The position numbers and the translations under genes were made by a program. From the NCBI GenBank assembly GCA_949293905.1, contig CASFFG010000012.1, forward strand, positions 1-32,494: DNA of 32,494 nucleotides, written 5' to 3'. The notes under the pieces are model-generated. The model had not been told where the DNA came from. It searched no databases and was given only the letters and a program-made list of their open reading frames with translations. This document shows positions 1 through 32,494 of the stretch, in pieces (the stretch's first letter is position 1; the number at the start of each line of letters is the position of its first letter). The DNA is from an uncultured Christensenella sp. GTDB lineage: Bacteria; Bacillota; Clostridia; Christensenellales; UBA1242.

Positions 1-576
<576 letters not shown>

Positions 577-780
577 GTCTTTTTGTTCCTTTGATTAATG
601 TTCTTTGGCAAAATTACAAATGAAATTGAAATAAATTGCTAAATGCAAATTACTTCTCGTATTTGTATTCAAAGAAATATGCAGTTGTCATTGTTCTCTA
701 TCCATATAATTTAACTAACAAAAGTCGGTATTATATGGGCAACTTTCACAAGGAATTTTGTGTTCCCCCGTGGTAGTTGC
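577..780 (-). other. 23S rRNA leader (5' external transcribed region)
   Basis: This is the stretch between the predicted transcription start (about 780) and the mature 23S 5' end. It contains no ORF or tRNA. Its start can fold: GCAACT near the 5' end of the transcript pairs with AGTTGC about 35 nt later, and GGAACACAAAATTCC lies inside. It probably carries the processing stem and antitermination signals, but I cannot assign a boxA with confidence. Confidence 0.5.
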
Positions 781-786
781 ATTGTA

Positions 787-815
787 AGAATAACACACTT
801 TTAAACTTTTGTCAA
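787..815 (-). promoter_or_regulatory. rRNA promoter P2 (sigma-A type)
   Basis: On the minus strand, TTGACA (810-815), a 17-nt spacer and TATTCT (787-792). This predicts a start near 780, about 200 nt before 23S. It sits directly upstream of 23S, so the gene appears to have its own promoter. Confidence 0.75.
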
Positions 816-936
816 CAGTTTTTTAAAACTTTTTTTAAAAATTTTTAATATTTTTTTGTCTTTTACTAAAATATTTCAAATTTCGACAAAACTTAATATG
901 TGTAATTCAGTTGGTCAATCGCTGTGACCGTGTGTT

Positions 937-965
937 ATAATACCATAGTTAAAATATAATTGCAA
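937..965 (-). promoter_or_regulatory. rRNA promoter P1 (sigma-A type)
   Basis: On the minus strand, TTGCAA (960-965), a 17-nt spacer and TATTAT (937-942). It lies 150 bp upstream of P2, which gives the tandem-promoter layout common for rRNA operons. The surrounding 820-1080 region is almost pure A/T, like an UP-element tract. Confidence 0.55.
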
Positions 966-1100
966 GTGTTTTTGATAAATTTTTTTAAAAATTTTTAAAT
1001 TTTTTAAGATTTTTCTTATCTAATCTCGAAATTTACTAATAATGAACTAGAATTAAGTTATTTTCTTTAATATATACCTATTTTTTATATAAGGCGAATA

Positions 1101-1124
1101 AAAAAGAGTGAAAATCTCACTCTT
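1101..1124 (-). terminator. Intrinsic terminator of the nfeD-floA operon
   Basis: On the minus strand the stem AAGAGTGA / TCACTCTT is followed by TTTTTT. The 5' arm is made by the last codons and the TGA stop of the 151-aa gene, so the stop codon lies inside the hairpin. Termination therefore occurs almost immediately after translation ends. Confidence 0.75.
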
Positions 1125-1572
1125 CGTCAAAATCTTTTCTATCAAGCGCGCCGGAAATAATAAGTGCTTTTAATTCGGGACTCAAAGACTGAATTTCTTT
1201 TGCTAAACTATTTTTATTAGTATTCGCACTTATTTCTCCATAATTTCGGTCATATCTACTAGTCATATCACGAAAACCGGCTGGAAGTTCATTTCTAGTA
1301 GGTCGTTTCGTTCTATCTTTCTTTTGGTTTAGATAATCTCGAAATTCACTAGGGTCATATTTTACTGATTCTAAGTTTTGCTCCACTTTTGGAGTAGGAT
1401 TTTCTACTATCGGTGTTTCTGGAACATACTTTTCAGTTGGTTGAGCGGTTTCTTTAATTTCCTTTTCTTTTTTCTCTTTTCTTTTTAATTTAAGTTTAGG
1501 AAAAAGGACAACCAACGCCACGATTGGAACTAAACATACACATACTATGATGAAAATTTCCATGTTTGACAT
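1117..1572 (-). CDS. Small membrane-anchored protein downstream of floA
   Basis: A 151-aa protein that I do not recognise as a named family. Residues 4-25 form one hydrophobic membrane segment. A strongly basic juxtamembrane stretch follows (KLKLKRKEKKEKEIKE), then a low-complexity P/T/E linker (about 40-70), and a C-terminal part that ends with a possible helix (SPELKALIISGALDRKDFDEE region). Topology suggests a bitopic protein with a cytoplasmic body. It is the last gene of the nfeD-floA transcript, 26 nt after floA, with an AGGAT ribosome site. A role tied to the flotillin membrane domain is an inference from position only. Confidence 0.75.
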   Translation of the reverse strand: MSNMEIFIIVCVCLVPIVALVVLFPKLKLKRKEKKEKEIKETAQPTEKYVPETPIVENPTPKVEQNLESVKYDPSEFRDYLNQKKDRTKRPTRNELPAGFRDMTSRYDRNYGEISANTNKNSLAKEIQSLSPELKALIISGALDRKDFDEE

Positions 1573-1598
1573 AAGTTATCCTAGTTTATCCTTTTATT

Positions 1599-2645
1599 TT
1601 AGAACATATCCCCGCTAGGTCTACTTGGGCCACTCGGTCTACCTGATGGTTTATCTTCTTCTTTTGCTCCGCCGATTGAATTGCGCATCTTAGTGTCCGC
1701 CACCATATTTTGAAGTTTATAGTAGTCCATCACTCCAAATTTACCATTCTTTAAAGCGGTAGCCATTGCTTCGTGCACTTTACTTTCAGCAGCGAGTACT
1801 ATTGCTTTCATCTCTTGGGTCTTCGCTTTCATCTCCTGCTCAAGTGCAACAGCTTGTGCTTTACGCTCTTCTGCCGCAGCCTGACTTATCTTCTTCTTTG
1901 CTTCTGCGTCTTCAATCTTTAATTTTGCACCAATATTTTGACCGACATCTACATCACAAATATCGATTGATACTATTTCGTATGCGGTCTGTCTATCTAG
2001 ATGGTCTTCTAAAATTGTTTTAGAAATAATAGATGGGTCAGCCATAATTTCAGTGTGAGAATTGGCCTTACCTATTGCCGTTACTATACCTTCACCCACT
2101 CGCGCAAGTATGGTTTCAGTATCCGCCATACCGATTTGTTTATCTAGTCTAGCACGGATTGTTACTTGTGCAACCGCTTTTACTTGAATTCCATTTTTCG
2201 CCATGGCTTCAATCCAGCCGGTTTTAATGACACGCGGTGTTACGCTAGTTTTTACTGCTTCAACGACATCACGACCAGCAAGGTCAATCGCTTTAGCCTG
2301 CTCTAAAGTTAAATCCATTTTAGCACTATGTGCAGCGATTAGCGCGTCGACCACTTTTTCAATATCTCCGCCTGCCATTAAGTGAGTTTCGAGTTCTCCA
2401 ATAGGGATATCGAGTCCTGCCTTTTGCGATACGATATAAATGTTTACAAGTTTCTTATAGTCAACCTTACGCATTTTCATACCGATAAGACGGAACATAG
2501 ATACATGCGCGCCAGACGCGAGTGCCCTAAACCACACATTTATCGGTACTATACAAATAATTACGATGATAACTGCGAGCACGCAAGCAAGAACTATCGT
2601 CCAAATTGCCCACGCAGGCATCGCTAATAACATTGAATTAGTCAT
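1599..2645 (-). CDS. floA: Flotillin-like protein FloA
   Basis: A 348-aa scaffold protein of functional membrane microdomains (FloA/YqfA family). A long N-terminal membrane segment (about 9-35) is followed by the family's FRALASGAHVS-like stretch and an SPFH core with the typical VNIYIVSQKAGLDIPI, VSIDICDVDVGQNIGA and EADAKKKI-like helices. The Ala/Glu/Lys-rich helical part (about 245-300) should form the oligomerising coiled coil, and the tail is P/S/G-rich. Length is close to the B. subtilis protein. It lies 11 nt after nfeD with AAAGGAGAG before the ATG, the classic nfeD-floA pair. In the family it organises lipid domains and affects secretion, cell shape and sporulation signalling. Confidence 0.95.
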   Translation of the reverse strand: MTNSMLLAMPAWAIWTIVLACVLAVIIVIICIVPINVWFRALASGAHVSMFRLIGMKMRKVDYKKLVNIYIVSQKAGLDIPIGELETHLMAGGDIEKVVDALIAAHSAKMDLTLEQAKAIDLAGRDVVEAVKTSVTPRVIKTGWIEAMAKNGIQVKAVAQVTIRARLDKQIGMADTETILARVGEGIVTAIGKANSHTEIMADPSIISKTILEDHLDRQTAYEIVSIDICDVDVGQNIGAKLKIEDAEAKKKISQAAAEERKAQAVALEQEMKAKTQEMKAIVLAAESKVHEAMATALKNGKFGVMDYYKLQNMVADTKMRNSIGGAKEEDKPSGRPSGPSRPSGDMF

Positions 2646-2656
2646 CTTTCTCTCCT

Positions 2657-3169
2657 TTACTCAAACCATTTGCGCACCATAACCATGTTGTCTTTAATTT
2701 CGACAACTTTTATGCGCGCGCCTTCTTCTATGTACGAATTTATAGATTGAACATCATAAATCTTTCCGTTAATCTTAGCCTTACCACCTAGATTAAGTTG
2801 TGTTACTGCTTTCCCTAACTTTCCAACAAGTTTTTTCATCTCCTTACTTGTTTTATTGTAATCGGTGGATAATGTTGAGTTCGTTTCAAATAGATTGGAA
2901 CTAATCAATCCGCTCTTAGCCCCAATAATCATAAGTATAAAGCAGATTATGAAGAAGCCTAAAACTGTTAGAATAAGCAAGATACTTTGCAATACATTTA
3001 GTCCGTAACAAATACGAACAATAATACCTGCGACTATAAGCGTAATTCCACTAATGCCGAAAAATCCAAAACCCGGTATAAACACTTCCGCAATAATAAA
3101 TATTGCGCCCACACAAAGTAGAACGGCAGGTATCCAAGTCATCTCGGTAAATATGAGTGCGTAATCCAT
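2657..3169 (-). CDS. NfeD-family membrane protein
   Basis: A 170-aa protein with three or four hydrophobic segments in residues 8-82 and a C-terminal OB-like domain (about 105-168). That domain carries the NfeD pattern GKxGxAxTxL..GxAxIxGxxYDVxS....IxxGxxIxVVEIxxNxxxV. It is the short NfeD form without the ClpP-like protease domain (as in YqeZ/YuaF partners of flotillins). The ATG at 3169 was chosen because AAAGGAGAG lies 5 nt upstream. A longer in-frame start at 3190 would overlap the promoter -10. First gene of the operon nfeD-floA-1117 gene. The OB domain is thought to interact with flotillin assemblies. Confidence 0.9.
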   Translation of the reverse strand: MDYALIFTEMTWIPAVLLCVGAIFIIAEVFIPGFGFFGISGITLIVAGIIVRICYGLNVLQSILLILTVLGFFIICFILMIIGAKSGLISSNLFETNSTLSTDYNKTSKEMKKLVGKLGKAVTQLNLGGKAKINGKIYDVQSINSYIEEGARIKVVEIKDNMVMVRKWFE

Positions 3170-3189
3170 ATTTCTCTCCTTTCGACACA

Positions 3190-3218
3190 ATTATACAACA
3201 GAATTTCCACTTCGTCAA
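3190..3218 (-). promoter_or_regulatory. Promoter of nfeD-floA operon
   Basis: On the minus strand, TTGACG (3213-3218), a 17-nt spacer and TATAAT (3190-3195), followed by AAAGGAGAG and the ATG at 3169. The 5' UTR would be about 14 nt. Confidence 0.8.
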
Positions 3219-3228
3219 TACCCAAATT

Positions 3229-3264
3229 AAAAAAACACCAAAATGGTTGGAATCCATTCGGTGC
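3229..3264 (-). terminator. Intrinsic terminator after the 167-aa gene
   Basis: On the minus strand, CACC(g)AATGG pairs with CCATT(tt)GGTG and is followed by seven T residues. It lies 50 nt beyond the stop of the 3316-3819 gene and just before the nfeD promoter, separating the two transcripts. Confidence 0.75.
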
Positions 3265-3315
3265 GTTCTTACTATATTTATGTAGATTTTATGTGATTAA
3301 TTAACTTATATTAGT

Positions 3316-3819
3316 TTAATCTACGGAGTTATTCGAATTGTCTTCAATTTGGGCTTTATCATCTTCTATTACTTGATAGGTGCGCTCGAAGATCTTAGAA
3401 AATCCGTCTTTAACTCGCTCATCTTCTAATACTAAGGTCTTTTTGAACTCTTTATACTTTTCGTCATAAGGTAAAGCGTCGAAATCTACGCCATTTTTAT
3501 ATAAATAATCCTTTATTTTTTCAATCTTCTTATAAAACATACTTTGTAGCATGTCGTGGACTACTGCAACATCATCGCCTGCTCCTACACGCATGGCTTG
3601 TCTACCTCTTTCTAGTAGTCTTGACGAAAATTGCTCTACAAAACTCACTGAATGCAATTTGCTAAGTAGGATTTCTCTACTCTCATTTCCTTTTGGAGTA
3701 TTCTTCAAATACTCTCTAACTTCTTGCGCGCTAGATAGATTTAAACTATCACAAATTGATTTTAAATCGTCATAAAACTCACACACAACTTCAAATACTT
3801 CATCTTGCAATATTTTCAT
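3316..3819 (-). CDS. Hypothetical protein (helical, cytoplasmic)
   Basis: A 167-aa protein without a signal peptide or membrane segment. It is predicted mainly alpha-helical, with charged amphipathic stretches throughout and an acidic tail (EDDKAQIEDNSNNSVD). I do not recognise a domain. AAGGG lies 6 nt before the ATG. It appears monocistronic, with a hairpin terminator downstream. The 256 bp in front of it contain a possible leader helix (AGGAACT near 3940 pairing with AGTTCCT near 3885) but no clear promoter. Confidence 0.7.
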   Translation of the reverse strand: MKILQDEVFEVVCEFYDDLKSICDSLNLSSAQEVREYLKNTPKGNESREILLSKLHSVSFVEQFSSRLLERGRQAMRVGAGDDVAVVHDMLQSMFYKKIEKIKDYLYKNGVDFDALPYDEKYKEFKKTLVLEDERVKDGFSKIFERTYQVIEDDKAQIEDNSNNSVD

Positions 3820-4075
3820 TTTTATCCCTTTTAGTGATTTTATTTTTAGCGCTATATATAAGGTATATATTATATATAGGAACTCTTAAACTAAATTTTA
3901 TTAATTATAATTTCACGATATACTAGTTCCTTTAGCGATGTAGTATCATATTTTTGATAACTTGTAAATACATATTTTAAAAAATTTGATTTTATTTCAA
4001 CTTCTCTTATGAATTTGTATTATTAAATTTCTTATTTTAATTATTTTAGATTATGTATAACTGTCATTTTAGATT

Positions 4076-4432
4076 TTATTGATTATTTGTATTAGGTCTA
4101 TTTTTCTTAACATACAATTTTCGAATAATCGCGAACAAACAATAAACAACTAAACATGACAAACTTACGATTGAAAAATAAAGTTTTAATGGTTCATCAA
4201 AGAAAAATGTCAAAATTAAAAACACAATAGCGATGATTACTAGTAGCGCGAGAATTATCTTTAATGCAAGATTGGTTCGTTTATAGCGCTTAATCGCTCC
4301 GTCCGCGATTTTTACATCTTCTGGCATAAGCAGATTTTCTCTAGGCTTAGTGTAATCTTTTAGTTTTGCACCACAATTTGTACAAAACTTTCTATCATTT
4401 CTATTTTCCTCTCCACACTGGTCGCAAAACAT
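4076..4432 (-). CDS. Zinc-ribbon membrane protein
   Basis: A 118-aa protein. Residues 3-22 form a zinc ribbon with two CxxC knuckles (CDQCG and CTNCG, 12 residues apart). A charged linker follows, then two membrane helices (about 52-72 and 80-100) and a basic tail. The family is the generic zinc-ribbon plus transmembrane domain type, common in Bacillota; its function is not known. The ATG at 4432 is preferred over an upstream start because AAAGGAG lies 6 nt before it. It has its own promoter at 4472-4500 and is not obviously coupled to the upstream ogg gene. Confidence 0.85.
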   Translation of the reverse strand: MFCDQCGEENRNDRKFCTNCGAKLKDYTKPRENLLMPEDVKIADGAIKRYKRTNLALKIILALLVIIAIVFLILTFFFDEPLKLYFSIVSLSCLVVYCLFAIIRKLYVKKNRPNTNNQ

Positions 4433-4471
4433 AATTTCTCCTTTAATACTTTTCACTAAATTATTTGAGAT

Positions 4472-4500
4472 ATTATACATTAATTTTTCATTTTTAGCAA
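4472..4500 (-). promoter_or_regulatory. Promoter of zinc-ribbon gene
   Basis: On the minus strand, TTGCTA (4495-4500), 17 nt, TATAAT (4472-4477). The predicted 5' UTR is about 33 nt and ends in AAAGGAG. Confidence 0.65.
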
Positions 4501-4595
4501 GTTTATTTGTGCGATTACTTAATTTTATATCGCGTTCACTGAAAAATAATATTTAATTAAGATTTATTGTTTTGATTTTCGTAAATTTAGCACCC

Positions 4596-5429
4596 TTATT
4601 TAACTTTTCGGTTGCGGTAGTAGTAGAAAAAATATTGTTGTGCAAAGCCTGAAAGTTCCCCATATCGTCCAGTTAGCGCACGAGTGATTTTCTTCCTATC
4701 ATGCTCGTTAGTCTTGGTTAAATCGTTGTATACCTTATTTATCCATGTGTCAACTGGGAATACATCTTTAACTTGTAGCCCGAAAAGCATGATGCAATTT
4801 GCTACCTTCTCTCCTACTCCTTTAAGTGACACAAGATAATTAAACTGCTCTTCGCGAGAGATTGATTTTAGATTTTCGATTGCGTCAGTTGTCAGGGTCT
4901 GCACGGTTTCATACATTTGTTCAGCGCGGTAGCCAAGCCCTGCTTCCTTAAAATCTGTTATCGTAGCACGCTTTAACTCGTCTAGGGTCGGGAAAGCAAA
5001 ATATGTACCCATGTTTTTGCCGAAATGAAGGGATAAATATTCAATCGACTTTTTTATTCTTCCTATATTGTTGTTTGCAGAAATTATAAAACTGATTATC
5101 ATCTCGTATGCGTCATTATTTAATATGCGTATTCCATAGCCATAAATAATTGCGGGGGCTAAAAGTTCGTCCGCACTTAATACTCGTTTTATTGCGGAAT
5201 AATCGCGGTCTAAATCAAAAAAATTGTAGAAGTAATCTAGGTCGTTTGAATAAATCTCTATCCTATCCGCATAGGTGATCAGTGTTGCGGACTTATCTTG
5301 CGAGTAGACATGTGCGCAGTTATCTTGTATTTGGTATCTAAAAATTTGCCCGCAATTTAGTGTCTGGTCAACATTGAAATCGGTCGGGCCATATATTGTA
5401 ATTTTATCATTCGTTTTCTCTATTTTCAT
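4596..5429 (-). CDS. ogg: 8-oxoguanine DNA glycosylase (OGG1-like, HhH-GPD)
   Basis: A 277-aa bifunctional base-excision repair enzyme that removes 8-oxoguanine and has AP-lyase activity. The N-terminal OGG domain shows LNCGQIFRY (24-32). The helix-hairpin-helix reads LKGVGEKVANC with the catalytic Lys at 208, followed 19 residues later by the catalytic Asp in PVDTW (227). This is the same spacing as Lys249/Asp268 of human OGG1. ISANNNIGRIKKSIE (about 116-130) matches the conserved damage-pocket helix. The gene overlaps rsmD by 4 nt (ATGA), so the two are translationally coupled and share the promoter upstream of rsmD. Clostridia commonly carry this OGG1-type enzyme. Confidence 0.93.
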   Translation of the reverse strand: MKIEKTNDKITIYGPTDFNVDQTLNCGQIFRYQIQDNCAHVYSQDKSATLITYADRIEIYSNDLDYFYNFFDLDRDYSAIKRVLSADELLAPAIIYGYGIRILNNDAYEMIISFIISANNNIGRIKKSIEYLSLHFGKNMGTYFAFPTLDELKRATITDFKEAGLGYRAEQMYETVQTLTTDAIENLKSISREEQFNYLVSLKGVGEKVANCIMLFGLQVKDVFPVDTWINKVYNDLTKTNEHDRKKITRALTGRYGELSGFAQQYFFYYYRNRKVK

Positions 5430-5956
5430 ACTTTCTCCAATTTATACACTGCAACTGTGCCGTATTTTTTCCTTTTTACTTCTAGTGGAAGGGACGTAAA
5501 ATCTACTTCTTTTTCATCACTAGTCTCAAATAGAATAATTCCGCCCGTATTAAGTAGGTCATTTTCAACAATATAGTTGATTGCTTTTATTCCATAGTCC
5601 GTTTTAAAGGGCGGGTCGAGTAAAACTATGTCGAATTTAATCTTGCGGGACAGAAAATTTAAGTAGTCGTCATTTATAATTTCGTAGTTTCCATCTATTT
5701 TTGACAGGTTAGATTTAATTATTTTTATCGCTTCTAAATTTTTATCCACAAAGTATACTTTTTTCGCACCGCGTGAAATACACTCAATACCTAGTGCGCC
5801 CGTCCCAGAAAATAAATCGCAAACTACTGCATCGTCTATGCCGAATTGAATTAGATTAAACATGCTCTCTTTCACTCTATCTAGGGTAGGTCTAGTTGTG
5901 GACAAATCAAATTCCTTTAATTTTTTCCCGCGATATTTGCCTGCTATCACTCTCAT
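5426..5956 (-). CDS. rsmD: 16S rRNA (guanine(966)-N2)-methyltransferase
   Basis: A 176-aa SAM-dependent methyltransferase. It begins MRVIAGKYRGKKL like most RsmD proteins, has TRPTLDRVKESMFN (21-34), the SAM motif DLFSGTGALGIE (47-58), an acidic residue after the next strand (VDKN), and the catalytic DPPF (114-117). The start at 5956 fits the family. The alternative start 27 nt upstream falls inside the promoter spacer. No Shine-Dalgarno is present; the -10 of a good promoter ends 6 nt before the ATG, so the mRNA is predicted to be leaderless. It overlaps the downstream ogg gene by 4 nt. Confidence 0.95.
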   Translation of the reverse strand: MRVIAGKYRGKKLKEFDLSTTRPTLDRVKESMFNLIQFGIDDAVVCDLFSGTGALGIECISRGAKKVYFVDKNLEAIKIIKSNLSKIDGNYEIINDDYLNFLSRKIKFDIVLLDPPFKTDYGIKAINYIVENDLLNTGGIILFETSDEKEVDFTSLPLEVKRKKYGTVAVYKLEKV

Positions 5957-5962
5957 AGAAAT

Positions 5963-5991
5963 ATAATAGTAAAAATTTTTCATTTTTTCAA
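5963..5991 (-). promoter_or_regulatory. Promoter of rsmD-ogg, start at or next to ATG
   Basis: On the minus strand, TTGAAA (5986-5991), 17 nt, TATTAT (5963-5968), then 6 nt and the rsmD ATG. The expected +1 falls on the A of the ATG, and no AGGAG is present. Confidence 0.65.
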
Positions 5992-6033
5992 CTATTTAAT
6001 GATGCTTTTAAAACTAACTAATTATTTGTAAAA

Positions 6034-6060
6034 GAAAAAACTAGCAGATGCTAGTTTTTT
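6034..6060. terminator. Bidirectional intrinsic terminator
   Basis: AAAAAACTAGC, loop AGAT, GCTAGTTTTTT. It lies between the end of the 69-aa gene (minus) and rsmD, so it mainly ends the minus-strand transcript from 6324. Confidence 0.75.
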
Positions 6061-6114
6061 GATTTTATTTTTTAATTTATGGAAATTGGTTCAAAAATTT
6101 TAGACGAGAATATA

Positions 6115-6324
6115 TTAGTTCTGGTTCGTTTCGTCAGTTGTTGTTTCGTCCTTTAGTTCCTCATTCTTATCGTTTGGCGCTACTGCTTCTTGATTTTCTT
6201 TAATAAATTCGTCAATTAGAATTCTATCCTTTTTATCCATTTTAAAGAATATTATCGCCATAACGATAACCGCTATTATAAGTATCGCGAGTCCTATATA
6301 CCAACTTGTGTATACGAAAAACAT
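6115..6324 (-). CDS. Small single-pass membrane protein with acidic tail
   Basis: A 69-aa protein: one membrane helix (about 8-27), then the juxtamembrane stretch KMDKKDRILIDEF, then an acidic Asp/Glu/Thr/Asn-rich tail. The membrane helix plus MDKKD..I.DF matches the start of the larger protein encoded just upstream (LMDRKDKKIMRDF), so the two genes look like paralogues sharing an anchor but with opposite tail charges. AGGAG lies 5 nt before the ATG. It has its own promoter (6341-6369) and terminator (6034-6060). Function unknown. Confidence 0.8.
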   Translation of the reverse strand: MFFVYTSWYIGLAILIIAVIVMAIIFFKMDKKDRILIDEFIKENQEAVAPNDKNEELKDETTTDETNQN

Positions 6325-6340
6325 AAAAACTCCTAGTCTT

Positions 6341-6369
6341 ATTTTAGCATATTGTTTAATATTTGTCTA
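6341..6369 (-). promoter_or_regulatory. Promoter of the 69-aa membrane protein
   Basis: On the minus strand, TAGACA (6364-6369), 17 nt, TAAAAT (6341-6346). The 5' UTR is about 10 nt and contains AGGAG. Confidence 0.6.
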
Positions 6370-6378
6370 GCAAATTTA

Positions 6379-6412
6379 AAAAAGTTCCTAGAATTCATAG
6401 GAACTTTTTTTT
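6379..6412. terminator. Intrinsic terminator of the K/T/A-rich gene
   Basis: AAAAAGTTCCTA, loop, TAGGAACTTTTT with T-runs on both strands. On the minus strand it lies 3 nt after the stop of the 293-aa gene and ends its transcript before the next promoter. Confidence 0.8.
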
Positions 6413-6415
6413 GTT

Positions 6416-7297
6416 TTACTTGCTAGATTTTTTAGCGGTTGATTTTGTTGTTTTAGCACTAGACTTAGTTGTCTTGCTTGCAGAAGTCTTAGCGGTACTT
6501 GTCTTAGTTTTTGCCGTTGACTTTGTGCTAGTTTTTGCAGATGACTTAGTAGTTGCGGTTTTTGCTTTTGCCGTACTTGTTGTCGTCTTTTTAGCAGCGG
6601 TTTTAGCAGGTTTTTCTTCTACCTTAGCATCTACTGCAACGCTTTCTATTGGGCTAGTTTCAACAGGCTCAACAACTACATTTTCGCTAACCTTTGCTTC
6701 TACTGGCTGAGATGCCTTCTTTGTCGTAGATTTAGTAGTTGTTTTAGCGGTATTAGAAGCAGATTTAGTTGTTTTTGCACTAGACTTGGTAGCCTTAGCA
6801 GAGGCCTTAGCCGTACTAGACTTAGCACTAGTTTTAGTAGTAGCCTTAGAATGTTTTTCTTCCGTCTTAGGCTCAACAATCTCACTTACTACTGGCTCAC
6901 TAACTGCACTTTCACTAACATTTGCGTTAGTAGACTTAGTTGTCTTCTTAGCAGTTGATTTTGCACCCGCTTTTGATGCTGTTTTAGCAGTAGACTTTGC
7001 GGTCTTAGTCGTAGATTTAGTTTTAGCAGTTGTACTCTTTTTTGCCTTAGCAGCAGACACTTCTTCCACAGGAGCGGTCTCTTCCTTAGGTTCAACCACT
7101 TCGCTAACACTAGGTTCGCTAACAGTCGCTTTTGAGTCCCCAACTCCGTCGCTTTCAACCGCCAAAATCTTATCCTGGAAATCGCGCATGATCTTCTTAT
7201 CCTTTCTATCCATTAAGATAAGAACAACAATTAAAGCCACGATAATAGCGATTATGATTAATACTATCCACCACCAATTATTTGCTATAAAATCCAT
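6416..7297 (-). CDS. Membrane-anchored protein with histone-H1-like Lys/Thr/Ala/Ser repeats
   Basis: A 293-aa protein. An N-terminal membrane helix (about 7-28, WWWIVLIIIAI..) is followed by LMDRKDKKIMRDF and then three alternating modules. Each has an acidic block with the motif VSE(P/S).VSE(V/I)VEPK.E (about 56-78, 118-142, 200-232) followed by a long basic block of TAK, TKS, SAK and KTT units. The C-terminus from about 232 to the end is almost only K, T, A and S. The composition resembles the C-terminal tail of histone H1 and bacterial H1-like proteins, but here it is tethered to the membrane. With the N-terminus outside or inside undetermined, it could bind DNA/RNA at the membrane or polyanions of the wall. 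AAGGGG lies upstream of the ATG. Antisense ORFs across it are shadows of the repeats. Confidence 0.85.
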   Translation of the reverse strand: MDFIANNWWWIVLIIIAIIVALIVVLILMDRKDKKIMRDFQDKILAVESDGVGDSKATVSEPSVSEVVEPKEETAPVEEVSAAKAKKSTTAKTKSTTKTAKSTAKTASKAGAKSTAKKTTKSTNANVSESAVSEPVVSEIVEPKTEEKHSKATTKTSAKSSTAKASAKATKSSAKTTKSASNTAKTTTKSTTKKASQPVEAKVSENVVVEPVETSPIESVAVDAKVEEKPAKTAAKKTTTSTAKAKTATTKSSAKTSTKSTAKTKTSTAKTSASKTTKSSAKTTKSTAKKSSK

Positions 7298-7327
7298 AAT
7301 TCATACCCCTTTTAATTTGATGTAATT

Positions 7328-7356
7328 ATTGTATCACAATATTTTGACAAATACAA
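7328..7356 (-). promoter_or_regulatory. Promoter of the K/T/A-rich gene
   Basis: On the minus strand, TTGTAT (7351-7356), 17 nt, TACAAT (7328-7333). The predicted 5' UTR is about 24 nt with AAGGGG. Confidence 0.55.
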
Positions 7357-7424
7357 ACATTTTTCGCTATATTTTTTAAATTTTTTAATTAGATTCTATG
7401 TCTTTATATATTCCTATTATTAAA

Positions 7425-7452
7425 TAAAAAGACGAGCGGAAAATTCCGCTCT
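7425..7452 (-). terminator. Intrinsic terminator downstream of spoIVA
   Basis: On the minus strand, GAGCGGAA/TTCCGCTC is followed by gtcTTTTTATTT. It lies about 95 nt beyond the spoIVA stop. Confidence 0.7.
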
Positions 7453-7546
7453 AAGAACCAAAGATTTAAATTTACAAAACCTAAAATTATTAAATTTTCG
7501 CTATATTATAGACAATTCTACTGCTCTACTTAAAATAGAATCTGGT

Positions 7547-9025
7547 TTATAATAATATGCAAAGTATTCCGCCTTTACCTTCATTCACTATTCGAGATAA
7601 TGTTCGTCTAAGTTTATTTTGCAAATTTACAGGCATTGAAGTAAGTTTATTGTTTAAGCCTTCGTTCACTAAACTTTCTAGCGATTTGCCGAACATATTA
7701 GTCTGCCAAATTCCTTGCGGGTTGTTTTCAAATTCTTGAAGTAGATATTTTGCCAACTCTTCACTTTGCTCATATCCAGACATAATAGGGCTAACTTCGG
7801 TTTCTACATCTACGCGCATGATATGTAAACTAGGTGCTTGCGCTTTTAATTTTACTCCACATCTCCCGCCCTGACGCACAATCTCGGGCTCTTTCAATTC
7901 CATTTCGTCTATGGTTGGGATTACAATGCCATATCCTGTCTCATTTACTTGATTTAGTGCTGAACTAATTTTATCATACTTTTTCTTGGCTAAAGTTAGT
8001 TCTTTTAAACAGCCGACCAATTCGCAGTCATCTTTAATTTCAGTACCGCACTGCTCACTTAGCACGCGATAAAACAATCCTTGTTTTGCTACAATTTCGA
8101 AAGTTATCGCACCATTACCCATATCTGTGTTACTGTTCAAAATCGGCTCGAATGATTCACTATTCTCGAATAATACCTTATTTGAATCGTACTCGCCAAC
8201 ACTATTTGACTCACTTATTGCGTCGCTTATAGTGTCCAAAATCTCTTTAATTGTTGGATTTTCAAGCGGAAGCGGTCTTAAATACGCTGGTATTTTAATG
8301 TTTACAACTTCAAGTGGGAATTGTTTTAGTAATTCGGTCATAATATTATCTACATTCTCCTTATTTAATTCGTTCACATTCATAGCAAGCACTCTCGTCG
8401 AATACTTTTCGCTAAGGATTTTTGCCAATTTCTCTACATTTTCATCTGTTGGATTAGTGCTATTTAAAATCATAACAAATGGCTTATTAGTTGCCTTTAA
8501 TTGTGTTATAGCGCGCTCTTCCGCTTGAACATAACTTTCCCTAGGAATATCACATACGCTTCCGTCAGTGGATATTACAAGGGCCACGGTTGAATGTTCT
8601 TTTATCACTTTATCCGTACCTATTACCGCCGCCTGAGTGAACGGGATTGGTTCATCGTCCCACGGCGTATTCACAAGTCGCGGTTTATCTCCGTCTAGTG
8701 CCCCGACCGCGCCGTCCACCATATAGCCCACGCTGTCAATCAAGCGCACGGACATATTAGCACCGCCGACCTTAATCTTTACCGCTTCATTCGGTACAAA
8801 TTGCGGTTTTGTCGTCATAACCATAGTTCCTGCGCTTGCTTGTGGTAACTCGTCTTTTGCGCGCTCGCGGTCGTGCTTATTGGTTATGTTAGCGAGTACA
8901 AAATTTTGAATAAACTTTTGTATAAAGGTAGATTTTCCGCTCCTTACAGGTCCAACTACCCCAATATAAACATCTCCATTAGTGCGTTTCGCTATGTCTA
9001 AATAGATGTTTGCGTTTTTGTCCAT
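7547..9025 (-). CDS. spoIVA: Stage IV sporulation protein A (spore coat ATPase)
   Basis: A 492-aa protein, the same length as B. subtilis SpoIVA. It is a TRAFAC-type ATPase that polymerises on the forespore surface to form the coat basement layer. Residues 4-22 (IYLDIAKRTNGDVYIGVVG) are typical, followed by Walker A GPVRSGKST (25-33) and a DSVG switch-like motif. The C-terminus ends GKGGILCILL as in other SpoIVA proteins. The ATG at 9025 was chosen because GGAGG lies 5 nt upstream; a TTG 12 nt earlier would place the ribosome site inside the gene. A sigma-E-like promoter lies directly upstream. Its presence argues for an endospore-forming lineage. Confidence 0.97.
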   Translation of the reverse strand: MDKNANIYLDIAKRTNGDVYIGVVGPVRSGKSTFIQKFIQNFVLANITNKHDRERAKDELPQASAGTMVMTTKPQFVPNEAVKIKVGGANMSVRLIDSVGYMVDGAVGALDGDKPRLVNTPWDDEPIPFTQAAVIGTDKVIKEHSTVALVISTDGSVCDIPRESYVQAEERAITQLKATNKPFVMILNSTNPTDENVEKLAKILSEKYSTRVLAMNVNELNKENVDNIMTELLKQFPLEVVNIKIPAYLRPLPLENPTIKEILDTISDAISESNSVGEYDSNKVLFENSESFEPILNSNTDMGNGAITFEIVAKQGLFYRVLSEQCGTEIKDDCELVGCLKELTLAKKKYDKISSALNQVNETGYGIVIPTIDEMELKEPEIVRQGGRCGVKLKAQAPSLHIMRVDVETEVSPIMSGYEQSEELAKYLLQEFENNPQGIWQTNMFGKSLESLVNEGLNNKLTSMPVNLQNKLRRTLSRIVNEGKGGILCILL

Positions 9026-9045
9026 CATTTCCTCCAATCTAGTCT

Positions 9046-9074
9046 AATTTATGTTTAGAATCTTTGGTTTATGA
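9046..9074 (-). promoter_or_regulatory. Sigma-E-like promoter of spoIVA
   Basis: On the minus strand, TCATAAA (9068-9074), a 14-nt spacer and CATAAATT (9046-9053). This agrees with the mother-cell sigma-E consensus KMATATT-N14/15-CATACAMT. In B. subtilis spoIVA is transcribed by sigma-E. There is no competing sigma-A promoter in the same interval. Confidence 0.65.
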
Positions 9075-9100
9075 CTTATTTTAGCAATTAGCAAGGTAAA

Positions 9101-9128
9101 ATAAAAAAGAATGTATTGCTACATTCAT
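9101..9128 (-). terminator. Intrinsic terminator upstream of spoIVA
   Basis: On the minus strand, GAATGTA, loop GCAA, TACATTC and TTTTTT. It would stop read-through from the lgt-side genes before the spoIVA promoter. The 9129-9341 stretch between it and the 208-aa gene is AT-rich with no gene that I can support. Confidence 0.7.
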
Positions 9129-9341
9129 TAATCTTAAAGATAAAATTAAACAGTATAAAATTTTTAATAACTCTTTTTTATTATCTATATAAAAGGTCCA
9201 TAAATCTCAACCTTTATAAATATACACTCAAAATGTCTTTATATTAAATTGAAATATATATCTTAATTACTCCTTTAATTTATCTTTTCTATTATTTTAA
9301 TTCCTTCAGCAACTCTTATTTTTCTTTCTTATTTTAAATTT

Positions 9342-9968
9342 TTATTTTTGTTTGTCGTCCTTCTTTTTTACAGTTAGGTTAAAGGATTTCATTATCTCTT
9401 CAAGCCCCATTGTCGGGTGCAATGCTTCGTTAAAATCAAAACCGCTCTTAGATGTATGGTTCATCAACTCATCTGTCGGCGACGGAGATACGCGTTCAGC
9501 ATTTTCGACTTCAGTCTTTTTATTATTGTCAAAGCAGGCAATGATGTTATGAAGAAGTTTTTTAATTGGGTCCTCTGGAATTGCAGATTTTTGCTGGCTT
9601 TTTTCTTCCAATTTTGAATTGTTATTTAAATCATTATAAACCATGGTCTTAAATCTGGCGGATAGATCGGCAAGATTAGGGTCTGTTTTTAACTCTGGGT
9701 AACGCGTATAAAGCGAACTTATCACTTGCTCCATTCTAAGATACATAAGTCGACTGCGTTGAATGTCTAGAGAATACAATTTCTTCCTACTCGCTTCTAA
9801 TCGGTTAGCATGCTCCATGCTGGCTATGATTGCACTAGAAATAGATTGCTCTTTCTTCTTAAATTCTTCAATAATCACGCGCTGACGAGCAATTATGTCG
9901 TTTTGCTGATTTATTTTTGAGTTTAACTGATTTATCTCGTTTTGCATGCTTTCCAATCTCTTATCCAT
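9342..9968 (-). CDS. Coiled-coil protein, unknown function
   Basis: A 208-aa cytoplasmic protein. Residues 2-60 form a clear coiled coil (KRLESMQNEINQLNSKINQQN... with heptad-spaced L/I). A helical middle follows, and then a polar linker and tail ending KKKDDKQK. No named domain recognised. The ATG at 9968 was chosen because AAAGGAG lies 7 nt upstream. It overlaps the end of the upstream membrane-protein gene by 8 nt, so the two are almost certainly co-translated. A structural or regulatory partner of that membrane protein is a reasonable guess only. Confidence 0.75.
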   Translation of the reverse strand: MDKRLESMQNEINQLNSKINQQNDIIARQRVIIEEFKKKEQSISSAIIASMEHANRLEASRKKLYSLDIQRSRLMYLRMEQVISSLYTRYPELKTDPNLADLSARFKTMVYNDLNNNSKLEEKSQQKSAIPEDPIKKLLHNIIACFDNNKKTEVENAERVSPSPTDELMNHTSKSGFDFNEALHPTMGLEEIMKSFNLTVKKKDDKQK

Positions 9969-10464
9969 TCTTTTTTCTCCTTTTAGCAATGATTATATTC
10001 ACTACGAAATATAGCACAAACCAACCTATCAACAGACCTATCAACCAATAAAGGTTAATGATATTTCTAACAAATAGAAGCAATATAAACCCAAATCCTA
10101 AGAACAAAATAAACAATTTTAATTGTAATTTATCCTTAAAATATATTGCCGTGGCAATGCTGGCAAGAGCAAGAACGAAGAAATAGTACGGCCATGACTG
10201 ATTTTGGTCAACTCCTAAATATTTTTGTAAAAAGTATAGCACAAAATTTATCACACCGCAACCAAATAAGGTAAATCCAAAGAACATACTACTGTCAATT
10301 TTTAGTCCAAAAGCGCGAATTAAGAGTAAAATACCGATTAACATGAGGGATACTGCGAAACTTATCCTAAAAAATGGAAAATTTATTGGAAGCAAGTCCA
10401 AGATAAAACATATTATGTTTACGATTAAAACTGAGAAATAGAATATTCTAGACTTCTTCCCCAT
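9961..10464 (-). CDS. Multi-pass membrane protein, unknown function
   Basis: A 167-aa integral membrane protein with about six hydrophobic helices (about 7-22, 27-48, 52-75, 87-105, 112-128, 136-160) and a basic C-terminus (IIAKRRKKNG). No motif recognised. AAAGGAGAG lies 5 nt before the ATG. It follows lgt by 120 nt without a clear promoter or terminator between, and overlaps the next coiled-coil gene by 8 nt, so lgt and both genes may be one transcript. Confidence 0.7.
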   Translation of the reverse strand: MGKKSRIFYFSVLIVNIICFILDLLPINFPFFRISFAVSLMLIGILLLIRAFGLKIDSSMFFGFTLFGCGVINFVLYFLQKYLGVDQNQSWPYYFFVLALASIATAIYFKDKLQLKLFILFLGFGFILLLFVRNIINLYWLIGLLIGWFVLYFVVNIIIAKRRKKNG

Positions 10465-10584
10465 AATCTCTCCTTTTTACTATTTTTCTTTCTTATTTTT
10501 AAAGTTCTTGACTCGGTTTGTTATTTTCTTTTTGTTAATTTCTATTTTTTCATAAACTTTTATTTCTTCTTTCTTATTTTTTAT

Positions 10585-11388
10585 TTATATATATTTATCC
10601 TTATATTTAACTCTTTTGTATATATTGACAGCGAGCATAACGACGCCGATTATAATCATTATAATGCTAAGAAGTTGCGAGACGCGAATATTTGTTGAAC
10701 CGATAAAGAGCGAGTCTCCCCTAAATCCTTCAATTATACTTCGTCCTAGCCCATACCATATTAAATACACGGCAGACGGGGTGAATTTAACTTTACTCTT
10801 TAAAAAGGCGAGTAGTATCGGCACGAAACCTATAAAATTCCATACACTTTCGTATAAATTCGTCGCGTAATGCCATTCGTACACTCCACTGCCGTCATAT
10901 GTTTCAATTAACATTGATAGCGGAAACCACTGATGATTTGGATTGGTGACCAATTCTCCATAGCAACATTGAGAGAAAATGCAACCTATTCGCCCTATCG
11001 CCTGCCCCAAAATTAGACACGGAACACATACATCAAATAAATCTATAATTATTTTGAAATTGCGTTTTATTAATGCAAATATTATTATTCCCAAAATTCC
11101 GCCGATTACACCGCCTAGAACGGCAAGCCCACCCGATTTAAAGTTAAAAAATTCTCTAAATGATAGCCCGTAGAAAATAGAATAATAAATGCGTGCGCCT
11201 ATTACCGCACATGGTAGCACAATTAAAGCAAGTAAGACAATATCGTCGCTGGTAAATCCGCGTCTTTTTGCTAGTTTACAAGCGAGCAATATTCCTACGA
11301 GCATAGCAAAAACCATGATTATGCCGTAAAACGTAATCTCAAAATCGCCTATGTAAAAACCTTTCGGGGGAACGGTATATAAGTCCAT
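10585..11388 (-). CDS. lgt: Prolipoprotein diacylglyceryl transferase
   Basis: A 267-aa polytopic membrane enzyme that transfers diacylglycerol from phosphatidylglycerol to the lipobox Cys of prolipoproteins. It shows the N-terminal FYGIIMVFAM helix, the GARIYY stretch, GGLAVLGGVIGG (87-98) and the Lgt signature GQAIGRIGCIFSQCCYG (128-144, with the key Arg133). The C-terminal GLGRSIIEGFRGDS (about 216-229) is also typical. The ATG at 11388 is chosen; a longer reading from a TTG at 11427 would start inside the -35 box. There is no Shine-Dalgarno, and the promoter -10 ends 10 nt before the ATG, so the leader would be only about 3-4 nt. Confidence 0.95.
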   Translation of the reverse strand: MDLYTVPPKGFYIGDFEITFYGIIMVFAMLVGILLACKLAKRRGFTSDDIVLLALIVLPCAVIGARIYYSIFYGLSFREFFNFKSGGLAVLGGVIGGILGIIIFALIKRNFKIIIDLFDVCVPCLILGQAIGRIGCIFSQCCYGELVTNPNHQWFPLSMLIETYDGSGVYEWHYATNLYESVWNFIGFVPILLAFLKSKVKFTPSAVYLIWYGLGRSIIEGFRGDSLFIGSTNIRVSQLLSIIMIIIGVVMLAVNIYKRVKYKDKYI

Positions 11389-11398
11389 ATTCTCAATA

Positions 11399-11427
11399 AT
11401 TTTATGATAAATCAAAAGAAAATGCAA
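11399..11427 (-). promoter_or_regulatory. Promoter of lgt, nearly leaderless
   Basis: On the minus strand, TTGCAT (11422-11427), 17 nt, TAAAAT (11399-11404), then 10 nt to the ATG. The expected start is about 3-4 nt before the ATG. It faces the divergent glmM promoter. Confidence 0.55.
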
Positions 11428-11490
11428 CTATTTGTGCCTTTGATTTGTTTTTAGTGCTATTTCGACGAGAATTTACTTAGTCCGCTTAAT

Positions 11491-11520
11491 ATGACAAAAA
11501 TTCACTACAAAACATATTAA
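11491..11520 (+). promoter_or_regulatory. Promoter of glmM, predicted leaderless
   Basis: ATGACA (11491-11496), 18 nt, TATTAA (11515-11520), then 7 nt to the ATG. No ribosome site precedes the ATG. Match to consensus is moderate. Confidence 0.45.
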
Positions 11521-11527
11521 AATATGT

Positions 11528-12787
11528 ATGAAATATTTTGGAACGGACGGAATCCGCAAGAATACTCACGCCTTCACAAAAAAATTTTTAGAAAAACTTG
11601 CACGCGGGATAGTCGCTTTTTTTGAACGACACAAGTTGGGGCGAACAATACTTATTGGAAACGACGGAAGAATATCAAGTGATTATATTTTAACTACAAT
11701 TTCGTCCGTACTTCTTTCAAACGGAATTGAAGTGCATAATTTGGGGATCTGCTCCTCACCGAGTCTTGCCTATGTATGTTCGCGGTTTCACTACCCTCTC
11801 GCGATGATGATTTCCGCTTCACACAATCCGTTCGATTACAATGGAATAAAGTTTTTTAATTCTGCGGGAGAAAAAATAAGTGAAGACGATGAATGTGAGT
11901 TTGAATACCTCTTTGATAGAATAAAAAATTTAGGTGGGCATGAGTATAGAAAACTAAAAAATGTATCGAATTTAATTAAGTACTATATCTCTCACTTGAA
12001 AGAATTAAAAAAGACTGAGATCCCATGCATAATAGATTGCGCATTCGGTGGAGCAAGCGAGATTGCTAAATCTGTATTCAGCGAAACAAAAATAATCAAC
12101 TCTCGACCGAACGGAATCAACATAAATCAAATGTCTGGTTGCACTAATATTGAAATATTGCGGACTGAGTGTATAAAAAACAAAACGATAGGGTTTGCTC
12201 TCGACGGAGACGGTGATAGACTTTTAGTCGTGGACGAATCTGGGGAAGAAATTTCGGGCGACAAACTGATTTACATATTTTCAAAATATTTCCTATCACG
12301 CGGAGACAAATGCGTTGGCACAATTTATTCAAACCGCGGGCTTGAAGAAAAATTAAACTCACGCGGAATTGATTTTATTCGCACGCAAGTTGGAGATAAA
12401 AATGTTTACATTAGCATGAAAAAACATCATGCAATTTTAGGCGGAGAAAACTCGGGGCATATAATAATTAAACCTTATACCAACACGGGCGATGGACTAC
12501 TGAATTCAATAATCTTATTAAATATTTTGAGTTCAACTGGGCGAACATTTAATGAACTTTTGTTGGACTATAAAGAGTATTATCAAGAGCATGCGAGTAT
12601 CAGTTTAGATGAGTTTAACGACAAGATAAATCTTGATAAAATCATTAAAAAATATTCTAATGAGGGAGAAAATATTATTATAAGAAAAAGTGGTACTGAA
12701 CCGATAATTAGAATTATGGTTGAAAGTGAAGTGCAAGAAAAATCTAAAAAAACTTTAAAAAATATAATAAATTTGATAAAAATTTAA
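11528..12787 (+). CDS. glmM: Phosphoglucosamine mutase
   Basis: A 419-aa alpha-D-phosphohexomutase. It interconverts glucosamine-6-P and glucosamine-1-P on the way to UDP-GlcNAc for peptidoglycan. It begins KYFGTDGIR, has the phosphoserine loop ISASHNPFDYNG (Ser98), the metal-binding DGDGDR (226-231), the sugar-binding GGENSGH and the C-terminal phosphate-binding RKSGTEPIIR. It is about 25 residues shorter than the usual bacterial GlmM (about 445), with the loss spread over domains 2 and 3, and all four active-site loops are intact. GlmM is favoured over phosphomannomutase by the KYFGTDGIR start and ASHNP loop. It is divergent from lgt. Confidence 0.92.
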   Translation: MKYFGTDGIRKNTHAFTKKFLEKLARGIVAFFERHKLGRTILIGNDGRISSDYILTTISSVLLSNGIEVHNLGICSSPSLAYVCSRFHYPLAMMISASHNPFDYNGIKFFNSAGEKISEDDECEFEYLFDRIKNLGGHEYRKLKNVSNLIKYYISHLKELKKTEIPCIIDCAFGGASEIAKSVFSETKIINSRPNGININQMSGCTNIEILRTECIKNKTIGFALDGDGDRLLVVDESGEEISGDKLIYIFSKYFLSRGDKCVGTIYSNRGLEEKLNSRGIDFIRTQVGDKNVYISMKKHHAILGGENSGHIIIKPYTNTGDGLLNSIILLNILSSTGRTFNELLLDYKEYYQEHASISLDEFNDKINLDKIIKKYSNEGENIIIRKSGTEPIIRIMVESEVQEKSKKTLKNIINLIKI

Positions 12788-12921
12788 TGATTTTCTACTT
12801 ATTTTCGTCAAATTTAAAAAAATTTTATAAATTTTATTGTTCTCTATTTTTCATTTAATTTTAAAAAATGAATTTTAATCACATAAAAAATTTAAAACTA
12901 ATAAGGACAATTTAAATTAAC

Positions 12922-12950
12922 TTTACTTAAACCTTTTTTAATTGTATAAT
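12922..12950 (+). promoter_or_regulatory. Promoter of ung, predicted leaderless
   Basis: TTTACT (12922-12927), 17 nt, TATAAT (12945-12950), then 6 nt to the ATG at 12957. The predicted +1 falls on the ATG, and no Shine-Dalgarno exists. Confidence 0.65.
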
Positions 12951-12956
12951 ATAAAT

Positions 12957-13622
12957 ATGAAATACAATTTAGATAAAAGTTGGAGTGAAGTTTTAACTCC
13001 GCGATTTGATATAGATTACAAAAGAAAACTTTTTTCTTGGCTTGAAAATGAGTACAACACTAAAACTATTTTCCCGCCGAAAGAAAAAATTTTTAATGCG
13101 CTAAATCTTGTCCCTATCGAGCAGGTTAAAGTCGTCATTGTCGGTCAAGACCCGTACCATGTCGAAGGTCAAGCGGACGGGCTTGCGTTTAGTTGTCACA
13201 ACGGGACTCCGCAACCTAGCCTTAAAAATATATTTAAAGAAATTCATGTTGACCTAGGAATTGATATGAGCGGGAACACAGATTTGACGAGTTGGGCAAA
13301 ACAAGGTGTATTACTTTTAAACACAAGTCTAACCGTAGTAGCGCACACTCCTGCGAGTCACGCAAACGAACTTTGGCACACCTTCACGCGCGAGATAATA
13401 AAAATTTTAAACGAGAGAAATCAACCCATCGTGTTCATGCTTTGGGGAAATCATGCAAAACAATTTTTACCACTTTTAACAAATCCTAATCACTTAATTT
13501 TACAGTCCGCGCACCCTAGCCCATTCTCCGCGTATAACGGATTTTTTGGTTGCAAACATTTTTCAAAATGCAACGCGTTTTTATCTTCCCACGGACTAAC
13601 TCCCATCGATTGGAAATTGTAA
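12957..13622 (+). CDS. ung: Uracil-DNA glycosylase (family 1)
   Basis: A 221-aa base-excision repair enzyme that removes uracil from DNA. The water-activating loop GQDPYH (63-68, Asp65 equivalent), GLAFS (75-79), the PPSLKN-like QPSLKNI, LLLNTSLTV, and the DNA-intercalating HPSPFSAYNGFFG loop are all present, as is FSKCN near the end. Length is normal for the family. The ATG at 12957 is preferred; a TTG 15 nt upstream overlaps the -10 box. The mRNA is predicted leaderless. It precedes the ileS leader; no strong terminator separates them. Confidence 0.96.
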   Translation: MKYNLDKSWSEVLTPRFDIDYKRKLFSWLENEYNTKTIFPPKEKIFNALNLVPIEQVKVVIVGQDPYHVEGQADGLAFSCHNGTPQPSLKNIFKEIHVDLGIDMSGNTDLTSWAKQGVLLLNTSLTVVAHTPASHANELWHTFTREIIKILNERNQPIVFMLWGNHAKQFLPLLTNPNHLILQSAHPSPFSAYNGFFGCKHFSKCNAFLSSHGLTPIDWKL

Positions 13623-13701
13623 AAAATAGAATTGGTCTTTTAAATTTGTTTTTATATTTATCGATTATTTATGAAATTAAATATTAAATTTCAGTTCAAT
13701 A

Positions 13702-13730
13702 TTGACAAAATTGAGTGCTTGGTATAAAAT
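13702..13730 (+). promoter_or_regulatory. Promoter P1 upstream of ileS, drives mini-ORF 1
   Basis: TTGACA (13702-13707), 17 nt, TAAAAT (13725-13730), then 6 nt to an ATG at 13737. The architecture is the same as for the leaderless genes nearby. Confidence 0.6.
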
Positions 13731-13736
13731 ATAGTT

Positions 13737-13799
13737 ATGGTTCAATTTATTGTTGTGGTTCTCATGATATGCTGGGCATTCTTACCAGTTAAATTTTAG
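13737..13799 (+). CDS. Mini-ORF 1, 20-residue hydrophobic peptide, leaderless
   Basis: Predicted peptide MVQFIVVVLMICWAFLPVKF. The ATG lies exactly at the expected +1 of a TTGACA-17-TAAAAT promoter. The peptide is one hydrophobic segment with a Lys-Phe end. It could be a small membrane peptide, or a first leader peptide of ileS, as it is rich in Val/Leu/Ile. No ribosome site is present. CTGG/CCAG near its end gives only a weak hairpin. Support is positional; conservation is unknown. Confidence 0.35.
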   Translation: MVQFIVVVLMICWAFLPVKF

Positions 13800-13812
13800 T
13801 TGTTGTATTTAT

Positions 13813-13841
13813 TTGACAAATACATAGATTTTTAGTATCAT
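13813..13841 (+). promoter_or_regulatory. Promoter P2 of the ileS leader
   Basis: TTGACA (13813-13818), 17 nt, TATCAT (13836-13841), then 6 nt to the ATG of the leader peptide at 13848. Confidence 0.65.
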
Positions 13842-13847
13842 TGATAT

Positions 13848-13904
13848 ATGAATTTTAGAAATTCGATAGTCATTAGCAAAATAATTATTACATCTAAGTT
13901 TTAG
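13848..13904 (+). CDS. Putative ileS leader peptide, isoleucine-rich, leaderless
   Basis: An 18-residue ORF, MNFRNSIVISKIIITSKF. Five of 18 codons are Ile, including three in a row (ATA ATT ATT at 13881-13889). It lies immediately before isoleucyl-tRNA synthetase, with its ATG at the predicted +1 of P2. The stop (13902-13904) is 4 nt before the 5' arm of an alternative RNA helix. Stalling at the Ile run would leave that arm free, and finishing translation would cover it. This matches classical leader-peptide attenuation. AT-rich DNA favours Ile codons, so the claim rests on the combination of promoter, stop position and alternative hairpins. Confidence 0.55.
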   Translation: MNFRNSIVISKIIITSKF

Positions 13905-13908
13905 ATGC

Positions 13909-13954
13909 GCGTTTTGCTGTGATAAGGTATGACCAGCAGACGCTGGCATTTTTT
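13909..13954 (+). promoter_or_regulatory. ileS attenuator: competing antiterminator and terminator hairpins
   Basis: Terminator: CCAGC (13933-13937), loop AGAC, GCTGG (13942-13946), then CA and six T (13949-13954). Competing helix: GCGTTT-T-GCTG (13909-13919) pairs with CAGC-AGACGC (13934-13943), 10 pairs with one bulge and one G-U, and uses most of the terminator bases. The two structures cannot coexist. No T-box signature (AGGGTGGNACCGCG) is present. The ileS ribosome site follows 13 nt after the T-run. Confidence 0.6.
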
Positions 13955-13976
13955 AAAGTTGGATTTAGGAGAAGGT

Positions 13977-16900
13977 ATGAAAAAAGAGCAAGGTTGTTTA
14001 GATTATGTGAAAATGGAAGAAGGTATCTTAAAATTTTGGGAAGATAATGATATTTTCTCTAAACTAAAAGCAAAAAATAAAAAGACGGGCAAATATTTTG
14101 CAACTCTTGACGGCCCAATTACTGCGAATTACACTATGGGTCTTCACCATGCTTACAATCGTACATTTAAGGACGCAATGATTAAGTTTGAAGCGCTATG
14201 TGGTTACGACCAGCACTATCAAAACGGATTTGATGCGCACGGGCTTCCTGTTGAAAAGAAGGTGGAAGAAGCACTAGGCCTAGATAGTAAAAAGGATATT
14301 GAGAAATACGGAATAGACAAGTTCGTCAAAGCATGTATGGATTCGGTCAAGAAATATTCCGCTCTTCAAACTAAATCTTCAATTAGGCTCGGTCAATGGA
14401 TGAACTGGGAGGATAGTTACTACACGAACAGTGACGAAAATATCACTGCAATTTGGTATTTCTTGAAAAAGTGTCATGAGAAAGGTTGGATTCAACAATC
14501 TTACCGCCCTACTCCATGGTGTACCCGTTGCGGAACGAGTATCGCTGAAAATGATATGTCGGGAGATGATGTTTACCGCGATGATACTTGTCAAGCGATC
14601 TTCTTTAAATGCCCGATAAAAAATAGCAACAATGATATCCTTGTTTGGACAACAACTCCTTGGACGTTGTGTGCAAATGTAGCCGTGGCTGTAAATCCTG
14701 AATTCAACTATAATATCTTAAAAGTTAAGTCTAGCGAGCGAAATTTAATCGTCATGGCTGACCTTATGAAAGTGCTAAAAGACGATGTGGTGAGCGTCAT
14801 CAAGACGGTTAAAGGTAGCGAACTCGTTGGGCTAACTTATGAAACCTGCTTCCCTGAACTTGACGAACAACAATTTGAACATAAAATTGTTGCTTGGGAT
14901 TTAGTAGATGCGACAGAAGGTGCGGGCGCTGTGCATATTGCACCAGGCTGCGGTGAGAGCGACTACGATTTAGGAAAATTGCTCGGGTTAAAAAATATAA
15001 TTCCTATCGACGAAGCAGGACTATTCTACCCTAATTTTGGAGTTCTAGCAGGGAAAGATGCAAATAGCGATGAAACTCGTGACTTTATATTTGATGTTTT
15101 AAAACAACGCGGAAAGGTATACTATACTCACAAATATGTTCACCGCTACCCACATTGTCACAGATGTAAGCGTCCACTTGTTTACAGACTTATCACTCAG
15201 TGGGTTATAAAAATGGACGAAATTCGCCCTGAGTTGATTTCTGCTATCGACAATGTTGAGTTTAATCCGCCTTTTATGAAAAAGCGTATGTTGGACTGGT
15301 TGAACAATATGGGAGATTGGTCTATTAGTAGAAACAGGTATTACGGACTTCCACTACCTTTCTATAAATGTAGTAAATGTGGTGAGTTGACTGTGGTTGG
15401 TTCGCTAAACGAACTCAAAAAATTATCTAGTGAAGAAGAAGTGGACGCAATGCCACACATTCATCGCCCATATATTGATAAAATCAAAATCACTTGCCCG
15501 AAATGTCACGCGAAAGTGGAACGAATTAAAGAAGTCGGCGACGCGTGGTTGGACGCAGGTATCACTCCATTTAGCACAAAAAAGTATTTCACTGATAAAG
15601 AATTTTTCGCTAAAAACTTCCCTATTGAGTGCGTGATTGAAGGAAAGGAACAAATTAGACTTTGGTTCTACTCGCTATTAGTTATGAGCATAGTTATAAC
15701 TGGCAAAGCACCTTATAAGAGAATAGGTACTACTCCTATGCTCCTTGCGCAGGACGGAAAGAAATTATCTAAATCTAGCCCTAATAACATTCCGCTAGAC
15801 GAGGCATTTAAAGAGATTGGTGCAGATATAATTAGATATAATTTCGTTGCTACCCCACTCACGAGCGATGTTAAATTCGGGCGCGAGTCATGTGACGAAG
15901 TTAAGAGAAAATTATTGGGGCTTTGGAACGCATATATCTTCCTTAACACTTATGCGTATATCGATAAACCAGATCTAACAAATTACAACCCAAAGGCTAG
16001 CGAGTTAACATTCATGGATAAATGGCTAATTAACCGCGTGAATGAATTTACCGCTAACTCGTTTGACGCGTACTCGGTACAAGATTTTGGAACGGTCGCA
16101 AAAGATTTCGAGAACTTAGTGGACGAACTCACTAACTGGTACATTAGAAATAATAGGCGTAGATTCTACAAGAGCGAAAACAATTTTGATACTATGAACG
16201 CATACTTCTGTCTACTCTATGCTATTAAAAACATATGCATGGTTATGTTCCCTATTGTGCCGTTTATTAGCGAATTTTTGTGGCAAAATGCTGTTCGCGA
16301 GTTAGATAAAAATGCGAGTGAGTCTGTCGCTTTAAACGGATATAATGTTGCCGAATTTAAAGTTAAAGACATTGGATACACTGAGAAAACTAACATTGTG
16401 CGCGACATCTTCACTATGGCAAGTAAACTTAGAAACGAAAATCAAATAAAAGTAAAACAACCGCTTAAAACTATGTATATCAACGGAAATTCGTTAGTTG
16501 CTGACGCGGTAAATCTATATAAAGACATCATTGAAAGCGAATTAAATATCAAGAATGTGGTTATGGAACACGATAACTCTAAATTTAATGATGAACTTTT
16601 GTCCCTTGATTTTAGACGCGCGGGCGCTGTGCTTAAAGCGAATGTGCAAAAAGTAAAACAACTTTTATTAGATGCAAGTGCAACAGATATGGCGCGCATG
16701 GTGGCGGAATATAAGGCTGGCAAGGTAAACGTAGGTGAATTTAAAGATTTAGATAGCGAGTTATTCACTCTCACTACCAAACCGAAGGAAGAATTCGTAA
16801 TCGCTAGCGATAACAATATAACTGTCGTACTAGACATAACAATAAATCGTGAACTTCTACTTGAAGGATTATCTCGTGAATTGATACGCTCTGCACAAGT

Positions 16901-17111
16901 GATGCGTAAGGACGCGGGATTTAATGTCGACGATCGAATTTACATCGAATTCAACACAGAAAGCAGTGATTTAAAAGAGATTTTAACTAAATTCGAAAGC
17001 AAGATTAAGAGTGAACTTTTAGTTAAAGGAATTACAAAAATTTCTAACCCAGAGTACTCACAGACAGTGGACATTGCGGACGAAAAGATAGAAATTAAAA
17101 TGAAAAGATAA
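13977..17111 (+). CDS. ileS: Isoleucyl-tRNA synthetase (long, eukaryote-like type)
   Basis: A 1044-aa class I aminoacyl-tRNA synthetase that charges tRNA-Ile. In order: the ATP site, where the usual HIGH reads GLHH in ANYTMGLHHAYNRTFKD (about 50-67); WTTTPWTL and the editing-domain motif GAGAVHIAPGCGESDYDLG; two Cys-rich zinc knuckles (CHRC/CxxC about 390-520); KLSKS (about 594-598); the anticodon-binding helical domain; and a C-terminal extension. The ATG at 13977 has AGGAG 5 nt upstream and gives the normal MKKEQGCLDYVKMEEGILKFW start. A reading from 13929 would run through the terminator hairpin and is rejected. The long type is usually mupirocin-tolerant. Expression is probably set by the attenuator upstream. 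Confidence 0.96.
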   Translation: MKKEQGCLDYVKMEEGILKFWEDNDIFSKLKAKNKKTGKYFATLDGPITANYTMGLHHAYNRTFKDAMIKFEALCGYDQHYQNGFDAHGLPVEKKVEEALGLDSKKDIEKYGIDKFVKACMDSVKKYSALQTKSSIRLGQWMNWEDSYYTNSDENITAIWYFLKKCHEKGWIQQSYRPTPWCTRCGTSIAENDMSGDDVYRDDTCQAIFFKCPIKNSNNDILVWTTTPWTLCANVAVAVNPEFNYNILKVKSSERNLIVMADLMKVLKDDVVSVIKTVKGSELVGLTYETCFPELDEQQFEHKIVAWDLVDATEGAGAVHIAPGCGESDYDLGKLLGLKNIIPIDEAGLFYPNFGVLAGKDANSDETRDFIFDVLKQRGKVYYTHKYVHRYPHCHRCKRPLVYRLITQWVIKMDEIRPELISAIDNVEFNPPFMKKRMLDWLNNMGDWSISRNRYYGLPLPFYKCSKCGELTVVGSLNELKKLSSEEEVDAMPHIHRPYIDKIKITCPKCHAKVERIKEVGDAWLDAGITPFSTKKYFTDKEFFAKNFPIECVIEGKEQIRLWFYSLLVMSIVITGKAPYKRIGTTPMLLAQDGKKLSKSSPNNIPLDEAFKEIGADIIRYNFVATPLTSDVKFGRESCDEVKRKLLGLWNAYIFLNTYAYIDKPDLTNYNPKASELTFMDKWLINRVNEFTANSFDAYSVQDFGTVAKDFENLVDELTNWYIRNNRRRFYKSENNFDTMNAYFCLLYAIKNICMVMFPIVPFISEFLWQNAVRELDKNASESVALNGYNVAEFKVKDIGYTEKTNIVRDIFTMASKLRNENQIKVKQPLKTMYINGNSLVADAVNLYKDIIESELNIKNVVMEHDNSKFNDELLSLDFRRAGAVLKANVQKVKQLLLDASATDMARMVAEYKAGKVNVGEFKDLDSELFTLTTKPKEEFVIASDNNITVVLDITINRELLLEGLSRELIRSAQVMRKDAGFNVDDRIYIEFNTESSDLKEILTKFESKIKSELLVKGITKISNPEYSQTVDIADEKIEIKMKR

Positions 17112-17138
17112 AAAAATACCGCAAACGCGGTATTTTTT
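17112..17138. terminator. Intrinsic terminator of ileS
   Basis: AAAAATACCGC, loop AAAC, GCGGTATTTTTT, starting at the stop codon of ileS. It is symmetrical enough to act on the opposite strand too, where the Rho-like gene ends. The 17139-17279 gap holds nothing else that I can support. Confidence 0.85.
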
Positions 17139-17279
17139 CTATTATGCGTATATATTTTACTAATTTTTTTGTTTTTTATTTGTCGTTTAATGGACATTAT
17201 GACCGAAAATTCTTTAATTTAATTATCTAAATCGCAGAATTTTAATAAAAATGATATTACTACTTTAGACTAGAATATA

Positions 17280-18371
17280 CTAATCTAATAGAGTGAATTT
17301 GTCTCCCGATACGCTAAGTTTATGGTCGGCTAATTTTTCAAATAGTCCTGCAGAGTTATCGTTCGGCATAATCGCAAATAGAGTAAGGCTTCCACCATTT
17401 AAACCATTTTTAGTTGCAGACATTGCATTCTTAGTCACATTAAATTCTCCGTTGTCTACGCTCATAATAGATTTAACATCATCGATTGCTACCACGACAT
17501 CGTCCCCGCGCTCAAACATTCTCTTAGCGCGTTCTATACCTAAATTCACAATGTGTTGTGCCGTTTCTGCAGTGTCCGTAATAGTTGATGTGAATTTTTC
17601 CACACTATCATCAAGTTCATCTAAGAAAATCACATTTTTTTCTGCAAGAACAGTGCTAATGTAAATCTTTTTAGTTTTTTCGGTTGAATTTAGTAGATTA
17701 ATAATCATTTTTGTGTTGTTATTATTGTTCAAACCATATAGGTAGATACTTTCTCCCTTCTTTAAGCCTAGTGCGTTCAGGTCATTTTTAGAAAAATCTA
17801 GTGGTTTAGTAGGAAGAATATGTTTAATTTCATGATAGTTTAATCTAGTATCTTTATCGTATTTCTTTACAGGGCAGTTATTAATATTTGAAACACTACC
17901 TACTATCGTCTGCCCGTCTTCCTGCTCCAAATGGGCATGAATGAAATCACCCGTCTTTAATTTAAATGTGTTAATAATACTATTGGGAATATATATACAA
18001 TTAAAATTCAAATTATCTCGTATCCACAGGCAAGCGGAAACTGGTGAAATATTTTCAACATAACCGCAAATAAGTCCGTCTGTATCGTATTTAAAAGTTG
18101 GAAGATTTTGTGCAAGAATTGGGGTTTGATAACTAGGTTGTTGACGCGATATACTAGGATTTAAAGCCTCTGCAAATGAATAGCCGTAATCTTTGGGAGG
18201 TCTACCCTGTCTTGTTTTAGGAAGATATGGCTCTTTCTTTCCCTCCATGATTTCCAATATCTCATTAATCAATTCGTCTTTCTTCTTGCTGGTTGGAGAA
18301 TACACGCCCGTTCGTCGTGCAAGTTCACGCAATGCAAATATACTAAGTTCGTTTAATTTATCGTAATTCAT
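17280..18371 (-). CDS. Rho-like protein with degenerate ATPase domain (no P-loop)
   Basis: A 363-aa protein with the domain order of transcription terminator Rho. It has a Rho_N/SAP-like helical domain (about 5-42, LSIFALRELARRTGV...KKDELINEIL), an S/P/Q-rich linker, and a cold-shock-like RNA-binding domain (about 98-163) with IYIPNSIINTFKLKTGDFIHAHL, matching Rho's YVSPSQIRRFNLRTGDTI region. A RecA-like part follows (about 185-363), with IERAKRMFERGDDVVVAIDDV (279-299) aligning to Rho's Walker-B segment. Where Rho has the P-loop (GxxGxGKT) this protein has GLNNNNNTK (213-221), so ATP hydrolysis is unlikely. It may bind RNA or modulate true Rho. GGAGA ribosome site; own promoter. Confidence 0.75.
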   Translation of the reverse strand: MNYDKLNELSIFALRELARRTGVYSPTSKKKDELINEILEIMEGKKEPYLPKTRQGRPPKDYGYSFAEALNPSISRQQPSYQTPILAQNLPTFKYDTDGLICGYVENISPVSACLWIRDNLNFNCIYIPNSIINTFKLKTGDFIHAHLEQEDGQTIVGSVSNINNCPVKKYDKDTRLNYHEIKHILPTKPLDFSKNDLNALGLKKGESIYLYGLNNNNNTKMIINLLNSTEKTKKIYISTVLAEKNVIFLDELDDSVEKFTSTITDTAETAQHIVNLGIERAKRMFERGDDVVVAIDDVKSIMSVDNGEFNVTKNAMSATKNGLNGGSLTLFAIMPNDNSAGLFEKLADHKLSVSGDKFTLLD

Positions 18372-18389
18372 AACATCTCCGTTAATTAG

Positions 18390-18418
18390 ATTTTAACATA
18401 TAAAAAAAATAAAGTAAA
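18390..18418 (-). promoter_or_regulatory. Promoter of the Rho-like gene
   Basis: On the minus strand, TTTACT (18413-18418), 17 nt, TAAAAT (18390-18395). The 5' UTR is about 12 nt and carries GGAGA. Confidence 0.6.
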
Positions 18419-18531
18419 GCAGTTTTGTACAAAAATGGGCGATTAATTATAATTTAAATTTTGACAAATATCAAGCATTTTAACTATGTTTTGTTTACTT
18501 TATTTAAAATTTAAGATGAATTTCAAAGAAA

Positions 18532-18879
18532 TTACGCAGTTATACCCAGGCTAATTAGGATAGCGACATCGACTTTTCGCATGGTGTTTGAGTCAAGTGT
18601 AGATAATTTATCCTTTAACCTACGCTTGTCGAGAGTTCGTATCTGTTCGAGTAAAACTACGCTATCTTTGGGAAGATTATAGTTTATTTTATCTAATTCT
18701 ATATGTGTAGGAAGTTTTGCTTTCGTGAGTTGACTTGTAATTGCGGCGATAATTACTGTTGGACTATACTTATTTCCTACATCGTTTTGCACGACTAAAA
18801 CCGGGCGCACGCCACCTTGCTCGCTCCCTACAACCGGACTTAAATCAGCATAGAAGATATCGCCACGATTAATTTCCAT
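18532..18879 (-). CDS. mazF: MazF/NdoA-type endoribonuclease toxin
   Basis: A 115-aa toxin of the MazF/PemK family, a sequence-specific mRNA interferase. It begins with the family motif [30 protein letters not shown], has the conserved Ser/Thr-containing TVIIAAITS strand, and ends with the [14 protein letters not shown]...[11 protein letters not shown] region of NdoA (EndoA). Length is right for the Bacillota type. It lies 6 nt after a 64-aa acidic gene, which takes the position of the antitoxin. The best ribosome site (AAAGGGGAAG) is about 13 nt before the ATG, inside the end of that gene, which suggests coupled but weak translation. Confidence 0.93.
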
Positions 18880-18885
18880 TTAATT

Positions 18886-19080
18886 TTAGTCTTCCCCTTT
18901 TAGAAATTCTATCGTCCGCTCGAAGTCGTCGACTAAATCAAAGTCTAACATAAGTTCGTTTATAGCGGAGATGTATTCACTTTCAGTATATGCGGATATA
19001 TCAAATTTTGGTTTGTTCGGGCGTTTAACTTCGTTTAAGCGAGAAATGTACTCGACATATTCGCGTATCAGTTCGTCCAT
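18886..19080 (-). CDS. Small acidic protein, candidate antitoxin of mazF
   Basis: A 64-aa acidic protein (MDELIREYVEYISRLNEV... ending FERTIEFLKGED), predicted helical. It lies directly upstream of mazF in the same operon, where EndoAI/MazE normally sits. It lacks a recognisable ribbon-helix-helix or AbrB-like DNA-binding start and is shorter than EndoAI (about 93 aa). Acidity, size and position fit an antitoxin that wraps the toxin, but homology was not seen. GGGGG ribosome site 5 nt before the ATG. Confidence 0.65.
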   Translation of the reverse strand: MDELIREYVEYISRLNEVKRPNKPKFDISAYTESEYISAINELMLDFDLVDDFERTIEFLKGED

Positions 19081-19102
19081 ATTTTCCCCCTTTAAAAAAT
19101 AA

Positions 19103-19543
19103 TTAAACCTTTGCGAGTTGTTTTTTTAATTTTTCGTAAAAATCTTCCTGAATTTTCAAAAAATCGGCATGAAGAAGTTTTAAATTTTCATCTTTTGGTT
19201 TTAAGTCCTTACCTGCTTTGATTGTGTCGACTATTCCCATTACTGTGCCTTGAATCATCATCTCAACAATATGACGCGCCGAATTGTCCGTCCAAAGCGA
19301 TATATATATCATCGCTGTTTGTTTAAATTTCTTAAAAAATCCATTTTCTTTGACTTCTTTGTTGTTGCTCATAGCGATCGCGTCCACGCGATTAAAGACT
19401 TTTTCGTACATATCGTACTGCTTTTCAAACTGCTTTTTTAAATTTTCATCTTTTATTTTTTTTAATACTTTATTAATTGATTGCATGCCGATTTCGCAAT
19501 CTTGGTAAATCCTGTTTAACAATAGGTATTCATTCTTTTCCAT
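19103..19543 (-). CDS. Helical-bundle protein, unknown function
   Basis: A 146-aa protein, predicted entirely alpha-helical. It resembles a four-helix bundle: 5-25, 30-60 (KKIKDENLKKQFEKQYDMYEKVFNRVDAIA), 68-105 (including ARHIVEMMIQGTVMGIVDTIKAGKDL) and 118-144. A ferritin-like or DUF2383-type fold is possible from the layout, but no metal-ligand pattern is clear. First gene of a three-gene operon with the acidic 64-aa gene (22 nt gap) and mazF. GGGGG precedes the ATG. No clear sigma-A promoter seen upstream. Confidence 0.7.
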   Translation of the reverse strand: MEKNEYLLLNRIYQDCEIGMQSINKVLKKIKDENLKKQFEKQYDMYEKVFNRVDAIAMSNNKEVKENGFFKKFKQTAMIYISLWTDNSARHIVEMMIQGTVMGIVDTIKAGKDLKPKDENLKLLHADFLKIQEDFYEKLKKQLAKV

Positions 19544-19677
19544 ATTTCCCCCAAAATTAGTGTTCGCTAGAATTTTAGAAATATACTATTGTTTTTATAG
19601 ATATAAAATTAACGAAAAACTGATATCTTAAAATTACGCTTTTTAAATTTAGGATATGATTTATTATCTGCTCTAGC

Positions 19678-19709
19678 AAAAAAAGAATAGTGAAAAATTT
19701 TCGCTATCC
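19678..19709 (-). terminator. Intrinsic terminator after the exporter gene
   Basis: On the minus strand, ATAG(c)GAAAA pairs with TTTTC(a)CTAT and is followed by seven T residues. It lies about 100 nt downstream of the 19807-20766 gene. Confidence 0.6.
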
Positions 19710-19806
19710 TTTTAATCTAAAGTTCATTTATTAATTTGTTAGTCTTTTCGGTTTAAAATTCTTTGGGTTTTAGTTTAAACTATAATAAAACTTAACTTTT
19801 TTATTT

Positions 19807-20766
19807 CTAAATAAAATTCAGTGCATATCCAACAATTAGACTAGAAATTATTAGCACTAAAAAGATAAAAATATTTTCTTTAATATTTTTATTCTGTTTT
19901 AGCAAGATTACTAGTCCCAATCCTGCGTTAACTGAAAGTCCAGCAACGAGCGCGCCGAACGAAAGTCCTCCCATCATGAAAAGTTGAGTTAAGACTACGC
20001 TAGAAGCACAATTTGGAATAAGACCAATAATTATTGCGAGCAATGGTTGCAATGCGCGACTATTTGACAAGAAACTAGTGAGAGCATCTTCCCCTATCCA
20101 CACATGCGTGATTAAAGTAAATATTATATTGATGACTAAAATAAAAGCGCTAATTTTTAAGCAATGCAATAATGGGTGCAACCAATCGAACGATTTTTTA
20201 TCAACATGGTGATGGCAGCAACCGCTATGCTCATCTACAACAATTTCATTTTCCTTTCCGCTCTCTACATGTACGTGCTCTTCGTTGATATGCTCATCGT
20301 CGATTTTTGCGTCAGTATTTTCAGTTGCGACACTCGTAGCCATTTCAACACTCTGGCGTTTAAATATCTTTCTAAATAACCAGTTCGCAAAATATCCTAC
20401 TGCGATTCCCATAACGATTTTTACTCCTATCATAGCAAGCATCCATGGAATATAATGATAGTCCATAATCATGAGCGGGATTGCTTCGTCACTGGTCGCA
20501 ATATACACCGCAATCAGCGCACCAACTGAGATCGCACGCTTAGTATAAAGGTCGGTAGAAATAACAGAAAACCCGCACTGCGGAATACAACCTACAACCG
20601 CGCCAAAAACCGGACTCGCTTTACCTTTTAGCCATTTACTATTTTGAATTTTTACCGCATACTTAAATTCGAGTAATTCAATGAGATAGTAGATAATAAA
20701 AAGTAAAGGCAAGAGTCTTGCTGTATCTATAAGTGCTTCTAAAATCGCGTGCCAATATTCTTCCAT
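19807..20766 (-). CDS. Putative heavy-metal/arsenic exporter, 10-TM permease family
   Basis: A 319-aa integral membrane protein with two homologous halves separated by a long hydrophilic loop. Each half carries a matching motif: GAVVGCIPQCGFSVI (about 54-68) and IGLIPNCASSVVL (about 243-255). This duplicated IPxC pattern is typical of the putative 10-TM heavy-metal exporter family (ArsP_2-type, also annotated as manganese or arsenic efflux). The central loop (about 140-195) is acidic and His/Cys-rich (HINEEHVHVES, HSGCCHHH), a plausible metal sensor or chelator. GGAGAGAG ribosome site. The promoter overlaps an inverted repeat at 20798-20827. The substrate is inferred from the family and the loop. 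Confidence 0.8.
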   Translation of the reverse strand: MEEYWHAILEALIDTARLLPLLFIIYYLIELLEFKYAVKIQNSKWLKGKASPVFGAVVGCIPQCGFSVISTDLYTKRAISVGALIAVYIATSDEAIPLMIMDYHYIPWMLAMIGVKIVMGIAVGYFANWLFRKIFKRQSVEMATSVATENTDAKIDDEHINEEHVHVESGKENEIVVDEHSGCCHHHVDKKSFDWLHPLLHCLKISAFILVINIIFTLITHVWIGEDALTSFLSNSRALQPLLAIIIGLIPNCASSVVLTQLFMMGGLSFGALVAGLSVNAGLGLVILLKQNKNIKENIFIFLVLIISSLIVGYALNFI

Positions 20767-20789
20767 ACTCTCTCCAAATCAGTCCATAT

Positions 20790-20818
20790 ATAATATAAAA
20801 TTTATATTAATTTGTCAA
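20790..20818 (-). promoter_or_regulatory. Promoter of the metal exporter gene
   Basis: On the minus strand, TTGACA (20813-20818), 17 nt, TATTAT (20790-20795). The predicted 5' UTR is about 18 nt with GGAGAGAG. Confidence 0.7.
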
Positions 20819-20827
20819 TATAAATTT
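20798..20827. promoter_or_regulatory. Inverted repeat overlapping the exporter -35 box, candidate operator
   Basis: AAATTTATATT (20798-20808), 8-nt spacer, AATATAAATTT (20817-20827), an exact 11-bp dyad. It covers the -35 box and the spacer up to near the -10, where a repressor would block RNA polymerase. It is pure A/T, so chance is possible. No regulator gene is adjacent. Confidence 0.4.
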
Positions 20828-20922
20828 AATTTATTAGCCTAAAATTTAATCCATTTTTATATATGCACACACGAAGAATGAAATTATTTTATTTCTATAA
20901 TATTTCGTTGAAGTAAAACTAC

Positions 20923-20952
20923 TTGACAATTTATACGGGTTTGTGTTATTGT
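20923..20952 (+). promoter_or_regulatory. Promoter of the 141-aa gene
   Basis: TTGACA (20923-20928), 18 nt, TATTGT (20947-20952). The 5' UTR is about 30 nt and contains GGAGA. Confidence 0.6.
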
Positions 20953-20988
20953 ATGTTTATATAAAAATAGGTTTCTTGGAGAAAAGAT

Positions 20989-21414
20989 ATGGCATATATA
21001 TTGTACGCTGATGTTATGGTTGGGCTAACAGTAAAAAAGAAAGTTTTTTTGAACAAGTTGTTTGAAAAGGGAAATGAACCCGTATCCTTTACAATACGCG
21101 ACCTTTTTGAAACTCAAAAGTCCGTGATGATGTGTGGGGTTGGCAATGTTAATTTCATGACCGCATTAGACCGCTCGGATTTTGAAGAATATTTACATAG
21201 ACATAAAGAATGGTTTTCTTTACAACCAGATGGATCGTATCAATTTTTAAAAGAAAACTTATATGATCCAGAAATGCCAGATAATATTGATTATCTTAGT
21301 CTCCTTACTGTTGGTATTTATAATTCAAATACATTATCCACATTTAATTATCCACTTTATAAAGAAGAGGAATCTAATCTTTCCGTTTCTAAAGATAATG
21401 GCGAATTACTATAA
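20989..21414 (+). CDS. Hypothetical protein
   Basis: A 141-aa soluble protein with mixed alpha/beta composition, no signal peptide or membrane segment, and no domain that I recognise. The middle part (SFTIRDLFETQKSVMMCGVGNVNFMTALDRSDFEEYLHRHKEWFSL) looks like a small globular alpha/beta unit, and the tail is Ser/Glu/Asn-rich. It is single-gene, divergent from the exporter, with GGAGA 7 nt before the ATG and a strong hairpin terminator downstream. Confidence 0.7.
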   Translation: MAYILYADVMVGLTVKKKVFLNKLFEKGNEPVSFTIRDLFETQKSVMMCGVGNVNFMTALDRSDFEEYLHRHKEWFSLQPDGSYQFLKENLYDPEMPDNIDYLSLLTVGIYNSNTLSTFNYPLYKEEESNLSVSKDNGELL

Positions 21415-21467
21415 GTTAACTATAATAACTGCCAGACATTAAAAAAATTATTCTATAGAAAAACATT

Positions 21468-21502
21468 AACACTTTAACTTTCGTCGTTAAAGTGTTGTTT
21501 TT
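21468..21502 (+). terminator. Intrinsic terminator of the 141-aa gene
   Basis: AACACTTTAAC, loop TTTCGTC, GTTAAAGTGTT, then GTTTTT. It is an 11-bp perfect stem. The following 21540-21690 interval is nearly pure A/T and contains no gene. Confidence 0.85.
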
Positions 21503-21698
21503 ATTCCGTACTAATTTTTTATCTATAAAAACTAAATTCTTAAATAAATTAAAAAATAGTAAATTTTACTAAAAATTATTAAAAAATTAAAAAATATTAC
21601 AAAAACTGTGAAAAAAACTATAATTTTTAATATTTTTTTACTTATTTTTAAAAATTTTTATTATTTTTTGAATTTAGATTCAAAACATCTTTTTTTCA

Positions 21699-22205
21699 TC
21701 ATATAAATCGACAACAGAAGCAAGCAATTATTGCACAGGCTACATTGCAGACTAGCGCGATGGGAATTGTGAGCAAAGTCTTCTTAACGCTCGTAGATGC
21801 AAAATAAATACTACTCACATAGAATATTGTATCACTACTCCCCATTATCACACTAGCACATTTACCTATATAACTATCTACGCCGTATGTGGAAAAAATA
21901 TCGCGCAAAATTACATATCCTGCGTTTGAACTAAACGGACGAATTAAAGTCAATTCACATACTTCTGGAGGAATACCTATTGCACGAAATATTGGAGATA
22001 AGAAATTACATAGATATCCACTTAATCCACTATTTCTAAACAATTCAACCGCGACAAACATAGCGATTATGTACGGCATTAAAGACGCCATAAGTGGAAG
22101 CGCTCCCTTAGCCCCATTCACAAATGACGAGTATGCATCTACTCCTTTTATCGTCGCGTATATCATGATAAAAGCAATAAGAATTGGAATAAACAAATCA
22201 GCCAT
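21699..22205 (-). CDS. spmB: Spore maturation protein B
   Basis: A 168-aa membrane protein of the SpmB/nucleoside-transporter-gate family. It shows YATIKGVDAYSSFVNGAKGALPLMASLMPYIIAMFVAVELFRNSG, then IPPEVCELTLIRPFSSNAGYVILRDIF and a GSSDTIFYVSSIYF motif, all typical of SpmB. Gate-domain proteins of this type are needed for spore core dehydration. The ATG at 22205 has AAGGA upstream and overlaps the spmA end by 8 nt, so the pair is translationally coupled. Length is close to the B. subtilis protein (178 aa). Confidence 0.93.
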   Translation of the reverse strand: MADLFIPILIAFIMIYATIKGVDAYSSFVNGAKGALPLMASLMPYIIAMFVAVELFRNSGLSGYLCNFLSPIFRAIGIPPEVCELTLIRPFSSNAGYVILRDIFSTYGVDSYIGKCASVIMGSSDTIFYVSSIYFASTSVKKTLLTIPIALVCNVACAIIACFCCRFI

Positions 22206-22764
22206 TTTTCTTTTTCCTTCTATAAAATAACGCGACAAGAAGAACTCCTAAAATCGTTGGTATGAATGTGGCGACTATGGTTGGCCAAAGGATTGAACTT
22301 GGTGCGACACTTCCCGCTATTGCACGCATGCCGATTACGGTTGTTGGAAGGAGTTGAATTCCTGTTGAATTAATTACCACTAGCATAATCATTGCTCGAG
22401 TTGCTTTTCTTTCACCCTTGTCCAATCCTTGCATTGCCTTTATTCCATAAGGTGTTGCAGCGCTACCTATTCCTATAATATTTGATGCGATATTTAGGCA
22501 GATATTTTTCTCTGTTTCCGCGTCTGTCTTTCCAAATATATATTGGACTGGACGACTAAGAATTTTAGATAACTTGTGACTCAATTTGCAGTCATCTAAA
22601 ACTTGCATTATTCCCATCCATACCGCGTAAATACCGATAAATTCTATGCACATAGTTACGCCCATTTTGGCCGCTTCCATCATTGTACCTACTATTGTAG
22701 ACGGCGCAAAAATAGCGGTCATAACTATACTAAGGACAATCATCACTATCCAGATTTTGCTCAT
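22198..22764 (-). CDS. spmA: Spore maturation protein A
   Basis: A 188-aa polytopic membrane protein of the SpmA family. Hallmarks are GVTMCIEFIGIYAVWMGIMQVLDDCKL, LNIASNIIGIGSAATPYGIKAMQGLD and MLVVINSTGIQLLPTTVIGMRA. With SpmB it is required for spore cortex maturation and dehydration in B. subtilis, where the genes belong to a sigma-E operon. The ATG at 22764 is preferred; a GTG 15 nt upstream overlaps the promoter spacer. The sigma-E-like -10 ends only 4 nt before the ATG and there is only a weak AGG, so initiation is probably leaderless or nearly so. Confidence 0.93.
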   Translation of the reverse strand: MSKIWIVMIVLSIVMTAIFAPSTIVGTMMEAAKMGVTMCIEFIGIYAVWMGIMQVLDDCKLSHKLSKILSRPVQYIFGKTDAETEKNICLNIASNIIGIGSAATPYGIKAMQGLDKGERKATRAMIMLVVINSTGIQLLPTTVIGMRAIAGSVAPSSILWPTIVATFIPTILGVLLVALFYRRKKKNG

Positions 22765-22768
22765 ACCT

Positions 22769-22797
22769 AATCTATGCACGACTAATAAAAACTATGA
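22769..22797 (-). promoter_or_regulatory. Sigma-E-like promoter of spmAB
   Basis: On the minus strand, TCATAGT (22791-22797), 14 nt, CATAGATT (22769-22776). It has the same spacing as the spoIVA element and 6 of 7 and 6 of 8 matches to the sigma-E consensus. In B. subtilis spmAB is also under sigma-E. Confidence 0.5.
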
Positions 22798-22942
22798 GAT
22801 TATGTGTGATTATTTTTATTATTTTGACTTATAATTTAGTTCGAATTGTGAAATGTAAAAGCACATATTGTTTTACTAAAATGAAAAATAAAATTTAACC
22901 TAAATATGTCGTATTTTAAATAGCGCGCAAGTTTAACGACAT

Positions 22943-22967
22943 AAAAAAGACCTATTTAATTAGGTCT
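22943..22967 (-). terminator. Intrinsic terminator of the ART-like gene
   Basis: On the minus strand, AGACCTA, loop ATTAAA, TAGGTCT, then TTTTTT. It lies about 65 nt after the stop at 23031. Confidence 0.75.
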
Positions 22968-23030
22968 ATCTCAATCCTATAGATAGAATCTATATTAATT
23001 TTAGGTTAGTATTAGAAAAAGTATAAAATT

Positions 23031-23792
23031 CTACCATGTTAAGTTTAGAGAAGAATTATCAGTCTTTAAATATTCTGCACTCGCTCTATCTATCCTTCTT
23101 GCTTCCGCTTCACTTAGAATAAGTTTTCCGCGATTAAATACTACCCTATCATTGTAACTATTTTTATATGCGTCAAAGCCGAGATAAATCCATGCCACCT
23201 CGTTATTATACATGAATAATTCCATAAATAGTTTGCGTTGCTTATCGTTCTCAAGCGAATTACAAAATTTTATTAAAATTTCCATTTTCCTTCTAAATTT
23301 TTCATGCGACAAATTTGAGTCGTCTTCCCAATCGTATTCTTTATGATTATAGTAGGCTTCTATCAATTTCCTATATCCTCTATCAGCGACCTTAGTGTCG
23401 GGCGATAGTTTAGCCTGAAACATAAATTTTCCAAATGAGGAAGTCGTTCTGCTTTTGTCTGCAAAATACATTCCGTCCACTCCGCAACCTGAGCCATAGT
23501 GATAATTAAAATCGTTAACTAAATTTAGTGCATATGCTGGATTCTTAACCCCGCGATAGATTATGGGTGAATTTATTCTATTATACTCCTTAGTTTTTAC
23601 TATGCGCGGAAATCTATTGTAATCATACAAGTCTATCATATACTGTACAAGTAATTTTGCATCAGCGAAATGAACATCTTCCGCATCTATATCGCGCCTT
23701 TGTTCCAAATTCCTTATTATGAGCATACTAGACTTTGGATTAATTGCGTAATGGAACAATAATTTTAATCGCTTTTCGTCAGTTAATTCCAT
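23031..23792 (-). CDS. Putative ADP-ribosyltransferase-fold protein
   Basis: A 253-aa cytoplasmic protein. Residues 76-82 read SPIIYRGV (ART-type first Arg, R80), and 104-113 read GVDGMYFADK, like the G-x-x-G-x-YFA strand of R-S-E ADP-ribosyltransferases. The C-terminal block NEVAWIYLGFDAYKN...RVVFNRGKLIL (197-226) matches the GYDA..YYVVLNR pattern at the end of many ART domains, with Glu198 as a possible catalytic acid. The N-terminal 70 residues are helical. No signal peptide, so the target would be intracellular unless secreted otherwise. The ATG at 23792 has GGAGG 5 nt upstream. The family assignment is by motif only. Confidence 0.55.
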   Translation of the reverse strand: MELTDEKRLKLLFHYAINPKSSMLIIRNLEQRRDIDAEDVHFADAKLLVQYMIDLYDYNRFPRIVKTKEYNRINSPIIYRGVKNPAYALNLVNDFNYHYGSGCGVDGMYFADKSRTTSSFGKFMFQAKLSPDTKVADRGYRKLIEAYYNHKEYDWEDDSNLSHEKFRRKMEILIKFCNSLENDKQRKLFMELFMYNNEVAWIYLGFDAYKNSYNDRVVFNRGKLILSEAEARRIDRASAEYLKTDNSSLNLTW

Positions 23793-23807
23793 AATTTCCT
23801 CCACTCT

Positions 23808-23837
23808 TTTATATCACAAATTATAATGATTTGTCAA
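23808..23837 (-). promoter_or_regulatory. Promoter of the ART-like gene
   Basis: On the minus strand, TTGACA (23832-23837), 18 nt, TATAAA (23808-23813). It is divergent from the promoter at 23874-23902. Confidence 0.6.
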
Positions 23838-23873
23838 GAACGGCAAATTAAAATTTAATTAAAAAATTACGAC

Positions 23874-23902
23874 TTGACAAAATGCAAATTATATGGTATC
23901 AT
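23874..23902 (+). promoter_or_regulatory. Promoter of the 92-aa gene
   Basis: TTGACA (23874-23879), 17 nt, TATCAT (23897-23902). The 5' UTR is about 18 nt with AAGGAG. Confidence 0.7.
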
Positions 23903-23926
23903 GCAGATATAAGTTAAGGAGTAGTT

Positions 23927-24205
23927 ATGCCACGAGTTAGTATTGAAAAGAAAATTAAATTTGGATCTTTATATAGGGTTGTTACCGAGACTTACGAGTT
24001 ACCAGACAAAATTGTCGTTGATGGAAAAGTGTATTCATACAATTCATATTATCAAGCATACGACCATAATATGGAAAATTTTATCTCGGCTGAAGATTAC
24101 ATAAAATCACAATTAAAAGAAAGCAAAGGAAAAGAAACTTCTTCAAGTTTTACCACAGCCACTGAAAGCGAAGAACTTGATACTACAACGAAAAATAATA
24201 TTTAA
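23927..24205 (+). CDS. Hypothetical small protein
   Basis: A 92-aa protein. Residues 1-60 alternate polar and hydrophobic residues and suggest a small beta-rich domain (KIKFGSLYRVVTETYELPDKIVVDGKVY). It is Tyr-rich in the middle, and the last 30 residues are a Ser/Thr/Glu low-complexity tail. No family recognised. AAGGAG lies 6 nt before the ATG. It is divergent from the ART-like gene with both promoters in 130 bp, so a shared control or partner relation is possible. Confidence 0.65.
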   Translation: MPRVSIEKKIKFGSLYRVVTETYELPDKIVVDGKVYSYNSYYQAYDHNMENFISAEDYIKSQLKESKGKETSSSFTTATESEELDTTTKNNI

Positions 24206-24218
24206 TTTAAATTTTTTG

Positions 24219-24245
24219 GATATATCAATTTGATATATCTTTTTT
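24219..24245 (+). terminator. AT-rich intrinsic terminator
   Basis: GATATATC, loop AATTT, GATATATC, then six T. It lies 14 nt after the 92-aa gene. Confidence 0.6.
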
Positions 24246-24263
24246 ATTTTCTGTAAATAGATA

Positions 24264-24292
24264 TTGACATTTACCTTCACTTATGTTAATAT
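24264..24292 (+). promoter_or_regulatory. Promoter of the ABC exporter pair
   Basis: TTGACA (24264-24269), 17 nt, TAATAT (24287-24292). AGGGGG lies just before the ATG at 24317. Confidence 0.7.
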
Positions 24293-24316
24293 TTTTGCAT
24301 ATTTTTAGGGGGTTTA

Positions 24317-26161
24317 ATGGCGGAAGCAGTTATAAAGAAGTCGCGTAAAAGTTTGCGCGAAGAAAGAAAAAAAGAAAAAATATACAGAAAAGAACACAAC
24401 ATTCCGTCAATCACAAATTACTTAAAAGACTATAAAGGATATATATTCTCCTTTATTTTTGTTATGCTTTTGTCGAGCGCGTGTAGTGTCGCTGTGACTA
24501 TAATTTCCGCAGAAGCGATAGCTAATATTACAAATCTACTCTATCGTACAGCAATCACTCAGGCTATTCTAGTCGCTGTCCTAAACATACTTATCTGTCT
24601 ATTAAATTTAACAATGAATCAAATATATGTTAAATTTTCTCGCATCATTGTCGCTAGGCTGAACAAAGATCTATCTAGACAGGCTTTTAAATTTAATGCT
24701 ACTACATACGCAAATAATCCTAGCGGAACTTTTGTTCAGCGTATTACAAATGACCCACAAACTTTAATCGATCAACTATCAAATGTCGTTGAACGGGTCG
24801 TTACAATTATTGAACATTTAATTATCTGCGCCTACATATTTTATTTGAATTATATAGTTGGTATAGTGTTCGTTGTCGGTATGATAATATCGTTTACTGT
24901 CGACAGAATTAGAATAAAACTTATGTATAAAAATAGAAAAATCGCAAACAAAAAGTATGATAAAATTCATTCTCTCACCACTGAGATTGTAAAAAGCGAA
25001 CGCGATGTAAAATCGCTTAATTTGGAAAAAAAGTTGAGTGAAGTTTCAAACAAATATTATGCAGACATTAATTCATTTAATTATAAAAGAGGTTTACAAG
25101 ATTCTTCTCTCAATCAACTAAAAAACATTATAAACAATATCGTGACATATGGTGCGATGGTACTTGGAATTGTGCTTTTGGAAAAGAGTCTTATCGTGTT
25201 CTCCACATTTATGATAATATTCTCTAATCGTGCGAATTTTAACAATCTAATTTTTAATTTAAGTTACCTGCTCGATATAAAAGTTGATATAGATGTTTGT
25301 AGTGAACGCATATTTGCGCTCTTTGACCCGCGCAAATTCCCAGTCGAAGATTTTGGTACAGTAAAACTAGATAAAGTTAAAGGTAAAATTCAGTTTAAAA
25401 AAGTCGGCTATGCATACGAAGATAAATTACGAAATAAAAACGATTTAAATAGCGAAAATGATGAGAGCGCGATTGTAAAAAATGAAAAAGTATTAAAAAA
25501 TCTATCGTTTACGATAAAACCTAATACGACGGTTGCGTTTGTTGGGAAATCGGGAAGCGGAAAGTCGACTATCGTATCCTTGATGTCTAAAATGTATAAG
25601 GTAGACGAAGGTGAAATCTTAATTGATGGTGTGAATATTAACGATTTAACGAAAGAAACATTAAGAAACAATATCTCGCTTGTCAATCAATTCCCTTACA
25701 TTTTCGATATGTCTATCCGCGAAAATTTACTTATGGCTAAGGCTGATGCAACCGATGAAGAAATCAATCAAGTGATTGATCGGGCATATCTAAGGGAATT
25801 TGTAGATACTCTACCGAATGGCATTAACACTGTGGTCGGCGAAAGCGGAATTAAACTCTCGGGTGGGCAAAGACAAAGACTTGCAATAGCACGCGCTCTA
25901 CTTAGAAAATCTAGCATTATTATATTTGACGAAAGCACTAGTTCGCTCGACAATTACGCGCAAGAATATGTGAAAAAGAGTATCGATGATTTGAAAGGTA
26001 GTAGTACTATCGTTATAGTTGCGCATAGGCTCACGACAATTAAGAATGCAGATGAGATTTTCTTCCTTGATGAAGGGAAAATTATTGACAAAGGAACTTT
26101 TGACGAATTATTTGAGAAAAATAAAAAGTTTAGAAACATGTTCCTTGCGGAAAATATTTAA
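24317..26161 (+). CDS. ABC exporter half-transporter 1
   Basis: A 614-aa type IV (MsbA/LmrA-like) half-transporter. A basic cytoplasmic N-terminus (1-30) is followed by six membrane helices (about 40-330) and a nucleotide-binding domain (about 350-614). Walker A is GKSGSGKST (about 410), the Q-loop is VNQFPYIFD, the signature is LSGGQRQR (about 514), Walker B plus catalytic Glu is IIIFDESTSS, and the H-loop is AHRLTT. All ATPase residues are intact. An unusual charged insert (KLRNKNDLNSENDESAIVKN) sits after the A-loop Tyr. AGGGGG ribosome site. The substrate cannot be read from sequence. It probably works with the adjacent paralogue. Confidence 0.92.
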   Translation: MAEAVIKKSRKSLREERKKEKIYRKEHNIPSITNYLKDYKGYIFSFIFVMLLSSACSVAVTIISAEAIANITNLLYRTAITQAILVAVLNILICLLNLTMNQIYVKFSRIIVARLNKDLSRQAFKFNATTYANNPSGTFVQRITNDPQTLIDQLSNVVERVVTIIEHLIICAYIFYLNYIVGIVFVVGMIISFTVDRIRIKLMYKNRKIANKKYDKIHSLTTEIVKSERDVKSLNLEKKLSEVSNKYYADINSFNYKRGLQDSSLNQLKNIINNIVTYGAMVLGIVLLEKSLIVFSTFMIIFSNRANFNNLIFNLSYLLDIKVDIDVCSERIFALFDPRKFPVEDFGTVKLDKVKGKIQFKKVGYAYEDKLRNKNDLNSENDESAIVKNEKVLKNLSFTIKPNTTVAFVGKSGSGKSTIVSLMSKMYKVDEGEILIDGVNINDLTKETLRNNISLVNQFPYIFDMSIRENLLMAKADATDEEINQVIDRAYLREFVDTLPNGINTVVGESGIKLSGGQRQRLAIARALLRKSSIIIFDESTSSLDNYAQEYVKKSIDDLKGSSTIVIVAHRLTTIKNADEIFFLDEGKIIDKGTFDELFEKNKKFRNMFLAENI

Positions 26162-26267
26162 TCTAACTAAATTAGTATAAAATCTAAATTATTAACATTC
26201 TACGTACTTAAATTTTATTGTGAAATCAAAAATAATGACATTTAATTTACAATTTTTAGGAGGTTTA

Positions 26268-28112
26268 ATGGCGGAAGCAGTTATAAAGAAGTCGCGTAAA
26301 AGTTTGCGCGAAGAAAGAAAAAAGGAAAAATTATACAGAAAAGAACACAACATTCCGTCAATCACAAATTATTTAAAAGACTACAAAGGATATATCTTTT
26401 CTTTTATTTTAGTCATGCTATTTTCTATGGCTGTGAATATAGCTATTACGATTTTAAGCGCGGAAGCAATCACGAATGTTACTAATCAATTATTTTGGTT
26501 AGCAATAAGGCAGGCATTAATCGTGCTCACTCTTAGAGTGACAGATTTCCTTACAACATTCCTTCTCGACTACATATATTCAAAATTTTCAAAGTTGATT
26601 ACAACGAGATTAAATAGCGATTTATCTAGTCAGGCGTTTAAATTTAGCGCGACAACATATGCTAACAACCCGAGCGGGACTTTCATTCAACGAATTATAT
26701 ATGACCCGCAAAATCTCATTGGTTCACTAACTAATGTGGTTGAAGTTATTTCAATTGCAATTGAGCAGTTAATTATTTGCGCATATATTTTCTACTTGAA
26801 TTACATTGTTGGTTTGGTGTTCGTTATAGGTATGATTTTATCCCTTGTTATTGAACGAATTAGAGTGCGACTTAATGTAAAATATAGGAAAATTTCGAAT
26901 AAAAAATATGACAAAATTCAATCTCTCACTACTGAAATTGTAAAGAGTGAGCGCGATGTGAAATCACTTAATTTAGAGACATCGCTTAGCAAAGTTTCGT
27001 CTAAATATTATGATGATCACAATGCCTTTGAATATAAGAAAAAAACAATCAATAATTCCCTAAATCAAACAAGAAGTATAATCAATAATATCATTACATA
27101 CGGTGCAATGATTCTTGGAATTGTACTTTTGGAAAAGAGCCTTATCGTGTTCTCCACCTTTATGATTATCATTAACAACCGCCCTAGTTTTAATATGTTA
27201 ATTTTCAATTTAAGTTACCTATTTGATATTAAATCTACTATAGATGTCTATAATGAGCGAATATTTGCACTCTTTGACCCGCGCAAATTCCCAGTTGAAG
27301 ATTTTGGTTCAATTAAACTGGATAAAGTTAAAGGTAAAATTCAGTTTAAAAAAGTCGGCTACGCATACGAAGACAAATTACGAAATAAAAACGACTTAAA
27401 TAGCGAACATGACGAAAGCAGTTCAATAAAAAATAAAAAAGTTTTAGATAATCTCTCCTTTACCATAAAACCAAACACAACTGTGGCTTTCGTTGGAAAA
27501 TCAGGAAGCGGAAAATCTACTATTGTGTCCTTAATGTCTAAAATGTATAAAGTGGACGAAGGCGAAATCTTAATCGACGGCGTGAATATTAACGATTTGA
27601 CGAAAGAAACACTAAGAAATAATATCTCGCTTGTCAATCAATTCCCTTACATTTTCGATATGTCTATCCGCGAAAATTTACTTATGGCTAAGGCGGACGC
27701 AACTAATGAAGAATTGAATTCAGCGATTGACAGGGCATATCTAAGAGAATTTGTAGATACTCTCCCGAACGGCATTAATACTGTTGTCGGCGAAAGCGGA
27801 ATTAAACTCTCTGGTGGGCAAAGGCAAAGGCTTGCAATCGCGCGTGCGTTGCTTAGGAAATCTAGTATTATTATATTTGATGAAAGTACTAGTTCGCTCG
27901 ACAATTACGCGCAAGAATATGTGAAAAAGAGTATTGACGATTTGAAAGGAAGTAGCACTATCGTAATAGTTGCACATAGGCTTACTACTATCAAAAACGC
28001 AGATGTGATTTTCTTCCTTGATGAAGGAAAAATTATCGATAAAGGAACTTTTGATGAGTTATTTGAGAAAAATAAAAAGTTTAGAAGTATGTTCCTTGCT
28101 GAAAATATATAA
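26268..28112 (+). CDS. ABC exporter half-transporter 2 (tandem paralogue)
   Basis: A 614-aa paralogue of the preceding gene, with the same domains and all catalytic motifs intact (GKSGSGKST, LSGGQRQR, IIIFDESTSS, AHRLTT). The first 45 residues and the NBD are almost identical to copy 1, including the DNA around the ribosome site, while the membrane domain (about 50-330) is much more different. The ATG at 26268 with AGGAGG upstream is chosen over a GTG at 26220. Neither copy has the degenerate site of classical heterodimers, so homo- or heterodimers are both possible. The intergenic 26162-26267 shows no promoter or terminator, so the two are probably one operon. Confidence 0.92.
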   Translation: MAEAVIKKSRKSLREERKKEKLYRKEHNIPSITNYLKDYKGYIFSFILVMLFSMAVNIAITILSAEAITNVTNQLFWLAIRQALIVLTLRVTDFLTTFLLDYIYSKFSKLITTRLNSDLSSQAFKFSATTYANNPSGTFIQRIIYDPQNLIGSLTNVVEVISIAIEQLIICAYIFYLNYIVGLVFVIGMILSLVIERIRVRLNVKYRKISNKKYDKIQSLTTEIVKSERDVKSLNLETSLSKVSSKYYDDHNAFEYKKKTINNSLNQTRSIINNIITYGAMILGIVLLEKSLIVFSTFMIIINNRPSFNMLIFNLSYLFDIKSTIDVYNERIFALFDPRKFPVEDFGSIKLDKVKGKIQFKKVGYAYEDKLRNKNDLNSEHDESSSIKNKKVLDNLSFTIKPNTTVAFVGKSGSGKSTIVSLMSKMYKVDEGEILIDGVNINDLTKETLRNNISLVNQFPYIFDMSIRENLLMAKADATNEELNSAIDRAYLREFVDTLPNGINTVVGESGIKLSGGQRQRLAIARALLRKSSIIIFDESTSSLDNYAQEYVKKSIDDLKGSSTIVIVAHRLTTIKNADVIFFLDEGKIIDKGTFDELFEKNKKFRSMFLAENI

Positions 28113-28114
28113 AT

Positions 28115-28143
28115 TTGACATAGTCTAAAAATTTTACTATAAT
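28115..28143 (+). promoter_or_regulatory. Perfect-consensus promoter, leaderless start
   Basis: TTGACA (28115-28120), 17 nt, TATAAT (28138-28143), then 5 nt to the ATG at 28149. It begins right after the ABC stop codon. No Shine-Dalgarno is present. Confidence 0.8.
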
Positions 28144-28148
28144 ATAAT

Positions 28149-29018
28149 ATGCGAATTAGAAAGGCTATCTTTCCTATAATGCTCGTTATCTTACTGCTCG
28201 CGATGATTTTGCTAGCAGTTTTTGTTCGTTTCCATAATGAGCAAAAAGAGAGTGCGCGTGTTCTTGGAACATGGTGGTGGAATAGCAATCTTGATGCAGA
28301 ATTATATCTTGATTTTGCGATTGATAACGGAGTAAATGAAATCTATTTTTGTGACGGAGATCTAGATGAAAGTACGACTGAATTTATCACGCGCGCGAAC
28401 GAAAACGATATTAAGGTATTCTACCTAACAGGTGAAAAAGAATGGGTGAATGATTATTCATTAGCGTATGCAGAAATTGATAGGGTACTAAATTTTAATA
28501 ACTCCCACCCTAATGCAAGCTTTGCAGGCGTCCATCTCGATATTGAACCGCACCAATTCGATGATTTCGAACTCAATCGCTCTACCCTGATTTACAACCT
28601 TATTGATTTGGCAAGCAATTTAAATGAAAGATACCCTGAGTTGCGTTTTGACTATGACATTCCGTTTTGGTTTCATGACGAAATCGAGTATGCAGGCGTT
28701 ATTAAGCCTGCTTATGCGCACATGATTGACATAGCAGACCATGTTTTTATCATGAGTTACAGGGACAGCGCGGAAAAAATGTTGGAGTGCGCGAGCGAGG
28801 AAATCGATTACGCAACGACGAACGGAAAACCACTGATTTTATGTGCGGAGACTTCTCAAATAAAAAATGATGACGGGACGGAAGAACCTGAAATCACATA
28901 TTATGAAGAAGGGATAAGCATACTAAATAGCGAATTAGAAAAAATAAGATCCACTCTACCCGCCACCTTTGGTATATCCATTCACCACATTTATTCATGG
29001 TATAATTTAAAAAAGTGA
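28149..29018 (+). CDS. Membrane-anchored GH18-like TIM-barrel protein
   Basis: A 289-aa protein. Residues 7-27 form an N-terminal membrane anchor or uncleaved signal, so the rest is probably outside. The body resembles a glycoside-hydrolase TIM barrel: VLGTWWW (38-44), a GVNEIYFCDGD strand, FAGVHLDIEPH (125-135) like the GH18 DxxDxDxE strand with Glu133 in the catalytic place, ADHVFIMSYRD and a terminal HHIYSWYNL. The fully canonical DGxDxDxE is not present, so activity may differ or be lost. Leaderless start behind a consensus promoter; followed by a terminator. A wall or polysaccharide role is inferred. Confidence 0.65.
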   Translation: MRIRKAIFPIMLVILLLAMILLAVFVRFHNEQKESARVLGTWWWNSNLDAELYLDFAIDNGVNEIYFCDGDLDESTTEFITRANENDIKVFYLTGEKEWVNDYSLAYAEIDRVLNFNNSHPNASFAGVHLDIEPHQFDDFELNRSTLIYNLIDLASNLNERYPELRFDYDIPFWFHDEIEYAGVIKPAYAHMIDIADHVFIMSYRDSAEKMLECASEEIDYATTNGKPLILCAETSQIKNDDGTEEPEITYYEEGISILNSELEKIRSTLPATFGISIHHIYSWYNLKK

Positions 29019-29024
29019 AATACA

Positions 29025-29056
29025 AAAAAATTAGACTTTTAAAGGTCTAATTTTTT
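29025..29056 (+). terminator. Intrinsic terminator of the GH18-like gene
   Basis: AAAAAATTAGAC, loop, GTCTAATTTTTT, starting 7 nt after the stop. Confidence 0.75.
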
Positions 29057-29089
29057 ACTGATTATTGAGAATTTTTGTGTCCGTATCTT

Positions 29090-29380
29090 TTAACCGACAC
29101 CGCCGTCCATTACACTATATTTATCTTTGTTTTTGCGATGTTCCCAACTATCCCAATCGTAATTTTCGCTCCACATTGAAGTTGATGGTAGGCGCATATC
29201 TCCACTATCATGAACGGAAGAGCGAATTCTCTCTGCTCTAGGTTTAATCTTTACCTGTTTTTTCACATATCTAGTTTGTACACGATAACAAACTTTTTCA
29301 CCATCTAACGCATATTCGACTTCGTCAACATTGTTATTCACCATATTTCTTATCATTGTTCTTATTAAAGGTTCTCGCAT
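29090..29380 (-). CDS. Hypothetical small protein
   Basis: A 96-aa protein of unknown function. The N-terminus (MREPLIRTMIRNMV) is amphipathic, residues 17-45 look like a short beta-hairpin (VEYALDGEKVCYRVQTRYVKK), and the C-terminal half is polar with several Trp (MWSENYDWDSWEH). No family recognised. AAGGAG lies 6 nt before the ATG, and a perfect consensus promoter sits just upstream, which argues that the gene is real and well expressed. Confidence 0.7.
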   Translation of the reverse strand: MREPLIRTMIRNMVNNNVDEVEYALDGEKVCYRVQTRYVKKQVKIKPRAERIRSSVHDSGDMRLPSTSMWSENYDWDSWEHRKNKDKYSVMDGGVG

Positions 29381-29397
29381 ATTATTCTCCTTTTAGT

Positions 29398-29426
29398 ATT
29401 ATACCGATTTGATTTAATTTTGTCAA
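29398..29426 (-). promoter_or_regulatory. Perfect-consensus promoter of the 96-aa gene
   Basis: On the minus strand, TTGACA (29421-29426), 17 nt, TATAAT (29398-29403). The 5' UTR is about 11 nt and is made mostly of the ribosome site. Confidence 0.85.
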
Positions 29427-29445
29427 GGTCTTATGTTTAAAAACT

Positions 29446-29460
29446 TTAATGTCACATTAA
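29446..29460. repeat. Dyad TTAATGT-C-ACATTAA, candidate operator copy 1
   Basis: A perfect 7-bp inverted repeat around one base, 20 bp upstream of the -35 box of the 96-aa gene. A 12-of-15 match lies at 29524-29538. Together they look like two binding sites for one regulator in the 275-bp divergent interval. Confidence 0.4.
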
Positions 29461-29523
29461 TTATGTTTTTAATATGCTAGTATAATAAAAACAAATAAGT
29501 ATAAGATATTATTAGTCTATTAT

Positions 29524-29538
29524 TTAATGGGACATTGA
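29524..29538. repeat. Related dyad TTAATGGGACATTGA, candidate operator copy 2
   Basis: It matches 12 of 15 bases of the dyad at 29446-29460, with centres 78 bp apart. It lies 58 bp upstream of the promoter of the YwaF-like gene. A TATAAT (29481-29486) without a good -35 lies between the two copies. Confidence 0.3.
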
Positions 29539-29595
29539 TATTAACAAAAAAATATACAACATTTTTACAATTTATATTATATCTTTCGGCAAAGA

Positions 29596-29625
29596 TTGAC
29601 ATCTAATTTAAATTTATGTTACACT
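29596..29625 (+). promoter_or_regulatory. Promoter of the YwaF-like gene
   Basis: TTGACA (29596-29601), 18 nt, TACACT (29620-29625), about 30 nt before the ATG at 29656. Confidence 0.6.
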
Positions 29626-29655
29626 TAAGTAAAATTTAATACATATAGGGAAAAT

Positions 29656-30505
29656 ATGGAAGGGATTAAAATTTTTTTTTGTAGGTTCTCAAGCCTTTGA
29701 AGGTCCACACATTTTAGTTATAGTGCTATGGGCTGTAATAACAACTTTATTAATACTTTTTACTTGCCTTTTTGCAAAGACGGAAAAATCAAAAATAATA
29801 GTGATTAAAATAACCGCAGGCATTTTGCTGTTGGCTACAATTTTGTCTAGATTTATTTATAATAATTGGAAACCTTCTCTTATAGATTTCCTTCCAAATA
29901 TATTTTGCAGCACCATGGGATTTATTACACCTTTATTTGTGCTTTTCTGTAAAAAAGATAGCAAAAATTTATATTATGCACTTTTTGCAGGATTCATAGG
30001 CGGAATTGTGACGCTTTTTTCAGGAGAAGATATTGGGCAAGAAAAGGTCTTAAACACATTTATTAGTTACTTCTATCATGGTTTAATGGCTACACTTGCA
30101 ATGTTATGCGTTGCTGTTAAATATTGCAAACCAACACTTAATAAAGTTCCAAGATTATTTGTCGGTCTAAGTATTATGGTCGTTTACGGAGTTTTCTCAA
30201 ATCAAGTTTTTGATTATTCAAATAATATGTACTTAAATTCGCCACTCCTTGAAGGAACTCCTTTAACTTGGTGGTTGACCGGTATTTTAATTATTTGCCT
30301 TGCCATTATTATAGGTCTTATCTATGAGGCAATAACTTTAAAGTGGCACGAACAATCTTTGTATAAATGCTGGCGCTCGTCTGTTAATTATTTCAAATCA
30401 TTAAAAGTGAACAAAAATCAAGAAATAAAATTACAAGAAAAAATCCAATCACAAAAAATTAGCGAACAAAAAGAAAAACAAGAAAACCTAAATAGCCCTA
30501 AATAA
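29656..30505 (+). CDS. YwaF/TMEM164-like membrane protein with apparent frameshift in a T9 tract
   Basis: The body (open frame from a GTG at 29723 to 30505, 260 aa) is a polytopic protein with about seven helices. It shows the YwaF pattern: LPNIFCSTMGF (His/Asn-Cys region), ALFAGFIGG, FISYFYHGLMA, and SNQVFDYSNNMYL near the end, then a Lys/Gln/Glu-rich tail. The natural start is the ATG at 29656 with AGGGA upstream, but T9 at 29672-29680 puts it one base out of frame. With T8 the product would read MEGIKIFFVGSQAFEGPHIL and continue into the body, restoring the conserved N-terminal His. The GTG has no ribosome site. It may be a sequencing error, phase variation, slippage or a decayed gene. Confidence 0.6.
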
Positions 30506-30514
30506 TTAGCAAAT

Positions 30515-30547
30515 AAAAAACTGAAAGGTTTACCCTTTCAGTTTTTT
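30515..30547. terminator. Bidirectional terminator between YwaF-like gene and tRNA-Arg
   Basis: AAAAAACTGAAAGG, loop, CCTTTCAGTTTTTT. It ends the plus-strand gene and, on the minus strand, begins right after the tRNA CCA. Confidence 0.85.
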
Positions 30548-30621
30548 GGTGCGTCCATCAGGATTCGAACCCGAACTAATGGTTCCGAAGACCATTGTGC
30601 TATCCATTACACCATGAACGC
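30547..30621 (-). tRNA. tRNA-Arg (anticodon TCG), CCA encoded
   Basis: On the minus strand: acceptor GCGTTCA/TGGACGC, D-arm GTGTAATGGATAGCAC, anticodon stem ATGGT/ACCAT with loop CTTCGGA (anticodon TCG at 30586-30588), T-arm TCGGGTTCGAATCCTGA, discriminator A and an encoded CCA. All four arms pair. The anticodon reads CGA and, by wobble, other CGN arginine codons. No strong promoter lies directly in front; the nearest good one is at 30841-30869, upstream of the partial copy. Confidence 0.95.
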
Positions 30622-30655
30622 ATGTTATCCAATTTTAATATTTAGTGATTTACCA

Positions 30656-30776
30656 AGGAACCATTATTTCCTATAGGGCTCCCACAAGCACTCGTGCGCA
30701 GTGGGAAAGCGTAGGCAACAAACATAATTAGAGTCTGTGAGTATACGAACAGACGAAAGTAAAGTGCAGTTGCCTA
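30656..30776 (-). ncRNA. Highly structured spacer RNA between tRNA-Arg and its partial copy
   Basis: Four hairpins in about 120 nt, in GC-richer sequence than other intergenic DNA. TAGGCAAC (30712-30719) pairs with GTTGCCTA (30769-30776) and encloses GTCTGT/ACAGAC (30733-30738 / 30749-30754). CCCAC-AA-GCAC pairs with GTGC-GCA-GTGGG (30681-30705), and AGGAA pairs with TTCCT (30656-30660 / 30668-30672). It would be transcribed on the minus strand from the promoter at 30841-30869, together with the partial and intact tRNA. I do not recognise a known RNA family. It could be a tRNA precursor spacer, a remnant intron or a new ncRNA. Confidence 0.4.
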
Positions 30777-30779
30777 GCC

Positions 30780-30820
30780 GGTTCCGAAGACCATTGTGCT
30801 ATCCATTACACCACGAAAGC
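30780..30820 (-). pseudogene. Partial tRNA-Arg copy (5' half)
   Basis: 34 bases at 30780-30813 are identical to 30581-30614 of the intact tRNA-Arg: D-arm, anticodon arm 5' side and the TCG loop. The acceptor 5' strand differs (GCTTTCG instead of GCGTTCA). The 3' half is absent; after GGAACC the sequence changes to the structured spacer. It has its own good promoter 21 nt upstream. Confidence 0.8.
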
Positions 30821-30840
30821 AAGTTTGATTGAGATAATTA

Positions 30841-30869
30841 ATTATATACTAGTTTATAATTAAACGCAA
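30841..30869 (-). promoter_or_regulatory. Promoter of the partial tRNA / tRNA-Arg transcript
   Basis: On the minus strand, TTGCGT (30864-30869), 17 nt, TATAAT (30841-30846). The predicted start near 30834 is about 14 nt before the tRNA-like 5' end. Confidence 0.65.
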
Positions 30870-30904
30870 CTAAAACTCGCGTGAGAATTTGTTTGAACGC
30901 GATA

Positions 30905-30991
30905 GGTGAAGCAACAAGTAAAAGCATGAGTTTGCGTAAATTTATTCAGCAAACGATTATATACGCAGTTGCTGAACTACACCGCGAAAGC
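30905..30991 (-). repeat. Degenerate third copy of the tRNA-like/hairpin unit
   Basis: On the minus strand, GCTTTCGCGGTGTAG (30977-30991) resembles the start of the partial copy (GCTTTCGTGGTGTAA). It is followed by GCAACTGC, which also occurs in unit 2. AGCAAC/GTTGCT (30910-30915 / 30968-30973) corresponds to GGCAAC/GTTGCC of the other unit. An alternative exact hairpin TTCAGCAA/TTGCTGAA lies at 30945-30976. A 60-aa plus-strand ORF across this region is not supported as a gene. Confidence 0.35.
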
Positions 30992-31071
30992 AGATTTGAA
31001 AGCAAGTTTATTTTAAATATATTTTATAAATTAAATTTACTGACTATCAATGTAAAGCAATAAACATTAAA

Positions 31072-31743
31072 CTAAGATAAATTTTTATTTAAATCAATGC
31101 AATCGATTTTTATTTCAATATCTTTAAAAGAAAAATGTTCTAATGCCTTTTTATAAATATTTAGGTTAGTTTTAAAAGACAACTCAAAATTTTTATCCGG
31201 ATTAAACAAGGTTATCTCTACTTTTACCTTATCATTTTCCCTTTTTAATTCTATTTTCTCTATATTATAACTATACTTTGACTTATGCTCTTCTTCAAGT
31301 AATTCTGGAATGTACCTAGAGCGTGTATAATCCATCTTATCCGCCATGATTAATATCCAAGCGACATCATTTTTAGTCGAATAATCAAAGCTGGTCTTTT
31401 CATGTTGTGTGATTGCGTCCGCTACAATTTCAATATCTTGTCTTTCCAACTTATTTTGCAAATAGGTTTTAGCAAAAACTGCGCTTTTTTCGTGGTGAGT
31501 TTTGCGGTCTTCTAACCTACCGACATCATGCAACAAGCATGCAATTAAAGACAAATACCGTATATTTTCACTACATTCAATTACCTCACATATTTTATTA
31601 ATGTAATTCAAAACGGCATTTATATGTAGCATACCATGGTCAATCACATAATTGATTTTACGATTGACTTCATCGTATAAATTCAAAATATATTCGTCAT
31701 TTTTTATTTGAGTGTAAACTTGTTTTAAATTTTCCGTTGTCAA
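31072..31743 (-). CDS. HD-domain phosphohydrolase-like protein
   Basis: About 223 aa. The HD metal-binding pattern is visible: His40 region (DHGMLHINAV), HD at 72-73 (LLHDVGR), then a second His cluster (THHEKSA, 83-89), His114 (ITQHEKTS) and Asp in MADKMDYTRSR. A soluble C-terminal beta-rich part (about 150-223) follows. Such proteins hydrolyse nucleotides or phosphodiesters; the substrate is unknown. A TTG start at 31743 is preferred because AGGAG lies 8 nt upstream; a TTG at 31749 is too close to it. It follows the SIMPL gene by 11 nt, so the two form an operon. Confidence 0.82.
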   Translation of the reverse strand: MTTENLKQVYTQIKNDEYILNLYDEVNRKINYVIDHGMLHINAVLNYINKICEVIECSENIRYLSLIACLLHDVGRLEDRKTHHEKSAVFAKTYLQNKLERQDIEIVADAITQHEKTSFDYSTKNDVAWILIMADKMDYTRSRYIPELLEEEHKSKYSYNIEKIELKRENDKVKVEITLFNPDKNFELSFKTNLNIYKKALEHFSFKDIEIKIDCIDLNKNLS

Positions 31744-31754
31744 GAGCAACTCTC

Positions 31755-32426
31755 CTATTTAATCTCCCAAGTGATTGTTACATTTGCGTCGATTTTTATA
31801 TCTTCGACATTTAGGCTTTCCATACTTGCGCTCGCTTTTTCTAGCATATTGTACCCACCGTCGTATGCCATTCTAACAGTTCGTGGTCTATAAATATTAA
31901 CTTCGCTAAAACTATGGTCAATCGATAAAATTTCGCCCAACGTAACTCCCGCGCTTTTTGATAAAACTTCTGCTTTACTTTTTGCATTAGCAACCGCATT
32001 TTTAAGGGCTTCGTCTTTCATTCCTTCCACATCGCCAACTTCAAAATCAATAGTAAAATTCGGTTCTGCCATACTGTTAACTATGACATCTACACAACGC
32101 GCTAATTTCTTAGTATCATATTCGAACTTAATTTTTAATGCATGGCGAACTTCGTATTTATCGAATATATACTTTTCTTCCATGGATTTCTTTACATATT
32201 TATTTACTGCTTTTACTTTGAAGTCCATTGTCGTAATTGACTTCTCATCAAAGCCCGCGTTAATTAGCGAGGACTTTAATTTCATAACTGAATTATCCGC
32301 AAAGGTCATAGCCTTTTGGTAGTTCTTATCTTCGCCTAAAATGGTCAATGTGATAACGATTGTATCTGGGCTAGATTGTGCATTTCCACTACCTGTAATT
32401 CGCAATACTCTTTTATTTTCGTTCAT
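31755..32426 (-). CDS. SIMPL domain protein (DUF541/YggE family)
   Basis: A 223-aa protein. It starts with the family pattern RVLRITGSGNAQSSPDTIVITLTI. It continues with a helix of the YQKAMTFADNSVMKLKSSLINAGFDEKSITTMDFKV type, and has GDVEGMKDEALKNAVANAKSKAEVLSKSAGVTLGEILSI in the second half. No signal peptide is seen, unlike many YggE proteins that are periplasmic, so it is predicted cytoplasmic. GAGGAGA ribosome site. First gene of the operon with the HD-domain protein; function of the family is poorly defined (stress-related in some bacteria). Confidence 0.88.
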   Translation of the reverse strand: MNENKRVLRITGSGNAQSSPDTIVITLTILGEDKNYQKAMTFADNSVMKLKSSLINAGFDEKSITTMDFKVKAVNKYVKKSMEEKYIFDKYEVRHALKIKFEYDTKKLARCVDVIVNSMAEPNFTIDFEVGDVEGMKDEALKNAVANAKSKAEVLSKSAGVTLGEILSIDHSFSEVNIYRPRTVRMAYDGGYNMLEKASASMESLNVEDIKIDANVTITWEIK

Positions 32427-32452
32427 ATTTTCTCCTCTTAATTATGATTATA

Positions 32453-32481
32453 ACTTTAGCAAAATTTCGATATTTAGTCAA
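32453..32481 (-). promoter_or_regulatory. Promoter of the SIMPL-HD operon
   Basis: On the minus strand, TTGACT (32476-32481), 17 nt, TAAAGT (32453-32458). The predicted 5' UTR is about 20 nt with GAGGAGA. Confidence 0.45.
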
Positions 32482-32494
32482 TGTGATTTAAAAT

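Follow-up and report, generated by a model that had tools for sequence, protein, structure and literature searches.

How is the isoleucine--tRNA ligase gene (ileS) of an uncultured bacterium of the Christensenellales controlled, when an isoleucine-rich ORF and two competing hairpins, and not a T-box riboswitch, stand between it and its promoter? We addressed this question in the window, by which we mean the whole stretch of 32,494 nucleotides analysed. It is contig 12 of a 1.09 Mb, AT-rich genome, from the genus that holds Candidatus Onthoplasma, a group of gut bacteria whose genomes are very small. According to a 2025 paper, the family UBA1242, Onthoplasma included, has neither pathways for amino-acid biosynthesis nor the standard transporters for amino acids (PMC12306168). 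Our genus sample consisted of 34 genomes (G000-G033), and the region upstream of ileS was read in all of them. We hypothesize that ileS is preceded by a trp-type ribosome-mediated transcription attenuator sensing charged tRNA-Ile, a reading to which we give a probability of roughly 0.85. The evidence from the window alone is suggestive only; it is conservation across the genus that decides.

Organization of the ileS leader

The following elements were identified upstream of ileS:

13813-13841, + strand: sigma-70-like promoter TTGACA-17-TATCAT (TTGACA 13813-13818, 17 nt, TATCAT 13836-13841), its -10 box 6 nt upstream of the leader ATG; a similar promoter is present in 34/34 genomes
13848-13904, + strand: leader ORF MNFRNSIVISKIIITSKF, 18 codons, ATG at 13848, TAG at 13902-13904
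13874-13882, + strand: segment 1 (TAGCAAAAT), which can pair with segment 2 at 13911-13919, giving the protector helix 1:2
13891-13907, + strand: hairpin P1, CATCTAA/TTAGATG, enclosing the leader stop codon
13909-13919, + strand: segment 2 (S2), 5' arm of the antiterminator, pairing with segment 3 (from the alignment of the genus leaders)
13934-13943, + strand: segment 3 (S3), 3' arm of the antiterminator, overlapping the 5' arm and loop of the terminator
13929-13954, + strand: intrinsic terminator 3:4, ATG(A)CCAGC-AGAC-GCTGGCAT followed by a T-run (from terminator scan and folding)
13977-17111, + strand: ileS, isoleucine--tRNA ligase (NCBIfam TIGR00392, an equivalog model, 719 bits against a cut-off of 621)

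The promoter, the Ile-rich ORF, the helix of S2 with S3 and the terminator hairpin with its six T residues had all been named in the preliminary description of this DNA, and every one of them was found again at the same position. The leader ORF contains five Ile codons (13866, 13872, 13881, 13884 and 13887), three of them consecutive. The core of the terminator is formed by CCAGC (13933-13937) and GCTGG (13942-13946), followed by T6 (13949-13954), and its stem is lengthened in the window by an ATG/CAT pairing with a bulged A. The ileS gene has its own Shine-Dalgarno sequence (GGAG, 13968-13971), and ung and glmM lie upstream of the leader (the glmM score being under the cut-off of its model).

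Between positions 13400 and 14100 we found one terminator-like site, compared with 0.3 +/- 0.5 in shuffled sequences. Folding z scores were -3.0 for 13926-13954 and -2.3 for 13885-13943, two stretches picked after the structure had been seen, and -2.4 for 13848-13976. A terminator as good as the observed one, with an overlapping antiterminator, appeared in 10 of 500 shuffles of the stretch that follows the leader in the window. Rfam gave no credible match in the window leader (three hits, E 1.3 to 8.7, with no T-box or attenuator among them), and no Rfam attenuator family reached its gathering score in the window.

Other features of this DNA were also noticed. After the upstream ORF, an inverted repeat TGTATTT/AAATACA followed by T5 (13804-13833) overlaps the -35 box of the leader promoter; a hairpin between that ORF and the -35 box was not above shuffles in the window (z -0.26), and pairing arms of other sequence were seen by eye at the same place in G012 and G018. 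Farther away, two very similar ABC-transporter-like ORFs stand in tandem (24317-26161 and 26220-28112), apparently a recent duplication, and an ORF at 6416-7297 has a hydrophobic start followed by a long repetitive Lys/Ala/Thr/Ser-rich tail.

Conservation of the leader and of the two exclusive helices

We were able to identify, in all 34 genomes of the genus, an Ile-rich leader followed by overlapping antiterminator and terminator, each time after a TTGACA/TATAAT-like promoter. The leaders contain 3-8 Ile codons in 12-23 codons (median 6.5; the leader of G002 has only three), and isoleucine makes up 39.6% of the 550 leader residues vs 7.2% of IleS; since the leaders were chosen by eye from the sequence and checked by script afterwards, the Ile count was not obtained blind. 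Three types were distinguished: type A (20 genomes), with short leaders in which Ile codons flank a motif, in many cases GCAA; type B (11 genomes), with hydrophobic leaders whose C-terminus is mostly ILPIKL; and type C (G003, G022 and G027), with similar Ile runs and helix sequences unrelated to those of the others. In 34/34 genomes we found a terminator hairpin together with a stretch ahead of it that can pair with the 5' arm of that hairpin (in G027 the check covered the last 75 nt only), and a pair of this kind arose in 0 to 20 of 500 shuffles for the genomes other than that of the window.

The preliminary description had named compensatory changes as a check on both helices, and they were observed, more clearly in one than in the other. 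In the alignments of types A and B (31 of the 34 genomes, the three type-C genomes being omitted as not alignable), 89.8% of the antiterminator cells are paired, with a covariation score of 0.190 vs 0.131 +/- 0.010 that none of 500 shuffles reached; one of its pairs is seen as U-A, U-G, A-U and G-C. The terminator is 91.1% paired and its score of 0.189 was reached by 3 of 500 shuffles, a modest signal in which a single pair is changed on both sides. Limited variation of terminator and antiterminator is to be expected, because segment 3 belongs to both helices. Stronger evidence than covariation is provided by type C, in which the layout is kept and the letters are different.

These data bear on the simplest alternative, namely that an ordinary terminator precedes a constitutive ileS and the Ile-rich ORF is a by-product of AT-rich sequence. 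The genome is indeed AT-rich, the double hairpin of the window is expected by chance at about 2%, and the eye had chosen the leaders before the script; nevertheless, the leader is conserved throughout the genus with similar spacing from promoter to ATG, the two exclusive helices are rebuilt from other sequence in type C, and a plain terminator between ileS and its promoter would tend to silence the gene. We consider this alternative very unlikely and retain the attenuator.

A covariance model of the leader (R1) has a single match, located upstream of ileS, in each of 31 genomes of the genus, all of them its own training rows, and misses the three of type C. Among 393 further genomes of the order, taken as a sample, it gave no match, under strict filters and with the best 9 candidates per genome scored. 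Attenuators outside the genus are possible, since R1 is blind to type C and the scoring was limited to those candidates.

Individual leaders show further peculiarities. In G027, about 150 nt able to form long hairpins are inserted between the leader ORF and segment 2, and this insertion may have broken or altered the coupling. In G007, a gene resembling histidine phosphatase (by eye) lies between attenuator and ileS, and both genes may be under the switch. The G008 leader (L204, 489-584) has a weak match to the Rfam family Thr_leader (28 bits against a cut-off of 55, E 0.07), the sole leader-family match in the genus, which probably reflects chance or the common attenuator layout.

T-box riboswitches at ileS and at other synthetase genes

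In the genome of the window, five T-box matches were found, before the genes of aspartate--tRNA(Asn) ligase, thrS, pheS, serS and valS, and none at ileS. Between the thrS T-box and its gene, covered here in part, there is a short frame. The T-box model (RF00230), run at E up to 10, did not match the leader of the window, and it had no match upstream of ileS in the other 33 genomes of the genus (five searched at E up to 0.01, 28 at E up to 1). The claim that a putative attenuator stands at ileS in place of a T-box agrees with these searches in 34/34 genomes.

The distribution is different outside the genus. In the rest of the family, an ileS match was obtained in 20 of the 21 genomes searched, with a T-box directly upstream in 12 of the 20 (G185, G172, G292, G303, G144, G108, G331, G087, G063, G231, G197 and G159) and none in 8; in the rest of the order, T-boxes were present in 12 of 23 stretches upstream of ileS (G057, with an incomplete ileS, was left out). 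Two loci whose IleS falls near or inside the clade of the genus, L074 and L078, also have T-boxes at ileS (E 7e-5 and 8e-11). The preliminary description had regarded a T-box at the same place in relatives as evidence against its proposal: within the genus no such T-box was found among the 34 genomes, and those observed lie only outside it, in the family, and near it, at L074 and L078. The absence holds for these 34 genomes and, in view of L074 and L078, may not extend to every species of the genus.

A T-box at ileS in the genus was tried as a candidate and dropped, being contradicted by the missing matches. A related alternative is that a divergent or degenerate T-box riboswitch was missed by Rfam, in a family where T-boxes at ileS are frequent in other genera and in a genome that has them at five other synthetase genes. 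However, the same model does detect those five, it finds nothing at ileS in any of the 34 genomes of the genus, and the leader measures only about 107 nt from the ATG to the end of the T-run vs the 219 positions of the T-box model. A hidden T-box is, in our judgement, hardly credible, and the attenuator is the reading followed below.

Proposed mechanism and folding in the presence of a ribosome

We propose that transcription would start at, or adjoining, the A of the leader ATG, and that a ribosome would begin right on that 5' end. With ample Ile-tRNA, the ribosome would reach the stop codon and cover segment 2, or depart so that segments 1 and 2 pair, and in either situation the terminator 3:4 would form before ileS. 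When Ile-tRNA is short, the ribosome would stall at the Ile codons, located on and around segment 1, leaving segment 2 free to pair with segment 3, and RNA polymerase would read into ileS. With the protector helix 1:2 added, the layout would be that of a full trp-type attenuator. What the data show are the elements themselves, how widely they are conserved and that the two helices exclude each other; leaderless initiation, ribosome stalling, termination and its control by tRNA-Ile charging are inferred from sequence.

The effect of a ribosome was modelled by equilibrium folding, in which the RNA was removed up to 13 nt beyond the start of the A-site codon. In the window, the probability of the terminator was 1.0 with the ribosome at the stop, 0.00-0.03 whichever of the five Ile codons the ribosome occupied, and 0.99 when no ribosome was present, the last value being high because segments 1 and 2 pair. 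Without a ribosome it exceeded 0.95 in 32/34 genomes (the exceptions being G024 and G027), and with the ribosome at the stop it exceeded 0.5 in 29/34. A ribosome held at the stop would favour the antiterminator in G001, G015, G019, G021 and G026, and termination there would need ribosome release.

The claim that a ribosome at the Ile run lets the antiterminator form agreed with equilibrium folding in the window and, at some Ile codon, in 21/34 genomes, in which the terminator probability fell below 0.5. Agreement was much rarer for the first Ile codon, the most likely halting place of a ribosome under starvation: the probability there was below 0.5 in only 7/34 genomes (median 0.97), and below the value at the stop in 20/34. 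The other 13 genomes, which keep the terminator at every Ile codon, would need co-transcriptional kinetics according to this model. Equilibrium folding therefore yields a clean switch in the window and not in general, and elsewhere the antiterminator would have to form ahead of the terminator, while the RNA is being made. As long as arm 4 is missing, the median folding energy of the free RNA is -14.8 kcal/mol for a ribosome at the first Ile codon vs -5.0 for one at the stop, a gap partly due to the larger amount of free RNA.

The further claim, that the antiterminator's 5' arm is hidden by a ribosome that has reached the stop, agrees with the spacing in part of the genus. The distance from stop to segment 2 is 6-7 nt in 23 of the 34 genomes, 11-15 nt in 10 and 168 nt in G027; in the 10 genomes with 11-15 nt, direct cover of segment 2 is doubtful, and at these distances, as in G027, ribosome release and formation of helix 1:2 would be the better account. 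Helix 1:2 is clear in the window. In a codon-permutation test, it gave 18/1000 in the window, and values of 0.05 or less were obtained in only 9/34 genomes where 1.7 would be expected by chance, a comparison that is not a probability since the genomes are related.

A probably leaderless leader ORF

The -10 box lies 6-7 nt from the leader ATG in 31/34 genomes, and 8, 9 and 11 nt from it in the remaining three. A Shine-Dalgarno-like word was found before the leader ORF in 0/34 genomes and before ileS in 32 of 33 genes (G007 omitted). On account of this spacing and of the absence of a Shine-Dalgarno sequence, the leader ORF is probably leaderless. The exact promoter-ATG pattern, with a spacing of 5-8 nt, occurs at 25 sites in the genome of the window (L095-L119, for example 28115-28151 of the window) and at none in the reversed control; a slightly looser pattern occurs at 31-45 sites in six other genomes vs 1-8 in the control. 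ORFs of at least 72 codons are opened by 19 of the 25 sites. Leaderless initiation looks usual in these genomes, since such sites are abundant and mostly open long ORFs. One of the other 24 sites is a copy of the type-B peptide, and none of the remaining sites in the genome of the window leads into a short ORF with a visible excess of one amino acid. A leaderless leader, if it is one, suggests that ribosomes load at the 5' end of the RNA upon its emergence.

The type-B peptide and its stand-alone copies

A second promoter with a probably leaderless ORF is present in the window, upstream of the attenuator:

13702-13799, + strand: promoter (13702-13730) and ORF (13737-13799) MVQFIVVVLMICWAFLPVKF, a stand-alone copy of the type-B peptide

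The ORF at 13737-13799 is without segments 2-4, and this small gene is related to the switch and probably not part of it. The type-B peptide, of about 20 amino acids, hydrophobic and ending in LPIK(L/F), with LPVK as another form of the end, serves as the ileS leader in 11 genomes and stands alone in 11 others (G000, G012, G018, G004, G005, G006, G009, G025 and G030, with shorter and more diverged variants in G019 and G026). In G004, G005, G006, G009, G025 and G030 the stand-alone copy follows the apparent end of ung (by eye) and ileS is located elsewhere. Within the reach of a 20-residue profile, no genome was found with both a type-B leader and a stand-alone copy, and 12 genomes gave no confident match to either form. 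In G024, two weak second type-B hits were noticed (E 0.02 and 0.04).

At the LPIK end, an alignment of 14 type-B peptides shows no variation of the L, P and K residues, although their codons have changed synonymously; when five more copies are aligned, P and K still do not vary and L hardly does. The pooled pN/pS of five stand-alone copies is 0.16 (from pairs that are not independent), indicating purifying selection, and values of 0.50 to 0.55 were obtained for type-B leaders, type-A leaders and the comparison of G012 with G018.

Such conservation could also mean that the nascent peptide, and not the Ile codons, controls the switch, either by arresting the ribosome or by sensing a small molecule; type B, with its LPIK end, would be the foremost candidate. 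The invariant residues and the selection on the stand-alone copies speak for this alternative; type-A leaders, however, have little in common beyond Ile runs, and the stand-alone type-B copies that were read are without segments 2-4 (by eye), which argues against a link between the conserved end and attenuation. We regard control by the nascent peptide as unlikely, and sensing through the Ile codons as the preferred reading for type B also.

The conserved end, the stand-alone copies and the low pN/pS together suggest a micropeptide with its own function, used as a leader in some species. We advance, tentatively and at rather less than even odds, that the type-B leader is both a functional micropeptide and an isoleucine sensor. 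The two roles would be carried by a single ORF in part of the species and separated in the rest, with sensing passed to a short dedicated type-A leader; a gene for a small protein, recruited as a sensor, would then have taken the place of the ileS T-box. Whether an attenuator leader peptide can also act independently, as is reported for peTrpL of Sinorhizobium (PMC7298713), could be studied with the stand-alone copies.

Exchange of IleS behind the leader

The leader of G009 is of type A and very similar to those of G004, G006 and G030, and the upstream neighbours are common to all four genomes. The IleS of G009 (locus L122) is only 33% identical to that of the window and groups with the IleS of another genus, G034; a distant homologue has thus taken the place of IleS in G009, and the type-A leader before it is intact. 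In G033, G029 and G002, which have type-B attenuators, IleS groups in a quick tree with the T-box-controlled IleS of another genus (G197 and G159). Since the leader is kept while IleS differs, control seems to follow the lineage and not the enzyme. As the IleS trees show gene movement between genera, the number of switches from T-box to attenuator cannot be read from them.

Comparison with known systems

Attenuators with leader peptides are known from amino-acid-biosynthesis operons, namely trp, his, ilv, leu, thr and phe. Like the putative ileS switch, they have a codon-rich leader ORF, helices 2:3 and 3:4 and a U-run terminator before the gene, and their helix 1:2 would have its counterpart in the ileS leader; unlike them, the ileS switch would govern a synthetase gene and its leader ORF is probably leaderless. 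It also occurs in a family reported to be without amino-acid biosynthesis (PMC12306168), and for that reason regulation of charging may be one of the few possible responses to isoleucine shortage.

Attenuators of synthetase genes have been described for pheST in gamma-proteobacteria and predicted for trpS and leuS in Streptomyces; they share with the ileS switch the classical leader-peptide attenuation of a synthetase gene, for other amino acids and in other phyla, as far as the available text goes (PMC1262725). The same 2005 comparative paper, in the part available, has the synthetase genes of Firmicutes mostly under T-box control and none under classical attenuation (PMC1262725). Within Bacillota, leader-peptide attenuators are reported for the ilv-leu operon of S. 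aureus (PMC5794164) and for the his operons of the B. cereus group, Eubacteriales and Erysipelotrichales (PMC9413887). These resemble the ileS switch in using a leader peptide, also in lineages that otherwise use T-boxes, and differ from it in that they serve biosynthetic operons and not a synthetase gene, with no leaderless leaders described in the available parts of these papers (PMC5794164, PMC9413887). A literature search of open-licence PMC articles with chosen terms returned no leader-peptide attenuator at ileS.

The leaderless polycysteine ORFs of mycobacteria, reportedly presented by Canestrari in 2020 as amino-acid-responsive attenuators, are short and leaderless like the ileS leader, and differ from it in amino acid (cysteine), phylum (Actinobacteria) and target genes. 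Trp-type attenuation is itself known; what we propose for ileS in Bacillota is a form of it that works through a leader that is probably leaderless. It is well supported that a lineage of Bacillota has a presumably translated leader at a synthetase gene which many of its relatives put under a T-box, while T-boxes are kept at other synthetases. The ileS T-box (Rfam RF00230) shares with the proposed switch the gene, the presumed signal (tRNA-Ile charging) and the outcome (terminator or read-through); unlike the proposed attenuator, whose elements were found at ileS in the 34 genomes of the genus where the T-box was not, it reads the tRNA directly, without translation. The two thus offer a natural comparison of two sensors for the same signal, gene and outcome.
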